A stretch of DNA of 64,000 nucleotides, from contig NZ_ATVM01000001.1 in NCBI RefSeq assembly GCF_000420725.1, positions 186,001 to 250,000 on the forward strand, read 5' to 3'. The notes under the pieces are model-generated. The model had not been told where the DNA came from and ran no database searches. It saw nothing but the letters and a program-made list of their open reading frames with translations. The stretch's first letter is position 1; the number at the start of each line of letters is the position of its first letter. The position numbers and the translations under genes were made by a program. This stretch comes from Marinococcus halotolerans DSM 16375. GTDB lineage: Bacteria; Bacillota; Bacilli; Bacillales; Marinococcaceae. Positions 1 to 64,000 of this stretch are shown in pieces.

Positions 1-594
1 TGTACGGTGCTTCCATATCGAAAGAAGGCCGAGAAAAACGGTTAAATACAAATAGGTTTCCGGATGGCCGTTGGTCGACTGCGTATAGAAAACCGCCACC
101 GGGGTTAAAACAGCAAACAACAGAGAACCAAGAGACACATAACCGGTAATGGCAATAGCAGCAATTGCTATAATGCCGACATAAATTGCCGGAAAAAAGA
201 CGAGTACACTGATAACTCCAATGGCCGTTGCCACCCCTTTGCCACCGCGGAAGCCGAAATAGACCGGCCAGTTATGTCCAAGCACAGCGGCAAGACCGCC
301 AAGGGCCGGGGCCAGGCCGTCCACCTGGCTTAACGACAAAAACCCGGGCAACAGGGCCGAGGCTGTCCATTGGAAAAAAAAGCCGAGCCAGACCGCCACC
401 ATTCCTTTCAGCACATCCAACAGCAGCACCACCACCGCCCATTTTGTTCCGAGAACCCGCCGGGTATTGGTAGCGCCGGCATTGCCGCTTCCGACAGAAC
501 GCACGTCCACCTTTTTTATACGCTGTACAAATAGATAACTAAAACTAACTGAGCCAATTAGATAGCCAATCACAACTGCAAGAATTACTCCCAT
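1..594 (-). CDS. plsY: Acyl-phosphate:glycerol-3-phosphate acyltransferase PlsY (3' end cut by window edge)
   Basis: This integral membrane enzyme transfers an acyl group from acyl-phosphate to glycerol-3-phosphate, the first acylation of phospholipid synthesis. The reading frame starts at the ATG at 594 and is open to base 1, giving 198 codons. The family is about 190-200 residues, so only the last few are missing. Visible family motifs are GSGNAGATN near residues 36-44 and LGHNWPVYF followed by the glycine-rich FRGGKGVAT, the conserved cytoplasmic loops that bind glycerol-3-phosphate and acyl-phosphate. The remainder is hydrophobic membrane segments. A GGGGAGAG-type ribosome site precedes the ATG. 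It lies downstream of der on the same strand with a 33-nt gap. Confidence 0.95.
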   Translation of the reverse strand, partial: MGVILAVVIGYLIGSVSFSYLFVQRIKKVDVRSVGSGNAGATNTRRVLGTKWAVVVLLLDVLKGMVAVWLGFFFQWTASALLPGFLSLSQVDGLAPALGGLAAVLGHNWPVYFGFRGGKGVATAIGVISVLVFFPAIYVGIIAIAAIAITGYVSLGSLLFAVLTPVAVFYTQSTNGHPETYLYLTVFLGLLSIWKHRT

Positions 595-627
595 TGCACT
601 CTCCCCTTACCAAACCATTTCCGTCTG

Positions 628-1941
628 CTATTCGTTTTTCTTTCTGGCCACGATGCGAAGCGGTGTACCTTCAAACGAGAAAGCCTCGCGACATTTGTTT
701 TCCAAATACCTGCGATATGAAAAATGCAGAAGCTCCGGGTCGTTTACAAACAACACGATAACCGGTGGGCCCGAGGCTACCTGTGTTGCAAAATTAATAC
801 GCAGACGTTTGTTACTATGAGTTGGGGTTGGGTTCATAATCACCGCGTCCATAATAACTTCATTTAACACATTGGTAGGCACCCGTACGTGATGATTTTC
901 AGCCACCTGACGCACTACCGGCAGAAGGTTCTGTATTCTCCGCTTCGTCTTGGCCGAAAGGAAAACGATCGGTGCATAGTCCAGGAACTGGAAAGCATCC
1001 CGGATTTCTTCGGTGAACCGGTGCATCGTTTTGTCGTCTTTTTCCACTACATCCCATTTGTTAACGACAATAACGATAGCCCGGCCGGAGTCGTGCGCAT
1101 AGCCTGCTACTTTTTTATCCTGCTCCCGGATGCCTGCTTCACCGTCGAGAACGACAACAGCTACATCAGCCCGTTCCATGGCACGCATCGCCCGGAGAAC
1201 ACTGTATTTTTCTGCTTTTTCATACACTTTTCCCCGCCGGCGCATACCTGCCGTATCAATGATGCTGTATTTCTGGCCGTCTTTTTCGAACTCCGTGTCC
1301 ACTGCATCCCTCGTCGTGCCGGGAATGTCGCTCACGATTACCCGCTCTTCCCCGAGTACTGCGTTTACGAGAGAGGATTTTCCAACGTTCGGCTGGCCGA
1401 TGACTGCCATATGAATCGTGTCATCGTCCTTTTCTTCTTCCTCCTCTACAGGAAACCGTTCGAGTACTTCATCAAGCAGATCACCAAGGCCGAGTCCGTG
1501 CGAGCCGGAAATCGGAAATACTTCTCCGAGGCCCAGGGAGTAGAACTCATACATCTGCTCCCGCATTTCATAGTTGTCTATTTTATTCACGGCCGTGATG
1601 ACCGGTTTCTTGGATCGAAGCAGAATATCTGCGACTTCTTCATCTGAAGCCGTAATGCCGTCCCGGCCGTTCACGATAAAAACAATGACGTCTGCTTCGT
1701 CGATAGCAAGCTTAGCCTGCTCCCGAATTTGAGTGAGCAGCGGTTCATCATTCAGTTCGATGCCCCCGGTGTCAATTACGTGAAAGAAGCGATGCAGCCA
1801 TTCACCTTCCCCGTAAAGTCTGTCTCTTGTAATACCTGGCTCGTCTTCGACGATAGCCATTCGTTCTCCGATAATACGGTTAAATATTGTTGATTTGCCG
1901 ACATTTGGCCTGCCGACAATGGCGACTGTAGGTTTTACCAT
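628..1941 (-). CDS. der: Ribosome biogenesis GTPase Der (EngA)
   Basis: This tandem-GTPase assembly factor acts on the 50S ribosomal subunit and is essential in B. subtilis. The 437-residue product has the normal length. The first G domain carries the P-loop GRPNVGKS near residue 10 and DTGG; the second carries GQPNVGKS near residue 182, DTAG and NKWD. A C-terminal KH-like domain follows, ending in a basic tail. The two G domains are joined by an acidic EEEEEKDDD linker. The ATG at 1941 is 9 nt behind AAAGGA. A hairpin terminator separates it from fni upstream, so it probably has its own promoter in 1942-2040. Confidence 0.97.
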
Positions 1942-2039
1942 CGTTTTGATTCCTTTCTGTCTCTAAATCTATCTTCATTATCATAACATGAAACAGATCC
2001 GTTCCTCTCCCCCAAATTTGTATTCGCCGGGGAAAACAA

Positions 2040-2073
2040 GGAAAAAACCAGGCACACATTATGCACCTGGTTG
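2040..2073 (-). terminator. Intrinsic terminator after fni
   Basis: On the minus strand an AACCAGG...CCTGGTT stem with a loop around GCATAATG is followed by TTTTTT. It lies just past the fni stop codon, so it ends the cmk-plsC-rpsA-fni transcript before der. Confidence 0.8.
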
Positions 2074-2085
2074 CTTTTTCTTCCT

Positions 2086-3141
2086 TTATATCGAACGCCG
2101 ACTGTATACAGACGTATCAATACCACGTTCTTTCAGCCAGTGGGCTGTTTCTCCGCGCAGCACAATTGGAGCTCTCTGCAGTTCATTTATATTTTGCGCT
2201 CCAACCGCTGTCATTACTGTTTTCAACTCTTCCTGAACCTGCCGGAGAAAAGAAGCAGCGCCCTTTGCTCCACTGTCTTTCGCTTCCCGCAGGACGGAGC
2301 CTGCCATTCCGCTGGCACTGCCTCCAAGGGCAATAATCCTTGCGACGTCCAGGCCGTGCCTTACGCCTCCTGAACCGATAACGCTGCCTGGATGCCAGGC
2401 GTGCACGGTTTCGGCAATGGCCGCCGCTGTCGGGATGCCCCACTGATCGAAAAAAGCAAACGGGCGCTCCCGTCTTTTGTTTTCAATCATCGAAAAATTT
2501 GTTCCGCCGCTGCCGCCCGCGTCAATCACAGCTACTCCGGAGCTGCGCAGCTTGGCTGCCGTTTCAAAAGAAATGCCAAACCCTACTTCTTTTACAATTA
2601 CCGGAACAGAAAGCTCACTTGCAATCCGTCCGATCCGGTCCAGGGCTCCCTGAAAATCTCTGTCTCCTTCAGGCATAACAAGCTCCTGGATGACATTCAA
2701 ATGAATCTGAAGGGCATCCGCCTGTATCATTTCAACCGCCTGGGCCGCCTGCTCGACGCTCACTTCACTTCCTGTATTGGCAAAAATAATACCGTCGGGA
2801 TTTTTTTCCCGCACGACTCTGTATGTATAGGATTCATGCTCGTTTTTGATGGCCGATGTTTGAGATCCGACTGCCATAGCAACGCCGGTTTCTGCTGCAG
2901 CTTCTGCCAGTGACGCGTTAACAGCGGCTGTTTCGCTGCCGCCTCCACCCGTCATTGCATTAATAAGAATCGGCGAACTTAACGAAAGTCCGCCGATTTC
3001 TACTGATGCATCTGTATAAAGAGAAGCTGAGTCAGGCAGACTTTGATGGACAAATTGAATGTCATCTAAACTGCTTTCGGCTGAAAAACCTGTGGATAAA
3101 GCATATTCAATGTGATCCTGTTTCCGCCTAGCCCGCGACAC
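2086..3141 (-). CDS. fni: Type 2 isopentenyl-diphosphate delta-isomerase (FMN-dependent)
   Basis: It interconverts isopentenyl and dimethylallyl diphosphate, supplying prenyl units for undecaprenol, quinones and here also carotenoids. The protein is a TIM-barrel flavoenzyme of the type 2 family: NAMTGGG near residue 64, MAVGSQ near 90, and the FMN-binding glycine-rich stretches DAGGSGGT and GSGGVR. A TTG at 3147 is possible, but the GTG at 3141 sits 8 nt behind AAGGAG and gives the family-like N-terminus MSRARRKQDHIEYALS, so I use it (351 residues). It is last in the cmk-plsC-rpsA-fni run, 12 nt after rpsA. B. subtilis has the same ypfD-fni order. Confidence 0.94.
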   Translation of the reverse strand: MSRARRKQDHIEYALSTGFSAESSLDDIQFVHQSLPDSASLYTDASVEIGGLSLSSPILINAMTGGGGSETAAVNASLAEAAAETGVAMAVGSQTSAIKNEHESYTYRVVREKNPDGIIFANTGSEVSVEQAAQAVEMIQADALQIHLNVIQELVMPEGDRDFQGALDRIGRIASELSVPVIVKEVGFGISFETAAKLRSSGVAVIDAGGSGGTNFSMIENKRRERPFAFFDQWGIPTAAAIAETVHAWHPGSVIGSGGVRHGLDVARIIALGGSASGMAGSVLREAKDSGAKGAASFLRQVQEELKTVMTAVGAQNINELQRAPIVLRGETAHWLKERGIDTSVYSRRSI

Positions 3142-3153
3142 AAGCAAATCTCC

Positions 3154-4308
3154 TTACTTTTTATATTTTTTCAACTGATCGCCGACCATATCTCCGAGGG
3201 AGAAGCCAGCGTGGTCTTCTTCCGGTGCTTCGTATTCGCTTTGAACCTTCGAATCGCCGGTTTCGGCACTTTCCAGTTCTCTGATGCTTAACGAAATACG
3301 ATGCTCGGCAGGGTTAATATCAAGCACTTTTGCTGTAACTGCCTGCCCTTCTTCAAGCACCTCTCCCGGCGTTCCGATGTGACGGTTCGCGATTTGGGAA
3401 ATGTGCACAAGGCCTTCTACTCCGGGAGCCACTTCAACGAAGGCGCCGAAGCTGACAAGCCGTTTTACCTGACCGTCGATAACGTCTCCGGCTTCAATTT
3501 GTCCTTCAATGGTCGTCCATGGTCCAGGAAGGGTATCTTTAATCGACAGAGATACTCTTTCGCTGTCCGGATCAACAGCTAAGATTTTCACTTCAATCTC
3601 ATCGCCTTCGTTGACGATTTCTCCTGGTGATTCTACACGGTGGTGGGCCATCTGCGAAATGTGGACAAGACCGTCGACGCCGCCGACATCCACAAATGCG
3701 CCAAAGTTAGTCAGGCGCTGCACTGTTCCTTTCACCGTATCTCCTACATTCAAGTTTTCAAGTACTTCTTTCTTTTTCACTTCGGCCTCCTCGTCCAGAA
3801 CGGCACGCTGCGATAAAATCAGCTTGTTTTCTTCCGGATCTATTTCTGCAATTTTTAGTCTTAATGTTTTTCCCTGATAATCTGAAAAGTCTTCCACATA
3901 ATATCTTTCCACGAGCGAAGCCGGGATAAAGCCACGCACGCCCAGATCAACTACAAGCCCGCCTTTGACGATTTCAGCCACCTGGGCTTCAATAACGTCG
4001 CCGGATTCATACTTCTCCTGAAGCTCGCCCCAGGATTTATCAGCAAGTGCTGCCCGGCGGGAGAGAACCAGCTCATCATCTTCCATTTTTGTTACTTTGA
4101 ATTCGAGCTGATCTCCTTCCTTGAGCACGTCGTCTACTTTTTCTACATGCAGGCTTGAAAGTTCGCTGATCGGAATAACCGCATCTACTTTATAGCCGGC
4201 ATCCGCATACGCTTGTTTTTCCTCTACCTTTGTTACTGTGGCAGTAATGATATCTCCCACGTTAAACTCTTTCATACCTTCAAGTTCGTTGTTCATTTCA
4301 TCTGCCAT
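3154..4308 (-). CDS. rpsA: S1-domain RNA-binding protein (RpsA homologue, YpfD type)
   Basis: The 384-residue protein contains four S1 (OB-fold) repeats at about residues 16-84, 100-167, 188-256 and 272-342, each ending in the typical LSxR or LSIK strand. The last two carry the canonical FGAFVDV/FGAFVEV and GLVHISQ signatures. Gram-negative S1 has six repeats and anchors mRNA on the 30S subunit. The four-repeat Bacillus form is dispensable in B. subtilis, and its exact job is less clear. The C-terminal tail is highly acidic. The ATG at 4308 follows GGAGG at 9 nt. It lies between plsC and fni in the cmk operon. Confidence 0.93.
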   Translation of the reverse strand: MADEMNNELEGMKEFNVGDIITATVTKVEEKQAYADAGYKVDAVIPISELSSLHVEKVDDVLKEGDQLEFKVTKMEDDELVLSRRAALADKSWGELQEKYESGDVIEAQVAEIVKGGLVVDLGVRGFIPASLVERYYVEDFSDYQGKTLRLKIAEIDPEENKLILSQRAVLDEEAEVKKKEVLENLNVGDTVKGTVQRLTNFGAFVDVGGVDGLVHISQMAHHRVESPGEIVNEGDEIEVKILAVDPDSERVSLSIKDTLPGPWTTIEGQIEAGDVIDGQVKRLVSFGAFVEVAPGVEGLVHISQIANRHIGTPGEVLEEGQAVTAKVLDINPAEHRISLSIRELESAETGDSKVQSEYEAPEEDHAGFSLGDMVGDQLKKYKK

Positions 4309-4370
4309 TGACCATTGCCTCCTTCAGTGTCCTTAAATCCTGCCTATGGGGTTTTTGGGGATTTTGAGGA

Positions 4371-4976
4371 TTAACCCGACGGCAGCCGGCTGTTGCCGGC
4401 CTTCGCCTGCTGATGAACAGCTTTAATTTCTTCCATGATTACTTCGGTCGCTTCTTCAGCTTTTGCTTTATTCGTCCGAAGGTCCTGCATGGGCACCGGC
4501 CGGCCTATCACTACATTCACACGCCTGAACAAACCGTAGCGGCCGCTGATAGCAACCGGAACTACTGCTGCGTCTGAACGGAGAGCAAAAAAACCGGCGC
4601 CGGTTAATCCTTTTCCTATTTCCCCGCTTTTACTCCTAGTACCCTCAGGAAAAAGACATAAAACCTGTCCCTCGTTTAAAAATTGAATTCCCTGTTTTAA
4701 TGACTTTCGGTCTACCACGCCTCTGCGGACTGGAAAGGCTCCGACAAAATACATAATAAAACCCAGAATTTTTTTATTAAACAGCTCGCTTTTAGCCATA
4801 AAGTGCACTTTTCTGCGAATATGAGTGGCAAGCAGAGGCGGATCAAAGTTACTGATATGGTTCGAACAGATCAAAACCGGTCCATCCTTTGGCACGTTTT
4901 CTCTTCCGGTCACACGAACACGCATAAAAATAACCGCAAGAAAGTAGGAAGAATACTTTACGATATTATACATCAT
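4371..4976 (-). CDS. plsC: 1-acyl-sn-glycerol-3-phosphate acyltransferase PlsC
   Basis: It makes phosphatidic acid by acylating lysophosphatidic acid, the step after PlsY. The 201-residue sequence has the HX4D catalytic block as NHISNFDPP, the glycerol-phosphate block FPEGTRS, and a VPVAISG strand typical of the family. The N-terminus (about residues 5-20) is a hydrophobic membrane anchor. Its first codons overlap the end of cmk by 11 nt, so translation is probably coupled. A second ATG directly follows the first, and either may be used. The cmk-plsC-rpsA order is common in Bacillaceae, although B. subtilis itself keeps its plsC elsewhere. Confidence 0.94.
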   Translation of the reverse strand: MMYNIVKYSSYFLAVIFMRVRVTGRENVPKDGPVLICSNHISNFDPPLLATHIRRKVHFMAKSELFNKKILGFIMYFVGAFPVRRGVVDRKSLKQGIQFLNEGQVLCLFPEGTRSKSGEIGKGLTGAGFFALRSDAAVVPVAISGRYGLFRRVNVVIGRPVPMQDLRTNKAKAEEATEVIMEEIKAVHQQAKAGNSRLPSG

Positions 4977-5652
4977 GGGACTGATTCACCTTCTCTTCTG
5001 CAAGCGCTGTGATCCTGCTGATCACTTCCGGGATGGTAAGGGCAGTCGTATCAATCTCCACCGCATCCTCCGCTTTTTTTAACGGCGAATGCTCCCTGGC
5101 TTTATCGAATTCGTCCCGGTGAATAATCGCTTCATAAATTTCATCGTAATCCGCCAGCTTGCCACGCTCCTGCACCTCCTTGTACCTTCGCAGTGCACGC
5201 TCTTGTGCAGAAGCAACCAGGAATATTTTTAATTCCGCGTCCGGAAGGATAGTAGTGCCGATATCCCGGCCATCGAGCACCGCTCCTTTTTCTGCCGCAA
5301 GCCGGCGCTGCTTCAGGGCCATTTCCTCACGCACGCCAAGGTGGGCCGCGGTCAGAGATACTACGCTGTCCACTTCGCTCGTACGGATAGCCTCAGACAC
5401 ATTTTCCCCGTCAAGGTAAACTTCGCTTACCCTCGGATTCCCTACAAGACGAATAGCGGATGCTTTTAACAGCTCCGTCATTTTGCCGCCGTCATCCAGG
5501 GAGGTGCCCGTCCGCAGCGCTTTTAACGACAGCGCCCGGTACATTGCTCCTGTATCGATGTATGTATAATCGAGCTGAACGGCACATCCTTTCGATACAG
5601 TGCTTTTTCCAGCACCGGCCGGCCCGTCGATCGCAATATTGATTTTCCTCAT
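4966..5652 (-). CDS. cmk: Cytidylate kinase
   Basis: It phosphorylates CMP and dCMP for nucleotide salvage and RNA-turnover recycling. The 228-residue protein shows the P-loop GPAGAGKST near residue 10, DTGAMYRA, the substrate-binding GRDIGT, and the LID-region RDEFDKAREHSPLKKAEDA. The ATG at 5652 abuts a GGAGG, so the working Shine-Dalgarno is probably the GGGG a few bases further upstream. It is the first gene of the run ending in fni, and its own leader at 5653-5782 holds the likely promoter. Confidence 0.96.
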   Translation of the reverse strand: MRKINIAIDGPAGAGKSTVSKGCAVQLDYTYIDTGAMYRALSLKALRTGTSLDDGGKMTELLKASAIRLVGNPRVSEVYLDGENVSEAIRTSEVDSVVSLTAAHLGVREEMALKQRRLAAEKGAVLDGRDIGTTILPDAELKIFLVASAQERALRRYKEVQERGKLADYDEIYEAIIHRDEFDKAREHSPLKKAEDAVEIDTTALTIPEVISRITALAEEKVNQSHDV

Positions 5653-5782
5653 CCTCCTGCACCCCGCCCATTAGATTGTTGAACATTTAGCTTTTGCTCA
5701 TCATTTTCAAAACTAACATATTTCGTGCCGTTTGCATATATTGTACCTGCCGAACTTTTTCATTTTCCAGTGCTTCATAAAA

Positions 5783-5807
5783 AATAAAAAGACCGCTCCG
5801 GCGGTCT
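5783..5807 (-). terminator. Intrinsic terminator after the PilZ gene
   Basis: A GACCGC/GCGGTC stem with a short loop is followed on the minus strand by TTTTTATTTTTT. It separates the PilZ gene from cmk. Confidence 0.8.
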
Positions 5808-5813
5808 AACGTG

Positions 5814-6488
5814 CTAGCTTCCTATTCGCTTTTCCTGATTCGCTGCAGACCGCTGCCGTTCAAAGCAGTATCTGATTATTGCCTGGCGCTCTTTTTCGGC
5901 CAGCCCTAAAAACTCCATGCTTGCCCTTTTCGGCCGGCGCTCTTCTTTTTCCAGTACTCTTCTTACCACAGCAGCACAATGCAGATAATGAATCGAGCCG
6001 TCCTCCATTGAGAAAGCGAGCGTGATCTGTACCTGTTCGTCTTCGAGCAGCTTTGCTTTTGGCGGCACGACGATCATGCATCCACCACCGCTCACATTTA
6101 CCGTGACCGTGGTGAACGGGCGGTAATGACCGTGGACAGCTGCATTGACGCCTGCCTCCACACGCACGTAGTTTCTGCGCTGCATTCGCTGCCATTCCTT
6201 TTTCTCGGGCCTTTCAATGACCAGGGCCGGTATGCGTCCCTTTTGGCGGGAAAGCACTGTCGAACGAAACGAATAAACAGCGCTGTCCTCTCCGACAAAC
6301 CAGACATGGACTGCTTTGCCTGCCTGAAAGGAAATCATTTTGCCGGTCTCTTTTTCTGAAGGCATAGCAATCGTGAACGTATGCTCATCCGCATCAAGCA
6401 GCTGGGATTTGTATTGGATGTCATTATCATGTGGTTCCTTTGTTTTCATATTTTCATGCAGATGCCAAACGCTTCCAATCTCGTACAA
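5814..6488 (-). CDS. ypfA: PilZ-domain c-di-GMP receptor / flagellar brake protein (YpfA, MotI type)
   Basis: In B. subtilis the homologue YpfA (DgrA/MotI) binds cyclic di-GMP and restrains flagellar motors. This 224-residue protein has an N-terminal YcgR-like domain (about residues 1-95) and a C-terminal PilZ domain. The c-di-GMP-binding arginine motif is RRNYVR, followed by NVSGGGC, the usual (D/N)xSxxG element, so nucleotide binding looks intact. The start is a TTG at 6488, 9-10 nt behind AAAGGGG. The B. subtilis order ypfA-ypeB-sleB-prsW is broken here: the germination genes are absent and methionine genes sit in their place. Confidence 0.88.
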   Translation of the reverse strand: MYEIGSVWHLHENMKTKEPHDNDIQYKSQLLDADEHTFTIAMPSEKETGKMISFQAGKAVHVWFVGEDSAVYSFRSTVLSRQKGRIPALVIERPEKKEWQRMQRRNYVRVEAGVNAAVHGHYRPFTTVTVNVSGGGCMIVVPPKAKLLEDEQVQITLAFSMEDGSIHYLHCAAVVRRVLEKEERRPKRASMEFLGLAEKERQAIIRYCFERQRSAANQEKRIGS

Positions 6489-6535
6489 TAGCTAAAACCC
6501 CTTTTACTGTATATATCGGATAAAAAGCAAAACGG

Positions 6536-8377
6536 TTAAATCTCTGTTACGCCGGCACTGGTTTGCTCTTGCACATATTTTGTCAGCTCGGCCGTGATTT
6601 CATAACGCAGAAACGGCGTGATTAAATAAATGCCGTTAAAATAGCGAAGCGTTTCATCAATCAGTTCTTTTGCGATAGCAATTCCTTCCCGCTCGGCAGC
6701 TTCAGAATCGTTCCCGCAGGCAGCCATCCGTTTCCGCGTATCCGCGGTTAACTGAATGCCCGGTACCTCGTTATGAAGAAACTCTGCATTCCCGGCGCTC
6801 ACTAGGGGCATAATGCCGATAAACACAGGTGCCTCCAGTTCCTTGACCGCTTCATGAATCGTTTTAATCCGGTCTATATCGTACACCGGCTGAGTCATAA
6901 AATAATGCGCCCCTGCATCCACTTTCTTTTCGAGCCTTTTTACAGCTTTGTCGATATGAAGCACGTTCGGATTAAACGCTCCCCCGATGGAGAAATTCGT
7001 TTTTTCTCCAAGAGACTTACCGGAAAACAGCCGTCCTTCATTCATTTCCCGGATCAGGGAAATAAGCGAAACGGAGTTGGCATCATATACAGACTTCGCC
7101 CCTGGAAAATCCCCAACCTTCGAAGGGTCGCCGGTGATCGCCAGAAGGTCCCGCACGCCAATGGTGTGAAGCCCGAGAAGGTGGGACTGCAGGCCGATCA
7201 GATTCCGGTCCCGGCAGGCGATATGCAAAAGCGGCCTGGCAGAGGTCTGCTGCTTGAGCATCGCTCCCATGGCGAGATTGTCGATCCGGGGGGAAGCCAG
7301 AGAATTATCGGCAAGCGTAACCGCGTCCGCCCCAGCGTCATGAAGCGCCTGGGAGCCGCGTATGAATTTACCTGTTTTCAGCTTTTTCGGCGGGTCCAGC
7401 TCCACGATAACTGTTTTTTCACTTTTTACTTTTTCATGGAGAGGCACGAACGGTTCCTTATCGGCTGTAGCCTCAGCCGCCGCAGTCTCCACCTTCACCG
7501 GAGGCTTCGTCTTTTCCGGAACGTCGTGTTTCACAGCTTCTGCTATCATGCGGACATGCTCAGGCGTGGTGCCGCAGCAGCCGCCAATCAGACGGATGCC
7601 CTGTTCTTTAAAACGGAACGCCTGCTTGTAAAAGTACTCGGGGTTGGACTGGTAGACGTAACGGCCGTCGTACCAGTTTGGCAGACTGGCGTTAGGGTAG
7701 GCGGAATAATACGCCCGGTCGGTCAGTTCCGCCTGCTCCAGTGATTTCAATATATGATACGGACCCATCCGGCAGTTGAGTCCGACCACCGAAGCTCCGG
7801 CATCCTCAAGCCGGCTGAAGGCTTCACTGATCTGGACTCCCCCGTGCATGACGCCGACGTCTCCAAGCGCCACCTGGGCAATAACAGGAACCTCTGCATC
7901 CTTATTCCGAATGTAGCGGATAATTTCCAGAAGCTCCGGCAGGTCATAGAACGTTTCAAGCAGCAGGCCATCCACCGGTTCCCCCAGCAAGATATCCACC
8001 TGCTCCTGCAGCGCATCTCTTAAAAAGTCATCCGAATGTTCGCTCACCTGGACGCCTTTTATACCTCCGACCGTAGCAAATACATACGCTGTGCCGCCGG
8101 AGGCATTTCTCGCCAGCTGCACCCCGGCCCGGTTAATATCCTGTACTTTATCTTCAAGGCCGTAGCCTTCAAGCTTCACCCGGTTCGCCGCGTAGGTGTT
8201 TGTCTGTAAAATATCCGCCCCGGCTTCTGCGTATTCCCGGTGAGCATGCTCCACAGCCTCAGGGTCCGTTAAATTCATAGCTTCAAACGAGCCCTTGTAG
8301 CCCTTCTGGTAAAGATACGTGCCCATAGCCCCGTCGCCGATCAAAATCGAAGAATCGAGTTTTTCGAGTACGTTCAT
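6536..8377 (-). CDS. yitJ: Bifunctional homocysteine S-methyltransferase / 5,10-methylenetetrahydrofolate reductase
   Basis: This fused enzyme reduces methylene-THF and methylates homocysteine to methionine. Residues 1 to about 290 are a homocysteine methyltransferase domain with GDGAMGTYL near the N-terminus and the zinc-binding pair GGCCGTTPEH. Residues about 325-600 are a MetF-type TIM barrel with ITGDPSK and FxIGGAFNPN. A low-complexity EKTKPPVKVETAAAEATA linker joins them. The length of 613 matches B. subtilis YitJ (about 612). It follows metI by 26 nt and is under the same SAM riboswitch. No cobalamin-dependent metH is seen nearby, although the window carries B12 uptake genes. Confidence 0.93.
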   Translation of the reverse strand: MNVLEKLDSSILIGDGAMGTYLYQKGYKGSFEAMNLTDPEAVEHAHREYAEAGADILQTNTYAANRVKLEGYGLEDKVQDINRAGVQLARNASGGTAYVFATVGGIKGVQVSEHSDDFLRDALQEQVDILLGEPVDGLLLETFYDLPELLEIIRYIRNKDAEVPVIAQVALGDVGVMHGGVQISEAFSRLEDAGASVVGLNCRMGPYHILKSLEQAELTDRAYYSAYPNASLPNWYDGRYVYQSNPEYFYKQAFRFKEQGIRLIGGCCGTTPEHVRMIAEAVKHDVPEKTKPPVKVETAAAEATADKEPFVPLHEKVKSEKTVIVELDPPKKLKTGKFIRGSQALHDAGADAVTLADNSLASPRIDNLAMGAMLKQQTSARPLLHIACRDRNLIGLQSHLLGLHTIGVRDLLAITGDPSKVGDFPGAKSVYDANSVSLISLIREMNEGRLFSGKSLGEKTNFSIGGAFNPNVLHIDKAVKRLEKKVDAGAHYFMTQPVYDIDRIKTIHEAVKELEAPVFIGIMPLVSAGNAEFLHNEVPGIQLTADTRKRMAACGNDSEAAEREGIAIAKELIDETLRYFNGIYLITPFLRYEITAELTKYVQEQTSAGVTEI

Positions 8378-8403
8378 AGCTCTGCCCCTCTCCTGCTTAT
8401 CAG

Positions 8404-9507
8404 TTACAGCGCCCTGAGCGCCTGTTCGAGATCTTCAATTAAATCATCCTTATCCTCTATGCCGATGCTAAAGCGGAGAAGGCGGTTGTCAACGCCGTTG
8501 TGGACCCGTACTGCTTCCGGCATATCTGCATGTGTCTGCGTTGCCGGGTACGTAATAAAGCTTTCGACTCCGCCCAGACTTTCTGCGAACGTGATAATTT
8601 TAATATTTCGTAAAAATGAATCCACCCATTCTTCGTTTTCAAGACGGAAGGAAAGCATGCCTCCCCGGCCCGAGTAAAGCACATCTGTTATCTTCTCGTG
8701 ACGGCTGAGATACTCTGCGATTGCTTTGCCGTTTTCTGTATGCTGCTTCATGCGGAGCTTTAAGGTTTTCATTCCGCGCATAAGCAGCCATGAATCAAAC
8801 GGGCTTAAAATTGTGCCCATGCCGTTCTGAAGCGCTCCAATTTTTTCAGAAAGCTCGTCCACGTTGGATACAATCAGCCCGGCAATCAAATCATTGTGTC
8901 CGCCCAAATATTTCGAGGCCGAGTGCACTACAATGTCAGCACCTTCTTCTATCGGTCGCTGAAGCACTGGAGTATAAAACGTATTGTCTACAATAAGCCA
9001 GGCACCGTGCTTTTTCGCAAGCAGCGAAAGCTCCTTCAGATCCGCTTCCTGCATCAGCGGGTTCGTCGGCGTCTCAATAAACAATGCCTTTGTTTTCTCT
9101 GTTATCAGCTGTTCAAATGCTTCGAGGTCCCTCGGATCACCGTATGTAACCGTCACGCCCCAGTGCCGCCATCCTTCTTCGAAGAGACGATACGTGCCGC
9201 CGTAAATATCGCTCGTTGCAATCACTTCATCACCGGTTTCAAAAATCGCAAACAGCGTCTGGATCGCAGCCATCCCCGAGCTGAGGGCAAACCCGTGTTT
9301 ACCTCCTTCAAGCGCGGCGATACCGTTTTCAAGCAGGTCTCTTGTCGGGTTCGCCGTCCGGGAATAGTCGTATCCTGTCGACTCTCCAATGCCTGTATGT
9401 TTATACGCCGTGGAAAAATAGACAGGAGGATTGATCGCTCCGGTCCGCGGGTCGGAATTGTTACCCAGTTGTGCCAGGATGGTTTCTATCTGCAGTTGCT
9501 TTGACAT
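8404..9507 (-). CDS. metI: Cystathionine gamma-synthase / O-acetylhomoserine thiolyase (MetI)
   Basis: This PLP enzyme of the Cys/Met metabolism family joins an activated homoserine to cysteine or sulfide on the way to homocysteine. The 367 residues align throughout with B. subtilis MetI: YDYSRTANPTR and SSGMAAIQT near the N-terminus, VDNTFYTPVLQRP, and the PLP lysine in HSASKYLGGHNDLIAG. In B. subtilis metI is followed by metC. Here metC is missing and yitJ follows directly, so cystathionine cleavage, if used, must be encoded elsewhere. The SAM riboswitch and terminator immediately upstream control it. Confidence 0.93.
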   Translation of the reverse strand: MSKQLQIETILAQLGNNSDPRTGAINPPVYFSTAYKHTGIGESTGYDYSRTANPTRDLLENGIAALEGGKHGFALSSGMAAIQTLFAIFETGDEVIATSDIYGGTYRLFEEGWRHWGVTVTYGDPRDLEAFEQLITEKTKALFIETPTNPLMQEADLKELSLLAKKHGAWLIVDNTFYTPVLQRPIEEGADIVVHSASKYLGGHNDLIAGLIVSNVDELSEKIGALQNGMGTILSPFDSWLLMRGMKTLKLRMKQHTENGKAIAEYLSRHEKITDVLYSGRGGMLSFRLENEEWVDSFLRNIKIITFAESLGGVESFITYPATQTHADMPEAVRVHNGVDNRLLRFSIGIEDKDDLIEDLEQALRAL

Positions 9508-9550
9508 GTCACAGCCCTCATTTCTATAAAATTAATGCATTAAATGTACG

Positions 9551-9584
9551 AAAAGGCCTTCTTCCTTAGACAGAAGAAGACCTT
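9551..9584 (-). terminator. SAM-riboswitch expression-platform terminator
   Basis: On the minus strand AAGGTCTTCTTC pairs with GAAGAAGGCCTT around a short loop and ends in a T-run. Its 5' arm follows the S-box aptamer directly, as expected for SAM-induced termination ahead of metI. Confidence 0.85.
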
Positions 9585-9596
9585 GGCATGCAATAC

Positions 9597-9706
9597 TTCT
9601 TCTCATCTCGCAAGCAAAGCTTGCAGGAGTTAGCACCTGACCGCATTGCCTGCGGCTGGTTGCTGAGACTTCCAAGGGCCGATCCCTCCATCTCTCTTGA
9701 TAAGAA
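9597..9706 (-). ncRNA. SAM-I (S-box) riboswitch of metI-yitJ
   Basis: Read on the minus strand, the leader opens with CTTATCAAGAGAGATGGAGG, continues with GGCCCTTGGAAGTCTC and AGCAACC, and closes with GATGAGAAG pairing back to TTCTTATC as P1. These are the conserved S-box elements: the kink-turn GAGA/GGAGG, the SAM-contacting core and AGCAACC. A strong hairpin with T-run lies at once downstream. High SAM should terminate transcription before metI and yitJ. Confidence 0.97.
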
Positions 9707-9764
9707 ACGTTATATGATTACTTTCCAAAGTACATGAAACGAATCGATATTGCAAGTAACCTTT

Positions 9765-9929
9765 TTATTCCGGTGCAATATCGATATGCAGCTGGCTTTC
9801 ATTGCCGCAGACACAGCGGCGAAAACCTGTTTCCATTTCCCCGGCTTTGTTTTTTCTGCCGCGGAGAATGTACTTTTCCCCGCATTTCGGACAGCGGATA
9901 ACAACGCGGTAACGGCGGTCTTCTGACAT
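9765..9929 (-). CDS. Zinc-ribbon miniprotein of unknown function, 54 aa
   Basis: This short frame is supported by AAAGGACG 9 nt upstream of its ATG and by a coherent protein. It has a CPKC pair near residues 13-16 and a CVC pair near residues 42-44, separated by a basic stretch (YILRGRKNKAG). That is the layout of a small zinc ribbon or rubredoxin-like knuckle. The stop lies about 60 nt before the SAM riboswitch of metI on the same strand. Its start is 24 nt past the stop of prsW, so it may be the tail gene of the prsW transcript. I do not recognise a named family. Confidence 0.7.
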   Translation of the reverse strand: MSEDRRYRVVIRCPKCGEKYILRGRKNKAGEMETGFRRCVCGNESQLHIDIAPE

Positions 9930-9952
9930 AGTAGCTTCGTCCTTTCGAGTTG

Positions 9953-10600
9953 TTATATCGCATTGGCTTTATTTGCTTTTGACAACGCAAACCACCATAA
10001 AAATAGCATGAACGGGATAAGATAATACAGAATATTGCCTAAAGAAGCACTTAATATATAGTCATACAGCCCGTGGAAGATAAGCGGAATAGCGAGAGCA
10101 AGAAAAAAAGAGAAGAGGCGCCTGCCATGACGGGAAGCACGCTTTGCCGATACCGCATAGTACCCCATAATCACGCCCAGGAGCGCATGCACCGTTACCG
10201 GCAGGAGAGCTCTGGTGACAGCCGTTTCAATGCCGTTTGCAATTAAGTACAGAATGTTTTCGAGCGAAGCAAAGCCAAGCGACAGGGAAAGCCCATAAAT
10301 AACGCCGTCGTAAGTATTTTTAATCGGGGCAAATCGCAGCACAAACGTATACAACAGAAAAAACTTGATGCCTTCCTCGAGCACGGCAGCCTGGGTATAC
10401 TGCGCCGCAAAAAGCGGCATGCTTACCCCTTCCGTTTCAAGCGCATGCTCGATCACAAGCACCGGGAACACAATCAGCACCCCTATAACAAACGCACGAA
10501 TGACCGGCAGCCTCCGCTCTACGTCCGCCCGGCGTTTTAATGTGAAATATATCAGTAAAGCAACAGCCGGCGCCAGGGCCGCCATAATCAGTGCGATCAC
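9953..10600 (-). CDS. prsW: Intramembrane metalloprotease PrsW
   Basis: In B. subtilis PrsW makes the site-1 cut in the anti-sigma factor RsiW and so releases SigW after envelope damage. The 215-residue product aligns over its length with PrsW: multiple membrane spans, the catalytic EEGIKF (EExxK), HALLGVIMGY and FHGLYDYIL motifs. The start is a GTG at 10600, which lines up with the B. subtilis N-terminus; an ATG five codons further in is the alternative. In B. subtilis sleB-ypeB lie on one side and ypdA on the other; here sleB-ypeB are gone and ansA sits between prsW and ypdA. Confidence 0.9.
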   Translation of the reverse strand: MIALIMAALAPAVALLIYFTLKRRADVERRLPVIRAFVIGVLIVFPVLVIEHALETEGVSMPLFAAQYTQAAVLEEGIKFFLLYTFVLRFAPIKNTYDGVIYGLSLSLGFASLENILYLIANGIETAVTRALLPVTVHALLGVIMGYYAVSAKRASRHGRRLFSFFLALAIPLIFHGLYDYILSASLGNILYYLIPFMLFLWWFALSKANKANAI

Positions 10601-10703
10601 CTTTTGTTCTCACCCTCTCTTGTTAAACGTATCGTATCATGCTATGTTCAGATTCGTAAAAGAATAATGCCAGCCACAGCCGAGCCGACAAGGAGGAATT
10701 AAA

Positions 10704-11678
10704 ATGAAAAAAATACTGGTTATTCATACAGGCGGCACGATCGCCATGACCCAGACGGAGGAAAGCGGCGTGGAGCCGGGCCTTCACAATCCGTTAAGCC
10801 AATGGAGCCGCATTGCCAACCAAATTGCTGAAATTGTGACAAGCGATTTCCTGCATCTCCCTTCCCCCCACATTACTCCGGAGCACATGCTTTCTTTGCA
10901 CGAGCATATGCTTGAGAAGCTTTCCGAGGATGCATATGACGGCGTCGTTATTACCCACGGCACCGACACCCTTGAAGAAACCGCCTATGCACTCGACCTT
11001 TTTCACGACAAAGACCTGCCGGTCGTAGTGACAGGTGCCATGCGTTCAAGCAATGAAATCAGCGCTGACGGCCCGCAGAATTTCCTGGCAGCGGTCCGTA
11101 CTGCCGCAAGCGATAAAGCCCGAGGCATCGGCGTTCTTGTCGTTTTAAACGAAGAGATCCATTCTGCCAAAAACGTCACAAAAACCCATTCGTCCAACAT
11201 TGCCACATTTCAGAGTCCGCAATACGGTCCGCTCGGCTTTGTGACGAACAACGAAATATTTATCCATCACTACCCGGCAAGCCGCGAGCATTTTTCCCCG
11301 GCTCATATGGATAGGAAGGTGCTCCTCTTAAAAATGGCAGCCGGCATGGATGCCGCTTTGCTTTCCCCACTGCTCGACCAGCCTCTTGACGGCATCATTA
11401 TCGAAGCATTTGGCCAGGGGAACATTCCTCCTACCATCGTGCCGCTGCTTGAGGATTCGATTGCCAGGCAGGTGCCTGTAGTCCTTGTCTCCCGCTGCCA
11501 CAGCGGTGTGGTCCAGGCTACCTACAGCTATGAAGGGGGCGGCTATCAGCTGAAGCAAAAGGGCGTTATCTTTACGAACGGGCTGAACGGCCAGAAAGCG
11601 CGCCTGAAGCTGCTCGCTGCCCTGGATGAAAAGCGGCCGCTTGAAGCTATTCGCGACTGTTTTGAACATATTGAATAG
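10704..11678 (+). CDS. ansA: Type I (cytoplasmic) L-asparaginase
   Basis: It hydrolyses asparagine to aspartate and ammonia. The 324-residue sequence has both active-site threonine motifs: TGGTIAM near residue 10 and HGTDTLEETAY near residue 85. No signal peptide is present, which argues for the cytoplasmic type. The ATG follows AAGGAGGAATTAAA. It is transcribed divergently from prsW and convergently with ypdA, sharing a terminator with the latter. B. subtilis keeps its ansA in an ansAB operon elsewhere, so this position is a local difference. Confidence 0.95.
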   Translation: MKKILVIHTGGTIAMTQTEESGVEPGLHNPLSQWSRIANQIAEIVTSDFLHLPSPHITPEHMLSLHEHMLEKLSEDAYDGVVITHGTDTLEETAYALDLFHDKDLPVVVTGAMRSSNEISADGPQNFLAAVRTAASDKARGIGVLVVLNEEIHSAKNVTKTHSSNIATFQSPQYGPLGFVTNNEIFIHHYPASREHFSPAHMDRKVLLLKMAAGMDAALLSPLLDQPLDGIIIEAFGQGNIPPTIVPLLEDSIARQVPVVLVSRCHSGVVQATYSYEGGGYQLKQKGVIFTNGLNGQKARLKLLAALDEKRPLEAIRDCFEHIE

Positions 11679-11693
11679 CATAGCCCGTATATC

Positions 11694-11730
11694 AAAAAGC
11701 CACCAGTTTATCAAAACGAAGTGGCTTTTT
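11694..11730. terminator. Bidirectional terminator between ansA and ypdA
   Basis: AAAAAGCCAC and GTGGCTTTTT form a stem flanked by A- and T-runs, so it can work in both directions. Its right arm overlaps the last codons of ypdA. Confidence 0.85.
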
Positions 11731-12703
11731 TTCGTGCTATATTTTCTGCTATTTTTTCTCCATGGAAGCGTCCATTTTCGATAAATATCTCGTTTGCTTC
11801 ATCCCCGGCTGCGATGACTCCGGCAATATAAATGTTTTCCCGGTTTGTTTCCATCGTTTCTTCGTCAAAGGAAGGACGGCCCGACTGTTCATCAACAGCA
11901 ATACCGAGCTGGCGGAAAAATTCCCTTGACGGATGATAGCCGGTCATGGCGAAAACAAAATCAGCCGGCACGGAGAAGGACCTGCCCCCCTGTTCATAAA
12001 TGACCTGATCGGGCTCAATACGTACCACATCCGCTTCAAATTCCATTCGTGCTGCGCCGCGCCGGACCATTGCCTGAAAATCCGGAAGGATCCACGGCTT
12101 GATGCTTTTGGAATACTCCTCTCCCCGGTAGAGTACCGTCACCTGAGCGTTCACCTGCTCAAGGGCCAGAGCAGCATCCACAGCTGAATTTCTTCCGCCA
12201 ATGATAACGACCTGCTGGTTAAAGTGAGGATGGGCTTCTTCAAAATAATGCTTTACATGCGGGAGGGTTTCTCCAGGCACGCCCATATGGTTTGGATTAT
12301 CGTAGTAGCCGGTAGCTATAATAACGTGAGGGGCCTGCCACTCCCGGGTCTCGCCCTGAAGCGTTTCAGTTTGAACCAGATAGCCGCCCTCCGCTTCCCG
12401 GACCGCCTGTACTTCCTCATAGTTATAAATACGCAGTTTTTCCGCTTCCGCTACCTTGCGGTAATAAACCAGAGCCTCCTGGTGCCGGGGTTTTCGGTCT
12501 ACCACCGGGAAGGGATGGCCGCCGATTTCGAGTTTATCTGCAGAGCTGAAAAACGTCTGATGGACGGGGTACTCATAAATGCTGTGGACGATATTTTTCT
12601 TCTCAATAATGGCCGCATCAATCCCCCGGCGCTTTAAAGCGATAGCTGCCGCCAGACCGCACGGCCCGCCCCCGATAATAATTACTTGCTCCTTCATATT
12701 CAT
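11711..12703 (-). CDS. ypdA: Bacillithiol disulfide reductase YpdA (Bdr)
   Basis: This FAD-dependent NADPH oxidoreductase keeps bacillithiol reduced in Firmicutes. The 330 residues begin with the FAD dinucleotide motif GGGPCGLAAAIAL, whose cysteine is the YpdA-specific residue. A second Rossmann motif, GGRNSAVDAAL, is near residue 168, and ATGYY and a C-terminal AGVIAAGDEANE block complete the FAD site. The ATG follows AAGGAGTATGA. It starts 6 nt after the reading frame of the phosphoesterase ends, so the two form an operon. In B. subtilis gudB lies next to ypdA; it is absent here. Confidence 0.92.
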   Translation of the reverse strand: MNMKEQVIIIGGGPCGLAAAIALKRRGIDAAIIEKKNIVHSIYEYPVHQTFFSSADKLEIGGHPFPVVDRKPRHQEALVYYRKVAEAEKLRIYNYEEVQAVREAEGGYLVQTETLQGETREWQAPHVIIATGYYDNPNHMGVPGETLPHVKHYFEEAHPHFNQQVVIIGGRNSAVDAALALEQVNAQVTVLYRGEEYSKSIKPWILPDFQAMVRRGAARMEFEADVVRIEPDQVIYEQGGRSFSVPADFVFAMTGYHPSREFFRQLGIAVDEQSGRPSFDEETMETNRENIYIAGVIAAGDEANEIFIENGRFHGEKIAENIARKKATSF

Positions 12704-12709
12704 ACTCCT

Positions 12710-13474
12710 TTATTCGCTGTTAGAATGACTGTTTGTCAGCACAAACAGGTGCGTTTCCGCCTGGGCGCCGTGGCGCATCGGTATGCTGGTCGTGCCGTAG
12801 CCGTTGCTGATAAACAAAGCCTGGTATTTTTCATCGTATCAGCCTCCCTTTAATTTCGGCCCCCAGCCAAACAGCCGGATCTGGCCGCCATGGGTATGCC
12901 CGGTAAGCATATAGGCCGCACGCACGGAAAAAGGGCCGTACCGGTAATACGCTTCCGGGTTGTGGGCGATAAGCAGGTCTGCGTCCGGCAGGCGTGCCGG
13001 GTTACGGTAAGATTCGTAAAAGCGTTCCTCCCCGAAGGCAGCAATGGTAAAAGTACTTTCATTCAACGTGTATGCGTTTTTTTCGAGAATTTCGATCCCT
13101 TCCTGATGCAGAAGCGGTCTCAGCCATCTACGGCCCACCTGCAGGTCATGGTTGCCCCAGACAAACAAAACCGGCGCATAGCTGCGGAGCAGGCGGAGAT
13201 TTTGTCTGATACGCTCAGCCGGCACCCCAAGCTCGGCCAGGTCACCGCCAATAATAATCAGGTCAGGATTTCGTTCGAGCTGCCGGAACAATGCAGGCGA
13301 GACCCGCCGGCGGTGAATGTCGGTAATGAAAAAGATGGAGAAGCCCTCCGCCTCCGGCGGCAGATTTTTATATTCAAGCTCATGAGTTCTCACTTTATTC
13401 TGCCATGTTTCCTGCAGGACCCTGCCGGCATACAGCACAGAAAAAAGAAGAGGAGCCAGCAGCCATTTTTTCAC
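12710..13474 (-). pseudogene. Metallophosphoesterase (YpbG-like) interrupted by in-frame TGA at codon 212
   Basis: The frame from 13474 encodes a calcineurin-like phosphoesterase with an N-terminal membrane anchor and all metal-ligand motifs: FITDIH, GGDLAE, WGNHD, and GHTHGGQ near residue 200. It stops at TGA (12841-12839) just after LFGWGPKLKGG. Translation of the same frame beyond the TGA gives YDEKYQALFISNGYGTTSIP and on to a TAA at 12710, 42 further residues that are the expected family C-terminus. A single base change (TGG or CGA to TGA) or a sequencing error explains it best. The truncated product keeps every metal ligand and could still be active. No in-frame restart is seen; the ATG at 12836 is in another frame. 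Confidence 0.85.
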
Positions 13475-13532
13475 GATGGAACCCCTCTTTTCCTTTATAA
13501 AATTTGAACGTTTCCGGACAATTTAAAAACGA

Positions 13533-13544
13533 GTATACGTATAC
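13533..13544. promoter_or_regulatory. 12-bp palindrome GTATACGTATAC upstream of a small membrane gene
   Basis: A perfect dyad sits where the -35 region would lie for a TATACT -10 box at 13558-13563, in the divergent gap between the phosphoesterase and the small membrane ORF. Its core ATACGTAT also occurs in the operators at 50741 and 52113. The regulator is unknown. Confidence 0.35.
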
Positions 13545-13604
13545 CGTTTATCTCCGCTATACTTATGTAAGGGAAAAATTGACCGGAAAGAAGGTATTTA
13601 AACG

Positions 13605-13811
13605 ATGGATCTTATTGTCTTTTTAGCAGGAGCCGCTTTATTTGGAGGAGGCTTCTTTTTGCTTTTATATTTTTTATTCAGAAAAAAACCGCTCACCTGG
13701 CCGTTTGTATTAATGATCTTTGGCGTGATTGCCTGTTTTGTCGGCCTTCTTTTATCTTCACCGCTGACAGAAACGTCTGCCGCGTTCATTTCTACTGAAA
13801 CATACTTATAA
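13605..13811 (+). CDS. Small two-helix membrane protein, 68 aa, unknown function
   Basis: The product is almost entirely two hydrophobic helices (about residues 3-25 and 32-52) with a basic RKK turn between them, followed by a short polar tail. AAAGAAGG lies 10 nt before the ATG and a TATACT -10 box is suitably placed at 13558, so expression is likely. It is divergent from the phosphoesterase, and its 3' end overlaps the end of the YpbE-like gene by 20 nt in convergent orientation. I do not recognise the family. In B. subtilis ypbF is found about here, but this protein is too short to call as that. Confidence 0.6.
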   Translation: MDLIVFLAGAALFGGGFFLLLYFLFRKKPLTWPFVLMIFGVIACFVGLLLSSPLTETSAAFISTETYL

Positions 13812-14082
13812 TGAACGGGGATACCAGGGCGGTAATTACAATAAATATAAACGCAGCCAACAGCGTATGGGGAAGGGTCAGCATTGGGCTCTCTTCTTCC
13901 TCCGGCTCTTCGTCTTTTCCGGAGTAGCGTGAACGCCTCAGGGCCTCTCCGTGCTCCTCCTCACCCGAATTCTCCCCGCCTGCACTGCCCCGGCGGCGGC
14001 CAAGGCGGCTCCGGTCTGTATCTCGTTGCTGGGCATTTTCGCCCGCGTCGGCGTTTCGCCTTTCCATACGTGTTTTACTCAT
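13792..14082 (-). CDS. Short YpbE-like membrane protein lacking a LysM domain, 96 aa
   Basis: The ATG at 14082 overlaps the recS stop codon (ATGAGTAA), with GGGAGAG upstream. The protein begins MSKTRMERRNAD, like the N-terminus of YpbE, which sits downstream of recS in B. subtilis. It continues as a long charged, Arg- and Glu-rich region of about 65 residues and ends in one membrane helix (about 72-92). YpbE proper has a periplasmic LysM domain after the helix; here the frame stops four residues beyond it, and no LysM remnant is visible downstream. It may be a truncated or a naturally short anchor protein. The charged region is probably disordered. Confidence 0.6.
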   Translation of the reverse strand: MSKTRMERRNADAGENAQQRDTDRSRLGRRRGSAGGENSGEEEHGEALRRSRYSGKDEEPEEEESPMLTLPHTLLAAFIFIVITALVSPFIISMFQ

Positions 14083-15568
14083 GCTTCGCTCTCTCCCTTC
14101 CGAAAAACAGCTCCTGTAGTCGTGTTTCCCACGGGGCTGTTTCTTTTTCTTTCTCTGCTCTTTGATGCTCACGAAAAGGAATCCTGTGCCCGCACATATC
14201 ACAGCAGGGCTCGGGACGTTTCATTAATGCTTCCCCAAAAACCTGCAGTAATAAACGTCTCCGGCAGGCTTCACTATTTTCTAACCATTGTATCATAGCC
14301 TTCAGCTTTTTCTGCTTTTCAAACCATCGCTGCTGCACCTGCTTTTCCAGTTCTTCAAGAAGCCCTCCCCGTGATTTTTCCGGATATTTTTCAAGATAGT
14401 ACGCAAGAAACCGGGCAGCAGTTTCTGTCCATCCCATTCTGTTTATCAGCTCCTCTGTTATTTCTGCCCTGCTGCTTCCAGCTGCCGTTTCCAATGCAGA
14501 GCCGAGTTCATTCACCGGGGGAAGCTCCGCTTCCATCAGCATCTGCGGAATAATGATGTCATCCTCCAGGTAAAGCACTGCCGCCCATGCCTGTCTTCCG
14601 TCCCTTCCCGCTCGTCCGATTTCCTGGATATACGACTCTGCATCTTTTGGAAAATGATAATGAAGAACAAATTCGACGTCGGCTTTATTCAGCCCCATAC
14701 CAAAGGAATTTGTGCACACTACGACATCCAGGTCGCCATGTAAAAACTGCTGCTGGATCATTAATCTGGTCTCATTTTCGAGCCCGCCGTGGTAAGCCTC
14801 CACCCGGTGGGATGTTTCTTTCTGGAGCAGCGCTTTAAGCTCTTCGCATCTTTTCCGGCTCGATACGTAAACCAGGCCGGGGCCCGGTGCCTCCTGGACG
14901 AGCCTGATCATTTCTTTTTTCTTTTCCCGTTCGCCCGTGCACTGTCGAACAAACAGCGCAATGTTCTCACGATCCACCGAATGTATGTACTCTGCCGGCG
15001 CATCCATCTGCAGCTGTTTTTTTATGTCCATCTGCACTTCCGGGGTCGCCGTTGCCGTAAAAGCGGCCATGCAGGGGCGGCCCAACGCTTGCCGCACCGG
15101 CCCGATTTTCAAATAATCAGTCCGGAACTCATGCCCCCACTGGGAAATACAGTGAGCTTCATCCACTACCATCATCGACACTTGTATCGTTTTCAGCCGT
15201 TCTACTATAAACGGCAGCGACAGCGCTTCCGGAGAAATATACAAAAGCTTTAACGACGAAAGCCGGCTGAGCACCCGGGATTTTTCCTCCGGGCTCATAA
15301 AGCTGTTGTAGGCGGCGGCTGTTTTAATATGCTTTGCCCTCAGCTCCTGGAGCTGATTATCCATTAAGGAGAGCAGCGGAGAAACGATAATCGTCAGGCC
15401 GCTCTTCATTAAAGCGGGCAGCTGAAAGCAGATGGACTTACCGCTTCCAGTCGGCAGAACAGCCAGGGTGTCCGTATCTGCAAGCAGCGCATCCACGATC
15501 GGCTCCTGGTAGTCGTGCAGGGAAGGAAAGCCAAAGTATTTATTCAGCGCTTCTGTTTTCTCGCTCAC
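14075..15568 (-). CDS. recS: RecQ-family ATP-dependent DNA helicase RecS
   Basis: This is a superfamily 2 3'-5' helicase of the short RecQ type; B. subtilis YpbC/RecS has about the same length (496 versus 497). The Walker A is VLPTGSGKS, the Walker B VVDEAHC, motif III TATATP, motif V SFGMGLNKADV and motif VI QEIGRAGRDGR. Near the C-terminus, cysteines in EACRRRL and CCDMC form the RecQ zinc site, but no HRDC domain follows. The start is GTG at 15568 behind AAAGGAGG. It overlaps ypbB by 29 nt, the B. subtilis arrangement. Confidence 0.93.
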   Translation of the reverse strand: MSEKTEALNKYFGFPSLHDYQEPIVDALLADTDTLAVLPTGSGKSICFQLPALMKSGLTIIVSPLLSLMDNQLQELRAKHIKTAAAYNSFMSPEEKSRVLSRLSSLKLLYISPEALSLPFIVERLKTIQVSMMVVDEAHCISQWGHEFRTDYLKIGPVRQALGRPCMAAFTATATPEVQMDIKKQLQMDAPAEYIHSVDRENIALFVRQCTGEREKKKEMIRLVQEAPGPGLVYVSSRKRCEELKALLQKETSHRVEAYHGGLENETRLMIQQQFLHGDLDVVVCTNSFGMGLNKADVEFVLHYHFPKDAESYIQEIGRAGRDGRQAWAAVLYLEDDIIIPQMLMEAELPPVNELGSALETAAGSSRAEITEELINRMGWTETAARFLAYYLEKYPEKSRGGLLEELEKQVQQRWFEKQKKLKAMIQWLENSEACRRRLLLQVFGEALMKRPEPCCDMCGHRIPFREHQRAEKEKETAPWETRLQELFFGRERAKHE

Positions 15569-16622
15569 TTTTCTTTCCTCCTTTTGCTAACGTAAGCCGG
15601 ATCGCAAAGTATGTCGCATCATCGTCCAGCTGTTCTTTCAGCGCTTTCAGCTTAAATGTATCGAGGGAAGCAGCTACCCGGCGTATTGCTTCCTGCTGGT
15701 CTGGCGGCACCAGATGGTCAATCGAAAATTCTTCTATCTCACCGGCAATTTCCACAAAATGGTCTTCAATGGTGCTTTTCTTTAACCGGCGGGCACGCGC
15801 GATTCCGTCGAGCGACAGTCCTTTGTTTATGAAATCAAGCGTCTTTTCAGCTGTGACGGTAAGCTGTGGATTTCCTCCGGTATCCAGGCATTCATGAAGC
15901 ACCGTCCCCGGCTGGTTTTCCGCTTTTTTTATTAAAGTGTGCACTGCTCCGTGGAACAAGTACTCAATTTCATCCTTTTCCATATCCTGGAGAAGCGCTA
16001 TCTGCTCTGTCGTTTTTCCGAGAGTTTCCGCTCCGGTCAGTTTGTATGCAAGTATAAATGCCTGCACCTCTTTCAGTTCATGCAGACAATCCGCCATTTC
16101 TTCATATAACCTGTTCATGACAGTATATTTTTCCGGGCCCCAGGCCGCAAGCTTCCGTTTTACCCACTGCTGTGCTTGCACATCCTGAATGATAGGAACA
16201 AACTGTTTTTTCTGCTGGTACAGGTGGGAGAGCGTCTGAATCAACAGAGCAACCCTTCTCCAAAACTGCCGTCCCGTGTCGCGGTACGTCCATCCGTCAA
16301 AGCCTGCTTCCTCCACTATCTTCTCCCACGGGCTGATGGCAGCGGAAGCCTCTGCACCCGGTACTCCTCCGGCCTCCAGCCAGCCGCGCCGGTAAAAAGA
16401 GGCGGTAATGCTTTCAAAGTGCGGCTTATCGAGAGCAGGAACCGCACCGAACAGGTCTTTTGATTGAAACCACTTGGCATCCGTGATCGTCTGTGAGGAG
16501 CGCTTTCCGGTCAAAAGGTGATAGGCGGATGCGTCTGTACGCTCTCCGCGGAGCCTTTTTAATGCTATCAGGATCATCGCCTCTTGAAACAGCAATACGC
16601 CTCTTCCTTTCTGTTCGTTCAT
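15540..16622 (-). CDS. ypbB: Helix-turn-helix protein YpbB (RecQ-operon partner)
   Basis: This 360-residue protein of the YpbB family precedes recS in Bacillus and overlaps it here by 29 nt, so the two are probably coupled. The N-terminus (GERTDASAYHLLTGKRSSQT) matches the YpbB signature. A C-terminal helix-turn-helix near residues 265-290 (GLSLDGIARARRLKKSTIEDH) is similar to the wHTH found at the end of some RecQ proteins, as though RecQ and its HTH domain were split into two genes. The start is weak: ATG 16622 has no clear ribosome site. Biochemical function is unknown. Confidence 0.8.
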   Translation of the reverse strand: MNEQKGRGVLLFQEAMILIALKRLRGERTDASAYHLLTGKRSSQTITDAKWFQSKDLFGAVPALDKPHFESITASFYRRGWLEAGGVPGAEASAAISPWEKIVEEAGFDGWTYRDTGRQFWRRVALLIQTLSHLYQQKKQFVPIIQDVQAQQWVKRKLAAWGPEKYTVMNRLYEEMADCLHELKEVQAFILAYKLTGAETLGKTTEQIALLQDMEKDEIEYLFHGAVHTLIKKAENQPGTVLHECLDTGGNPQLTVTAEKTLDFINKGLSLDGIARARRLKKSTIEDHFVEIAGEIEEFSIDHLVPPDQQEAIRRVAASLDTFKLKALKEQLDDDATYFAIRLTLAKGGKKSERENRSAE

Positions 16623-16749
16623 CAAAATGCCACAGGTTTGCCTGCTGGGGGCATTTCATATCTGTTGAAAAGTTTATCATGAAGAAATACAATATGGAAT
16701 AGACCTTACGACGCTCTTCGCCCAAGCGCATAAGTTTATAGATATTTGA

Positions 16750-17016
<267 letters not shown>

Positions 17017-17024
17017 GCACCGTG

Positions 17025-17049
17025 CCCCCAGGCTGCTGGGGGTTTTTTT
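17025..17049 (+). terminator. Intrinsic terminator after fer
   Basis: CCCCCA-GGCTGC-TGGGGG is followed by seven T, directly after the fer stop codon. Confidence 0.9.
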
Positions 17050-17138
17050 ACAGATTCTGTTCCCTGCCTTTCTTCCGTGTTTCATTCCTGCTATAATGCA
17101 GAAGATGTTTACTATACATATTGAAGGAGGAGATTGCC

Positions 17139-17630
17139 TTGGCAGAAAACAAAGAAGTAGAAGTACTCATTGAAATCCCAACAGGCAGCCAGAACAAATA
17201 CGAATTTGACAAAGATAAAGGGGTCTTTAAACTCGACCGCGTGCTTTTCTCTCCAATGTTTTATCCAGCAGAATACGGCTACATCGACGACACGCTTGCG
17301 CTTGACGGCGACCCGCTTGACGTACTCGTGCTCGTTACCAACCCAACGTTCCCGGGCTGCGTCATTGACGCACGGGTCATCGGCTACTTAAACATGATCG
17401 ATGACGGGGACGAGGACCAGAAGCTGCTGGCCGTACCAACGGAGGATCCGCGCTTTGAAGGAGTAACCACGCTTGATGACGTCCCACAGCACAAGCTTGA
17501 TGAAATCTCCCACTTTTTCCAGACGTACAAAGAGCTTGAAAAGAAAACGACTAAAATCGGCGGCTGGGAAAACGAAGCAGAAGCAGCTAAACTTGTACAG
17601 GAATCCATCGACCGTTATAACAACCAGTAA
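17139..17630 (+). CDS. ppa: Family I inorganic pyrophosphatase
   Basis: It hydrolyses PPi from biosynthetic reactions. The 163-residue protein is a family I enzyme: EIPTGSQNKYE near the N-terminus, AEYGYIDDTLA, and the metal-binding signature DGDPLDVLVL near residue 63. I start it at TTG 17139, nine bases after AAGGAGG; a longer frame from 17121 would begin inside that ribosome site. B. subtilis instead relies on a family II enzyme. In B. subtilis the fer-serA interval holds the riboflavin transporter gene ribU, so ppa replaces it here. Confidence 0.94.
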   Translation: MAENKEVEVLIEIPTGSQNKYEFDKDKGVFKLDRVLFSPMFYPAEYGYIDDTLALDGDPLDVLVLVTNPTFPGCVIDARVIGYLNMIDDGDEDQKLLAVPTEDPRFEGVTTLDDVPQHKLDEISHFFQTYKELEKKTTKIGGWENEAEAAKLVQESIDRYNNQ

Positions 17631-17640
17631 TTATCATACG

Positions 17641-17680
17641 GGCCGGCAGCGGGAAATTTTTCTGCTGCCGCCGGTTTTTA
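17641..17680 (+). terminator. Intrinsic terminator after ppa
   Basis: CGGCAGC pairs with GCTGCCG around an A/T-rich loop, followed by GGTTTTTA. Confidence 0.75.
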
Positions 17681-17695
17681 TACATGCGTGTAACC

Positions 17696-17729
17696 AAAGA
17701 GGCTGAAAACCAGTCTCTTTTAGTATTTT
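17696..17729 (+). terminator. Second hairpin with T-rich tail, between ppa and serA
   Basis: AAAGAGGCTG pairs with CAGTCTCTTT (one G-U) around AAAAC, then TAGTATTTT. It is a ten-pair terminator-like stem upstream of the serA promoter. It may insulate serA or be a remnant leader. Confidence 0.55.
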
Positions 17730-17746
17730 CAGCGACGTCAGGTAAA

Positions 17747-17775
17747 TTGACACCTGTACTGGAGTATGATAAAGT
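17747..17775 (+). promoter_or_regulatory. Candidate SigA promoter of serA
   Basis: TTGACA at 17747-17752 is separated by 17 nt from TAAAGT at 17770-17775. The leader to the serA start is about 105 nt and contains the related heptamers GACATTTG and ACATTTGGACA. Confidence 0.55.
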
Positions 17776-17886
17776 TCTTCCCAACTACGCATAGACATTT
17801 GTCCTTCAGAGAAATACATTTGGACATTTAAAGCACAAAACGTCAACAAACTTTTTGTGAATGAACGAACAAGGGAGTGGAGTAAC

Positions 17887-19503
17887 ATGCAGAAAACTAT
17901 GAACGAAGAAGAAACAGTGACCAGCAATCAGACGTTTCGTGTGCTTGTATCCGATTCGATGAGCAGCGAGGGCCTCGCCCCGCTGCTTGAAAGTGATCAG
18001 GTACAGTGCGTTCAGCAGCACGTTGATGATGCAGAAGGGCTCGATTCGTTTGATGCCCTGCTCGTCCGGAGCGGTACGACTGTCACAGCGGAAGTGATGG
18101 ATTCCATGCCGAACCTCCGCATCGTAGCCCGTGCCGGTGTCGGAGTAGACAATATTGATATTGACGCCGCTACTAAAAGAGGGGTTGTAGTAATCAACGC
18201 CCCGGACGGCAATACAATCTCCACGGCTGAGCATACATTTGCCATGATGGCTTCACTCGCCCGCAAAATCCCGCAGGCGAACGCTTCACTGAAAGCCGGT
18301 GAATGGAACCGTAAAGGCTTCCAGGGCACGGAGCTTCGCGGAAAGACGCTTGGCATTGTAGGATTCGGCCGCATCGGTTCGGAGCTGTCCAAGCGGGCCC
18401 AGAGCTTTGAGATGAGCGTCATCGTGTATGATCCGTTTTTGACAAAGGAACGGGCAAACGAAATGGGCGTAGACCTCCGGGACTTCGAAGAGCTGCTCGG
18501 GGAGGCCGACGTAATCACCGTTCATACACCGCTCACCAAGGATACAAAAGGCATGCTCGGCTACGAGAACCTTGGCAAAACAAAGCCCGGCGTTATGCTT
18601 TTAAACTGCGCCCGCGGCGGTATTATTGACGAAGAAGCACTCGCCCATTATCTCGAAACCGGCCATGTGGCTGGCGCGGCCCTCGATGTTTATGAAGAAG
18701 AGCCGGCAAACGAAAACCCGCTCGTCGCTTTCGATCAGGTGGTCAGCACGCCCCACATTGCAGCTTCAACCAAAGAAGCCCAGTTAAACGTTGCTTCCCA
18801 GGTTTCAGACGAAGTGCTTCAGTTTCTGCAGGGGCTCCCAGCCTTAAACTCTATTAACCTCCCGACAATGTCGAAAGAAAAGTTTGAAGCAATACGCCCG
18901 TATTATGAATTTGCCCGCCGCATGGGTAATATCATGTCCCAGAGCGTAAAAACGCCTGTTCAGGAGCTGAACGTGCGCTACAGCGGTAATGTCACGGATC
19001 TTGAAACGTCTATTCTGACCCGCTCCCTTCTTGCCGGCTTTCTCCAGAGCCGTATCGACGCACCGGTCAACGATGTGAATGCTTCCACGATTGCCAAGGA
19101 ACGGGGCATTGACTACGGAGAGCAGTTCGGCTCCCAGTCGCTTGGCTATTCCAACCTGATTCAGGCGACCGTCGAAGGCGAAGGCCGTTCGTTTACGCTG
19201 TACGGCACGTATGTAAAGGAATACGGCCCACGCATTGTTCGCATCAATGACTTTAATGTCGACTTCTATCCGACCGGCCACCTTATTTACATCCAGCATA
19301 CGGATAAGCCGGGGGTTATCGGTAAAATGGGACAAATTCTGGGACGGCATCAGATCAACATCGCCACCATGCAGGTAGGACGCCGTGAGGAAGGCGGGGA
19401 AGCTATCATGATGCTCGCTGTTGACCGTGAAGCCAACCAGGACGTGGTAAAAGATTTAACGTCCATTGAAGAAATTTCTCTGGCCGATACGATTGAACTG
19501 TAG
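17887..19503 (+). CDS. serA: D-3-phosphoglycerate dehydrogenase
   Basis: This is the first enzyme of serine biosynthesis, oxidising 3-phosphoglycerate with NAD. I choose ATG 17887, behind GGGAGTGGAG, for a 539-residue protein; a longer in-frame start at 17857 lacks a ribosome site. Domains in order are the substrate and NAD-binding core with GFGRIGSELSKRAQ, the signature LLNCARGGIIDEEAL and the catalytic DxPxHIAAST region, then an intervening ASB-type regulatory domain (about 330-455) and a C-terminal ACT domain (about 465-539; HTDKPGVIGKMGQILGRHQINIA) expected to bind serine. A terminator follows. It is the same long form as in B. subtilis. Confidence 0.96.
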   Translation: MQKTMNEEETVTSNQTFRVLVSDSMSSEGLAPLLESDQVQCVQQHVDDAEGLDSFDALLVRSGTTVTAEVMDSMPNLRIVARAGVGVDNIDIDAATKRGVVVINAPDGNTISTAEHTFAMMASLARKIPQANASLKAGEWNRKGFQGTELRGKTLGIVGFGRIGSELSKRAQSFEMSVIVYDPFLTKERANEMGVDLRDFEELLGEADVITVHTPLTKDTKGMLGYENLGKTKPGVMLLNCARGGIIDEEALAHYLETGHVAGAALDVYEEEPANENPLVAFDQVVSTPHIAASTKEAQLNVASQVSDEVLQFLQGLPALNSINLPTMSKEKFEAIRPYYEFARRMGNIMSQSVKTPVQELNVRYSGNVTDLETSILTRSLLAGFLQSRIDAPVNDVNASTIAKERGIDYGEQFGSQSLGYSNLIQATVEGEGRSFTLYGTYVKEYGPRIVRINDFNVDFYPTGHLIYIQHTDKPGVIGKMGQILGRHQINIATMQVGRREEGGEAIMMLAVDREANQDVVKDLTSIEEISLADTIEL

Positions 19504-19512
19504 CAATAATAC

Positions 19513-19545
19513 AAAAAAGACGTGCCTGCGGGCGCGTCTTTTTTG
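19513..19545 (+). terminator. Intrinsic terminator after serA
   Basis: AAAAAAGACG and CGTCTTTTTT bracket a short GC loop, ten bases past the serA stop codon. Confidence 0.9.
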
Positions 19546-19592
19546 TACAGTTTTCCTTTTATCTGTTTTGTTTAAATTTTTTTAGTGATATT

Positions 19593-19617
19593 AAAAAAGA
19601 CGAGCCCCGAGCCCGTC
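19593..19617 (-). terminator. Intrinsic terminator of the btu operon
   Basis: On the minus strand GACGGGC pairs with GCTCGTC (one G-U), followed by TTTTTT. It lies 14 bases past the stop codon of the last gene of the cobalamin run. Confidence 0.7.
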
Positions 19618-19630
19618 GTTTTCCTCTTTT

Positions 19631-20065
19631 TTATGATTTCGGCCACAAATACCCGAGCAGCTCGTTAAGCTGCTTTTCCCGGTTTTCGTTCAAAAAAGCT
19701 CCGCCGCTCCGGGTAATAAATGCATGCTCCCCGTCTTTTTGAATCCACTGCTTCTGCATGGCCATCTGCTCTAAAAAGCAGTAGATAAAAATATGTTTCG
19801 TTTTGATATGCTTGCCGTGCTTCTCCAGCTTCAGCGACTTCTCCATGACCTTCCAGAAGCGCCGGTGGATATGGCCGTCCTCATCAAGCCGGATACGTCC
19901 GTGTACCCTCAGGCGGGTCAGAAAGAACAAACATGCATCCAGCAGCCAGTTGTCCCGCTCCACCGGCCCGCTCTGCTCATTCAGCCAGCGGAGCAGCCCG
20001 ACGTCAATGAACACATCTTCACCACTCAGCTGAGTTTGAATCGTCTGTGCCGGAAGCTGCTTCAT
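19631..20065 (-). CDS. Hypothetical protein coupled to btuR, 144 aa
   Basis: I do not recognise this family. The soluble 144-residue protein has no clear motif. It is mixed-charge with aromatic and Leu-rich helices (LLRWLNEQSG, LLDACLFFLTRLRV) and a Lys/His-rich centre (KLEKHGKHIKTKHIF). Its ATG overlaps the stop codon of the adenosyltransferase gene by four bases (ATGA), so it is very probably translated from the same mRNA as the cobalamin genes, as the last cistron before a terminator. That position suggests, but does not show, a role near cobalamin handling. Confidence 0.75.
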   Translation of the reverse strand: MKQLPAQTIQTQLSGEDVFIDVGLLRWLNEQSGPVERDNWLLDACLFFLTRLRVHGRIRLDEDGHIHRRFWKVMEKSLKLEKHGKHIKTKHIFIYCFLEQMAMQKQWIQKDGEHAFITRSGGAFLNENREKQLNELLGYLWPKS

Positions 20066-20649
20066 TTTTTGTTTTCCCTATCCTGTTCCGTAGTAAATAC
20101 TTCTGCGCTTCGTTCATATTCAACGTCCGCTGTGCCCGCCCGGCTGTTTGCAATTCTCGCGGCACTGAACAGGTAATCCGACAGACGGTTCATATACATA
20201 AGCACCGGGGCAGGAACGTCTTCGGCTTCGCCTGCGCGGACAAGCTCCCGTTCGGCCCGCCGGCAAACGGTGCGGGCAAGGTGAAGCTCCGCCGACAGCG
20301 GCGTGCCTCCCGGGAGAATAAATTTTCTCAGTGCCGGGGCTTCCTCCGTGTATTGGTCGATACGGCGTTCGAGCCATTCCACGGTGGAATTATCAACTTT
20401 ACGTGCCGTCTCAGCCCTTATGTCAGCGACATCACTGCCACAGTCAAACAGTTCATGCTGAATACGCTCAAGATCCTTTTGCAGATCTGTGCCGCTTTTT
20501 TCCTCCGCTGCCATCAACTGTGCCTTGCCAATCAGTGCGTTGACTTCTTCAAAGCTTCCAAATGCTTCAATCCTCGCATCGCCTTTGTTTCTTTTTCCAC
20601 CTACTACGGAGGTGTCTCCGCGGTCTCCCTGTTTGGTATACAGCTTCAT
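20062..20649 (-). CDS. btuR: PduO-type ATP:cob(I)alamin adenosyltransferase
   Basis: It attaches the adenosyl group of ATP to cob(I)alamin to make coenzyme B12. The 195-residue protein shows the PduO-type pattern: KLYTKQGDRGDTS at the N-terminus (ATP-binding loop), FGSFEEVNALIG, FILPGG, and the helix RTVCRRAERELV with the conserved arginine pair. B. subtilis YvqK is the counterpart and also follows btuD. The ATG 20649 is 7 nt behind GGGTG, a better fit than the GTG three codons upstream. It starts 14 nt after the btuD stop. Confidence 0.92.
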   Translation of the reverse strand: MKLYTKQGDRGDTSVVGGKRNKGDARIEAFGSFEEVNALIGKAQLMAAEEKSGTDLQKDLERIQHELFDCGSDVADIRAETARKVDNSTVEWLERRIDQYTEEAPALRKFILPGGTPLSAELHLARTVCRRAERELVRAGEAEDVPAPVLMYMNRLSDYLFSAARIANSRAGTADVEYERSAEVFTTEQDRENKK

Positions 20650-20663
20650 GTTTATCACCCTTT

Positions 20664-21986
20664 CTATCCGGAAGCCGAATTGTAGTCATCTAACACTGAT
20701 TCTATCAATTCTCCGATGTGAAGGTAGTGCCAATGTAACTGTTCTTCCGGGATTGCTTCATTTTTTTTTACCGGCGCGGTTACTATAACCTCTTCGAGCG
20801 CTCCATGGGAAAGCCCAGTATATCCGCGGTCATGCATCCATTCGAATGCTTTTCTTTGCATATACAGCTGCAAGGATGAAATCTCCTGGGCCGGCCAGCC
20901 TTCGGCCATGTGGAGCCATAAAAAGCATGACTGTCCGGAGCCAAAAACAGCCTCCCGGCTGCCTGTGCTTTTTCTCCACACATGCATATCCGGGGAAAAT
21001 TGAATGGTATGGGTCAGCTCTCCATCAGCGGAAATATGTACAGCACCGTTTATTGTATCGACGAAAAACACCGATCCATAAACCAGCTTTTTTAAAGAAG
21101 GGGCGTACACATTTAAAGCGGTGTGTGAGACTGCTTCCATTCGATGCGCTGTTTCCGACCATGAAAGCGGGACATCATCCGCACCGTTACCTTCTGGCTG
21201 CGGCGGGCGCCAGTGCACAGCTGGTGCTTTTATTTCATGCTGCAGACTGACATGAATATCGGCCTGGTACACTTGGGCCAAACGGCTTTCGGTAAAAACA
21301 GCCGTCGGTTCATCAAACGCTTCCACCCTGCCCTGTGAGAGCATCAGTACCCGGTCACAGTACAGAGCAGCTGCCTGAATATCGTGCATTACAACTACCA
21401 CAGCCCGTTTTTCTTCCAAAGTCCAGCTGCGAATATAATTCAACAGTTCAATACGATAGTGAATATCCAGATGGTTCGTCGGCTCGTCGAGCAGCAGACA
21501 CTCGGGTTCCTGTGCAAGCAGTCTCGCAAGCAGTACCCGCTGTTTTTCGCCGCCACTTAACGCGTGGAATGAATGGAATCTTTTCGACCACACCTGCATC
21601 TGCTGCATAGCGTTTTGAATGACTTGTTCATCTTCTTTATTATTTGCTGCCGGCCACAGGCCATGCTGGTAAGCATACCTTCCTATCTCTACCACCTGGC
21701 GGGCCGAATAGGCTGCTGTTAATTCGTCAAACTGCGGAAGATAGGCAACAGTCTTAGCCCGCTGTGACGAAGTGAACGAGCTCAAAGGGATGTTTTTATA
21801 CCGAACGCTTCCGGAGGCTGCTTCATGCAGACCGGCCATCACTCGAAGCAGTGTAGACTTTCCGCTGCCGTTCGGCCCGACAATGCCAATCATCTCCCCG
21901 GCCCTGACGTTAAAGGAGACCCGGTCAACGACCTTACTTCTTTTTCCGTAGCCGGCAGTTACGTTTTCGACTTGGACTACCACCAT
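20664..21986 (-). CDS. btuD: Cobalamin ABC transporter ATP-binding protein with C-terminal extension (YvrA-like)
   Basis: Residues 1 to about 255 are an ABC ATPase of the Fe-siderophore/B12 class: Walker A GPNGSGKST near residue 38, signature LSGGEKQRV, Walker B ECLLLDEPTNHLD. The remaining 185 residues are a separate domain. B. subtilis YvrA has the same total length (441) and a C-terminal segment compared with CbiZ adenosylcobinamide amidohydrolase. Here only a loose resemblance is left (GYTGLSHGALEEVIVTAP), so activity is uncertain. The ATG 21986 overlaps the btuC stop codon by one base; GTG 21995 is an alternative. Confidence 0.85.
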   Translation of the reverse strand: MVVVQVENVTAGYGKRSKVVDRVSFNVRAGEMIGIVGPNGSGKSTLLRVMAGLHEAASGSVRYKNIPLSSFTSSQRAKTVAYLPQFDELTAAYSARQVVEIGRYAYQHGLWPAANNKEDEQVIQNAMQQMQVWSKRFHSFHALSGGEKQRVLLARLLAQEPECLLLDEPTNHLDIHYRIELLNYIRSWTLEEKRAVVVVMHDIQAAALYCDRVLMLSQGRVEAFDEPTAVFTESRLAQVYQADIHVSLQHEIKAPAVHWRPPQPEGNGADDVPLSWSETAHRMEAVSHTALNVYAPSLKKLVYGSVFFVDTINGAVHISADGELTHTIQFSPDMHVWRKSTGSREAVFGSGQSCFLWLHMAEGWPAQEISSLQLYMQRKAFEWMHDRGYTGLSHGALEEVIVTAPVKKNEAIPEEQLHWHYLHIGELIESVLDDYNSASG

Positions 21987-23032
21987 TACTGCCACCGCCT
22001 TCTTCGCTGATAAAATAAAAGCAGAGCAAATACCGGCGCTCCGGCCAGAGCCGTAATCACCCCGACAGGCACCTCTGCCGGAGAAGCTGCCGTGCGTGCG
22101 ATCAAATCCGCAAGCATTAAAAACACTGCTCCGCCTATAAAGGATAATGGCAGCAGATGTTTATGATCCGGCCCCCAAAGAAGCCGGATCATATGCGGAA
22201 TCACGAGCCCTACAAAACCAATAGTGCCCGACACAGCAACCGCTCCTCCTGTCAGTACTGATGCGCCGATTAGAAGCAGCAGCCTTGTCCTCGCTACATT
22301 TACCCCTACCGAGGAAGCACTGTCTTCGCCAAACGCAAAAGCGTTGAGCGCACGCGCCTGTGGAAGCAGAAGCAGCACTCCCACCAGTAGACACGGGACG
22401 ATCAGCTGAAAATAATCCCACCCTCTGCGGCTTACGCTCCCAAGCAGCCACTGGATAATCTGCCGGAGCTCTTCTCCGCTGAACGCAATCAACAGCGACA
22501 TAAACGCGCTGAGAAATGCGGTGATGATAATACCCGCAAGAATCATCGTTTCAGTGCGCACTGCCCGTTCCACGGAATAAACAAAAAGCAGCAGCACAGC
22601 AAGTGTTAAAAAACCGCAGATAATGCTGACTACCGGCAGGGTAAACCCGCCAAGCAGAGGGATCTGCCATCCGAAATACAATACCGCCACCGCCCCAAGC
22701 GAGGATCCCGAGGAAACGCCGAGCGTATAAGGATCGGCAAGCGGGTTTCGAAGCAGTCCCTGAAAAACAGCTCCGGCCAGCCCCAGTGCCCCTCCCACTG
22801 CGGACGCCAGGAGTACACGCGGCAGCCTCACCTCCTGAATAATCGCTGCAGCGCCGGCCTCTGTTTCAAGTGAGACAGGAAGAAAGGGGAAAAACTGTAT
22901 TAATACCGCTCTAATGCTTACAGATAAAGGTACTGCCACACTACCGGCGGAAACGGCGAGAAGCAGCACCCCGGTAAACGCTGCAAGCATAAGAAGGTAG
23001 GCACCTGTGTAATTATTTTTCAGCCATCGCAT
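21986..23032 (-). CDS. btuC: Cobalamin ABC transporter permease (FecCD family)
   Basis: This is the membrane component of the cobalamin importer. The roughly 348-residue protein has about ten hydrophobic spans and FecCD motifs such as RLPRVLLASAVGGALGLAGA near residue 90, NPLADPYTLGVSSGSSLGA, and the ATPase-coupling loop GTIGFVGLVIPHMIRLLWG. The start is uncertain. TTG 23062 gives a longer N-terminus with a poorly spaced ribosome site, while ATG 23032, chosen here, overlaps btuF by 20 nt and still begins before the first membrane helix. The substrate is inferred from the operon and its likeness to B. subtilis YvrB; ferric siderophore is the alternative. Confidence 0.85.
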   Translation of the reverse strand: MRWLKNNYTGAYLLMLAAFTGVLLLAVSAGSVAVPLSVSIRAVLIQFFPFLPVSLETEAGAAAIIQEVRLPRVLLASAVGGALGLAGAVFQGLLRNPLADPYTLGVSSGSSLGAVAVLYFGWQIPLLGGFTLPVVSIICGFLTLAVLLLFVYSVERAVRTETMILAGIIITAFLSAFMSLLIAFSGEELRQIIQWLLGSVSRRGWDYFQLIVPCLLVGVLLLLPQARALNAFAFGEDSASSVGVNVARTRLLLLIGASVLTGGAVAVSGTIGFVGLVIPHMIRLLWGPDHKHLLPLSFIGGAVFLMLADLIARTAASPAEVPVGVITALAGAPVFALLLFYQRRRRWQ

Positions 23033-23960
23033 CCGGATGAATTCTTTCTGCCATTTCTTCAAGCCCTTCAGTAAGACGCGGACCCGGTCGGCTCACTTTA
23101 TCGCTGCTCAATGCGTACACTTCTTCATTTTCCACCGCAGGCAAAGCTTCCCATCCTTCTCTTGAGGCAATCATTTCAAGCGGCTCCTCTTCTGTCGGGT
23201 ACGTTGTTAAAATGACATCCGGGGCAGCATCAATAATTTCTTCTTCGCTCACCATCGACCATCCTTCCAATTCGCCGGCAGCGTTGTCTGCATGAACAGC
23301 AGTGAGCATTTCATCAATAAACGTGCCGCTTCCTGCGGTGTACAGATCAGGAGAGGCCCCTACTTCCACATACACCTGCGGGCTGGCATCAGCTTCTTCG
23401 GTCGCTTCCTTTACGTCTGATACCTCTTCTTTCATTTCATCGACAACATCACCGGCCTCCTCTTCCTTCCCGATAGTGCTGCCAATCAACTCGATGCTGT
23501 CATATACAGCTTCAAACGACTGCGCGTCCGGCACGGTAACTACCGGAATCCCTGCTTCCTCCACCTGGGAAAGAGAGTCTTCAATGCCGGAGGAGGCGTG
23601 GGCAAGCACCACATCCGGCTCCATAGCAATTATCTCTTCAATATTTGGTTCCAGGCCTGAACCGACACTTTCGACGTCAGTAACTTCCTCTGGATATGTA
23701 TCCGCATCGGTTCTTGCTGCAATCCGGTCAAGCGCTCCCAGCTCATAAACTATTTCCGTATTGCTCGGTATCAAGCTGACAATATCCTCAGGCTCCTCGT
23801 CGAGCGTCACTGTCTCTCCGGAAGCATCCGTAACTTCAATAGGTTCTGTGTTTTCATTATTGCTGCTGTCGTTCCCGCTTTGACCGCCGCTTTCTCCATC
23901 AGTGCTGCAGGCAGCAAGCGCACCTGCTGCCGGTATTATCATCAGTGCTTTAAGTTTCAT
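23013..23960 (-). CDS. btuF: Cobalamin-binding lipoprotein
   Basis: This is the extracytoplasmic solute-binding protein of the importer. The start is ATG 23960 behind AGGAAGG; an open frame upstream has no ribosome site. The signal peptide MKLKALMIIPAAGALAAC ends in a lipobox with Cys18. A Ser/Asn/Glu-rich linker follows, then a TroA/BtuF-type helical-backbone fold with VSLIPSNTEIVYELGA and EPDVVLAH. The mature protein is strikingly acidic, as expected for an exported protein of a salt-adapted species. It starts 19 nt after a methyltransferase gene, with no cobalamin riboswitch visible in between. Confidence 0.88.
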   Translation of the reverse strand: MKLKALMIIPAAGALAACSTDGESGGQSGNDSSNNENTEPIEVTDASGETVTLDEEPEDIVSLIPSNTEIVYELGALDRIAARTDADTYPEEVTDVESVGSGLEPNIEEIIAMEPDVVLAHASSGIEDSLSQVEEAGIPVVTVPDAQSFEAVYDSIELIGSTIGKEEEAGDVVDEMKEEVSDVKEATEEADASPQVYVEVGASPDLYTAGSGTFIDEMLTAVHADNAAGELEGWSMVSEEEIIDAAPDVILTTYPTEEEPLEMIASREGWEALPAVENEEVYALSSDKVSRPGPRLTEGLEEMAERIHPDAMAEK

Positions 23961-23979
23961 CCATCTTCTTCCTTCCTGC

Positions 23980-24714
23980 TTATTGTTCTGCAAGCTGGGC
24001 AATAAATATCTGCCTCGGGGAAGCTTCGAGTTGAAAAGGAGAAGCATCGTAATCGCCGTAAAAAGCATGAATTTGCAGTCCGTGCGCTTCCATCATGCTG
24101 CGCAGCTGGCTTTCCTGATACATTTTCACTTTTTCCATGTATCTTCTGGTGGAATCCCCTTCTACGATACTGATGCGTTTTACGACAAATTCGTCCTGAA
24201 TACTCCGCTCCTGATAAATTTTCAGTCCATCCTTCACCGTTTCATCCCGGGGGACGATATGCTGCTTAATATACTCTGGGTTTAAATAATCAAAAACAAA
24301 CCATCCGCCCGGCTTTAGCGCGGAGGCCGCCTGCTGAAATATTAACTCATTTTCTTCATCATCCGGAAAGTAGCCAAAGCTTGTAAACAAATTAAAGGCC
24401 AGATCGTATTCCTTCCGGATCTGAACGTTGCGAATATCGCCACGCTGGTATTGTACCGACAGGCCGTTCGTCAATTCAATTGCTTTTTTCAGCAGTGCCG
24501 GCGAGAGATCAATGCCGGTAACGTCCACGCCTTTTCTCGCCAGCCAGCGGGCATGACGTCCGTTTCCGCAGCAAAGATCGATAGCCTTGGCGCCGGGCGT
24601 CAGCGGAATTTTTTCCATAATCGTATTCAATTCACTGGCCGCTTTCGTTTCATCGCGGTGGTCGTACACTCGTAAATAGTCTTCCTGAAAGTGCTCTTCG
24701 TACCAAGCTTTCAT
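23980..24714 (-). CDS. Class I SAM-dependent methyltransferase, substrate unknown
   Basis: The 244-residue protein has a seven-strand methyltransferase core: motif I AIDLCCGNGRHARWL near residues 44-58, the acidic strand end GIDLS, motif II region YDLAFNLFTSFGYF and motif III LKPGGWFVFDY. The fold is clear but the substrate is not; small-molecule methylation is as likely as any. It lies between resE (22 nt upstream) and btuF (19 nt downstream) on the same strand, so it could be transcribed with either. Confidence 0.85.
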   Translation of the reverse strand: MKAWYEEHFQEDYLRVYDHRDETKAASELNTIMEKIPLTPGAKAIDLCCGNGRHARWLARKGVDVTGIDLSPALLKKAIELTNGLSVQYQRGDIRNVQIRKEYDLAFNLFTSFGYFPDDEENELIFQQAASALKPGGWFVFDYLNPEYIKQHIVPRDETVKDGLKIYQERSIQDEFVVKRISIVEGDSTRRYMEKVKMYQESQLRSMMEAHGLQIHAFYGDYDASPFQLEASPRQIFIAQLAEQ

Positions 24715-24735
24715 GCTGAACCGCTCCTCTGGGCT

Positions 24736-26481
24736 TTACTTATTCGGCAGATCAATATAAAACGTCGTTCCTTCTCCCGGTTCACTTTCTGCTGCAATAG
24801 CCCCGTGATGGGCGTCGACAATATTTTTAACAATGGCAAGGCCGAGTCCGGTGCCTCCCTTGCCCCGCGTCCTTGCTTTGTCTGCTTTATAAAAACGTTC
24901 AAATACATACGGCAGGTCCTCTTTCGAAATTCCGCTGCCTGTATCGCTCACTTCCATATGCAGGGAGTCGGCGTTTACAGCCCTGATGGTAATCGACCCT
25001 CCCGCTTCGGTATGACGGATCGCGTTATGGACCAGGTTTGTGAGAATCTGCTCTACCCGGTCGACATCGATAAAGGCGTATTCTTCCGGAGCGTGCAGAT
25101 CCAGGTTGAGCTGCACCTCAGATTCATCAGCAAGTCCCTGAAATTTCCGTTCGACCCGTTGAAAGAAGGAAGTAACCTCCTCCTCTTCTTTTTCGAGCTT
25201 CAGGTAGCCGGCCTCCATTCGGGCAAGGTCCAGCAGTTCATTCACCAGGCGTCCCATTCGCAAGGACTCATCGTAAATGATGCGGCCAATTTCTTTCTTT
25301 TCTTCCTCCGTTGCTGCAATATCATCCACAATGGCTTCACTGTACCCCTGGAGCATGCTGATTGGTGTCCGCAGCTCGTGGGATACATTGGCAATAAAGT
25401 CTTTACGCAGCTTATCGTGGCGGCGTTCTTCTGTCATATCCCTGACCACAGCTACCGCCCCACGCACGTCTTCGTTGCCGTAAAGCGGGGTGACCAGCAC
25501 CGCAAAGCTCCGGCCCTGCACCTCAAACTCATCAAGCTGCTCCATTTCTGTCTCCACCGCTTTTTCAAACAGGCTGGTAACTTCCCCTGGGAGCGAGCTT
25601 GCTTCCTGTTTATTCTCGAGCTGGTTCAAACGGATAAAGTAGTCCGCCGGGGGATTTGTCAGCACCATCGTCCCTCCCCGGTCAAAGGTGATGACCCCAT
25701 CGGCCATGCTGTGCAGGATACGGCTCAGCTGCTCTTTTTCCTGGTTCAGCGCTGTCAGGTTATGCGAAAGCTCCCGTCGCATCCGATTAAACGCATTGCC
25801 GAGCTGACCGATTTCATCGTTGCTTACTACAGGCACCTTGGAGTCGAAATCCCCTTTCAGCACATTGAGGGCAAGCTCGCGCATTTTCCGTAGAGGTGCT
25901 GTAATACGGGTACTCAGAAAAAATGCAAAAACGGTGGTTAAAATAATTGCAATACCAGCCGAAAGCAGAATAATCTGCTTTGTTTCCCCGGTGGTCTCTT
26001 CAATGACCGAAAGTGACTGGTACACATACACTTCCCCCTCGCGGCCCTCATTAGTTGTAAAAGGCTCGCCGACAGCAAAAATCTCGTCCTCTCCGCCATC
26101 CATGGAAAAGGTATCATGAACCGTCACCTGCTCCCGTTCTCCGGCCACCCGTCCGAGCTCATTACTATTTTGAATATCAGAGGCGGCCAGGCCGTCCCCG
26201 CCCCCGGAGCCGTACCAGAGGTCTCCATCGATAAATACCATCACTTCAGAATTGTACGTGCCGGCGATCTGATCAATGACCGGCTGCGAACTCTCCGGGG
26301 AGTTTTCTTCCTGAAGCGCTGTCGCGATGATTTCAGCATTGTTGGTCAGCTGGTTCTCTGCTTCCGAAATATTAAACTGCTCGAAAAACTGAAGCAGCAG
26401 AATAGTAAGAATTAACAGGACCACCGTTAACAGTCCCAATATAGTCAGCCAGAGCTTTCCGACGACACTGCGCCAGATCAT
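24736..26481 (-). CDS. resE: Sensor histidine kinase ResE
   Basis: This membrane sensor pairs with ResD and controls respiration and nitrate/NO responses in B. subtilis. The 581 residues comprise TM1 (about 10-32), an extracytoplasmic sensor region, TM2 (about 170-190), a HAMP linker (RITAPLRKMRELAL), a PAS domain (about 250-350), HisKA with the phospho-accepting histidine in FIANVSHELRTP, and HATPase motifs NAIRHTEAGG, DTGSGIS and GTGLGLAIVKNIV. It overlaps resD by four bases. Identification as ResE rather than another PhoR-like kinase rests on the rluB-resD neighbourhood. Confidence 0.88.
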   Translation of the reverse strand: MIWRSVVGKLWLTILGLLTVVLLILTILLLQFFEQFNISEAENQLTNNAEIIATALQEENSPESSQPVIDQIAGTYNSEVMVFIDGDLWYGSGGGDGLAASDIQNSNELGRVAGEREQVTVHDTFSMDGGEDEIFAVGEPFTTNEGREGEVYVYQSLSVIEETTGETKQIILLSAGIAIILTTVFAFFLSTRITAPLRKMRELALNVLKGDFDSKVPVVSNDEIGQLGNAFNRMRRELSHNLTALNQEKEQLSRILHSMADGVITFDRGGTMVLTNPPADYFIRLNQLENKQEASSLPGEVTSLFEKAVETEMEQLDEFEVQGRSFAVLVTPLYGNEDVRGAVAVVRDMTEERRHDKLRKDFIANVSHELRTPISMLQGYSEAIVDDIAATEEEKKEIGRIIYDESLRMGRLVNELLDLARMEAGYLKLEKEEEEVTSFFQRVERKFQGLADESEVQLNLDLHAPEEYAFIDVDRVEQILTNLVHNAIRHTEAGGSITIRAVNADSLHMEVSDTGSGISKEDLPYVFERFYKADKARTRGKGGTGLGLAIVKNIVDAHHGAIAAESEPGEGTTFYIDLPNK

Positions 26482-27197
26482 TGCTTTTGCTCCACCTCGA
26501 ATTTATAGCCGACGCCCCATACTGTGGAGATCATATCCGCGGCATCTTCAGAAACCTTATTCAGCTTTTCACGCAGGCGCTTCACGTGCGTATCCACCGT
26601 CCGCAGGTCCCCGAAAAAATCGTATTTCCATACATCCTTCAAAAGCTGTTCGCGGGAAAATACTTTATCCGGCGACTGGGCCAGATACAGCAGCAGCTCA
26701 TACTCTTTCGGCGTCAGACCGATGATTTTATTGTCCACCGTCACCCGGTGGGCATCGTTATCAATCGTTAAATGAGGGAAAACCAGTACTTCATTGGCAG
26801 ATGCTTCCGGCTTCATATATTTGGTGGACGATGAGCGCCGGAGGAGGGCCTTTACGCGCAGCGTTACCTCGCGCGGGCTGAACGGCTTGACGATATAGTC
26901 ATCAGCCCCTACCTCAAACCCCTGTACCCTGTTGGATTCCTCCCCCTTGGCTGTCAGCATAATGACCGGCGTCGCTTTCGTTTCACGCAGCTGTTCACAT
27001 ACTTCTTCGCCGTCCATGCCTGGAAGCATTAAATCAAGCAGAATAACGTCGTAATCCTTTTCCAGGGCCATCGCAAGAGCGTCCTCCCCGTTTTCCGCCT
27101 CTTCAATCAAAAAATCCTCGCGCTCCAAATACATCCGGATAAGCCGGCGGATCCGGGCTTCATCGTCTACAACTAATATGGTTGTCTGCTGGTCCAT
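26478..27197 (-). CDS. resD: Response regulator ResD (OmpR family)
   Basis: The 239-residue regulator has a receiver domain with acidic pocket DD (11-12), phosphoacceptor Asp55 in VILLDLMLPG and Lys in DDYIVKPFSP, then a winged-helix DNA-binding domain (LTPKEYELLLYL, RTVDTHVKRLREK, TVWGVGYKF). The ATG follows AGGAGAGG. In B. subtilis resA-resB-resC lie between rluB and resD. Here rluB is the immediate upstream neighbour, 92 nt away, so the cytochrome c maturation genes are missing from this locus. Confidence 0.9.
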   Translation of the reverse strand: MDQQTTILVVDDEARIRRLIRMYLEREDFLIEEAENGEDALAMALEKDYDVILLDLMLPGMDGEEVCEQLRETKATPVIMLTAKGEESNRVQGFEVGADDYIVKPFSPREVTLRVKALLRRSSSTKYMKPEASANEVLVFPHLTIDNDAHRVTVDNKIIGLTPKEYELLLYLAQSPDKVFSREQLLKDVWKYDFFGDLRTVDTHVKRLREKLNKVSEDAADMISTVWGVGYKFEVEQKQ

Positions 27198-27289
27198 GAA
27201 ATCCTCTCCTGTCTAAAAAGCTTATGCATTCATTTTACCCGCCGCCAGACCGAGATTCAAAGCGGCAGGACTGAAACATTAATGAACTT

Positions 27290-28003
27290 TCAGGCCAGAT
27301 CCTTGAGCTGTTTAACTTCTTTGGGCTTCAGCGGCCGGGTTTCCCCTGGGTTCATTCCGAGCAGATCAAGCATGGCATACTGCTCGCGCTTCAGCTTTTC
27401 CACCGGGTGGCCGATCTTTTCAAACATGCGGCGGATCTGGTGATTTCTTCCTTCATGAATCACAATTTCAATAATCGAGCTGTTGCCTTTTTTATTGGCA
27501 GATTTAACATTTACCTTCGCAGGGGCCGTTTTTACTCCGTCGAGCTCAATGCCGTGGCGGAGAAGCTGCAGCTTTTCTGCTGATGGTTTTCCCGTCACCT
27601 TTGCGATATACGTCTTTTTCACGTTGCTTTTTGGGTGCATCATTTTATTGGCGAACTCGCCGTCATTGGTTAAAAGCAGCAGTCCGGAAGTATCGTAATC
27701 CAGCCGGCCGACGGGAAAAATACGCGCCTTTACTTCGGGAAAGAAATCGGTGACCACTTTACGGTTTTTATCATCCGCTACCGCAGAAATAACCTGCTTT
27801 GGCTTGTACAGTAAATAATAGACCGGCTCTTCCTTTGTGAGCGGAATGCCGTCCACTTCCACCTGATCGTGGAGCCCGACTTTACTGCCGAGCTCTTTGA
27901 CTGTTTTGCCGTTCACCTTCACCCGGCCATCCGTAATATAGTCTTCTGCTTTTCTTCTTGAAGTGATGCCGGCCTGGGCAATCACCTTTTGTAATCTTTC
28001 CAT
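27290..28003 (-). CDS. rluB: 23S rRNA pseudouridine synthase RluB
   Basis: It modifies a uridine in the 23S rRNA peptidyl-transferase region. Residues 1-60 form an S4 RNA-binding domain (LQKVIAQAGITSRRKAEDYI). The catalytic domain carries the aspartate in GRLDYDTSGLLLLTNDG near residue 105 and the RsuA-type motif GRNHQIRRMFEKIGHPV. The length of 237 is normal. The ATG follows GAGGAGG. In B. subtilis dacB-spmA-spmB and ypuI separate it from scpB; here only one divergent unknown gene does. Confidence 0.95.
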   Translation of the reverse strand: MERLQKVIAQAGITSRRKAEDYITDGRVKVNGKTVKELGSKVGLHDQVEVDGIPLTKEEPVYYLLYKPKQVISAVADDKNRKVVTDFFPEVKARIFPVGRLDYDTSGLLLLTNDGEFANKMMHPKSNVKKTYIAKVTGKPSAEKLQLLRHGIELDGVKTAPAKVNVKSANKKGNSSIIEIVIHEGRNHQIRRMFEKIGHPVEKLKREQYAMLDLLGMNPGETRPLKPKEVKQLKDLA

Positions 28004-28086
28004 AAATAGGCCTCCTCATACAGTTTTTTCTGCTTATTTTATTTTCGTCCTGCTTCCGCTACAATACGGAGAAAGGAGCGTTCCAC

Positions 28087-28614
28087 ATGACATTTCATTT
28101 TCTGATTCTTTATGCAGCACTGCTGCTTCTTGCCGTGATAACCGCCTGGTCCGCTGTCTGCACAAAGCTTACAAACAGGCGGCTGAAGCACTTGTACCAG
28201 CGCGTAAACCAGCTCGAAGCCGAAGCAGAAACCGCCCGGACCCAGGCTTATGCTGCATCCGCGGAGCAGGATATCTACATCCGCTTCATGACGGTAAAGG
28301 ATGCGCTGTTCCGGCAGTTCAATGCCCCTCTTCCGCGTGCTGTTCGCGAGTCCGAAAACGCTATGCATTTTTCGGAGGAACAGCTGAACACCGCCTTTTC
28401 CTCCGGCGAAGCAGAAGCGCTGCGGCAATTTTTCCAGCGCTACCGCCAGTATCTTGATTCGTACTGGAAAACCCGCACGGGCGGCTGGAAAACCGTATTT
28501 GTGTCGAACGCACAAAACGGCGCTGACAGTTGGGAAACTGTCCACGCCGCCACTAAGTCACTGTACCAGGAAGCAGAGCGCTTATCAGCGCTTTTCGTTT
28601 ATTCTTCATCTTGA
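28087..28614 (+). CDS. Membrane-anchored coiled-coil protein of unknown function, 175 aa
   Basis: An N-terminal hydrophobic helix (about residues 4-24) anchors a cytoplasmic part. A short coiled coil (about 30-60, NRRLKHLYQRVNQLEAEAET) leads into a helical, aromatic-rich C-terminal region. AAAGGAG lies 8 nt before the ATG, and the frame occupies almost the whole divergent gap between rluB and scpB, so the gene is real. It overlaps the end of scpB by 16 nt, tail to tail. I do not recognise the family. It occupies the place where B. subtilis keeps ypuI, dacB and the spore maturation genes. Confidence 0.7.
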   Translation: MTFHFLILYAALLLLAVITAWSAVCTKLTNRRLKHLYQRVNQLEAEAETARTQAYAASAEQDIYIRFMTVKDALFRQFNAPLPRAVRESENAMHFSEEQLNTAFSSGEAEALRQFFQRYRQYLDSYWKTRTGGWKTVFVSNAQNGADSWETVHAATKSLYQEAERLSALFVYSSS

Positions 28615-29171
28615 TACAGTTCCCGGAAAAACAGATCCGCCTGTTCGGGCTGTTCTGTATCCTCAAGCGGCGGCAGCTCTTCCAGGGTCTCGAGTCCAAA
28701 ATACTCTAAAAAGCGGGTGGACGTTACAAAAGACATCGGCCTCCCCGGCTTCTGTGTACGTTCAAATTCTTTAACAAGGCCTTTGGAGAGCAGGGTCTGC
28801 AGCGCGCGGTCCGATTTCACTCCACGCACCTGATCGATGTCCGCCCGCAGCGCCGGCTGATTGTAGGCAATAATGGCAAGCGTCTCCAGTGCTGCCTGGC
28901 TGAGCGTCTGCCGATTCTGCTGCTCACTGAACTGCTCAATCGCTTCCGCCGCCTCGGGCACTGTCGCGAAGAAAAATGTATTTTCCGCCTGGGTGATCTG
29001 CAGGCCGCCTTCCCGCTGTGCCCAGGCTTCCTTTAAGGAGATTAAGTGTTCGCGGGCAGTCTTTGTTTCTATACCAAGTGCTCTGGCAGCCTGTTCTGCT
29101 TCCAGGCCTTCATCCCCGCTAATATACAGCAGCGATTCCAGCGTCCCCTCAATCGTTTTTTCCCTTTTCAT
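28599..29171 (-). CDS. scpB: Segregation and condensation protein B
   Basis: This is a winged-helix subunit of the Smc-ScpA-ScpB condensin, needed for chromosome compaction and segregation. The 190-residue sequence has the family's conserved centre LETLAIIAYNQPALRADIDQVRGV and the second wing ALQTLLSKGLVKE...GRPMSFVTSTRFLEYFGL. The C-terminal tail is acidic. Its start overlaps the end of scpA by four bases. Confidence 0.95.
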   Translation of the reverse strand: MKREKTIEGTLESLLYISGDEGLEAEQAARALGIETKTAREHLISLKEAWAQREGGLQITQAENTFFFATVPEAAEAIEQFSEQQNRQTLSQAALETLAIIAYNQPALRADIDQVRGVKSDRALQTLLSKGLVKEFERTQKPGRPMSFVTSTRFLEYFGLETLEELPPLEDTEQPEQADLFFRELYQDEE

Positions 29172-29908
29172 ACCTTCACCTTTTCTGCCAGTTGAATCGT
29201 TATATCATCAAAATTGTGCGCCTGCTCGCAGCGAATTTGCTTTTGTTTCATCAGCTCGAGCAGAGCAAGAAACGTCACCACCATCTGCGGTTTGGTTCTC
29301 GTCTCTTCAAACAGCTGATAAAACGAACAGGCATCGAGCTGTTCGAGTTCTCCCATCACCTCTGTCATCCGGTCTTCCACCGAATATTCATCCGCCCGGA
29401 CAGTGGCCTGGGGAGGGTGGGCGTTTTTCGCCCGTTCCTTCATCTTCTGGAACGCTGCCACCATGTCATACACCGTCAGCCCCTCCGGAAGACTTTCTTC
29501 CTTTTCTTCCATGGTGCTCCATTCACTGAGCGGTTTTTTGTACACCTGCTGCTGTGCCTCTTCCTTTTGCTGCAGTTTCCCGGCTGCTTCCTTGTAGCGC
29601 TTGTATTCTTCAAGCTGCTCAATCAGCTGTTCCTTCGGATCGTCTTCCTCAATCCAGGCTTCCTCATCAGCTGTCACAGGCAGTAAGGTCTGGCTTTTGA
29701 TCTGCAAAAGCGTAGCCGCCATCACGAGGTACTCCCCCGCTACATCAAGCTCAAGCTCCTGCATGGTCCGTACGTATTGCAAATACTGATCCGTGATTGC
29801 AGCCAGCGGAATATCCTGGATATCCATCTCCGCCTGCTGGACAAAATGAAGCAGCACATCAAGCGGGCCTTCAAATTGATCAATTTTTACTTTATACTGC
29901 TCGGACAT
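29168..29908 (-). CDS. scpA: Segregation and condensation protein A
   Basis: This is the kleisin subunit of the Smc condensin. The N-terminal head-binding region FEGPLDVLLHFVQQAEMDIQDIPLAAITDQYL is diagnostic, followed by YLVMAATLLQIKSQTLLP. The C-terminal winged helix (VTFLALLELMKQKQI) contacts the other Smc head. I start at ATG 29908, 8 nt behind GAAGGA, giving 246 residues; the in-frame ATG three codons upstream falls on that ribosome site. Confidence 0.95.
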   Translation of the reverse strand: MSEQYKVKIDQFEGPLDVLLHFVQQAEMDIQDIPLAAITDQYLQYVRTMQELELDVAGEYLVMAATLLQIKSQTLLPVTADEEAWIEEDDPKEQLIEQLEEYKRYKEAAGKLQQKEEAQQQVYKKPLSEWSTMEEKEESLPEGLTVYDMVAAFQKMKERAKNAHPPQATVRADEYSVEDRMTEVMGELEQLDACSFYQLFEETRTKPQMVVTFLALLELMKQKQIRCEQAHNFDDITIQLAEKVKV

Positions 29909-30042
29909 AGTCCCCATCCTTCATCACTTGTTGAGTGCTGTTGCAAGTATATCATATCCGCTGTAAGCAGGGCATGCGTTTTCCCTGGCTGTTTTTGATA
30001 CAATCAGCTTTATCAATAATTTTTGAAAGGAGAAACCGTCGT

Positions 30043-30573
30043 ATGTATCCGGACGCCTATATTCTGTTTCTTGTCGAGTTTCACAGCACCCGCGACTATT
30101 TTGAATGCCACGAAATACTCGAAGACCACTGGAAGGAAGCTCCTTCCAAAGAGCGTGACCCTGTATGGCCCGGGCTGATTCAGATCGCTGTTGGGCTGTA
30201 CCACGAGCGGAGGGGAAACCTTACCGGTGCTTCCAAATGCCTGAAAAATGCCGGCGTGATTCTTAGGCCGCTGCCTCGCCGTCTCCAGGCGCTCGGACTC
30301 GACGCCGAAAGGCTCCTGCAGAGGATCGAGGAGCAGCTCGACCATCTCGGAGAGCCGTTCCGGGACTTAAACCTCCCAATCACCGATCCCAAACTCGAAG
30401 ACCAGTGTATTCGTCTGTGTGAACAAAAAAAGACGTCCTGGCTGCAGCCCTCCCCGCTTGAGGATACGGACCTCGTCCATAAGCATGTGCTCCGTGACCG
30501 CACCGACATCGTTCATGAACGTGACAAACAGCTCCGCATCCGGGATAAGCAGCGCCGGAGCCGCGGTCTGTGA
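30043..30573 (+). CDS. ypuF: DUF309 protein (YpuF-like)
   Basis: The 176-residue protein belongs to the DUF309 family of small helical proteins. The signature is ECHEILEDHWKEAP near residues 21-34 with HxxxE...W and a second part LIQIAVGLYHERRGN. The role is unknown. The B. subtilis counterpart YpuF is likewise beside scpA. The start is ATG 30043 behind GAAAGGAGA. The C-terminal 40 residues are highly charged (RDRTDIVHERDKQ) and go beyond the core domain. It converges with ribT across a bidirectional terminator. Confidence 0.85.
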   Translation: MYPDAYILFLVEFHSTRDYFECHEILEDHWKEAPSKERDPVWPGLIQIAVGLYHERRGNLTGASKCLKNAGVILRPLPRRLQALGLDAERLLQRIEEQLDHLGEPFRDLNLPITDPKLEDQCIRLCEQKKTSWLQPSPLEDTDLVHKHVLRDRTDIVHERDKQLRIRDKQRRSRGL

Positions 30574-30603
30574 GTTGGGTGTGGTGTCCTTCGTATTTGC
30601 ATT

Positions 30604-30634
30604 AAAAAACCCGCCGTTCACCGGCGGGTGGGTA
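30604..30634. terminator. Bidirectional terminator between ypuF and ribT
   Basis: CCCGCCG pairs with CGGCGGG with an A-run on the left and GTATTA on the right, placed between two convergent genes. Confidence 0.75.
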
Positions 30635-31012
30635 TTAGTTCACTTCATTTTCCAGAATATCTTTTTGATGCTCATCGCACACCTGCAGGAACTGCACCGT
30701 TTCCTTACTGGCGACCAGCTCCTGGTCGAGACGGCCTCTGACCGCCTGCACCATTTTTTTGCCGATGCCTTCATCCCGGTAGGATGGGTTCACGCATACA
30801 TGGCGAAGCTCTGCTTCTCCGTTCTCGGTGTAACGCAGACCGACGACTCCGACAATGTCATCGTCTTCCTTCCACATAAACAGCTGCCAGTCATCTGTTT
30901 CTTCATACTGCTGGACTGTTTCCTGGAGCTTTTTTACATCTTTTTCTTCCGGCATGTACGAAAGAAGCCCCATCGCTATTTTTTTATAGGATTGTTTATA
31001 CTTAATCAACAT
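30635..31012 (-). CDS. ribT: GNAT acetyltransferase RibT
   Basis: This is the small N-acetyltransferase attached to the Bacillus riboflavin operon; its substrate is not settled. The 125-residue sequence aligns with B. subtilis RibT: KKIAMGLLSYMPEEKDVKKLQ at the start, LFMWKEDDDIVGVVGL, and the acetyl-CoA loop HVCVNPSYRDEGIGKKM. ATG 31012 is preceded by GAGGG at 10 nt; a TTG two codons upstream is less likely. It is 220 nt downstream of ribH and beyond a terminator, so it is expressed by read-through or from its own promoter in 31019-31195. Confidence 0.88.
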   Translation of the reverse strand: MLIKYKQSYKKIAMGLLSYMPEEKDVKKLQETVQQYEETDDWQLFMWKEDDDIVGVVGLRYTENGEAELRHVCVNPSYRDEGIGKKMVQAVRGRLDQELVASKETVQFLQVCDEHQKDILENEVN

Positions 31013-31196
31013 AACCAATTATCCCTCATTGTGATCAGAATTTCAGACAATTTTGTCTTCATTTCCATAATTTACGCAAACCAGTATCCAAGTTCACCAT
31101 TGACCATACACGCTTTTGGACAGAAATGCAAGAGGAATATAGGTAATTATAACTGAAAGCTGCTCATCACCGCTCATGCACGTGTAATCACTCAAA

Positions 31197-31227
31197 CCAA
31201 AATCACACGGCTTTAAACCGTGTGATT
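31197..31227 (-). terminator. Intrinsic terminator after ribH
   Basis: AATCACACGG and CCGTGTGATT form a ten-pair stem around TTTAAAG on the minus strand, then TTGGTTT. It partly separates ribDEAH from ribT. Confidence 0.75.
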
Positions 31228-31231
31228 TATT

Positions 31232-31705
31232 TTACTCCATGCGGATTTTTTTTGCAAGACTGGCCATTTCCACGGCCCCCATAGCAGCCTCGGATCCTTT
31301 ATTCCCGGCCTTTGTGCCGGCTCGTTCAATTGCCTGTTCAATCGTCTCCACAGTAATGATACCGTTAATAACCGGCAGTTCTTCCTGCAGCGATACATTT
31401 GCGACTCCTTTGGCGGATTCGTTGGCCACATAGTCAAAATGGGGAGTTGCGCCGCGAATGATGGTGCCGACTGCCACAATTGCATCGTATTTTTTCGTTT
31501 TGGCTGCCTGCTGGGCGGCAAATGGAATTTCAAATGCCCCGGGCACCCAGATAACATCTATATCTTCTTCTCTCACTCCGCTGCGGATCAGCGTGCTTTC
31601 CGCTCCTTCGAGAAGCTGTTTGTTAATGAATTCATTGAACCGTGCTACGACGATCGCTATTTTTTGTTCACTTCCGTTTACGTTGCCTTCAATAGTAGTT
31701 GTCAT
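31232..31705 (-). CDS. ribH: 6,7-dimethyl-8-ribityllumazine synthase
   Basis: It condenses the ribityl-aminouracil with dihydroxybutanone phosphate in the next-to-last step of riboflavin synthesis. The 157 residues show [15 protein letters not shown] and the catalytic-loop region [20 protein letters not shown] with its active histidine. Family length is typical for the capsid-forming enzyme. It follows ribBA by 12 nt. Confidence 0.96.
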
Positions 31706-31717
31706 TCTATTCTCCTC

Positions 31718-32926
31718 CTAAAAATGAAGCATGTGGCCTAATTTTTGATACTTCGTACGCATATATTTCTCGTTTTCCTCCTGCAGCGGCAGCTGTATCG
31801 CAATGCGCTGCGTCACTTCAAGGCCGTAGCCGGAGATCCCTGTTATTTTCCTCGGGTTGTTGGTGAGCAGCTTCATTTTCCCTACACCAATGTCGCGGAG
31901 CACCTGGGCGCCAATCCCGTATTCACGCAGGTCATCCGGAAAGCCAAGCTTTTTGTTTGCTTCCACCGTATCGTAGCCCGCTTCCTGCAGCTCATACGCT
32001 TTTAATTTATTGATCAGGCCAATGCCTCGTCCTTCCTGGCGCATATAAAGCAGTACACCTTTTCCTTCTTTTTCAATCTGCATCAGCGCTGCCTGCAGCT
32101 GCGGCCCGCAGTCACAACGCTTGGAGCCGAAGACGTCCCCCGTCAGACATTCCGAATGAACCCGGACCAGCGTTTCTTCCTCCGGATCGATCTCCCCTTT
32201 CACAAGCGCCATCATTTCTTTCCCATCAATGGACGACGTGAAACCGAGCGCCCGGAAATCACCAAATTCGGTTGGAAGGCTCGTATCCGCCTCCCGTTTC
32301 ACCAGTTTTTCGCGGTGGCGGCGGTAGCTGATTAAGTCTTTGATCGTTACCATTTTCAGCCCGAAGCGGTCAGCGATTTCGCGCAGCTCCGGCACCCGGG
32401 CCATTTCCCCGTCTTCTCTTGTGATTTCACAAATCGTTCCGGACGACGTTTTTCCGGACAGGCGCGCAAGATCTATTGCAGCTTCTGTATGACCGGCCCG
32501 CTGCAGCACCCCGCCTTCTTTTGCAATAAGCGGAAACACATGGCCCGGACGCTGAAAGTCTCCCGGTTCTGCGGTCTGATTGGCAAGGTGCTGAATTGTC
32601 AGCGCCCGCTCGGAAGCACTGATACCGGTTTTGGACGACACGTGGTCGACGCTCACCGTAAAAGCAGTTCCATGCGGATCAGTATTCTGATCAGCCATCG
32701 GCTGAAGCTGCAGGCGCTCGGCCTGCTCTTCTGTGATCGGCGTGCAGACGAGACCGCGGCCATACGTAATCATAAAGTTAATTGTCTGGGCATCAATGTT
32801 TTCCGACAGAGCGACGAAATCTCCTTCGTTCTCGCGGTCTTCGTCATCACAAACGATCACAACCTGCCCGTTTCTCAGTTCATCTAACGCTTCTTCAATG
32901 GGGTCAAACCAGCGTCGTTCCTCCAT
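31718..32926 (-). CDS. ribBA: Bifunctional DHBP synthase / GTP cyclohydrolase II
   Basis: This fusion supplies both substrates of the riboflavin pathway. Residues 1 to about 200 are 3,4-dihydroxy-2-butanone 4-phosphate synthase ([11 protein letters not shown] near residue 26, [14 protein letters not shown]). Residues about 205-402 are GTP cyclohydrolase II with the zinc cysteines in [20 protein letters not shown] and the catalytic stretch RQEGRGIGL. The length of 402 matches B. subtilis RibA. Confidence 0.97.
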
Positions 32927-32956
32927 GGTATCGTTCCTACTTTCTTTGCAAAGGTT

Positions 32957-33556
32957 TTATTTATCTACAGTTAACAAACGTTCTGTATATTTGGCAAGCA
33001 TGTCACATTCAATATTGACCAGATCGCCGGCCTGTTTGTCTGCCAGGTTGGTTACCTGCCACGTATGCGGAATAATGGACAGGGTAAAGGTTTCTTTTTC
33101 ATCGTCCACCCCAAAAATCGTCAGGCTGATGCCATCAACCGTGACGGAGCCTTTATTGGTCATGTAGCGGAGCTGCTCCTTCGGCGTCTGTACGTGCACG
33201 TAAATCATGTTTTCTTCCTCTTCAATAGAAGCAATGGTTCCTGTGGCATCCACATGTCCCTGCACAAAGTGCCCGCCAAACCTTCCTCCGGCCTGCATCG
33301 CAAGCTCAAGGTTTACGCGTGTGCCTTCTTCCATATATTTCAGACTCGTATGCTTGAGCGTTTCAGCCATCACGTCTACGTAGACACACTGGCCTTTTTT
33401 AGCCGTCGCCGTCAGGCAGATGCCGTTTACTGCGATGCTGTCGCCAATTTGAATACTGTTCATATCCAAATCACTCTCAAGCTCGAGCTGGATTAAATTT
33501 TCCTGATGCGTCATTTTTGACACTGTTCCTGTCGCTTCTATAATTCCCGTAAACAT
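32957..33556 (-). CDS. ribE: Riboflavin synthase alpha subunit
   Basis: It dismutates two lumazine molecules to riboflavin. The 199 residues contain two lumazine-binding repeats, the first starting MFTGIIEATG with DSIAVNGICLTA, the second starting HFVQGHVDATG with GSVTVDGISLTI. It starts four bases after ribD. Confidence 0.97.
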   Translation of the reverse strand: MFTGIIEATGTVSKMTHQENLIQLELESDLDMNSIQIGDSIAVNGICLTATAKKGQCVYVDVMAETLKHTSLKYMEEGTRVNLELAMQAGGRFGGHFVQGHVDATGTIASIEEEENMIYVHVQTPKEQLRYMTNKGSVTVDGISLTIFGVDDEKETFTLSIIPHTWQVTNLADKQAGDLVNIECDMLAKYTERLLTVDK

Positions 33557-33560
33557 GCTT

Positions 33561-34643
33561 TCACTCCCCGGCCTGCAGTGTATATTTTCGGTCCTGCCCG
33601 AATGTCTCTTCTTTTATCAGTGAAAATGCCCGGGCTTCCTGAAGCGCCGAAATACCGCTTCCCTGATACACTCCCGGTGCATTTTCGCCGCCAATCACAA
33701 TCGGCGCTACGTACATTAAATACTCCTGAATCACTTCAGCTTCCAGGAAAGACCCGAGAACCCCGGCCCCTCCTTCCACAAACAATGAAACGATTTTCTT
33801 TTCCCCAAGCACCTCCAGCACCGCGGAGATATTTTTCACGCCGGAAGCGACTGGGATCACTTCAGCTCCCGCTTCCTCCAGACGGCGCTGCTTTTCAGCG
33901 CTCGCCGGCTCGTTCGTCAAGACGTAGACCGGAGCTGCAGCATCCTTTAGCATCCGGCTGTTTTCCGGCATCCGGAGCTCACTGTCAAGCACTATCCGTG
34001 CCGGCGTCACGCCTGTTTCCGGGACCCGGGCAGTGAGGGACGGATCATCACTCAGCACAGTTCCGATACCGGCTAAAATGCCGTCACACCTGCGCCTTTC
34101 CCTGTGAACATCCTCCCGGGCTTCTTTTCCGGTGATCCACTGGCTTTCGCCCGTGGCCGTAGCAGTTTTTCCGTCGAGCGAAGAAGCTGTTTTAGCCGTC
34201 ACGTAGGGGCGTCCGGTTTTAATAAAGTGAAAGAATTTCCGGTTTAAATACGCCGCTTCTTCCTGCCCCACTCCGGTCACAACTTCAAGGCCCGCCTCTT
34301 CCATCATCTGTATGCCTTTGCCGGCTACAAGCGGATTCGGGTCTGATGCTGCCACTACCACTTTTGCAATGCCTGCTTCAATAATCTGCTTCGCACACGG
34401 CGGGGTGCGGCCGTAATGGCTGCAGGGCTCGAGAGTGACATAGATCGAAGCTCCTTCAGCTTCGTCTCCTGCCATTGCAAGCGCATGGACTTCTGCGTGT
34501 GCTTCGCCGGAGCGAAGGTGAGCTCCCATTCCAACGATTCTGCCATCTTTAACGATGACGGCGCCGACCATCGGATTCGGGTAAGTCTGCCCTTCTGTTG
34601 AGCGTGCCAGTTCGAGTGCTGTGTGCATCCATGTATGATCCAT
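33561..34643 (-). CDS. ribD: Bifunctional riboflavin deaminase / reductase
   Basis: It deaminates and then reduces the pyrimidine intermediate. The N-terminal deaminase (1 to about 145) has the zinc motif HAEVHAL followed by EPCSHYGRTPPC. The C-terminal reductase (about 148-360) has KTASSLDGKTATATGESQWI and the NADPH region FVEGGAGVLG. It is the first gene of the operon, 170 nt downstream of the FMN aptamer with a terminator in between. Confidence 0.97.
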   Translation of the reverse strand: MDHTWMHTALELARSTEGQTYPNPMVGAVIVKDGRIVGMGAHLRSGEAHAEVHALAMAGDEAEGASIYVTLEPCSHYGRTPPCAKQIIEAGIAKVVVAASDPNPLVAGKGIQMMEEAGLEVVTGVGQEEAAYLNRKFFHFIKTGRPYVTAKTASSLDGKTATATGESQWITGKEAREDVHRERRRCDGILAGIGTVLSDDPSLTARVPETGVTPARIVLDSELRMPENSRMLKDAAAPVYVLTNEPASAEKQRRLEEAGAEVIPVASGVKNISAVLEVLGEKKIVSLFVEGGAGVLGSFLEAEVIQEYLMYVAPIVIGGENAPGVYQGSGISALQEARAFSLIKEETFGQDRKYTLQAGE

Positions 34644-34691
34644 ATGGCCGGACCTCCTTTTATTTTTGCTTGTTTTATTGATTACAGAAAC

Positions 34692-34726
34692 AAAAAAAGC
34701 CCCCGGATGAACATCCGGGGGCTTTT
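34692..34726 (-). terminator. FMN-riboswitch terminator ahead of ribD
   Basis: AGCCCCCGGATG and CATCCGGGGGCT pair perfectly, followed on the minus strand by TTTTTTT. It is the off-state hairpin of the FMN switch. Confidence 0.9.
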
Positions 34727-34814
34727 ATACATACGTATCCAAAATAGTATTCTATTCTCGTCTGCAAACCTGACGGCTGCAGACAGAAAAACAGAATTTT
34801 TTCGAATACGGTTT

Positions 34815-34962
34815 TTCCTTCTCCCATCCAGACTGTTACTGTCGGCTTCAGAGTTGCACTGAATCCACCGTCCACGCCTCTGGCGCTTACCGGGTCACGG
34901 ACTGAAAAGCATTCGCTTTATCACCGTCGGTTGGGACTTGCACCCGACCCCGAAGGATGTTG
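34815..34962 (-). ncRNA. FMN riboswitch (RFN element)
   Basis: On the minus strand the leader runs CATCCTTCGGGGTCGGGTG, then AATCCCAACCG-like text (AGTCCCAACCGACGG), TCAGTCCGTGACCC, AGCGCCAGAGGCGTGGACGG, GTGCAACTCTGAAGCC and ends GATGGGAGAAGGA. These are the conserved RFN blocks in order and at normal spacing. With the terminator downstream it should switch ribDEBAH off when FMN is plentiful. Confidence 0.97.
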
Positions 34963-35035
34963 ATCGCAATCAACGTACCGTATGAAGTTAAAATACATTT
35001 TATTACGTTCTTATACATCCGTCAAAACATTCAGC

Positions 35036-35473
35036 TTATGCTTCGTCCCAGACACGCACTTCCTTCATAACGTCCTGTGCCTGGATGCGGTCCACCTGAT
35101 CCATATTGTCTGTCACACGGCCAAATACCGTATGTACACCGTTCAGGTGCGGCTGCTGGTCAAACAGAATAAAGAACTGGCTGCCGCCGGTGTCTTTTCC
35201 AGCGTGAGCCATCGACAGATAGCCTCTTTCGTGGGTGCGCGGGTTTCCTTCCGTTTCACACGGAATGGTATATCCCGGACCGCCGTCCCCGCGGTTGTTC
35301 GGGCATCCGCCCTGGGCAACAAAGCCCGGGATGACGCGGTGGAATGTAAGGCCGTCATAGAAGCCGTCATTCGCTAAGCTTTCAAAGTTTTTTACTGTGC
35401 CCGGGGCGTCCTCCGGGAAAAATTCCAATGTTACTGTTTCTCCGTTTTCAAATGCGATTTTACCTTTTTTCAT
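35036..35473 (-). CDS. ppiB: Cyclophilin-type peptidyl-prolyl isomerase PpiB
   Basis: This cytoplasmic proline isomerase aids protein folding. The 145 residues carry the cyclophilin core [13 protein letters not shown] near residue 50 (catalytic arginine), the GTGGP-like [12 protein letters not shown], and SQFFI with [12 protein letters not shown]. No signal peptide is present. It follows lysA by 16 nt; in B. subtilis ppiB lies between the rib operon and lysA as well. Confidence 0.95.
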
Positions 35474-35489
35474 CTCTCTCTACCCCTTT

Positions 35490-36815
35490 TTATTTGGTTT
35501 TTGCCTTTGCTGGCGCGTAGGACAAATCGTACTGAAGAATGTCTTCATACGTTTCCCCGCGGACCACCAGGTGTGATTCCCCGTCTTCGGCGAAAACGAC
35601 CGGCGGACGCGGGAGGCGGTTGTAATTGTTGGCCATGGAATACCCGTAGGCTCCTGTGCAAAAAACCGCCAGCGTATCATTGGTTTTCACTTCCGGAAGC
35701 GGAAGGTTCCAGATCAGCATATCGCCGCTTTCACAGAGCTTGCCGGCGACCGAAAACGTGTCATCGGCTTTTTCATGGCCCCGGTTGGCCAGAATGCCTT
35801 CGTACTCTGCCTGATACAGCGCCGGACGAATGTTGTCGGACATGCCGCCGTCCACCGAAATGTAGCGGCGGACACCAGGGATATCTTTTTTCGAACCTAC
35901 GTCATATAACGTTGTGCCGGCATCACCGCTGATGGATCTTCCAGGCTCGATCCAGATTTCCGGCACGTCCATGCCGGTACGGAGCGCTTCCTGTTTGACC
36001 GACTGAATCATATCCTGAACGTACTGTTCCGGCGCGAGCGGTTCGTCTCCTTCCACATAGCGGATCCCAAAGCCGCCGCCGCAGTTCAGCACATCCGGCG
36101 TGAACTGCAGGTGCTCCTGCCAGTGCACAAACTGATCAAACAGTTTTTTAATAGCCATGGTGAATCCGCTCGTTTCAAAAATCTGCGAACCAATATGACA
36201 ATGCACGCCTTTAATGTTAATGGACGGACTCTGCTGCAGGCGGTAAATGGCCTGGTCTGCCTGTCCGGAAGTCAGATCAAACCCAAACTTTGAATCCTCC
36301 TGCCCGGTGGAAATGTATTCATGTGTGTGCGCCTCGATGCCGGGCGTCGTCCGGATCAATGCCTCCACATGTGTTTGCTGCCTGGCCGCCTGCTGCTCAA
36401 TCAATTGAATTTCATGAAAATTATCAATCACAAAACAGCCGATGCCAAGTTCAATGGCAAGGGCGATTTCTGCTTCGCTTTTATTATTGCCGTGAAAATG
36501 AACTTTTTCCATCGGAAAACCGGCTTTTGACGCCGTCATCAGCTCTCCCCCGGAAACCACGTCCAGGCTGAGTCCCATTTCCTTCGCAAGCTGCGACATT
36601 GCGACGCAGCTGAAGGCCTTGCTCGCATAGGCGACCTGATATGTGATCCCGTTCTCTTCAAAGGCCTGCTGAAACCCGCGGGCCCGCTCACGCATTAAAG
36701 CAACGTCGTACACATAAACCGGGCTTCCGTATTCATGCTTTATATCAACCGTGTCCACCCCGCCGATCTCCAGGTGGCCGTGTTCATTTATATGGTGCGT
36801 TCCATGAAGCTGCAT
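35490..36815 (-). CDS. lysA: Diaminopimelate decarboxylase
   Basis: This is the last step of lysine synthesis: meso-DAP to lysine, PLP-dependent. The 441-residue alanine-racemase-like fold has the PLP lysine in YASKAFSC near residue 62, the glycine-rich phosphate loop NCGGGFGIRY, the GPGRSISG-like EPGRSISGDAG and the C-terminal cysteine motif CESGDML plus AYGYSM. In B. subtilis the spoVA operon and sigF operon lie upstream; here pdp is the neighbour, 93 nt away with a terminator between. Confidence 0.96.
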   Translation of the reverse strand: MQLHGTHHINEHGHLEIGGVDTVDIKHEYGSPVYVYDVALMRERARGFQQAFEENGITYQVAYASKAFSCVAMSQLAKEMGLSLDVVSGGELMTASKAGFPMEKVHFHGNNKSEAEIALAIELGIGCFVIDNFHEIQLIEQQAARQQTHVEALIRTTPGIEAHTHEYISTGQEDSKFGFDLTSGQADQAIYRLQQSPSINIKGVHCHIGSQIFETSGFTMAIKKLFDQFVHWQEHLQFTPDVLNCGGGFGIRYVEGDEPLAPEQYVQDMIQSVKQEALRTGMDVPEIWIEPGRSISGDAGTTLYDVGSKKDIPGVRRYISVDGGMSDNIRPALYQAEYEGILANRGHEKADDTFSVAGKLCESGDMLIWNLPLPEVKTNDTLAVFCTGAYGYSMANNYNRLPRPPVVFAEDGESHLVVRGETYEDILQYDLSYAPAKAKTK

Positions 36816-36892
36816 ATTATTCTCTCCTTCGTTACTCCTCCTCGTTCATTTATTTTAGCACGCTTCTCAAAAAGACAAAAGCTTTATGCAAG

Positions 36893-36923
36893 TAAAGAAA
36901 CCGCGCAATTACTGCACGGTTTC
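36893..36923 (-). terminator. Intrinsic terminator after pdp
   Basis: GAAACCGTGC and GCGCGGTTTC form a stem with the pdp stop codon in its loop side, followed on the minus strand by TTTACTTG. It ends the nucleoside salvage operon. Confidence 0.75.
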
Positions 36924-38210
36924 ATAAATGAGGACTGGTTTTTCGACCGCAGCTTCTGCAATCGTAAAGGCTTCGGAAATTTTCTTTGCACTTTCGGCGC
37001 TGTCCTGGTCATTCACATGCATAATGGCAATTGTATCGCCTTTTTGCACAGCGTCACCGATTTTTTTCGTGAGCTCAATACCCACACTGTAATCAAGCAC
37101 GTCGTCCTTGGTAGCACGTCCGGCTCCAAGAAGCATCGCACTTACGCCGATTTCTTCAGCTTCAATGCCGTGCACATAGCCGGAGGCTTCCGCCTTCACT
37201 TCCACGCGGTGCTCGGCAGCGGCAAGACTTTCCGGATCATCTACAGCGGAGGCGTCTCCGTGCTGATTTTCCACGAATGCTTTCATTTTTTTAAGCGCGT
37301 CCCCGTTTTCAATTACCTCGAGCACCATTTTTTCCGCCTGCTCAAGCGATTCGGCTTTGCCGCCTGCAACAAGCATATAGGAAGAAAGCGTAACGCTCAG
37401 CTCGTGCAGATCTTCGGGGCCGTTGCCCTGCAGCGTTTCAATTGCTTCTTTTACTTCGAGCGCGTTCCCGACGGTCCGGCCGAGCGGCTGGTCCATATTG
37501 GAAATGACCGCCATCGTTTTACGGTCGAGTGACTGACCGATTTCCACCATCGCCTCTGCCAGACGCTTGGCTTCCTCCACTTCTTTCATAAAGGCGCCCG
37601 AGCCTGCCTTTACATCCAGCACGATCGCATCCGCGCCGGCAGCGATTTTTTTACTCATTACCGAGCTTGCAATCAGCGGAATCGAGTTTACGGTCGCCGT
37701 CACGTCCCGGAGCGCATACAGCTTTTTGTCTGCCGGAGTCAGATTGCCGCTCTGGCCTGCGACCGCAATTTTATGCTCATTAACAAGATTGACGAATTCT
37801 TCCTTAGGAATCTCTGTTTCGAATCCACGGAAGCTTTCCAGCTTATCGATCGTCCCGCCGGTGTGTCCGAGTCCGCGCCCGGACATTTTCGCCACAGGGA
37901 CGCCGCAGGCTGCTACAATCGGCCCGATGATCAGCGTCGTTTTGTCGCCGACACCTCCGGTGGAGTGCTTGTCCACCTTGATTCCTTCGATCGCCGACAG
38001 ATCAAGCTGATCGCCGGACTCTGCCATCGCATAGGTAAGCGCAGCGGACTCCTGCTGGGTCATGTCCTGAAAGTAAATCGCCATTGCAAACGCCGATGCC
38101 TGGTAATCCGGCACCTCACCTTTGCTGTAAGAATCCACAAACCAGCGGATTTCTTCTTCACTCAGTTCTTTTCCATCACGCTTCTTTGCAATAATATCCA
38201 CCATTCTCAT
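36909..38210 (-). CDS. pdp: Pyrimidine-nucleoside phosphorylase
   Basis: It phosphorolyses uridine, thymidine and deoxyuridine. The 433-residue protein has the family signature [17 protein letters not shown] near residue 110, the phosphate-binding [12 protein letters not shown] near 80, and the C-terminal barrel-sandwich-hybrid domain. ATG 38210 follows AAAGGGG. It is the last gene of the salvage operon deoB-punA2-punA1-pdp, which together turns nucleosides into bases and pentose phosphates. Confidence 0.96.
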
Positions 38211-38239
38211 AGTATGGCCCCTTTACACCTTGCTGTTAA

Positions 38240-39055
38240 TTACGTATTTTTGACGATTTCCTTCATTAAAGAAATAAAAATCGGTTTGGTTTTAGCCGCC
38301 GTTTCCATCACTTCATCGTGGGATATGCTGACGATTTCTTCACCGATGGCCATATCAGTAATACACGAAACACCGAGTACGCGCAGTCCGGCATGCTGGG
38401 CCACAATTACCTCCGGCACCGTGGACATGCCCACCACATCAGCGCCGACGTTACGGAGCAGGATTAGCTCTGCCCGGCTCAGAAAGTTCGGACCGCCGAT
38501 GCCGCCGTAGACGCCGCGTTTCAAGTCAATTTCAAGCGTTTCAGCAGCCTGGAATGCTTTCCCGCGGAGTACCGGATCGTACGCCTGGCTCATATCAGGA
38601 AAACGCGGGCCAAGCTCATTGTCATTTGGACCGATCAGCGGATTGGATCCGGTAAAGTTTATGTGGTCTTCAATCACCATTAAGTCTCCTGGGCGAAACG
38701 ACGACTGCATCCCCCCGCAGGCATTGGTAACAAATAAAAACTCGGCACCGAGCGCTTTCATCACCCGCACCGGGAACGTTACCTCCTGCATCGAATAGCC
38801 TTCATAGTAGTGAAAGCGGCCCTGCATCGCTACTACTGTTTTTCCTTCGAGCTCGCCGAGTACGAGGCGTCCGGCATGGCCCTCTACGGTGGAAACAGGA
38901 AAATGCGGAATGTCTTCATACGCAATGACGGTGCCTGCTTCAATATCGTCAGCCAGGTCGCCGAGCCCGGAGCCGAGAATCATGCCGACTTCAGGCGCTG
39001 CACTGTATTTCGACTGTATATAATTCTTTGCTTCCTCTATTTTTACAGCGTCCAT
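38240..39055 (-). CDS. Purine nucleoside phosphorylase paralogue with altered base-recognition residues
   Basis: This 271-residue member of the trimeric PNP family is about half identical to the adjacent copy upstream. The phosphate and ribose elements are kept ([34 protein letters not shown]). The two residues that read the purine ring in this family are changed: the YETPAE block reads FLSRAE, so the base-contacting Glu (human Glu201) is Leu192, and the SN of ISCISN reads TD, so Asn (human Asn243) is Asp234. Asn-to-Asp here is known in human PNP to shift preference toward 6-aminopurines. The ATG directly abuts the previous stop codon. A nucleoside phosphorylase of different specificity is my reading. 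Confidence 0.85.
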   Translation of the reverse strand: MDAVKIEEAKNYIQSKYSAAPEVGMILGSGLGDLADDIEAGTVIAYEDIPHFPVSTVEGHAGRLVLGELEGKTVVAMQGRFHYYEGYSMQEVTFPVRVMKALGAEFLFVTNACGGMQSSFRPGDLMVIEDHINFTGSNPLIGPNDNELGPRFPDMSQAYDPVLRGKAFQAAETLEIDLKRGVYGGIGGPNFLSRAELILLRNVGADVVGMSTVPEVIVAQHAGLRVLGVSCITDMAIGEEIVSISHDEVMETAAKTKPIFISLMKEIVKNT

Positions 39056-39898
39056 TCAGGCATCCTCCTGTGCGATCCGGCGAAGGGTTTCTTTCATTAA
39101 TTTCAAGAAATCTTCCTGGACCTTTGATGTCGTATCCATGACTTCATCATGGCTCAACGGCTGGTCAAGCATACCGGCAGCCAGGTTTGAAATGCAGGAA
39201 ATGCCGAGGACTTCCATGCCTCCGTGAACGGCAACAATTACCTCCGGCACCGTGGACATACCAACGGCGTCTGCACCCAGCACACGTGCCATGCGGACCT
39301 CTGCCGGAGTTTCATAGGCCGGGCCGGTGTTTGCCATGTACGTGCCGCGCTGAATACGGATATTTAGCGACAGCGCCGCCTCGTCAGCAATTTTGGCGAG
39401 TCCCTTCGAATACGCCGAACTCATATCCGGAAACCGGGGGCCGAGCTCTGCATCGTTTTCTCCGATGAGCGGGTTAGCGCCGAGCCAGTTGATGTGGTCA
39501 TCAATAATCATTAAATCACCCGGTTCAAAGTCATGGTTCACGCCGCCCGCAGCGTTGGTAACGAGAAGCCGTTTCACTCCGAGTGCGTTCATTACCCGGA
39601 TTGGAAACGTTACTTCCTGGAGGGAATACCCTTCATAGTAATGAAAACGCCCCTGCATTGCCGCCACCTGCATGCCTTCAAGTTCACCGAATACAAGCTG
39701 GCCCGCGTGGCCTTCCACTGTAGAAACGGGAAAGCCGGGGATATCTTCATATTTTAGAACGACCGGGTTTTTAATTTCATCGGCCAGTACTCCCAGGCCG
39801 GAACCGAGCACGAGGCCGGTCGACGGTACGGCAGGGATGTTGGACTGAATGTATTGAACTGCTTCCTTGGTTTGCTGCTGGATACTCAAGTTATTCAC
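39056..39898 (-). CDS. punA: Purine nucleoside phosphorylase (PupG type)
   Basis: This trimeric 6-oxopurine nucleoside phosphorylase splits inosine and guanosine with phosphate. The 280 residues have all canonical pieces: LGSGLG near residue 32, [31 protein letters not shown], and the base-binding Glu196 in AYETPAE and Asn238 in SCISN. B. subtilis PupG aligns throughout, and pupG likewise follows drm (deoB). Its start overlaps the end of deoB by eight bases, and the diverged second copy follows without a gap. Confidence 0.94.
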
Positions 39899-41084
39899 CC
39901 TTCCTTTTTAATAGCGGTAAAAAGCTCGTGCCATACTTCGGCATGGACAGACGGAAATTATCCGCTACCGTGGCTCCGATATCGGCAAATGTTCCCCGGA
40001 TGCCAAGCGGTGCTGAGCCGGTGCTTTTGCTGTAGGCAAGCAGCGGCACGATTTCACGGGTATGATCGGTACCGTGATGGACAGGATCATTTCCGTGGTC
40101 GGCCGTAATAAGCAGAAGGTCATCCTCATGCATTGCTTCGAGCAGCTCTGGAAGCCGGGCGTCAAACTCCTCAAGCGCCTCTCCGTATCCCTGCGGGTCA
40201 CGGCGGTGGCCGAACTTGGCGTCAAAGTCCACCAGATTCAAAAAGCTGAGGCCCGTAAAGGACTTCTGCGCCGTTTCCGTCACACGGTCCATGCCGTCCA
40301 TGTTGGACGAGGTCCGGATCGACTCCGTCACCCCTTCGCCGTCATAAATATCGCTGATTTTTCCAATAGCAATGCTGTCGAGGCCTGCGTCTTCAAGGTC
40401 ATTCATGACCGTGCGGCCAAACGGCTTAAGCGCATAATCGTGGCGGTTGGACGTCCGTTCGTAGTTTCCGGGGGAGCCTTTAAATGGCCGCGCGATCACG
40501 CGGCCGATCATATACGGTGCTTCGTACGTCATCGCCCGCGCTTTTTCGCAGATGTCATACAGTTCTTCAATAGGCACCTCATCTTCGTGGGCCGCGATTT
40601 GAAGCACTGAATCCGCCGATGTATAGACAATCAGTTTGCCGGTCTTTTGGTGTTCTTCGCCGAGTTCTTCAATGATCTCGGTGCCTGAAGCTACTTTGTT
40701 TCCGAGGATGCCCCGGCCCGTTTCCTGTTCGAGCTGCTGCAAAAGCTCATCCGGAAAGCCTTCCGGAAATGTGCGGAACGGCTCATCAATATAGAGGCCC
40801 ATGATTTCCCAGTGGCCGGTCATCGTGTCTTTGCTTCGAGACATTTCTTCCATGTAGCCGTAGGAAGCTGTAGGCGCCGCTGATGCCTCTACGCCCGGAA
40901 TTTCCCGGATGTTTCCAAGACCGAGTCGTTCAAGGTTCGGAATTTTGATTCCATTCATGTGCTGAGCGATATGACCGAGCGTGTCGGCACCTTTATCCCC
41001 GTATTCTTCAGCGTCAGGGGCTTCGCCGATACCGACAGAATCCATAACAACTAAAAAAACGCGTGGATATTTGTAGTTTTCCAT
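39891..41084 (-). CDS. deoB: Phosphopentomutase
   Basis: It isomerises (deoxy)ribose-1-phosphate to the 5-phosphate, linking the phosphorylases to central metabolism. The 397-residue alkaline-phosphatase-superfamily enzyme shows the metal-binding start [16 protein letters not shown], the phosphoacceptor region [11 protein letters not shown] and the C-terminal DHGNDP...HTREIVP. The start is ATG 41084 behind AAAGGAG; a longer in-frame extension overlaps xerD and lacks a ribosome site. It lies 20 nt after xerD, as in B. subtilis (ripX-drm). Confidence 0.95.
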
Positions 41085-41103
41085 TGCTCTCTCTCCTTTA
41101 CTG

Positions 41104-41991
41104 TTAGGCCCTTGGATGAGCCTGCAGGTATACATCTTTTAATTTATGGTTGGATACATGGGTATAAATCTGGGTGGTGGAAATATCTGCGTGCCCGAGC
41201 ATCTCCTGGACCGCCCGCAGATCTGCCCCGTTTTCGAGCAGGTGGGTGGCGAAGGAATGCCTAAGGGTATGCGGAGTTAATGCTTTTTCTATGCCCGCTT
41301 TGCCTGCCGTTGCTTTTAATATTTTCCAAAAACCCTGTCTTGAAAGCGGATTGCCGTGATGATTAACAAATAACAGGTCGTGGCGTTTGTTTTTCATCAG
41401 GGTACTGCGTCCGTGATGTATGTACGTATCAATAGCCTCGGAAGCCACTTTCCCAAGTGGCACAATCCTCTCTTTGTTTCCTTTTCCAATACAGCGGATA
41501 AATCCCATCTGCAGATGCACATCAGAAATTTTCAATTCACACAGCTCTGTAACCCGCAGACCGGTAGCATACATGCATTCAAGCATCGCCTGATTCCGTT
41601 TTGCAAAGGCCGTCGTTCCTTCGGCTGCTGTAAGCAGCCGCTCAACCTCCTGAGTGGATAACACGGTCGGGAGCTTTTTTTCTCCTTTTGGAATTTCAAT
41701 CAATTCCGCGGGATCCTTTTTTACTACCTGCTCACGCAGAAGAAACTGGTGGAACGCCCGGACCGACGACAAAAAGCGCGCCAGCGTAGCTGTAGAGCGC
41801 CCGGCTTCTTTTTGAGCATACAAAAAATCCACGATATCCGCACGCTCGGTGTCCGTCCAGGACTGCTTTCCCCGAAGCTGAATAAATTTTCTATAGTGTT
41901 CCAGGTCTCTTTGATACGACTGAATCGTGTTTTTGGAGAGGCCCTTTTCAACTTGGCAATAATGTATAAAATCCAGTACCTCCGTGGTCAT
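41104..41991 (-). CDS. xerD: Site-specific tyrosine recombinase XerD
   Basis: With XerC/CodV it resolves chromosome dimers at dif. The 295 residues have an N-terminal SAM-like core-binding domain (1 to about 90) and the catalytic domain with the first Arg in [25 protein letters not shown] and [15 protein letters not shown], including the tyrosine nucleophile. B. subtilis RipX holds the same place between fur and drm, so this is the housekeeping recombinase, not a mobile-element integrase. The small gene yqzK, present in B. subtilis between the two, is not seen. Confidence 0.94.
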
Positions 41992-42100
41992 ACGACCGCC
42001 TCCTGCTTCCCAATCTTCCCTTCTAAGAATAGCATAGTCACTTATTACTAGGGAAGGGCGAATGCGGCAGTAAATATACCGCTTTCATTCTGCCGGACAA

Positions 42101-42136
42101 TAAAAAAAGCACCGCTTTTTGTTAAAAGACGATGCC
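42101..42136 (-). terminator. Intrinsic terminator after fur
   Basis: GCATCGTCTTTT pairs imperfectly with AAAAGCGGTGC on the minus strand, followed by TTTTTTTATT. Confidence 0.65.
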
Positions 42137-42146
42137 CGTACATGTA

Positions 42147-42635
42147 TTAATTCGTGTGCAGCGAAGCAGCCTCCGCACTTTCTTCGTTCTTTTTTGCCTT
42201 CGCCTGACAGCGGTGGCAGACCCCGTGGAATGTTAAACGGTGGTCCTTTACTTTAAACTGATAGTCTTTTTCTACAATCTTTTCGACCTCTGCAAGCAGA
42301 TCCTCCTGGATCTCATCAACGGTTCCGCATTCAATGCATACGAGGTGGTGATGGGAGTGGCTGGCTCCTTCTTTTCGCAGGTCATACCGTGAAACTCCGT
42401 CACCAAAGTTGATTTTGTCCACGACTTCAAGTTCATTAAGTAATTCAAGTGTTCTGTACACGGTGGCAAGACCAATCTCCGGCGCTTTTTCCTTCACCAG
42501 AAGATATACATCTTCTGCACTTAAGTGATCTTCTTCATTTTCCAAAAGCACCTGTACGGTCGCTTCCCTTTGTGGGGTCAGCTTGTAGCTTTGTTCATGC
42601 AGCTGTTTTTTAATACGTTCTACCCGATTTTCCAA
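42147..42635 (-). CDS. fur: Ferric uptake regulator Fur
   Basis: This iron-responsive repressor has an N-terminal winged helix (about 10-85, LTPQREATVQVL, ATVYRTLELL), the metal-binding HSHHH at 93-97, and two zinc CxxC pairs at Cys100/103 and Cys140/143. The length of 162 includes an extra acidic tail. The start is TTG 42635, about 8 nt behind GGGAGG. Position next to xerD matches B. subtilis fur rather than perR or zur. The promoter and operator signals upstream fit auto- and PerR-control. Confidence 0.94.
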   Translation of the reverse strand: MENRVERIKKQLHEQSYKLTPQREATVQVLLENEEDHLSAEDVYLLVKEKAPEIGLATVYRTLELLNELEVVDKINFGDGVSRYDLRKEGASHSHHHLVCIECGTVDEIQEDLLAEVEKIVEKDYQFKVKDHRLTFHGVCHRCQAKAKKNEESAEAASLHTN

Positions 42636-42675
42636 TTATCGCTACCTCCCTTATTCCTTCAAGGGTAATAAACTT

Positions 42676-42704
42676 ATTATAATAATTTTAAATAAGCCTG
42701 TCAA
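42676..42704 (-). promoter_or_regulatory. Consensus SigA promoter of fur
   Basis: On the minus strand TTGACA at 42704-42699 and TATAAT at 42681-42676 are separated by exactly 17 nt. Both hexamers are perfect consensus, in a strongly AT-rich spacer. Such a strong promoter fits a gene held down by repressors. Confidence 0.85.
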
Positions 42705-42712
42705 TATAAAAA

Positions 42713-42727
42713 CGATAACCATTCTCA
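42713..42727 (-). promoter_or_regulatory. Fur box upstream of the fur promoter
   Basis: TGAGAATGGTTATCG on the minus strand matches the 7-1-7 Fur consensus TGATAATNATTATCA at 11 of 14 defined positions. It lies 8 bp upstream of the -35 box. Confidence 0.65.
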
Positions 42728-42729
42728 GT

Positions 42730-42744
42730 TTAAAATGATTATAA
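42730..42744 (-). promoter_or_regulatory. PerR box upstream of the fur promoter
   Basis: TTATAATCATTTTAA on the minus strand differs at one position from the PerR consensus TTATAATNATTATAA. It sits 2 bp beyond the Fur box. B. subtilis fur is a PerR target, so this fits known biology. Confidence 0.65.
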
Positions 42745-42860
42745 ATAAATTGGCATGAAATTTGCATAGAAGCCTTACTTCTCCCGCAATTTCAGTCATT
42801 CGGGCGTTGATTATCAATGAAAGCCCTATGTGACAGATAAATGACGATATTCAATCTCAA

Positions 42861-43400
42861 TTACTTCTGATCGAGAATGGTTTTTACATACTGCACCGCA
42901 TACATGGTTTTAGCATCATGAATTTCTTCTCTTTGGATCAATTCATCCGCTTCCTTTAAGCTTACTTCCATCAGTTCAATAAATTCATCCTCTTCGGTTT
43001 CCGGTTCGCCGGCCTGCAGTTCGAATGCCTCGTACAGATGAACAATTTCATCTGCAAATCCGGGAGAGGTATAAAATGAAGCAATTTTCTGCAGCCGCCC
43101 TGCTGTGTACCCCGTTTCTTCTTTTAATTCCCGTGCCGCTGTTTCTTCAGGGCTGTCGGTACCTTCGAGTTTTCCGGCCGGTATTTCCACCAGCGGCTTT
43201 TCAAGCGGCTTGCGGTACTGCTTCACCATCACTATTTTCTGCTCCGGTGTGACCGCCACTACCGCGACCGCGCCGCTGTGATTAATCACTTCGCGTTTGC
43301 TGCTCCGTCCGTCCGGAAGCGTCACGTCATGCACTGATACATCGACGATTTTTCCTTCATATATTGTTTCCTTCTTCGTTGTTTTTTCTGTAAAATCCAT
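42861..43400 (-). CDS. nudF: ADP-ribose pyrophosphatase (Nudix)
   Basis: It hydrolyses ADP-ribose and related sugar nucleotides. The 179-residue protein has a complete Nudix box at residues 76-98: GKLEGTDSPEETAARELKEETGY matches GX5EX7REUXEEXGU. The ADPRase subfamily hallmark is the proline about 15 residues after the box (FYTSPGFADE). The ATG follows GAAAGGACG. B. subtilis nudF is in the same region, but there spoIIM and metabolic genes separate it from fur; here it is the direct neighbour. Confidence 0.92.
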   Translation of the reverse strand: MDFTEKTTKKETIYEGKIVDVSVHDVTLPDGRSSKREVINHSGAVAVVAVTPEQKIVMVKQYRKPLEKPLVEIPAGKLEGTDSPEETAARELKEETGYTAGRLQKIASFYTSPGFADEIVHLYEAFELQAGEPETEEDEFIELMEVSLKEADELIQREEIHDAKTMYAVQYVKTILDQK

Positions 43401-43555
43401 CGTTAACGTCCTTTCTGCATCGAATATGATTCATTCGTTTTAGTTTACCAGTCTTTAACTGTCTGTGAGAATAGTCATTTGCTTATTTTCACTCTTCCTA
43501 ATTATCACCAGATTTGCTACACTATCCAAGTAATCTGATGGAGGAGTTGGACCCC

Positions 43556-44386
43556 ATGAATATTTTTGAAGCTATTTTTCTAGGAATCGTCCAGGGCATT
43601 GCAGAATTCCTGCCGATTTCAAGCACCGCCCATATCATCATCGCAGAATTTCTCCTCGGCCATTCGATCCCCGGCCTCTCATTTGAGATCTTCCTGCACC
43701 TGGGATCAATCGTAGCCGTAATTTTTTATTTCCGCAAAGACATTGTTCATCTGATTCAGGTATTTTTCCGGTACATCGCAAAACGGCGCCGGGAGGACCG
43801 CCCTGAGTTTTTCCTTTGTTTGTACATAGTACTTGCAACCATTATTACCGGCATTCTTGGCATTTTCCTTGAAAATTCTCTTGGCAGTGCCCTGAAAACA
43901 CCAGTCATGATCGCTGTATCGCTAACTCTTACCGGCATTTTTCTCATTATCATCGAGCGGGCCTATACCATTGGCAGCCGTACAGTGAATGAAATGACGA
44001 CACTCGATGCGGTTATTGTCGGCCTGGCACAGACAGTGGCTGTCATTCCCGGCATTTCAAGATCCGGAAGCACGCTGATTGCAGCTTTGTTTTCCGGGCT
44101 GGACCGGGAGACATCGGTCCGTTTTTCATTTCTGCTTTCGATTCCTGTCATTTTAGGATCAACCGTTCTCGCCCTCGGTGACATTGCAGACGGCAGCCTC
44201 GCTTCTATAGGCGCAGTATCGCTTATTGCTGCATTTATCGCCTCACTGATTACTTCATGGCTCGGCATCGTCTGGCTGATTAACTTCCTGAATAAAGGGA
44301 AGCTCACCTACTTTGCGATCTACTGTTTTCTGCTTGCGCTTGTAACTATTTTATTTCTCGATCCGGGAAGTACAGTAGTCGAATAG
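43556..44386 (+). CDS. uppP: Undecaprenyl-diphosphatase UppP (BacA)
   Basis: This membrane phosphatase recycles the lipid carrier for cell-wall synthesis and gives bacitracin tolerance. The start is ATG 43556 with GGAGGAG upstream, giving 276 residues. Signatures are the N-terminal GIVQGIAEFLPISSTAHI (conserved Glu-rich motif) and the PGISRSGSTLIAALF motif near residue 165, with about eight membrane spans. Further upstream in-frame codons lie inside the ribosome site and are not used. Confidence 0.96.
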   Translation: MNIFEAIFLGIVQGIAEFLPISSTAHIIIAEFLLGHSIPGLSFEIFLHLGSIVAVIFYFRKDIVHLIQVFFRYIAKRRREDRPEFFLCLYIVLATIITGILGIFLENSLGSALKTPVMIAVSLTLTGIFLIIIERAYTIGSRTVNEMTTLDAVIVGLAQTVAVIPGISRSGSTLIAALFSGLDRETSVRFSFLLSIPVILGSTVLALGDIADGSLASIGAVSLIAAFIASLITSWLGIVWLINFLNKGKLTYFAIYCFLLALVTILFLDPGSTVVE

Positions 44387-44398
44387 TAGTTTATAACA

Positions 44399-44430
44399 TA
44401 AAAATCCAGCCGGGCCCGGCTGGATTTTGT
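44399..44430. terminator. Bidirectional terminator between uppP and crr
   Basis: AAAATCCAGCC and GGCTGGATTTT pair perfectly around GGGCCC bases between two convergent genes. Confidence 0.9.
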
Positions 44431-44436
44431 ATTTCA

Positions 44437-44937
44437 TTATTTTTTTACAGTAACTGTCGCTACGACGGTTTCTCCCGCTTTCAGACGGTTTTCACTGTTC
44501 ATCTGAATATTTTCAACCTGATCGCCTTCCGTGAATACGACCGGGGTGATTTTGCTGGCAGCTTTTTCACTGATCACATCCATATCAAATTCCATCAGCA
44601 GATCGCCTTCTTCCACGCTGTCCCCTTCGGATACTTTGCATGTGAAGCCTTCTCCGTCCAGAGAGACCGTTTCAAGACCAATATGAATTAATACATCCAG
44701 CCCTTCCTCGGAACGGATGCCGATAGCGTGCTTCGTTGGAAAGATTTGTTCTACCTTCCCTTTAACCGGGGAAAGAATAATTCCCTCCGATGGGTCCACC
44801 GCAAAGCCTTCACCCATCATTTTTTCTGAAAACGTCGGATCGGGAACTTCTGTAATATCAACGAATGCTCCGCTGACCGGTGATTTTATGGTAACGTCTA
44901 CAGGCTTTTGTTCTTTTCCAAATAATTTTTTTAACAT
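44437..44937 (-). CDS. crr: PTS glucose-type EIIA protein (YpqE-like)
   Basis: The 166-residue stand-alone EIIA-Glc domain has the phosphorylated histidine in VLIHIGLETVSL and its partner histidine in FPTKHAIGI. Stand-alone copies accept phosphate from HPr and pass it to EIIB domains of glucose, sucrose or trehalose permeases; B. subtilis YpqE is alike. ATG 44937 is 10 nt behind AGGA; GTG 44946 is the alternative. No PTS permease lies nearby, so its partner is unlinked. Confidence 0.92.
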   Translation of the reverse strand: MLKKLFGKEQKPVDVTIKSPVSGAFVDITEVPDPTFSEKMMGEGFAVDPSEGIILSPVKGKVEQIFPTKHAIGIRSEEGLDVLIHIGLETVSLDGEGFTCKVSEGDSVEEGDLLMEFDMDVISEKAASKITPVVFTEGDQVENIQMNSENRLKAGETVVATVTVKK

Positions 44938-45084
44938 GTCATTCACTTCCTTTTTATATAGTCACAACTGCGTTCAAGCTGTGCGGATGCTTTAGTAAGT
45001 GTAACGAACTTCACGCTCGCGCACAAACTTTCCGGAGCGTCTTTTATCATTACACTCCAGGGAAGACAGGATAAAACGCTCTTT

Positions 45085-45114
45085 TTTAAACGTTTATACA
45101 ATACGTTTTAAACG
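45085..45114. repeat. Direct repeat TTTAAACG, 22 bp apart, upstream of the carotenoid operon
   Basis: TTTAAACG occurs at 45085-45092 and 45107-45114, about two helical turns apart. The bases between also make an imperfect inverted repeat (TTTAAACGT / ACGTTTTAAA). The 44938-45218 gap is divergent between crr and the acyltransferase; nothing else in it is clearly a gene. Confidence 0.45.
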
Positions 45115-45218
45115 AGCAGGAATAAGGAATAGAACTCTATTCTAATTGTATATACCTTCTTTTTATAACAATTTAAACCTGAATTCCATACATACAGTCA
45201 AACACAGGGGGTGCGCAG

Positions 45219-45929
45219 ATGATTACAGAAAACAAACAGCCACTTTTTGAAAAGTTGTTTTATTTGTATGACCGGCGCTTGATCCAAAAGCATTTTTCTG
45301 CCGTACATATGCACAACAACAGCATCTACACTGACGATGCTGCGCTTTTTTATGTGAATCACAGCAACTGGTGGGACGGTCTTTTAATCTACTTTTTAAA
45401 TAAATACTGGTTCCGTCACCCCGGCTACGTCATGATGGATGAAGAAGGGCTTCGCGAATTCCCTTTTTTCCGCAGGCTCGGAGCCTACTCGGTGGACCGC
45501 AGCAGCCGCCGCGATGTTATCGATGCCCTCCGCTACACGGAGGATAAGCTCGTGAACGGCCATCACGTCTGGCTGTTCCCACAGGGGGCAGAAACCCACG
45601 CCGATCAGTTTCCGATCACTCTTCAGCCCGGCATTTCCTATCTTCTTCCCCGGGTGGATGTCCCGTTTGTACCGGTTACGATGCACTACACCTTTTTGCA
45701 CCATCAAAAGCCCGAAATCTTTATAAACATCGGCCCACCGCTTCCGCGGACGCCGGAAAACCTCGCTTCGAGAGCGGCGGCCCAGGATGCACTCGAGCGT
45801 CACCTGCAGCACCAATGGGACGAGATGCGTGAAGACATCGCTTACGAGCACCTGGAAAACTACACTACTGTTTTGAGAGGTTCGCAGACGATGAGCAGCT
45901 GGTGGACCGGCCTCCGGCAGAAAAAATAG
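45219..45929 (+). CDS. PlsC-family acyltransferase of the carotenoid cluster
   Basis: The 236-residue protein is a 1-acylglycerol-phosphate acyltransferase-like enzyme with HX4D as NHSNWWDGLL near residue 49 and FPQGAETHAD in place of FPEGTR. It is the first gene of a three-gene run with a CrtQ-like glycosyltransferase and a CrtP-like oxidase. Related clusters in Bacillus and Planococcus make acylated glycosyl-C30 carotenoids, so acylation of the sugar is the likely role. This is inferred from context. The start ATG 45219 follows GGGGGTG. Confidence 0.8.
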   Translation: MITENKQPLFEKLFYLYDRRLIQKHFSAVHMHNNSIYTDDAALFYVNHSNWWDGLLIYFLNKYWFRHPGYVMMDEEGLREFPFFRRLGAYSVDRSSRRDVIDALRYTEDKLVNGHHVWLFPQGAETHADQFPITLQPGISYLLPRVDVPFVPVTMHYTFLHHQKPEIFINIGPPLPRTPENLASRAAAQDALERHLQHQWDEMREDIAYEHLENYTTVLRGSQTMSSWWTGLRQKK

Positions 45930-45943
45930 AAAGGACTCCCGCC

Positions 45944-47050
45944 ATGTTCCTATGGATTCTCGTATGTATCCTCAGCGCCTGGACGGTATTTACGTTCATC
46001 AACGTGTGGACTCTGCCCTCTCTCGCCTCTTTTTCTGTGCCGAAGCGCCCGGGCTTAATCAGTGTGCTTGTACCGCTTCGAAATGAAGAACGAAACGTTC
46101 CGGCGCTTGTGCGAAGCCTCCGCCAGGCGGACGATCTAAAAACAGAATTCATCTTTCTCGATGACCATTCGACTGACCGTACAAAAATGCTTCTGCAGGA
46201 GGCTGTACGCTATTGGCCCAACGCCCGCTACATTGAAGGGGCTGCGCTTCCGGATGGATGGAACGGCAAAGTGCATGCGTGCCATCAGCTTTCCCGGGAA
46301 GCTTCCGGACAGTATTTGTGCTTTATTGATGCCGACGTGCGGCTGCACGCGGACGCCCTCCGCTGGGCAGAGGGCGCTCTTCAGAAGCATGACGCCGGCC
46401 TGGTTACCGGGTTTCCTCATTTCAAAACAGAAGGCTTCTGGGGCCGGCTGCTTGTGTATATGCAGCATTTTGTCGTGTATGCCCATCTGCCCGTTCCAGC
46501 CGCCAACCGCACCACCTGGAGGGCCTTTACTGCAGCACACGGGGCTTTTTTATTTTTCAGCCGGCCGGCCTATGACCAGGCCGGCGGCCATGCCGCTGTT
46601 AAACAGGCGCTCGTTGATGATATGGCGCTTGCCCAAAATATAAAATCACAGGGGTTAAAAGCACTGCTCGTTTCTCCGGGAGCAGCCGTTACCTGCTATA
46701 TGTACACATCGAGCCGGGAAGCGTGGCTTGGCTTCAGTAAAAATATTTTCCCAGGTATCGGACGCTCGGCGGTCATTGCTTCGGCAGTCATTGCTGTGCA
46801 TACTCTTTTTTTTATCTTGCCGGCCTTTCTTCTGCTCGCTGCCGTTGCTATGGCCGAGTGGCAGCTGGTTATTCCGTATGTGCTGACAGTTTTGCTTCGC
46901 GCCGGGGTTACGATAAAAGCTTCCCATCCGTGGTGGACGGTACTCGTTCAACCTCTATCCTCCGGCGTCATGATCGCCGTGCTGCTGTATTCGATTTATC
47001 TGGATAAAACGAAAAAAGGCTACTCATGGAAAGGACGGACCTATCAATGA
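45944..47050 (+). CDS. crtQ: Family 2 glycosyltransferase, CrtQ-like
   Basis: The 368-residue membrane glycosyltransferase probably adds glucose to a C30 carotenoid acid, as CrtQ does in staphyloxanthin synthesis. The N-terminal membrane helix is about 3-20. The GT-A domain has VPLRNEERNVP near residue 40, DDHS, GWNGKVHACHQLS and the DxD-type IDADV; a QALVDDMALAQ block follows. There are two to three C-terminal membrane helices and the ending GYSWKGRTY resembles the S. aureus protein. ATG 45944 is 9 nt behind AAAGGA; it starts 14 nt after the acyltransferase. Confidence 0.82.
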   Translation: MFLWILVCILSAWTVFTFINVWTLPSLASFSVPKRPGLISVLVPLRNEERNVPALVRSLRQADDLKTEFIFLDDHSTDRTKMLLQEAVRYWPNARYIEGAALPDGWNGKVHACHQLSREASGQYLCFIDADVRLHADALRWAEGALQKHDAGLVTGFPHFKTEGFWGRLLVYMQHFVVYAHLPVPAANRTTWRAFTAAHGAFLFFSRPAYDQAGGHAAVKQALVDDMALAQNIKSQGLKALLVSPGAAVTCYMYTSSREAWLGFSKNIFPGIGRSAVIASAVIAVHTLFFILPAFLLLAAVAMAEWQLVIPYVLTVLLRAGVTIKASHPWWTVLVQPLSSGVMIAVLLYSIYLDKTKKGYSWKGRTYQ

Positions 47051-48537
47051 CCACTACTGCTGTTATCGGTGCCGGGCTCGGCGGCTTAAGTGCCGCCATT
47101 GTGCTCGCCAAAACCGGGCAGGATGTTACTGTATATGAAAAAAACGAACGGGCCGGAGGAAAACTCCGCCCGTTTCAGCTGGGGAGCCACGCATTTGATT
47201 ACGGTCCGAACACTATTACGATGCCGGATATCTTTCGCCGCGTTGTTGCTTTTGCCGGCAGGGAGCCCGAAGATCTCCTTCCGTTCAGGCAGCTGCCCGA
47301 GCACACCCGTAATTATTTTCCTGACGGCAGCACGCTCGAGGTTTCTTCAGACGCCGCAGAAACAAGACGGGCTATTGCCCGTCTTTCGGAGGAAGACGCC
47401 TCCCGGTACGATGATTACCTTCGGGAGGTAAAACGGCTTTACACGCTCGCCACGGAAAATTTTCTGCAGCGCACCTTTGAGTCACCGCTGGATTACCTTT
47501 CCCCGGGACTTGCCCTTGCCCTTCGCAAAGTACGCCCGGCCACTACCATGCATGCTTTCCACCACCGGTTCTTTAAGCATCCGGATGTGCAGCAGGCGTT
47601 CGACCGCTATGCGACGTATATCGGTTCTTCTCCGTACGATGCCCCGGCAACATTCGCGCTGATTGCCCACCTTGAGCTTGCTGACGGCGTGTACTATACC
47701 CCGGGCGGAAACGAAAAAATTGCCGATGTATTTTATGAAACGGCCAGGGAGCTTGGCGTTACCTTTTCGTTCAATGACCCTGTGCACCACGTCTCCACGC
47801 GTAATGGACGTGCTCAAACTGTGTATGCGGCCTCCGGCTCTCTGGAAGTCGACAGCGTGGTATTAAACGGTGACCTTCTCAGCCAGTATCCGTTACTTTT
47901 CCCGGCCTTCAGTCAAAAGAGCCGGACCGTGCCGAACCGTCCCGAGCCGTCTATTTCAGCGTTTGTAATCATGGCCGGGCTGAACACCCGTCTGCCGCAG
48001 TTAAAGCATCATCAGGTGTATTTTTCTGCGGATTATCCTGAAGAGTTTGAGCAGCTCAAGCGCGGATCGTTTCCATATGATCCGACCGTTTATATCAGCA
48101 ACTCCTCTCACAGTGACCGCAGCCAGTCCCCGGACGGCGACAACCTGTTTATTCTTATTAACGCCCCGGCACTCCCAGGCGGAGCCATGACAGAAGAGGA
48201 AAAACAATCATACAAAAACCTTGTATACGACAAGCTGGAGAAATTTGACCTTTTTCTGCGCCCGCATATTGTGGAGGAACAAGTACTGGGTCCGTCTTAT
48301 CTCGAAGAAACGTTCGGCGCGTACAAAGGCTCCATTTACGGCCTCGCCTCCAATCGGCGGCAGGATGCGTTTCTACGGCCATTCAACCGCTCTCAGGATT
48401 TGAAGAATGTCTACTTTGCCGGCGGATCCACCCACCCCGGCGGTGGCTCACCAATGGTAACGACCAGCGGCGTTCTTGCTGCCTCCGCCCTGCTTAAGGA
48501 TAACGGCATTCTGCTCGACTTCTGGGGAAAGACATGA
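47047..48537 (+). CDS. crtP: CrtP/CrtNb-like carotenoid oxidase (phytoene desaturase family)
   Basis: The 496-residue flavoprotein has the FAD motif GAGLGGLSAAIVLAKTG at the N-terminus and the C-terminal carotenoid-dehydrogenase signature NVYFAGGSTHPGGGSPMV. It aligns better with S. aureus CrtP, which oxidises the terminal methyl group of diaponeurosporene, than with the desaturase CrtN (YIGSSPYDAPA, GAYKGSIYG). Start ATG 47047 overlaps the glycosyltransferase stop as ATGA, with AAAGGACGG upstream. No crtM or crtN lies in the window, so the early pathway genes must be elsewhere. Confidence 0.82.
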   Translation: MTTTAVIGAGLGGLSAAIVLAKTGQDVTVYEKNERAGGKLRPFQLGSHAFDYGPNTITMPDIFRRVVAFAGREPEDLLPFRQLPEHTRNYFPDGSTLEVSSDAAETRRAIARLSEEDASRYDDYLREVKRLYTLATENFLQRTFESPLDYLSPGLALALRKVRPATTMHAFHHRFFKHPDVQQAFDRYATYIGSSPYDAPATFALIAHLELADGVYYTPGGNEKIADVFYETARELGVTFSFNDPVHHVSTRNGRAQTVYAASGSLEVDSVVLNGDLLSQYPLLFPAFSQKSRTVPNRPEPSISAFVIMAGLNTRLPQLKHHQVYFSADYPEEFEQLKRGSFPYDPTVYISNSSHSDRSQSPDGDNLFILINAPALPGGAMTEEEKQSYKNLVYDKLEKFDLFLRPHIVEEQVLGPSYLEETFGAYKGSIYGLASNRRQDAFLRPFNRSQDLKNVYFAGGSTHPGGGSPMVTTSGVLAASALLKDNGILLDFWGKT

Positions 48538-48576
48538 CTTGAATGGCTTTCTGCTTTTCTAATGCACCAGCGCATA

Positions 48577-48615
48577 CAAACAGCCCCGCTTTTATCGTCA
48601 GCGGGGCTGTTTTCA
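48577..48615. terminator. Terminator between the carotenoid operon and the AraC gene
   Basis: ACAGCCCCGC and GCGGGGCTGT form a ten-pair stem with A- and T-runs outside, between convergent genes. Confidence 0.85.
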
Positions 48616-48630
48616 GTAGAAGGGTTATGA

Positions 48631-49512
48631 TTAACCCCCTTCTTCTTCCTCTACCGGGATCCATATTTCACTTTTAAAATCAGGCTTGTCAAACTGATTC
48701 CCTTCCATCCATACCATCTCCGGCCCGAATGCCTGCTGATACCCGGAAGAAGGAAACCATTCCGAATATATTTGCCCCCACGTCGTTTGAAGATGCTTCG
48801 GAAACGGTCCCTCAGAGGTAAAAACAGCCCAGGCGGAAGCAGAAACCTCCAGTACGTCCCATGGTCCGGAACTTTCTTCATCCGTAATCACACCAATATA
48901 ATGATCCAGCCCTCCCTGTTCTTCCATGCGTGCTTCAGAAAAATTTATTGATGCCTGAATGATACCTGCGGGCTCCCCGTTCGAGAGCGCAAGCAATTCA
49001 TTTATTTTTTCTTCATTTAATGATTTCCACATGGCATTAATTTCAGGATTCTCTCCCTCAAAGATGATAGGGACCCTTTTACTGATACCGACAATTCGAA
49101 AAGCTTCTTTGTTCTCCATACGGTAGTTCATTTCGTTTCCTCCCTGGACAGATAGTTGAAAGGTCAGCTTCGGATAGGCTTTTAAAGAAATTCCCTGCTG
49201 TTTTACTTTTGAAGGAGTTATACCATGCAGCTTCTGAAACGCTCTCGTAAATGAGTCAGGTGAATCGTAGCCGTATTTTACTGCTGTATCGATAACCCGT
49301 CCCTTTCCCAGTTGAAGATCTAATGCTGCCATCGTTAAACGCCTCCACCGAATATATTCGGAGACGGGAATACCCGCTAAAGAAGAAAACATACGTTTAA
49401 AATGGTACTCCGAGCAGCAGGCAATACGGGCGACTTGTTGAAAATCAATTGCCTCCGTTAAGTGATTCTCAATATAGTGCAGGGCATTATTCATCTCTTT
49501 TAAATTATCCAT
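48631..49512 (-). CDS. AraC-family regulator with GyrI-like effector domain
   Basis: Residues 1 to about 110 are a double helix-turn-helix AraC DNA-binding domain ([22 protein letters not shown]..., [21 protein letters not shown]). Residues about 130-293 are a GyrI-like/Bacterial transcription activator effector-binding domain with the typical end [26 protein letters not shown]. Proteins of this make-up (Rob or MarA relatives in Firmicutes) usually sense hydrophobic compounds and control drug efflux. No target gene is adjacent. The ribosome site is modest (AAGGTTGG). Confidence 0.88.
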
Positions 49513-49640
49513 AACACCAACCTTTCTTATCTAAAGAATACCGATAACAAATTAATTACACCCTGCTTTTCGTGCCTGATAATGTCGGGTGATAATGATT
49601 TACTTTCTATCTAAAAAGAGCATTGGGTTATGTATATTAT

Positions 49641-49685
49641 AAAAAAGGAATAGAAGCCCTGTGCGGGACACTTCTATTCCTTTTC
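49641..49685. terminator. Terminator after csbD
   Basis: AAAAGGAATAGAAG and CTTCTATTCCTTTT form a 14-pair stem flanked by A/T-runs, right after the CsbD-like stop codon. Confidence 0.9.
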
Positions 49686-49686
49686 G

Positions 49687-49863
49687 TTATTTGTTTTTAA
49701 AATCGCCTTTTTTATTCTGGGCGGTTCCTTTAATATTGTCTTTCTTTCCTTCGCGCTGCATCTTCGAATTATTAGTGGCGCTGCCTATCCGGTCTTTTGC
49801 TTTACCTTTAAATTTATTCATGTTTCCTTTCAGCTTGTCACCAAAACCCTTTTTACTGCTCAT
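49687..49863 (-). CDS. CsbD-like general stress protein
   Basis: The 58-residue very basic and hydrophilic protein has the CsbD pattern: GFGDKLKGNMNKFKGKAKDRIG near the start and KDNIKGTAQNKKGDFK near the end. Family members are SigB-controlled in Bacillus; function is unknown. I use ATG 49863, 7 nt behind GGAGGG. A SigB-like promoter lies upstream. It is monocistronic, ending in a strong terminator. Confidence 0.82.
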   Translation of the reverse strand: MSSKKGFGDKLKGNMNKFKGKAKDRIGSATNNSKMQREGKKDNIKGTAQNKKGDFKNK

Positions 49864-49898
49864 CTGTGATCCCTCCATGATGTCTGTCTACAGCAGGA

Positions 49899-49924
49899 GT
49901 TCCCTTTGGCAGCCATCGTCAAAC
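49899..49924 (-). promoter_or_regulatory. Candidate SigB promoter of csbD-like gene
   Basis: On the minus strand GTTTGA (49924-49919) and GGGAAC (49904-49899) are 14 nt apart, close to the SigB consensus GTTTAA-N13/14-GGGTAT. The distance to the start codon is about 36 nt. Confidence 0.45.
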
Positions 49925-49959
49925 AGCAGAGTTTCGGTTTGTGTATTATTAGCAGCTTC

Positions 49960-50724
49960 TCACCAGACAGTCCAGCCGCCATCGACGAGGATCGTCTGCC
50001 CGGTAACCATATCGGAGGAAGCCGAGCTGAGAAATGCCACCGCTCCAAAAAGGTCCTCTGGACGGGCCAGCCTGCCAAGCGGAATTCTGGCAAGCACTTC
50101 CTGTTTAAATTCTGTATCCTCAAACATTTTTTCTGTCATCGGTGTTTCAATAAAGGTCGGAGCTACAGCGTTAACATTGATACCGGCAGAAGCCCATTCA
50201 ATGGCCAGCGACTTGGTCAGCTGCGTAATTCCTCCCTTGCTCGAGCTGTAGGCAGCGCGGTTATAATAACCGACAAAAGCCATCTGGGAGGACATATTGA
50301 TGATTTTCCCGTGTCCCGCTTCACGCATCCACTTTCCGGCTGCCTGACAGGCAAAAAAGACGCTTTTTAAATTAATGTCATGGATACGGTCCCACTGCTC
50401 CTCGGTCACTTCTTCTGCCGGCGCCGGAATATTCGTGCCGGCGTTGTTCAGAAGCACGTCGATCCGGCCGAACCGTTTGTAAATACTTCCGAACAGCTCA
50501 TCCAGATGTTTGATTTCGGTTAAATCAAACGGGAATGGCTCAGCGGATCGGCCTTTCTCCCGAATCATCCGGGCCGTTTCCTGTAAAGCCTGCTCATCCC
50601 GGGCTACCAGCGCCACGCTGGCACCGGCCTCAGCCAGCATGACCGCTATTTCTTTTCCAATGCCTTTATTAGCACCAGTAACGACGATCGTTTTCCCTTC
50701 TAAAGAGAACAGATTAGAGCTGAT
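49960..50724 (-). CDS. Short-chain dehydrogenase with apparent ATC start
   Basis: This classical SDR resembles gluconate-5-dehydrogenase or 2-dehydro-3-deoxygluconate dehydrogenase: TGANKGIG, NNAG, catalytic Ser in MSSQMAF, YSSSKGG (YxxxK), and C-terminal VDGGW. The TGANKGIG cofactor motif lies upstream of the first ATG (50640). No ATG, GTG or TTG occurs between the motif and the in-frame TAA upstream. The natural N-terminus, SSNLFSLEGKT, is preceded by ATC (50724-50722), six bases after AGGAGGG. CTG (50712) is the other candidate. Either a rare start is used, or an ATG has been lost. A 16-bp operator overlaps the upstream edge of the ribosome site. Confidence 0.75.
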   Translation of the reverse strand: MSSNLFSLEGKTIVVTGANKGIGKEIAVMLAEAGASVALVARDEQALQETARMIREKGRSAEPFPFDLTEIKHLDELFGSIYKRFGRIDVLLNNAGTNIPAPAEEVTEEQWDRIHDINLKSVFFACQAAGKWMREAGHGKIINMSSQMAFVGYYNRAAYSSSKGGITQLTKSLAIEWASAGINVNAVAPTFIETPMTEKMFEDTEFKQEVLARIPLGRLARPEDLFGAVAFLSSASSDMVTGQTILVDGGWTVW

Positions 50725-50740
50725 GGCTTTCCCTCCTTTT

Positions 50741-50756
50741 TTGTATACGTATTCAA
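50741..50756. promoter_or_regulatory. Operator, one mismatch from the palindrome TTGAATACGTATTCAA
   Basis: TTGTATACGTATTCAA lies directly before the SDR ribosome site, at the same relative place as the perfect copy before the HisD-like gene. A common repressor of the LacI or GntR kind is likely. Confidence 0.6.
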
Positions 50757-50814
50757 AACAGGCAAACTTTTATTAACCATTTACGTAATAAGCGACTCAA
50801 TATCACGCCGGCGT

Positions 50815-52095
50815 TCAGTCAGTCGTGCTGTATCTTTGCACACGTAAGGAAGCCTGGGCTTTATGACCCTTGAAGCCTTCAAGCTCGCACAGCCGTTCGG
50901 CGTATCTGCCTATTTCCACACTGGCTTCCTCCGTTACGCGCTGATACGTGCAATTTTTTAAAAACTTGCCTACCCATAAACCGCCCGTATATTTTGCCGC
51001 CTGCTTGGTCGGAAGCGTGTGATTGGTGCCGATGACTTTGTCCCCGTAGGCGACATTCGTTTCAGGCCCAAGAAAGAGTGCTCCGTAGTTTGTCATATTT
51101 TCCAGAAAGTAATCCGGAGCTCTGGTGAGGACTTCTACGTGTTCATAGGCGAGCTTATCCGCTTCACGGACCGCTTCCTCCACATTTTCCACGACGATAA
51201 TTGAGCCATTATCACGCCACGCCTGCTCTGCGACTTCCGCTGTCGGGAGTGTTTTTAACTGGCGGGCAATTTCCTCCTCCAAAGACTCGGCAAGCGATTG
51301 GGACGTTGTAATAAGGGCCCCCGGAGACGTTGGTCCGTGTTCTGCCTGGCCGAGAATATCGGTGGCTACCATTTCGACGTCGGCTGTCTCATCAGCAATT
51401 ACAAGCGTTTCTGTCGGACCTGCAAATAAATCAATGCCCACTCTGCCATACAACTGCCTCTTGGCTTCCGCTACAAAAGCGTTTCCCGGGCCGACAATCA
51501 TATCCACCGGCTGAATCGTTTCTGTTCCGACTGCCATGGCGGTCATTGCCTGCACTCCTCCCAGCAGATAGATTTCGTCCGCCCCTGCCATATGCATTGC
51601 CGCCACCGTAGCTGCCGGTATTTCCCCATTACTCGGAGGCGTACAGGCGATCACTCTGTCGACCCCGGCAACCTTCGCTGTCACAATACTCATATGGGAA
51701 GAGGCCACCATCGGATAGCGTCCGCCCGGAATATAGCAGCCCACACTGTTCACCGGGATGTTTTTATGCCCTAAAATCACGCCGGGCCTCGTTTCCACTT
51801 CAATATCCTGGATCGACTCCCGCTGATGCCGGGCAAAATTTTGAATTTGCGACTGCGCAAAGGTAATATCATCAATCACCTGCTGCGGCAGCTCATCAAT
51901 CACCTGCTGAATGGTTTCCGGCGACAGTCGGAACGATTCCGGCGACCATTTGTCGAATTTTTCCGAGAGCTCCCGGACCGCTTCATCTCCCCGTTGCTCT
52001 ACATCCTGAATGATACCCTGCACCGCCTGCTGAACCTTTGTGTCCGCCTGCTGTTTTTCCTGATCACTTTTTCCTCTTTTCAAATAAGTGGGCAT
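50815..52095 (-). CDS. Histidinol-dehydrogenase-family enzyme (HpsN-like), probably catabolic
   Basis: The 426-residue NAD-dependent zinc enzyme belongs to the HisD family but looks like the HpsN branch (sulfopropanediol dehydrogenase): [50 protein letters not shown] and the ending [25 protein letters not shown]. No other his gene is nearby. It has its own cre site and operator, so it is not a histidine-pathway gene. A two-step alcohol-to-acid oxidation of a sugar-derived or sulfonated diol is plausible; the substrate is unknown. ATG 52095 follows AAAGGAGG at 8 nt. The SDR follows 90 nt downstream. Confidence 0.82.
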
Positions 52096-52112
52096 CGAGC
52101 ATCCTCCTTTTT

Positions 52113-52128
52113 TTGAATACGTATTCAA
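52113..52128. promoter_or_regulatory. Perfect 16-bp palindromic operator TTGAATACGTATTCAA
   Basis: The dyad overlaps the end of a TATGTT -10 box and stands just before the AAAGGAGG of the HisD-like gene. A repressor bound here would block transcription start. A near-identical copy precedes the SDR gene. Confidence 0.7.
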
Positions 52129-52149
52129 CATAAAACAAACTAATTACTT

Positions 52150-52163
52150 TGTAAACGCTTTAT
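52150..52163 (+). promoter_or_regulatory. cre (CcpA) site at the promoter of the HisD-like gene
   Basis: TGTAAACGCTTTAT matches TGWAAACGYTWNCW at all but one position. It overlaps the TTTACA -35 box of the minus-strand promoter (17 nt from TATGTT). Catabolite repression by CcpA is therefore expected. Confidence 0.65.
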
Positions 52164-52236
52164 TACATAACCTGACGGCTTTTACATAAAAAGTACGGCA
52201 CCCGTTTATCATAAACAGGCACCGTGCCATTAAAAA

Positions 52237-54159
52237 TTAACCCCACACCTTTATTTCATTTTTACCAGCCTGCAGCTGCCCGATCGGACCCGTGACGTTT
52301 GCTTTGGCTTTTTGCTTTCCGAAGAAGTCGGTGTCTATCCGGAGCTCGCTTCCGTCCGGATTTTTAAAATCCGCATCCACGATACGCGCCCGCTCCAGGT
52401 TTCCTGTATGCTTTATCTCACCGCGCATTTGTTCAAATTCGTCCGGCAGTTCACAGGCCAGATACACCTCATCCCCCTTTTCAATTATCGTAAGCTGGGG
52501 ATCAAAAGCGTCGTTAGTTAATGCCTCATGCTCTCCTTCAAACGGCACCGCCCCATTAAAGTAAGCGTTATGATTAATATAGACCGGCTGCTCTATGCTG
52601 TGGAACGCTTCATGGTCCCCGCCGACCTGATCCACCTTTTCGATATATTCCTCAAGCGACGCCGTGTATCCGTTAAAATGGGACGTGCCTACATCATTCA
52701 AATCCGATTTTCCTACAAACATGTTATTGTAAAAACGATCGTCTCCGCCGTAGACAGGCGCAAATCCTGATACCTCCGTGCTGTGGGGCACGTGATACGG
52801 TGTTGCCCGGTCCAGCATCTTCTTGTGCACCATTTTGCCCGCGATCAGATTGTTAACGTAAGCTCCGCCCTGCGCATGATTATCCAGAGCGTAGTCTGCT
52901 GTTAGAATATTATGGTCCACCACATACGGTCCGCTGCTCACTTCTACGAAAAGATCACGGCTGTTCCTATAAAATAGGTTTTTACTTACTCTCGTGCCCT
53001 GGGTCTGCCAGTCGAGCCATACCCCAAGCGAGCAGTCATGGATACGGTTGCTGTGAATCTGGACATCAATCGCTGCGTGCAGCTTAATTCCGGCGATTTC
53101 GTGACCAAAAAACTCCCGCTTTAATGCGATATTATAAATGTGGTTATGATAGATCTCGCTGAACACGCAGCCCAGATGACCGACCACCCCGTTCTGGCCG
53201 CAATCATAAATGGTGTTATTGCGGATAACGTGAGAGCCGATCCGTTCCTTGCTCCAGCCAATGTGCCGGGCCATAAACACAGATTCCAGCTGGTACTGGT
53301 AGCCTGGTTTGTCCTTTCTTCTCGTCCGGTAATTGTCCCCGGTGGATGCTTCCTTTCCGATACTGATCGCACTGCATTTGGAATCGTGAATCACGTTGTT
53401 TTCAATAATCCATCCCTTGCTCCAGTTCGGCCCGATCAATCCCGGCTGGTCCGCTGTCGGAGGCGTCCACGGTGTTGCTGCCTGGGCCATTTCAAACCCC
53501 TGTACCGTGATATAGTTTAGCCCCGTTAATTCCGGATAAAAGCAGGCTTTCCGCACGTTTATTTCCACAATCTCTTTATTCGGATCAGTTCCCTGAAAAT
53601 TGGCGAAAATCGTCGTATGGCTGCTGCCTGCTTCCGCATACCAGCGGTACATCGTCTGCTCCGGATCGAGGACAGGAACAGTCGTTTTTGTCCAATGATC
53701 CAAAACCTCGGTCTGCTTTTCGGGATTCAGCACTTCCGCAAAGGCTTCTGCTTCGTAAAAGGACATTCCGTTTAAATACACATCGCCCAGATGCCTGCCT
53801 GGATTGTGAACGATCCAGTCTCCGAATATTTTTTCCGTAAACGGATTGTAGTCGCCAAATAACGTGTTTGGGACAGCTGCCTTCCAGACCGTTCCATCCA
53901 CCTGTTCCCAGTAGTCAATTTGTTCCGAACCCTTAATTACTGCTTTTTCTCCAGGAGCTGCGGCATATGTAATTCTCCGGGTCTCACTCTGACCTCCATT
54001 TCGCGGCTTCACCCATTCTCTGTATTCACCTTCATGCACCACTACGGTATCTCCCGAGGCGGCTAATGAAGCCGCTCTATTAATTGTTAAAAAAGGATTT
54101 TCCACTGTGCCGTCGTTTTTGTCAGAGCCGTTTTTTGCTACGTGATATTCAAGTGCCAT
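52237..54159 (-). CDS. Right-handed parallel beta-helix glycosidase, GH120-like
   Basis: The 640-residue protein begins YHVAKNGSDKNDGTVENPF and has repeated beta-helix rungs (SHVIRNNTIYDCGQNGVVG, DVQIHSNRIHDCSLGVW) with an inserted sandwich domain. As a whole it resembles family GH120 beta-xylosidases, from my memory of Thermoanaerobacterium XylC. No signal peptide is present, so it should act on imported oligosaccharides. The ATG follows GGGGGAAAGC. It is divergent from an AraC regulator that probably controls it, and it lies 140 nt upstream of the HisD-like gene on the same strand. Confidence 0.78.
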   Translation of the reverse strand: MALEYHVAKNGSDKNDGTVENPFLTINRAASLAASGDTVVVHEGEYREWVKPRNGGQSETRRITYAAAPGEKAVIKGSEQIDYWEQVDGTVWKAAVPNTLFGDYNPFTEKIFGDWIVHNPGRHLGDVYLNGMSFYEAEAFAEVLNPEKQTEVLDHWTKTTVPVLDPEQTMYRWYAEAGSSHTTIFANFQGTDPNKEIVEINVRKACFYPELTGLNYITVQGFEMAQAATPWTPPTADQPGLIGPNWSKGWIIENNVIHDSKCSAISIGKEASTGDNYRTRRKDKPGYQYQLESVFMARHIGWSKERIGSHVIRNNTIYDCGQNGVVGHLGCVFSEIYHNHIYNIALKREFFGHEIAGIKLHAAIDVQIHSNRIHDCSLGVWLDWQTQGTRVSKNLFYRNSRDLFVEVSSGPYVVDHNILTADYALDNHAQGGAYVNNLIAGKMVHKKMLDRATPYHVPHSTEVSGFAPVYGGDDRFYNNMFVGKSDLNDVGTSHFNGYTASLEEYIEKVDQVGGDHEAFHSIEQPVYINHNAYFNGAVPFEGEHEALTNDAFDPQLTIIEKGDEVYLACELPDEFEQMRGEIKHTGNLERARIVDADFKNPDGSELRIDTDFFGKQKAKANVTGPIGQLQAGKNEIKVWG

Positions 54160-54276
54160 GAAGCTTTCCCCCTTCTATCAATCTATTTTTATTATAGGCG
54201 GGAAGCTTCTTATGCTTCTATTCAAAAAATAGTATAATATAAGACAATATTAGTGTTTTTGAAAGGGGATACGGCT

Positions 54277-55044
54277 TTGGTCTTTTTTGAGCCTCACGGA
54301 GTCGAAGAACAGGAATCATTTCAACGTGTTACCTTAACCAATTTCAGCTTTCCGCTTCACTTTCACCGTGCCTATGAACTGATCATTGTCCATGAAGGAC
54401 AATTGCGGGTAACCATTGACCAGAAGGAGTATCTTCTGCAGCAAAACGGGGCGGCCTTTATTTTTAACAATCAGATGCATGAATTTACAACGGTCGGACA
54501 TTCCGCTATCACCATCGTCATTTTTTCTCCTGAATTGATCGGCCGTTTTTTTATGGATTACAAAGGCTTGATTCCTGTAAATAATACCTTCTCTCTTTCG
54601 CCGGACGTGCAGCTGCCGTCCCGGAGATCCGTCTACAGGCAGAAAAGCTTTTTGTACGGCATATGCAGTACGTTAGAGGAAAACACCGATTTCAAGCCCG
54701 TACAATACTCTGCGAAAACGAAAATTCTTCATCAAATGCTGTTGTATGTGGATAATAATTACGCCTCCGAGTGTACGTTAAAAGCGGTGGCTGAACATTT
54801 GCAGTATGACTATCCCTACCTGTCCAAGCTGTTTGTTCACATGGCCGGCATGACCTTTACCGAATACTTAAACTATTACCGGATATCGCGTGCCTGTTAT
54901 TTACTGAAAAGCAGCCAGCAGCCGATCGGCGAAATTGCTGCAGACTGCGGCTACAGCAGCCTCCGCTCATTTAACCGGAATTTCCAGGCATTCGTCCGCG
55001 ATTCCCCCCGCAGGTTTCGGGAGCTTTCATCCCAGCAGGCTTAA
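54277..55044 (+). CDS. AraC-family regulator with cupin sensor, divergent to the GH120-like gene
   Basis: The 255-residue protein has an N-terminal cupin-like sugar-sensing domain (FPLHFHRAYELIIVHEGQL, GAAFIFNNQMHEF) and two C-terminal helix-turn-helix units (LKAVAEHLQYDYPYLSKLFVH..., IGEIAADCGYSSLRSFNRNFQAF). This make-up is usual for activators of glycosidase genes. I use TTG 54277, 10 nt behind AAAGGGG; GTG 54253 lacks a ribosome site. A TATAAT box lies at about 54232. Its end overlaps the next gene by four bases, tail to tail. Confidence 0.85.
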   Translation: MVFFEPHGVEEQESFQRVTLTNFSFPLHFHRAYELIIVHEGQLRVTIDQKEYLLQQNGAAFIFNNQMHEFTTVGHSAITIVIFSPELIGRFFMDYKGLIPVNNTFSLSPDVQLPSRRSVYRQKSFLYGICSTLEENTDFKPVQYSAKTKILHQMLLYVDNNYASECTLKAVAEHLQYDYPYLSKLFVHMAGMTFTEYLNYYRISRACYLLKSSQQPIGEIAADCGYSSLRSFNRNFQAFVRDSPRRFRELSSQQA

Positions 55045-55754
55045 TTACCGGGGGAGGATTTCGTGATTCGGAGAAACGAATTCGCATTCCTTTGAAATTC
55101 ATACGAAGCGGCGACTTCCTCCACTATATGGCCCTCCGAGGTTAAATATTCAATCACTGCATCCAGGTGTTCGTACCGGTCGCCCTTCAGATCCACCAGC
55201 GGAAAAATGCGCACTTCCTCTTTTGCCACTCTCAGTAATTCTGTGAGCGTGTCGATGTGAAAGTCATAGCTCAGACGGTCAGCGTACATAAACAGAAAAT
55301 GGGCGGATAAAACGGTGTCGAAGGTGCTGTCCTCGAAGGGAAGCACCGGCAGTACCGCTGGAACATACCGCCCGCCTGAATTGTACATATCCTCCGAACA
55401 GTCGTGCAGCGCCTGTGTACGCCTGCTTTTTAAATCTTCAACACTATGAATATAACCCCATTCGTAATTACCTTCGGCCTTCATTATGTGTTCCGCCGCG
55501 TGCTCAATATCCTGAAGCCCTTTTTGTTTCAGATCTTCGCCACGGTGATCGTACGCAATATCACAGGCTGTCACCTCTGCTCCCAGACTGTTTCCTATGG
55601 CCGTAAATGAACAGGCCCCGGCCGGGCAATCAAGAATGCGTCTTCCCTGGATCTTTGCTTTGGAAAGGGCAAACATATCCAGGTATTCATCAAATGTGCG
55701 TCCGATAAAAACAATACGATTCAAATCAAGCTTCGTCTTCTTTTCTCTGCTCAA
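55041..55754 (-). CDS. Putative SAM-dependent methyltransferase, unknown substrate
   Basis: The 237-residue protein has a methyltransferase-like core: motif I ILDCPAGACSFTAIGNSLGAEVTACDIAY, a motif II region FEDSTFDTVLSAHFLFMYAD and ELLRVAKEEVRIFPL. The PAG in place of GxG in motif I is typical of one widespread Bacillus group that lacks a known function. The start is TTG 55754 behind GAGGTGAG. It is convergent with the AraC gene, overlapping by four bases. Confidence 0.75.
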   Translation of the reverse strand: MSREKKTKLDLNRIVFIGRTFDEYLDMFALSKAKIQGRRILDCPAGACSFTAIGNSLGAEVTACDIAYDHRGEDLKQKGLQDIEHAAEHIMKAEGNYEWGYIHSVEDLKSRRTQALHDCSEDMYNSGGRYVPAVLPVLPFEDSTFDTVLSAHFLFMYADRLSYDFHIDTLTELLRVAKEEVRIFPLVDLKGDRYEHLDAVIEYLTSEGHIVEEVAASYEFQRNANSFLRITKSSPGN

Positions 55755-55771
55755 CTCTGCTCACCTCAAAT

Positions 55772-55820
55772 AAAAAAGATTACCCTCAAGGTAGCATAGA
55801 TCTGCCCCTGGGGTAATCCT
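55772..55820 (-). terminator. Intrinsic terminator after the second SDR gene
   Basis: GATTACCC and GGGTAATC form the base of a longer imperfect stem on the minus strand, followed by TTTTTTATT. Confidence 0.8.
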
Positions 55821-55834
55821 TATTCTACAAGCTG

Positions 55835-56593
55835 TTAAGCCAGCGAGCCTCCGTCGACGACCATCTCGTCACCGGTTACAAACCGGGATTCATCGGAAGC
55901 ATAGTACAGGGCGGCGTAGGCAATGTCTACCGCTTCCCCGTGATGAGGCGGAAGAGGCACAACGTCCTGATTATCCTCTGAAATGGTTTTCTGCCGCTCG
56001 CCCATGATTGGCGTCCGGATCGGGCCGGGATGAATGCTGTTTGCCCGAATGCTTTCTTCGGCAAAATGGGCAGCCACGTGCTTCGTCATGGAACGTATCG
56101 CCCCTTTGGCCGCACTGTAGGCTGTGCCGTTGCCGCCAGCTGCTCCGGACCCGGTTAAGGCGGCCATCGATGCTATATTAATAATCGATCCCTGCCCGGC
56201 CTTCTGCATTTCCGGGATAACCTCGCGCATGCCGAGAAAGTACCCGGTCGAATCCACGTTCATGACTTTGTTCCATTCCTCCAGGGAGGTTTCGAGAATT
56301 TTGCTCGGATAGTGGATGCCTGCGTTATTTACCAGAATGTCCACCTGCCCGTAGGTATCCACCGCTTGTTGCACCGCCTTTTTCCAATTCTCCTCTGAGG
56401 TGGTATCCAGTTCGAAGGCAGTGATGTCTGCCCCCTGCTCCTGTATTTTCTTTACTTCCTCCTGCAGCAGGTCAAGCTGAACGTCGGCTGCTATAACCTT
56501 CGCTCCCTCTTCTGCAAACAGTCTGGCAGTACCGAGACCAATCCCACCGGCGGCCCCGGTCACAATTGCAACTTTGTTTTGTAAACGTGCCAA
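55835..56593 (-). CDS. Short-chain dehydrogenase/reductase, unknown substrate
   Basis: The 252-residue classical SDR has TGAAGGIG at residues 12-19, Asp of the NAD-binding type in AADVQ, NNAG, catalytic Ser in IASMAAL and YSAAKGA, and the VDGG ending. An acidic residue after strand 2 suggests NAD rather than NADP. It looks like 3-oxoacyl reductase-like or cyclopentanol-dehydrogenase-like members. The start is TTG 56593 behind AAGGAGG. It is single, with its own terminator. Confidence 0.85.
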   Translation of the reverse strand: MARLQNKVAIVTGAAGGIGLGTARLFAEEGAKVIAADVQLDLLQEEVKKIQEQGADITAFELDTTSEENWKKAVQQAVDTYGQVDILVNNAGIHYPSKILETSLEEWNKVMNVDSTGYFLGMREVIPEMQKAGQGSIINIASMAALTGSGAAGGNGTAYSAAKGAIRSMTKHVAAHFAEESIRANSIHPGPIRTPIMGERQKTISEDNQDVVPLPPHHGEAVDIAYAALYYASDESRFVTGDEMVVDGGSLA

Positions 56594-56729
56594 TCTAGTT
56601 CCTCCTTCAATGATTCAGACTCATCCGTTTTCTCTCGTATAAATACCCATTATGCTCGGCAGGTAATCAATACCCTTTGAAATGGTATAATTTAGATAAA
56701 CCTATAAAATCTTAAGGAGGGATTTCCCC

Positions 56730-57305
56730 ATGATGGAGAAAAACGATACATCTCCTCAGCTTACTCCCGAACAGAAAAAAGCTATTCTGGCAATACTCGA
56801 AGACCGTTTCGATCAGCATATGCACCGCCATGAAGAGTTAGCATGGACTTCTGTGCTGGAAAAGCTTGAGGGAGACAACGAAAAACTGTGGTCATTGAAC
56901 GAAATGGAGTCGACCGGCGGAGAACCGGACGTGATTGGCTTCGACCGTGAAGAGAATAAATATTTGTTCTGTGACTGCTCGGCAGAAAGCCCTAAGGGTC
57001 GCCGAAGCGTGTGCTATGACCGCGAAGCACTGGAGGCAAGAAAGAAATATAAGCCTGAAACAAGTGCTGTCGACATGGCTCAGGCTATGGGTGTCGAGCT
57101 TTTAACCGAAGAGCAGTATCTCACTCTTCAACAGCTGGAAAAAATCGATACGAAAACGTCAAGCTGGATTCAGACCCCTGAGGAAATAAGAAAACTGGGC
57201 GGCGCTTTGTTTGGTGACCAACGGTACGGCCGCGCGTTCATCTACCATAACGGAGCCGAATCATACTACGCCGCGAGAGGCTTCCGGGGCATACTGAAAG
57301 TATAA
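56730..57305 (+). CDS. DUF4256 protein
   Basis: The 191-residue soluble protein matches the DUF4256 pattern: LEDRFDQHMHRHEELAWTSV, WSLNEMESTGGEPDVIG, CDCSAESPKGRRSVCYDREAL and GLFGDQRYG-like LFGDQRYGRAFIYHNGAESYYAARGFRG. Function is unknown. Conserved Cys and His are present but no known catalytic set. The ATG follows AAGGAGGG, and a second ATG is adjacent. It ends four bases before the convergent phzF-like gene. Confidence 0.85.
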   Translation: MMEKNDTSPQLTPEQKKAILAILEDRFDQHMHRHEELAWTSVLEKLEGDNEKLWSLNEMESTGGEPDVIGFDREENKYLFCDCSAESPKGRRSVCYDREALEARKKYKPETSAVDMAQAMGVELLTEEQYLTLQQLEKIDTKTSSWIQTPEEIRKLGGALFGDQRYGRAFIYHNGAESYYAARGFRGILKV

Positions 57306-57309
57306 AACA

Positions 57310-58179
57310 CTATTTCAATTCTTCGGCGCTTCCTTTGATCCGGGTGTTTACAATTTGATTATCCTGTACAAACGTTTCCGATTCAATCATGCTCGGCTTT
57401 CCCATAGCGACTCCCTGAATAATACGAAAGGTATTCCACCCTTCCTCTACTGGGGGTAAAACCTTATGTGCCGTTAAATAGGCGCCTAAGGCCGAGGCAG
57501 CTACCCCGGTGGCCGGATCTTCGGGGTAGCCGGCTCTTTGGGGAAACTGGCGTGCCTGCACGTATTTTTCGTGTTGTTGTGAAACAGCGAAAGGGTAAAA
57601 GCCGGTCGTGTTGAACTCGTCACATAAATCCCAGAGATAATTAAAATCAGGCTGAAGCATGTTCAACGTCTCTACGCTTTTTAAAGGGATAATTAATTTA
57701 TAACGGGATGTGGAAACGGATTGAACCGGCCATTCTGCCAGTTCCTCTGGTTCAATATTCAGTGCCCGGCCTATTTCTTCTCTCGACGGAACGGTGTTCA
57801 GAAACCCGGGCGGGAACTGTTCAACACTTATCTCCAGCTTTGAATCATGCTTTTCCCATTTTACATTTACAGGCCCAAGCATGGTCTCCACAGTGACCGG
57901 GGAATGGCTAATGGCTCCTTTGTGGACTAAAACCGTGATGCTCCCTATGGTGGCATGAATGCACATTTCCATCTCATGGGAGGGAACAAAAAAACGAAGC
58001 TTTAGATCACAGTCCGGGCGGGTGGAGGATATAACAAAGGCTGACTCATGCGCAAACTCCTTTGTCATCTGCTGCATGGTTTTTGTGGAAAGATGATCCG
58101 CGTCTAAAACGACAGGGCACGGATTACCCCCGCCCTTTTCCATAGAAAACACGGTGGTTTGTACAACCTGATAGCTCAC
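57310..58179 (-). CDS. PhzF-family isomerase/epimerase
   Basis: The 289-residue protein is a diaminopimelate-epimerase-fold PhzF relative: GNPCPVVLDAD near the start, the catalytic Glu in FAHESAFV, EMEMCIHATIGS, and EDPATGVAASALGAYL near residue 230. Known members isomerise trans-2,3-dihydro-3-hydroxyanthranilate in phenazine synthesis, but most, like this solitary one, have unknown substrates. The start is GTG 58179. No phenazine genes are nearby. Confidence 0.88.
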   Translation of the reverse strand: MSYQVVQTTVFSMEKGGGNPCPVVLDADHLSTKTMQQMTKEFAHESAFVISSTRPDCDLKLRFFVPSHEMEMCIHATIGSITVLVHKGAISHSPVTVETMLGPVNVKWEKHDSKLEISVEQFPPGFLNTVPSREEIGRALNIEPEELAEWPVQSVSTSRYKLIIPLKSVETLNMLQPDFNYLWDLCDEFNTTGFYPFAVSQQHEKYVQARQFPQRAGYPEDPATGVAASALGAYLTAHKVLPPVEEGWNTFRIIQGVAMGKPSMIESETFVQDNQIVNTRIKGSAEELK

Positions 58180-58248
58180 TTTTCTCCCTCATTTCGTTAG
58201 CTTTCAGGTTTATTATAGCACTCAGGAGGCATTTAACATCCGCTCCTT

Positions 58249-59157
58249 CTACACTTCTTTGTTAAACGCCTCCTGTATCTGCCCCGTCATCATAAATCTT
58301 GCAACCTCCCCGCCATTCGCCGCTGCTGCTATCAGCTGGCTGCCAAAATTATCCTTTGCTTCGCCGGCCACATACAGCCCTTTCACAGAGGTTTCTCCGA
58401 ACTGACTGAGCACAAATCGGCTGTTTTCATCACGCTCCACGTCCAGACCGCTTAAAAATTCATAATTGATGTTCCAGTGCACGTACGTAAAAGCACCCTC
58501 CACCTCCACCGTTTCCCCGCCGGCCATTCGGATCGCCTGCAGCTGCCCGTTCTCTCCAGACATTTCCTCAATTTTCTCCAGATGATAAGGAATATTTTTA
58601 TCTTCGAGTATCTTCTTATTTTCCTCCGTCAGGCTGGTATAGCCGTCGGTGAATACTTCGAGTTGGTTTGTCCAATTGGAGAGAAGCATAACCATGTGCA
58701 TGACCAGCTCATCCGGATTGATGACGGCAAGCTTTTTGTCTCTCATTTCCCAACCGTCGCACCACGGGCAGTAAAAGACGCTTTGCCCGTAATAGTGTTC
58801 GATATTTTTAATCGCTGGCAGCTGTTCGATTAATCCCGAGGCGACCAACACCTGCTTTGATTGAAACTGCCCCGCTGGCGTTTGGACGATAAAGCCGTCA
58901 TTATGCTGGTGTATTGCAGTCACTCTATCATTTAACATCGTATTGCCCTCGTACTTCAGCGCATCTTCCCTGGCCCGCTTCCGGAACGTCAGCGGAGTCA
59001 CTCTATCCTGGGTTAAATAGGAGTGCGTTTCATGCGTTACGATGTTTCTCGGCTTATCCTCATCAATAATCAGCGCCCTTTTTAATCCTCTTCCAAAATA
59101 AAGCGCCGCACTTAATCCCGCCGGTCCTCCACCAATAATAACTACGTCATACATCAT
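58249..59157 (-). CDS. Thioredoxin-reductase-like flavoprotein with CPWC site
   Basis: The 302-residue protein has the low-molecular-weight thioredoxin reductase build: FAD motif GGGPAGLSAALYFGRG, ASGL, and the C-terminal FAD motif GLYVAGEA. The redox site is Cys130-Pro-Trp-Cys133 in FYCPWCDGWE, not the CATC of true TrxB. The second Rossmann motif is degenerate (AVINPDELVMHMV), as in ferredoxin- or NADPH-poor members of this family. Substrate is unknown. An Rrf2 regulator lies upstream on the same strand, and a dyad in the gap matches one before the regulator. Confidence 0.85.
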   Translation of the reverse strand: MMYDVVIIGGGPAGLSAALYFGRGLKRALIIDEDKPRNIVTHETHSYLTQDRVTPLTFRKRAREDALKYEGNTMLNDRVTAIHQHNDGFIVQTPAGQFQSKQVLVASGLIEQLPAIKNIEHYYGQSVFYCPWCDGWEMRDKKLAVINPDELVMHMVMLLSNWTNQLEVFTDGYTSLTEENKKILEDKNIPYHLEKIEEMSGENGQLQAIRMAGGETVEVEGAFTYVHWNINYEFLSGLDVERDENSRFVLSQFGETSVKGLYVAGEAKDNFGSQLIAAAANGGEVARFMMTGQIQEAFNKEV

Positions 59158-59180
59158 TTTAAAACTCCTTCCTATATATT

Positions 59181-59199
59181 AAAGATTTTTATTATCTAT
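59181..59199. promoter_or_regulatory. Candidate Rrf2 operator before the CPWC flavoprotein
   Basis: AAAGAT-N7-ATCTAT (plus strand) differs by one base from the perfect dyad before the Rrf2 gene. The flanks (AATT) also match. Confidence 0.55.
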
Positions 59200-59224
59200 A
59201 ATTGTAATAAAGCAAAAGGATCTG

Positions 59225-59611
59225 CTACACCGTCAAATCCTTCAGCCTTTTGTTTTTTAGCGTGCTGATTAAATTTTCCTGGGCTTCCATCATAGCCGCC
59301 TGAATTCTGCATTCCTCTCCGTGATCAAAGCTGTCTTCAAACAGCGTCTGCACGCCGTCGATCGCAACTACAATATCGTACACGCTCACGTTTTCCCAGT
59401 TCTGCTGCAGCCTGTATCCGCCCTTGGCACCGCTCGTCGAGCTAATGTAATTCGCCTTTACGATACGCGTTAATACTTTGGATAAGTACGTGGTAGAGAC
59501 ATTCAGTGCTAACGATAAATCCTGGACCGGGATTTTGGTTCTCTCCCCGTCACGATGAATCATATACACCAGCGCATGCAGGGCATAGTCGGTGGCTTTT
59601 GAAAATTTCAT
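59225..59611 (-). CDS. Rrf2-family transcriptional regulator
   Basis: The 128-residue regulator starts MKFSKATDYALHALVYM and has a winged helix (VQDLSLALNVSTTYLSKVLTRIVKANYI) followed by the SSTSGAKGGYRL wing. IscR/NsrR members hold an iron-sulfur cluster with three cysteines; here only one Cys (EECRIQ) is left. So it probably works by thiol or ligand chemistry rather than a cluster. I use ATG 59611; upstream codons extend into its operator-side leader. It is followed by the CPWC flavoprotein, its likely target. Confidence 0.88.
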   Translation of the reverse strand: MKFSKATDYALHALVYMIHRDGERTKIPVQDLSLALNVSTTYLSKVLTRIVKANYISSTSGAKGGYRLQQNWENVSVYDIVVAIDGVQTLFEDSFDHGEECRIQAAMMEAQENLISTLKNKRLKDLTV

Positions 59612-59631
59612 CCCGCTTTTCACTTCCAATT

Positions 59632-59650
59632 ATAGATATTATAAATCTAT
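59632..59650. promoter_or_regulatory. Perfect dyad ATAGAT-N7-ATCTAT before the Rrf2 gene
   Basis: The inverted repeat starts 21 bp before the Rrf2 start and recurs with one mismatch before the downstream flavoprotein, so autoregulation and control of the neighbour are likely. Confidence 0.6.
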
Positions 59651-59701
59651 TATATACTCATATAATGACATACACAAGCTTAAATACTTAAAAACCAAAA
59701 T

Positions 59702-59739
59702 AAAAAGACTGATGATGGAGTCTGTTCTCCAGCACCAGT
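59702..59739 (-). terminator. Intrinsic terminator of ohrR-ohr
   Basis: ACTGGTGCTGGAG pairs with CTCCATCATCAGT (one mismatch, one wobble) on the minus strand, then TTTTT. Confidence 0.8.
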
Positions 59740-59767
59740 ATTTACACTACCTAATTCTTAAAAAGGT

Positions 59768-60184
59768 TTAAGCTACTGTAACGTCCACTTCAATGTTTCC
59801 GCGTGTCGCTTTCGAATACGGGCAGTTCTCGTGGGCGCCTTCGGCAAGCTCTTTCGCCTGCTCCTCCGACACGCCTTCCACATGAACCGCAAGCTTCACG
59901 GCCAGGCCGAATCCACCTTCGTCATCCTTGCCGATGGAGACGTTGGCAGTAATTTCTGTATGGTCCGGCTTGATTTTTTTCTGACGGGCGACCATGTTCA
60001 GGGCGCTTTCAAAGCACGCCGCATAACCGGCGGCGAAAAGCTGCTCCGGGTTTGTTCCCTGTTCGCCGCTGCCTCCGAGCTCTTTCGGCGTACGAACGTC
60101 AAGGTTTAGGTTACCATCCTCTGAAGTGACACGGCCGTCGCGTCCTCCGACAGCGGTAGCGGTTGTAGTATAAAGTGGCTGCAT
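59768..60184 (-). CDS. ohrA: Organic hydroperoxide resistance protein Ohr
   Basis: This thiol peroxidase reduces organic and lipid hydroperoxides. The 138 residues contain the two catalytic cysteines: Cys57 in FAAGYAACFESAL and Cys121 in HENCPYSKATRGN. The ATG 60184 is one base after the ohrR stop codon, with AAAGGAGAG inside the end of ohrR. A longer upstream frame runs through ohrR and is not coding. Confidence 0.96.
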   Translation of the reverse strand: MQPLYTTTATAVGGRDGRVTSEDGNLNLDVRTPKELGGSGEQGTNPEQLFAAGYAACFESALNMVARQKKIKPDHTEITANVSIGKDDEGGFGLAVKLAVHVEGVSEEQAKELAEGAHENCPYSKATRGNIEVDVTVA

Positions 60185-60185
60185 G

Positions 60186-60626
60186 TTAATTCTCTCCTTT
60201 TTGAATATGTTCCGTAATTTGGTGCAGCTGACGAAGCAGCTGCTTTGCGCCTTCCTCATCAATCCCCAGGCGGCTGCCAAGACGCTCAGGCAGACACGCT
60301 GCATCGTGCTTTAACAGGCATCCCTGTTCGGTAAGATGAACCAGCACGATTCGTTCATCCTCCGTAGAACGCTTCCTTGTGACCAGACCCGCGCCCTCCA
60401 TCCGTTTTACCATCGGGGTCAGCGTCCCAGAATCGAGATACAGCTTTTCGCCAATGGCTTTGACGGACTGATGGTCCTCCTCCCACAGCACAAGCATCAT
60501 CAGGTACTGTGAGAAGGTGAGTCCGAGCGGATCCAGCTCTTCGCGATACATTTTCGATATTTCCTTGGAACAGGCATAAACAGCAAAGCATAGCTGGTGA
60601 TCAAGCGATAATGGTGAATCATTCAT
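60186..60626 (-). CDS. ohrR: MarR-family peroxide-sensing repressor OhrR
   Basis: The reactive cysteine is Cys13 (LDHQLCFAVYACSKE), equivalent to Cys15 of B. subtilis OhrR. The winged helix has SGTLTPMVKRMEGAGLVTRKRSTEDERIV, very close to the B. subtilis sequence. A nearby second Cys (AC18S) may let it act as a one- or two-Cys sensor. ATG 60626 is 11 nt behind AAAGGA; the ATG four codons upstream abuts it. The operon is ohrR-ohrA with its own promoter and operator. Confidence 0.92.
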   Translation of the reverse strand: MNDSPLSLDHQLCFAVYACSKEISKMYREELDPLGLTFSQYLMMLVLWEEDHQSVKAIGEKLYLDSGTLTPMVKRMEGAGLVTRKRSTEDERIVLVHLTEQGCLLKHDAACLPERLGSRLGIDEEGAKQLLRQLHQITEHIQKGEN

Positions 60627-60650
60627 GCGGATGGCCATCCTTTATTTTTA

Positions 60651-60683
60651 ATTGTGCACAATCAAATAGTACACAATATTATA
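60651..60683 (-). promoter_or_regulatory. ohrR promoter -10 box with OhrR-type operator
   Basis: TATAAT (60683-60678, minus strand) is followed downstream by ATTGTGTAC and the perfect palindrome ATTGTGCACAAT at 60651-60662. The repeated ATTGTG(T/C)AC units between -10 and start suit an auto-repressor. The -35 is weak (TGAGCA). Confidence 0.55.
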
Positions 60684-60817
60684 TTAAAGCACAAATAATG
60701 TGCTCATATGATATTTCACTCAATCAGGCTCTTATCCCTTTAGTTTTTTGGGAAAAAGTTAAGAGTTAAGCATATACGTGAGCGATTATAAAGAACGTAA
60801 TCGTAAAGGAGGAAAAC

Positions 60818-62410
60818 ATGAAATATGACATAATCGTCATCGGCGCCGGCCATAATGGCCTCACCGCTGCTATTCAGCTCGCCAAGCAGGATAAGAAAGT
60901 ACTGGTGCTGGAGAAGGAATCCCGCCCCGGAGGAGCTGCTAAATCCGGTGAAGTAGCCGCTCCGGGCTTTATTCATGATTTATTTTCCATGAACATCAGC
61001 TTGTTTTTAAAGTCCCGGTTTTATTCGGAAAATCAGCGGGAGCTCGAGGCAAATGGCTTCTCCCCTGTTTACGGGCCCCACCCGTACGCAAGCGTTTTTC
61101 CCGACGGGCACGGGCTCGCCATTAACAAGGACCCGGACAAAACGCACCGCAATATCGCCAGCTATTCCGCCGCTGACGCAGAGACCTGGAAGGATTTTGA
61201 TGCCTTATACGACCGCGTCTCCCCTTATTTATATAAACTCATGCACCGGGAGCTCCCCTCGCTCCGCGCCGGCCTTGTCATATTCAGGGCGCTGCTTGAT
61301 TTAAAAATCAAATCCGCTCTGGAGGTCTCCAGCCAGCTCGCCAAGTCCCCGCGGCAATTCGTCGACTCCTGGTTTGAAAATGATAAAGTAAAATCACTGG
61401 TCGTTCCGTGGGGCTACCAATTGGACTACGCCCCGGATGTCAGCGGGGGTGCTGCCTTTCCATTAATGGAAGCCATAGGACACTACCGGGAGGGAATTCC
61501 ATTTGCCCGCGGCGGGATCCAAACGATGATCCAGGCGATGGTAACGATGCTCGAAGCAAGAGGCGGCGAGCTGCAAACCAGCACCTGGGTAAATGAAGTA
61601 TACGTCGAAGACGGCGAAGCCAAAGGAGTTATTCTGGACGACGGCACGTATATAGAAGCTGGGGACGTCATTGCCACCGCTACGCCAACCCAGATTGTTG
61701 ATCATTTAGTCGATACGGCCCACCTGCCGGCTTCCTTCGTCACTAAGGCAAGCAATTACCAGTACGGGCCGAAAACGATGGTCATTCATCTGGCGCTGGA
61801 GGAGCCGCTCCAGTGGACAGCCGGGGAGGAAATCGGGCAATCTGCTTATGTTCACATAGCGCCTTATGTAAAAGACCTCGCCCGCACGCACACCCAGGCG
61901 CTGAATGAGACGCTTCCGGACAGCCCCCTGCTGATCGTTGGCCAGCCAAGCGCCGTCGATCCAAGCAGAGCGCCGGAAGGAAAAGCGGCGGTATGGATCA
62001 TGGTTCGCTCTCTTCCCGCTCACCCTAAGTACGACGCACTAAATGCAATCGAGCCGGGCCTCTGGTCCTCGATCAAGGAACAATACGCCGACCGGATCAT
62101 CGATAAACTGGAAGAATACGCTCCCGGGGTGAAGGATACGATAGCAGGCCGGCACGTCTTTTCCCCGGAGGATCTGCCCCAGGAGGATCCGAATCTTGTC
62201 GAAGGTGACCATATGGCCGGAAGCCACCAGCTGTTTCAGCATTTTCTATTCCGCCCCTTCGTCGGCCACTCCCGCTACCAAACACCGATTAACCATTTCT
62301 ATATGATCGGGGCATCCACCTGGCCCGGCGGAGGGTTAAATGCAGGATCCGGGTACTTGTTAGCAGAAAAACTAAAAAGCAAGTCCTTCTTTAAATTTTC
62401 GCCTTTGTGA
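60818..62410 (+). CDS. Phytoene-dehydrogenase-like FAD oxidoreductase
   Basis: The 530-residue flavoprotein has the FAD motif IGAGHNGLTAAIQLAK and the C-terminal motif GASTWPGGGLNAGSGYLLAEKL. It belongs to the COG1233 group related to phytoene desaturases and to the PYROXD2 type. It is more distant from CrtN/CrtP than the gene at 47 kb, so a direct carotenoid role is not shown. A strong AAAGGAGGAAAAC lies before the ATG. It is single, with an 89-nt gap to the next gene. Confidence 0.82.
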   Translation: MKYDIIVIGAGHNGLTAAIQLAKQDKKVLVLEKESRPGGAAKSGEVAAPGFIHDLFSMNISLFLKSRFYSENQRELEANGFSPVYGPHPYASVFPDGHGLAINKDPDKTHRNIASYSAADAETWKDFDALYDRVSPYLYKLMHRELPSLRAGLVIFRALLDLKIKSALEVSSQLAKSPRQFVDSWFENDKVKSLVVPWGYQLDYAPDVSGGAAFPLMEAIGHYREGIPFARGGIQTMIQAMVTMLEARGGELQTSTWVNEVYVEDGEAKGVILDDGTYIEAGDVIATATPTQIVDHLVDTAHLPASFVTKASNYQYGPKTMVIHLALEEPLQWTAGEEIGQSAYVHIAPYVKDLARTHTQALNETLPDSPLLIVGQPSAVDPSRAPEGKAAVWIMVRSLPAHPKYDALNAIEPGLWSSIKEQYADRIIDKLEEYAPGVKDTIAGRHVFSPEDLPQEDPNLVEGDHMAGSHQLFQHFLFRPFVGHSRYQTPINHFYMIGASTWPGGGLNAGSGYLLAEKLKSKSFFKFSPL

Positions 62411-62499
62411 TTGGAGCGCTGTCGCCTATATTTTCCATTTCTTAAATAGTTCATCTGAAAAACCTGCAAGAGTTTGTCCACTCTAAGGAGGAAATTTAT

Positions 62500-63495
62500 A
62501 TGAAAGCTATTGTAGCGACAAAATACGGTTCAGCAGAAGTTCTTCAGCTCAAGGAAGTAGAAAAGCCTATTCCTAAGAACGATGAAGTACTGATTAAAGT
62601 ATACGCAACTACTGTAACAGCCGGGGACTGTGAGCTGCGCCAGTTCAAAATGCCAGCCTTGTTTTGGCTGCCCCTGAGAATTTATTTTGGCATAATCAAA
62701 CCAAGAATTAATATATTGGGACAAGAGTTGTCCGGGGAAATTGAATCTGTTGGTAAAGAGGTGACTGAATTTAAAAGGGGTGACTTGGTTTTTGGTTCTA
62801 CGCAGTTAAGGTTTGGTGCTTGCGCCGAGTATGTTTGTTTGCCGAGCAAATATGCAATAGTGATTAAGCCAGACAATATGAGCTTTGAAGAAGCTGCTGT
62901 CCTCCCCACTGGAGGCCTAAATGCTTTACATTTCATTAGAAAAGCGACTATTCAGCAAGGACAAAAGGTTCTTATCGTTGGAGCTGCTGGCAGTATAGGT
63001 ACTTTAGCAGTACAGATGGCCAAATCAGCTGGAGCTGAAGTAACCTGTATTGACCGCACGGAGAAATTAGATATGCTTCGCTCCATTGGTGCAGACCATG
63101 TTATTGATTACACTCAAGAAGATTTCACTAAAAGCGGTAAGAATTACGATGTGATTATAGACGTGGTTGGGAAATGTCCGTATGCACGAACAATAAAGTC
63201 GCTGAACCAAAATGGACGTTATATTTTAGGTAATCCAAGTTTTCCGGGGGTAATCAGAGGACTGTGGACTTCAATGACATCAGACAAGAAAATTTTATTT
63301 GAGTTAGCAGGTTATAAAAAAGAAGACTTGTTTCATCTCAATGAACTTTTTCAAGCCGGAAAAATTAAACCGGTCATAGATAGACGCTATCCATTGAAAC
63401 AAATCTCAGAGGCACATCGGTATGTTGATCAACAGCATAAAAAAGGTAACGTTGTGATTACAATATCGGAACAGCCTACAGAACAAAGCTATTGA
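62500..63495 (+). CDS. NAD(P)-dependent quinone-oxidoreductase-like MDR protein
   Basis: The 331-residue zinc-independent medium-chain dehydrogenase has a GroES-like domain (1 to about 125, GQELSGEIESVGKEVTEFKRGDLV) and a Rossmann domain (GAAGSIGTLAVQMAKSAGAEVT). Zinc ligands are not evident; this suggests a quinone oxidoreductase or enoyl reductase. Its codons are visibly AT-richer (AAA, ATT, TTT, AGA) than the neighbours, whose third positions favour G/C, so recent transfer is likely. AAGGAGGAAATTTAT precedes the ATG, and a terminator follows at 63575. Confidence 0.88.
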   Translation: MKAIVATKYGSAEVLQLKEVEKPIPKNDEVLIKVYATTVTAGDCELRQFKMPALFWLPLRIYFGIIKPRINILGQELSGEIESVGKEVTEFKRGDLVFGSTQLRFGACAEYVCLPSKYAIVIKPDNMSFEEAAVLPTGGLNALHFIRKATIQQGQKVLIVGAAGSIGTLAVQMAKSAGAEVTCIDRTEKLDMLRSIGADHVIDYTQEDFTKSGKNYDVIIDVVGKCPYARTIKSLNQNGRYILGNPSFPGVIRGLWTSMTSDKKILFELAGYKKEDLFHLNELFQAGKIKPVIDRRYPLKQISEAHRYVDQQHKKGNVVITISEQPTEQSY

Positions 63496-63574
63496 ATTCC
63501 CTTCGGCTGACCAGACAGCTTTTGAACGATACGATCATAAACATTTAAAATTTTCTTATAACAGCACATCGAAC

Positions 63575-63609
63575 AAAAGGCTTGCTGGTTCCTTTCAGCA
63601 AGCCTTTTT
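63575..63609 (+). terminator. Intrinsic terminator after the MDR gene
   Basis: AAAAGGCTTGCTG and CAGCAAGCCTTTTT pair around GTTCCTTT. The rest of 63496-63807 is non-coding, with a possible promoter (TTGACG near 63700) for the MFS gene. Confidence 0.85.
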
Positions 63610-63810
63610 AAACCTAATGGAAAAAAGTTGTTTGTATAAAAACTTGTTTTCAAAGCTGTGATTTTTCCATAAATTGTGACATTTTAACAGCAGTTACATT
63701 GACGTAATGCAACATCTCTATCCAATAAAGCATTCTAGAGAAAGGACGAAAGCCCATGTAGGCAGCTCATCTTTTTCCCATATAAAAACTAAATACTAGT
63801 GGGTGATATG

Positions 63811-64000
63811 ATGAGCCGTAAGCGTTCGTTCTTTTTGTTGCTGAGTAATCAGTCTATCGCCAGTGCCGGCGATATTTTTTATCTTGTAAGTATCATCAGT
63901 GTTGTTTACGAGCGCACTTCTTCCGTGTTTCTCGTCTCTCTTATCCCTTTTACCAATACATTTTCCCGGTTCCTTGGCGGACTCTTTGCTCCCTGGATCT
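63811..64000 (+). CDS. MFS transporter, 5' part only
   Basis: The frame from ATG 63811 (an ATG also at 63808) is open to the window end. It encodes a basic start MSRKRS followed by hydrophobic helices with SNQSIASAGDIFYLVSIIS and FTNTFSRFLGGLFAPW. This is the usual beginning of DHA3-type major facilitator drug or macrolide exporters. Only 63 residues are visible, so substrate cannot be told. A GAAAGGACG-ATG-TAG start-stop unit lies about 50 nt upstream. Confidence 0.7.
   Translation, partial: MSRKRSFFLLLSNQSIASAGDIFYLVSIISVVYERTSSVFLVSLIPFTNTFSRFLGGLFAPWI

Follow-up and report, generated by a model that had tools for sequence, protein, structure and literature searches.

A trimeric-type purine nucleoside phosphorylase with an altered base pocket, a candidate adenosine phosphorylase in place of DeoD in Marinococcus halotolerans and other Bacilli

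Two purine nucleoside phosphorylase (PNP) genes adjoin each other in the window, the whole analysed stretch of 64,000 nucleotides from Marinococcus halotolerans DSM 16375, and their products differ at the two positions that read the purine base. The question raised by this locus is which nucleosides the second enzyme, PNP2 (P0001), acts on. A sequence-only reading had reported the tandem and had suggested for PNP2 either 6-aminopurine nucleosides or an unusual nucleoside; both open reading frames were confirmed, on the minus strand. The features of the region are:

38240..39055, minus strand: PNP2, Asp-type PNP with Leu192 and Asp234 (open reading frame of 271 amino acids, ATG start; NCBIfam; predicted fold and PDB match)
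39056..39898, minus strand: PNP1, 6-oxopurine-type PNP with Glu196 and Asn238 (open reading frame of 280 amino acids, GTG start; NCBIfam)
38480..38482, minus strand: Leu192 codon of PNP2, at the place of human PNP Glu201 (sequence, alignment)
38354..38356, minus strand: Asp234 codon of PNP2, at the place of human PNP Asn243 (sequence, alignment)
39064..39069, minus strand: AGGAGG, likely ribosome-binding site of PNP2, within the last PNP1 codons (sequence)
39891..41135, minus strand: deoB, phosphopentomutase (TIGR01696, 622.2 bits, cut-off 341.2)
36909..38210, minus strand: pdp, pyrimidine-nucleoside phosphorylase (NF004747, 677.8 bits, cut-off 559)
36897..36923, minus strand: terminator-like hairpin of 12 pairs at the end of pdp (consensus scan)

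The genes are ordered head to tail as deoB-PNP1-PNP2-pdp, an apparent operon whose members would be co-transcribed. The end of deoB overlaps the start of PNP1 by 8 bases, and a gap of 29 bases separates PNP2 from pdp; the TIGR01696 match starts only at residue 25 of the listed deoB reading frame, so the real start codon of this gene probably lies downstream of the one given. The stop codon TGA of PNP1 abuts the ATG of PNP2 (0 bases between) and the AGGAGG sits 8 bases before this ATG, so that the two PNPs are probably translated as a coupled pair. The hairpin after pdp is a possible end of the operon, and is weak taken alone, since the same scan reports 11 hairpins of this sort across the region, where shuffled sequences average 6.8.

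Global alignment of PNP1 and PNP2 gave 160 identical residues in 271 aligned pairs (59%). Sequence and alignment bore out the difference in the pocket noted earlier: the motifs YETPAE (Glu196) and CISN (Asn238) of PNP1 correspond to FLSRAE (Leu192) and CITD (Asp234) in PNP2. The phosphate and ribose motifs had been read as unchanged, and the residues S29, H60, R80, H82, Y84, F152, Y183, M210, S211 and H246 were indeed all intact in PNP2; their equivalence to the human positions was assigned by motif. PNPs are called Asp-type or Asn-type below according to the residue at the second pocket site, and the constancy of this residue within a class is thus no result.

As judged from family score, predicted fold and the phosphate and ribose residues, PNP2 is a PNP of the trimeric type (low-molecular-weight, NP-I). 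It scored 386.7 bits with NF006054 (cut-off 218) and 348.3 bits with TIGR01700 (cut-off 293.35), the NCBIfam model of PNP I, "inosine and guanosine-specific", and gave no match to the NCBIfam deoD model (TIGR00107) at E ≤ 0.001. The TIGR01700 cut-off was also passed by PNP1 (363.9 bits) and by the three further Asp-type proteins tested. The Glu and Asn that read 6-oxopurines, expected of TIGR01700, are absent from PNP2, and the automatic inosine/guanosine-specific name drawn from this model is probably wrong for it.

The AlphaFold monomer of PNP2 (pLDDT 93.6) matched 50 listed entries, all titled PNPs or xanthosine phosphorylases, with Z of 38.0–43.1. The best was 6tk9, a Thermus thermophilus PNP (Z 43.1, rmsd 1.1, 54% identity over 271 residues), with 4m1e tied with it at Z 42.9; when ranked by sequence only, the Clostridium perfringens Glu/Asn enzyme 8swu came above 6tk9. 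The 6tk9 pocket is Ala/Asp, with FASRAE and ITDMA against FLSRAE and CITDMA in PNP2, that is, Ala versus Leu at the Glu site.

Of the two PNPs of T. thermophilus HB27, TthPNPI takes inosine only and TthPNPII adenosine only (PMC11430614). Both are called hexamers, of 153 kDa and 179 kDa, respectively (PMC8073115), and since a hexamer of 179 kDa has subunits of about 30 kDa, which fits the 271 residues of 6tk9, the latter is probably TthPNPII, an identity resting on subunit mass. No paper on 6TK9 was found in the open-licence literature. TthPNPII, taken as 6tk9, and PNP2 have in common the trimeric-type fold, Asp at the place of Asn243 and, in the alignment, a residue other than an acid at the place of Glu201, whereas the 6-oxopurine partner is TthPNPI in Thermus and a trimeric-type sister copy next door here.

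Engineered enzymes point in the same direction. The effect of Asn243-to-Asp in human PNP, given in the sequence-only reading as favouring adenosine, is documented as a 5000-fold rise in adenosine rate by this change alone (PMC6128611), and yeast PNP Asn256Asp accepts adenosine besides 6-oxopurines (PMC5074518). The laboratory double mutant Glu201Gln:Asn243Asp of human PNP, altered at the same two pocket positions as PNP2 but bearing Gln where PNP2 has Leu, cleaves prodrugs based on adenosine and has weak activity on guanosine; its efficiency on F-dAdo, measured for an antibody fusion, was low at 586 per M per s (PMC2799393). An Asp/Asn switch also sets adenosine versus inosine in B. cereus D204N (cited in PMC5074518), so that DeoD of the B. 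cereus/B. subtilis type resembles PNP2 in this switch as well as in the predicted reaction, although it belongs to another PF01048 branch, with a model of 232 positions.

The Asp and the letters SRAE of PNP2 resemble the base site of methylthioadenosine phosphorylase (MTAP). That PNP2 is an MTAP is nevertheless very improbable, and this candidate was rejected on the family score, which was only 88.7 bits with TIGR01694 against a cut-off of 274.85, and on the retained 5′-OH histidine, His246; in addition, MtnN is present in the genome for methylthioadenosine. The 5′ site of MTAP is hydrophobic, without hydrogen-bond donors or acceptors (PMC5147791), and His246 is retained in 118 of the 121 Asp-type proteins of the sample described below.

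DeoD is known as a hexameric enzyme. The window genome (99.96% complete) encodes four PF01048 proteins at E ≤ 0.001, namely PNP1, PNP2, a futalosine hydrolase and MtnN (MTA/SAH nucleosidase). No DeoD match reached the cut-off, and a DeoD elsewhere in the genome was rejected, since the two PF01048 proteins besides the PNP pair have these other assignments. Adenosine deaminase as an alternative route was rejected as well, no PF00962 match being found in any of the 29 genomes of the family, the window genome included. An apt gene for the re-use of adenine was found. A PF02578 protein was also found; members of this family that act on adenosine are reported, and the protein is a possible minor adenosine route, a point against the proposed role of PNP2. 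In addition, PNP1 might cover some adenosine phosphorolysis by analogy with AmPNP, a bacterial trimeric PNP with weak adenosine activity, at a kcat/Km about 1000-fold below that for inosine (PMC6983109).

As a separate observation, the futalosine hydrolase (L002 2362–3848, contig C6 of the window genome, G000) adjoins an MqnD-like gene, and futalosine-route synthesis of menaquinone may occur in this organism.

The distribution of the Asp-type gene was compared with that of DeoD at three taxonomic levels. Of the 29 family genomes, 25 lack a DeoD above the cut-off and carry an Asp-type gene; the other four, all of one genus, carry DeoD and only an Asn-type PNP. For the order and class samples the Asp-type gene was detected by a DNA pattern, by which a variant motif would be missed. 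The pattern was present in 46 of the 249 genomes of the order: in 35 of the 35 without DeoD over cut-off and in 11 of the 214 bearing DeoD (Fisher P = 2.3e-33). The latter become 12 of 214 with G232, a DeoD-bearing genome, 62% complete, whose Asp-type gene is cut at a contig end and was missed by the pattern. All 48 pattern matches lie in PNP genes; read backwards, the pattern gave 15 matches in the 249 genomes, so chance matches do occur.

DeoD absence therefore predicts an Asp-type PNP without exception in the order sample, and either DeoD or an Asp-type PNP is present in every one of the 249 genomes. The two are not strictly exclusive, as both occur in 11 of the 46 pattern-bearing genomes and in G232. 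No match to PNP2 at all was obtained in 25 of the 249 genomes, and these must have DeoD because all 35 DeoD-less ones match. Since related genomes are not independent, labels were permuted within families, with G232 counted as Asp-type, and the association persisted (P = 1.5e-7; 35 observed, 27.6 expected). Both states, with a clean swap, were seen within each of five families (f1, f3, f8, f15 and f17), and genus g65 is split between G088, with the PNP pair but without DeoD, and three genomes (G122, G200 and G225) with DeoD but without such a PNP. Weaker, partial matches to the DeoD model were present in some genomes scored as DeoD-less (G157, 3.6e-53; G103, 8.4e-29; and, in the class, G400, 1.7e-36).

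The class sample comprised 299 genomes, 27 of them also in the order sample, and among these 27 the pattern occurs in the window genome only. The pattern was found in 51 genomes, 45 of which lack DeoD, as do 34 of the 248 pattern-less genomes (Fisher P = 3e-25). Asp-type PNP genes account for 50 of the 51 pattern places (29 of 30 loci and 21 of 21), and the pattern read backwards gave 6 matches in the 299 genomes. With neither gene detected by these tests in 34 of 299 genomes, the activity appears not to be indispensable.

Between 3 and 6 of the 51 class genomes have both genes. Among the six exceptions, G312 has no PNP at the pattern match, and G426, G436 and G530 have both DeoD and an Asp-type PNP. 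In G528, with DeoD over cut-off, the Asp-type gene is split into two overlapping open reading frames (L171 819–1334 and 1219–1632), as if it were decaying where DeoD is present; G457 is the reverse case, its DeoD match (C1:1252136–1252828) containing one in-frame TGA beside an intact Leu/Asp PNP. In genus g116, called Paenibacillus-type for its likeness to Paenibacillus jilunlii, forms with Glu/Asp occur in three DeoD-less genomes (G326, G432 and G538) and, together with DeoD, in one (G530), and three others have DeoD and no pattern. This distribution suggests that Asp with the Glu kept may suffice for the replacement of DeoD.

Conservation of the pocket was analysed in 290 distinct PNP sequences near the window's protein and covering at least 225 query residues, which came partly from loci chosen by the Asp pattern and partly from the best 80 of 587 in the relative search. 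The second pocket site was Asn in 169 and Asp in 121. Glu occupies the first site in 169 of 169 Asn-type proteins, whereas the Asp-type proteins have Met (79), Leu (15), Glu (13), Cys (7), Ser (3), Asn (2), Phe (1) or Tyr (1) there; with Glu in all of the former and 13 of 121 of the latter, the pocket change is not due to chance. Positions 237, 239, 116 and 197 also split the classes fully or nearly so, and the two types therefore look like paralogous groups and not like scattered changes. As to the conservation of the Leu/Asp pair, the Asp stood as the mark of a paralogue class, and the Leu did not: it is common to the five searched genomes of the window's genus, and across the class the site varies and is mostly Met.

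The Asn-type sister group is that of the Bacillus trimeric PNPs (TIGR01700), to which PNP1 belongs and which, unlike PNP2, keep the Glu in all sampled members; PunA and PupG are names of these enzymes. In 108 of the 121 Asp-type cases the gene immediately upstream, in the same orientation, is an Asn-type one. This arrangement bears on the proposal contained in the NCBIfam name, that PNP2 is a redundant inosine/guanosine isozyme: the TIGR01700 score above its cut-off speaks for it, but each copy of the pair keeps its own residue and the Asp type goes with the absence of DeoD, and we accord this proposal hardly any probability.

In the tree built from all columns one Asn/Asp change is needed, and three with the pocket columns left out, where a single Asp origin is still compatible with the starred branches; for the Glu/other label the numbers are two and four, respectively. 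The trees thus establish neither a single origin of the Asp nor which of the two steps came first, and the Thermus row is long, with an unsure placement. Forms with Glu/Asp occur in Bacteroidota, Planctomycetes, Atribacterota and some Clostridium and Paenibacillus, and solved PNPs with this pocket are 8swt (Bacteroides fragilis), 4m1e (Planctomyces limnophilus) and 4lna (Spirosoma linguale); as these show, Asp alone, without Glu loss, is common outside Bacilli. No paper on the Bacteroides enzyme was found in the open-licence literature. The class may even show a two-step specificity switch, with Asn changed to Asp first and the Glu lost afterwards.

Some loci depart from the simple pair. G018 and G019 (loci L088, L095 and L112) each encode four trimeric-type PNPs, of which two are Asp-type, the second Asp-type copy being only 61–62% identical to PNP2 of the window. 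In L162 (G064) the Asn-type PNP beside the Leu/Asp copy (2294–3328, minus strand) is strongly diverged: it is 42% identical to the query and sits on the longest terminal branch in the tree. The single match in G103, a genome of the same family, is the Leu/Asp copy.

The 13 Asp-type proteins that keep the Glu count against the adenosine reading. They may be broad-specificity enzymes, including as they do the Paenibacillus-type genes of three DeoD-less genomes, and PNP2 could likewise be a general backup that takes 6-oxo and 6-amino nucleosides alike. We consider this unlikely for PNP2, in which the Glu is lost too, as in human Glu201Gln:Asn243Asp with its weak guanosine activity (PMC2799393); the Thermus enzyme, whose pocket is Ala/Asp provided that 6tk9 is this protein, does not act on inosine (PMC11430614), and an enzyme of the inosine/guanosine type is already encoded next door.

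The chemical variability of the former Glu site (M, L, E, C, S, N, F and Y) would also suit an unusual nucleoside, such as an N6-modified adenosine, cytidine or a special metabolite, and cytidine activity is found in a trimeric-type enzyme, PNP2 of Schistosoma mansoni (PMC6128611). The schistosome enzyme, however, keeps both Glu and Asn (PMC6128611), the neighbours of the gene in the window belong to ordinary nucleoside catabolism (deoB and pdp), and the complementarity with DeoD points to adenosine. A substrate of this kind is accordingly improbable. Between the two substrates first proposed, comparison and analogy thus favour the 6-aminopurine one, in line with the DeoD complementarity, the pocket of 6tk9/TthPNPII and the engineered human and yeast PNPs; the unusual nucleoside gained no positive support.

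It is likely, then, that PNP2 is an adenosine/deoxyadenosine phosphorylase standing in for the absent DeoD, its substrate and kinetics being deduced from these comparisons. Phosphorolysis of adenosine and 2′-deoxyadenosine by PNP2 would release adenine and yield (deoxy)ribose-1-phosphate. The 6-amino group would donate a hydrogen bond to Asp234, which replaces the Asn and would also favour protonation of N7; without the Glu that binds N1-H of 6-oxopurines, the pocket would have no affinity left for inosine and guanosine. Labour would be divided among PNP1 for inosine and guanosine, PNP2 for adenosine and Pdp for pyrimidine nucleosides, all three supplying sugar-1-phosphates to DeoB, with PNP2 filling the role of hexameric DeoD in the window genome and in many relatives.

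Searches of the open-licence literature turned up neither an assay of any Asp-type PNP from Bacillota nor a report of DeoD replacement by such an enzyme; an earlier description may exist outside this literature. Thermus provides the known example of this kind of enzyme; how the Asp-type class is spread through Bacilli, and how it alternates with DeoD, is, as far as this literature goes, apparently undescribed. For the class as a whole, it is on balance probable that the Asp-type proteins are overlooked adenosine/deoxyadenosine phosphorylases of the trimeric fold, which have repeatedly replaced DeoD across Bacilli and are misnamed by the current model. If so, the curated model gives a wrong substrate to a gene in 46 of the 249 genomes of the order and in 50 of the 299 of the class, and the adenosine route of these bacteria would be absent from their metabolic models. 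The class would also be a natural counterpart of the switch engineered into human PNP, accompanied by a signature in gene content and by a sister copy that serves as control, and its members would be candidates for the enzymatic making of adenosine-type nucleosides.
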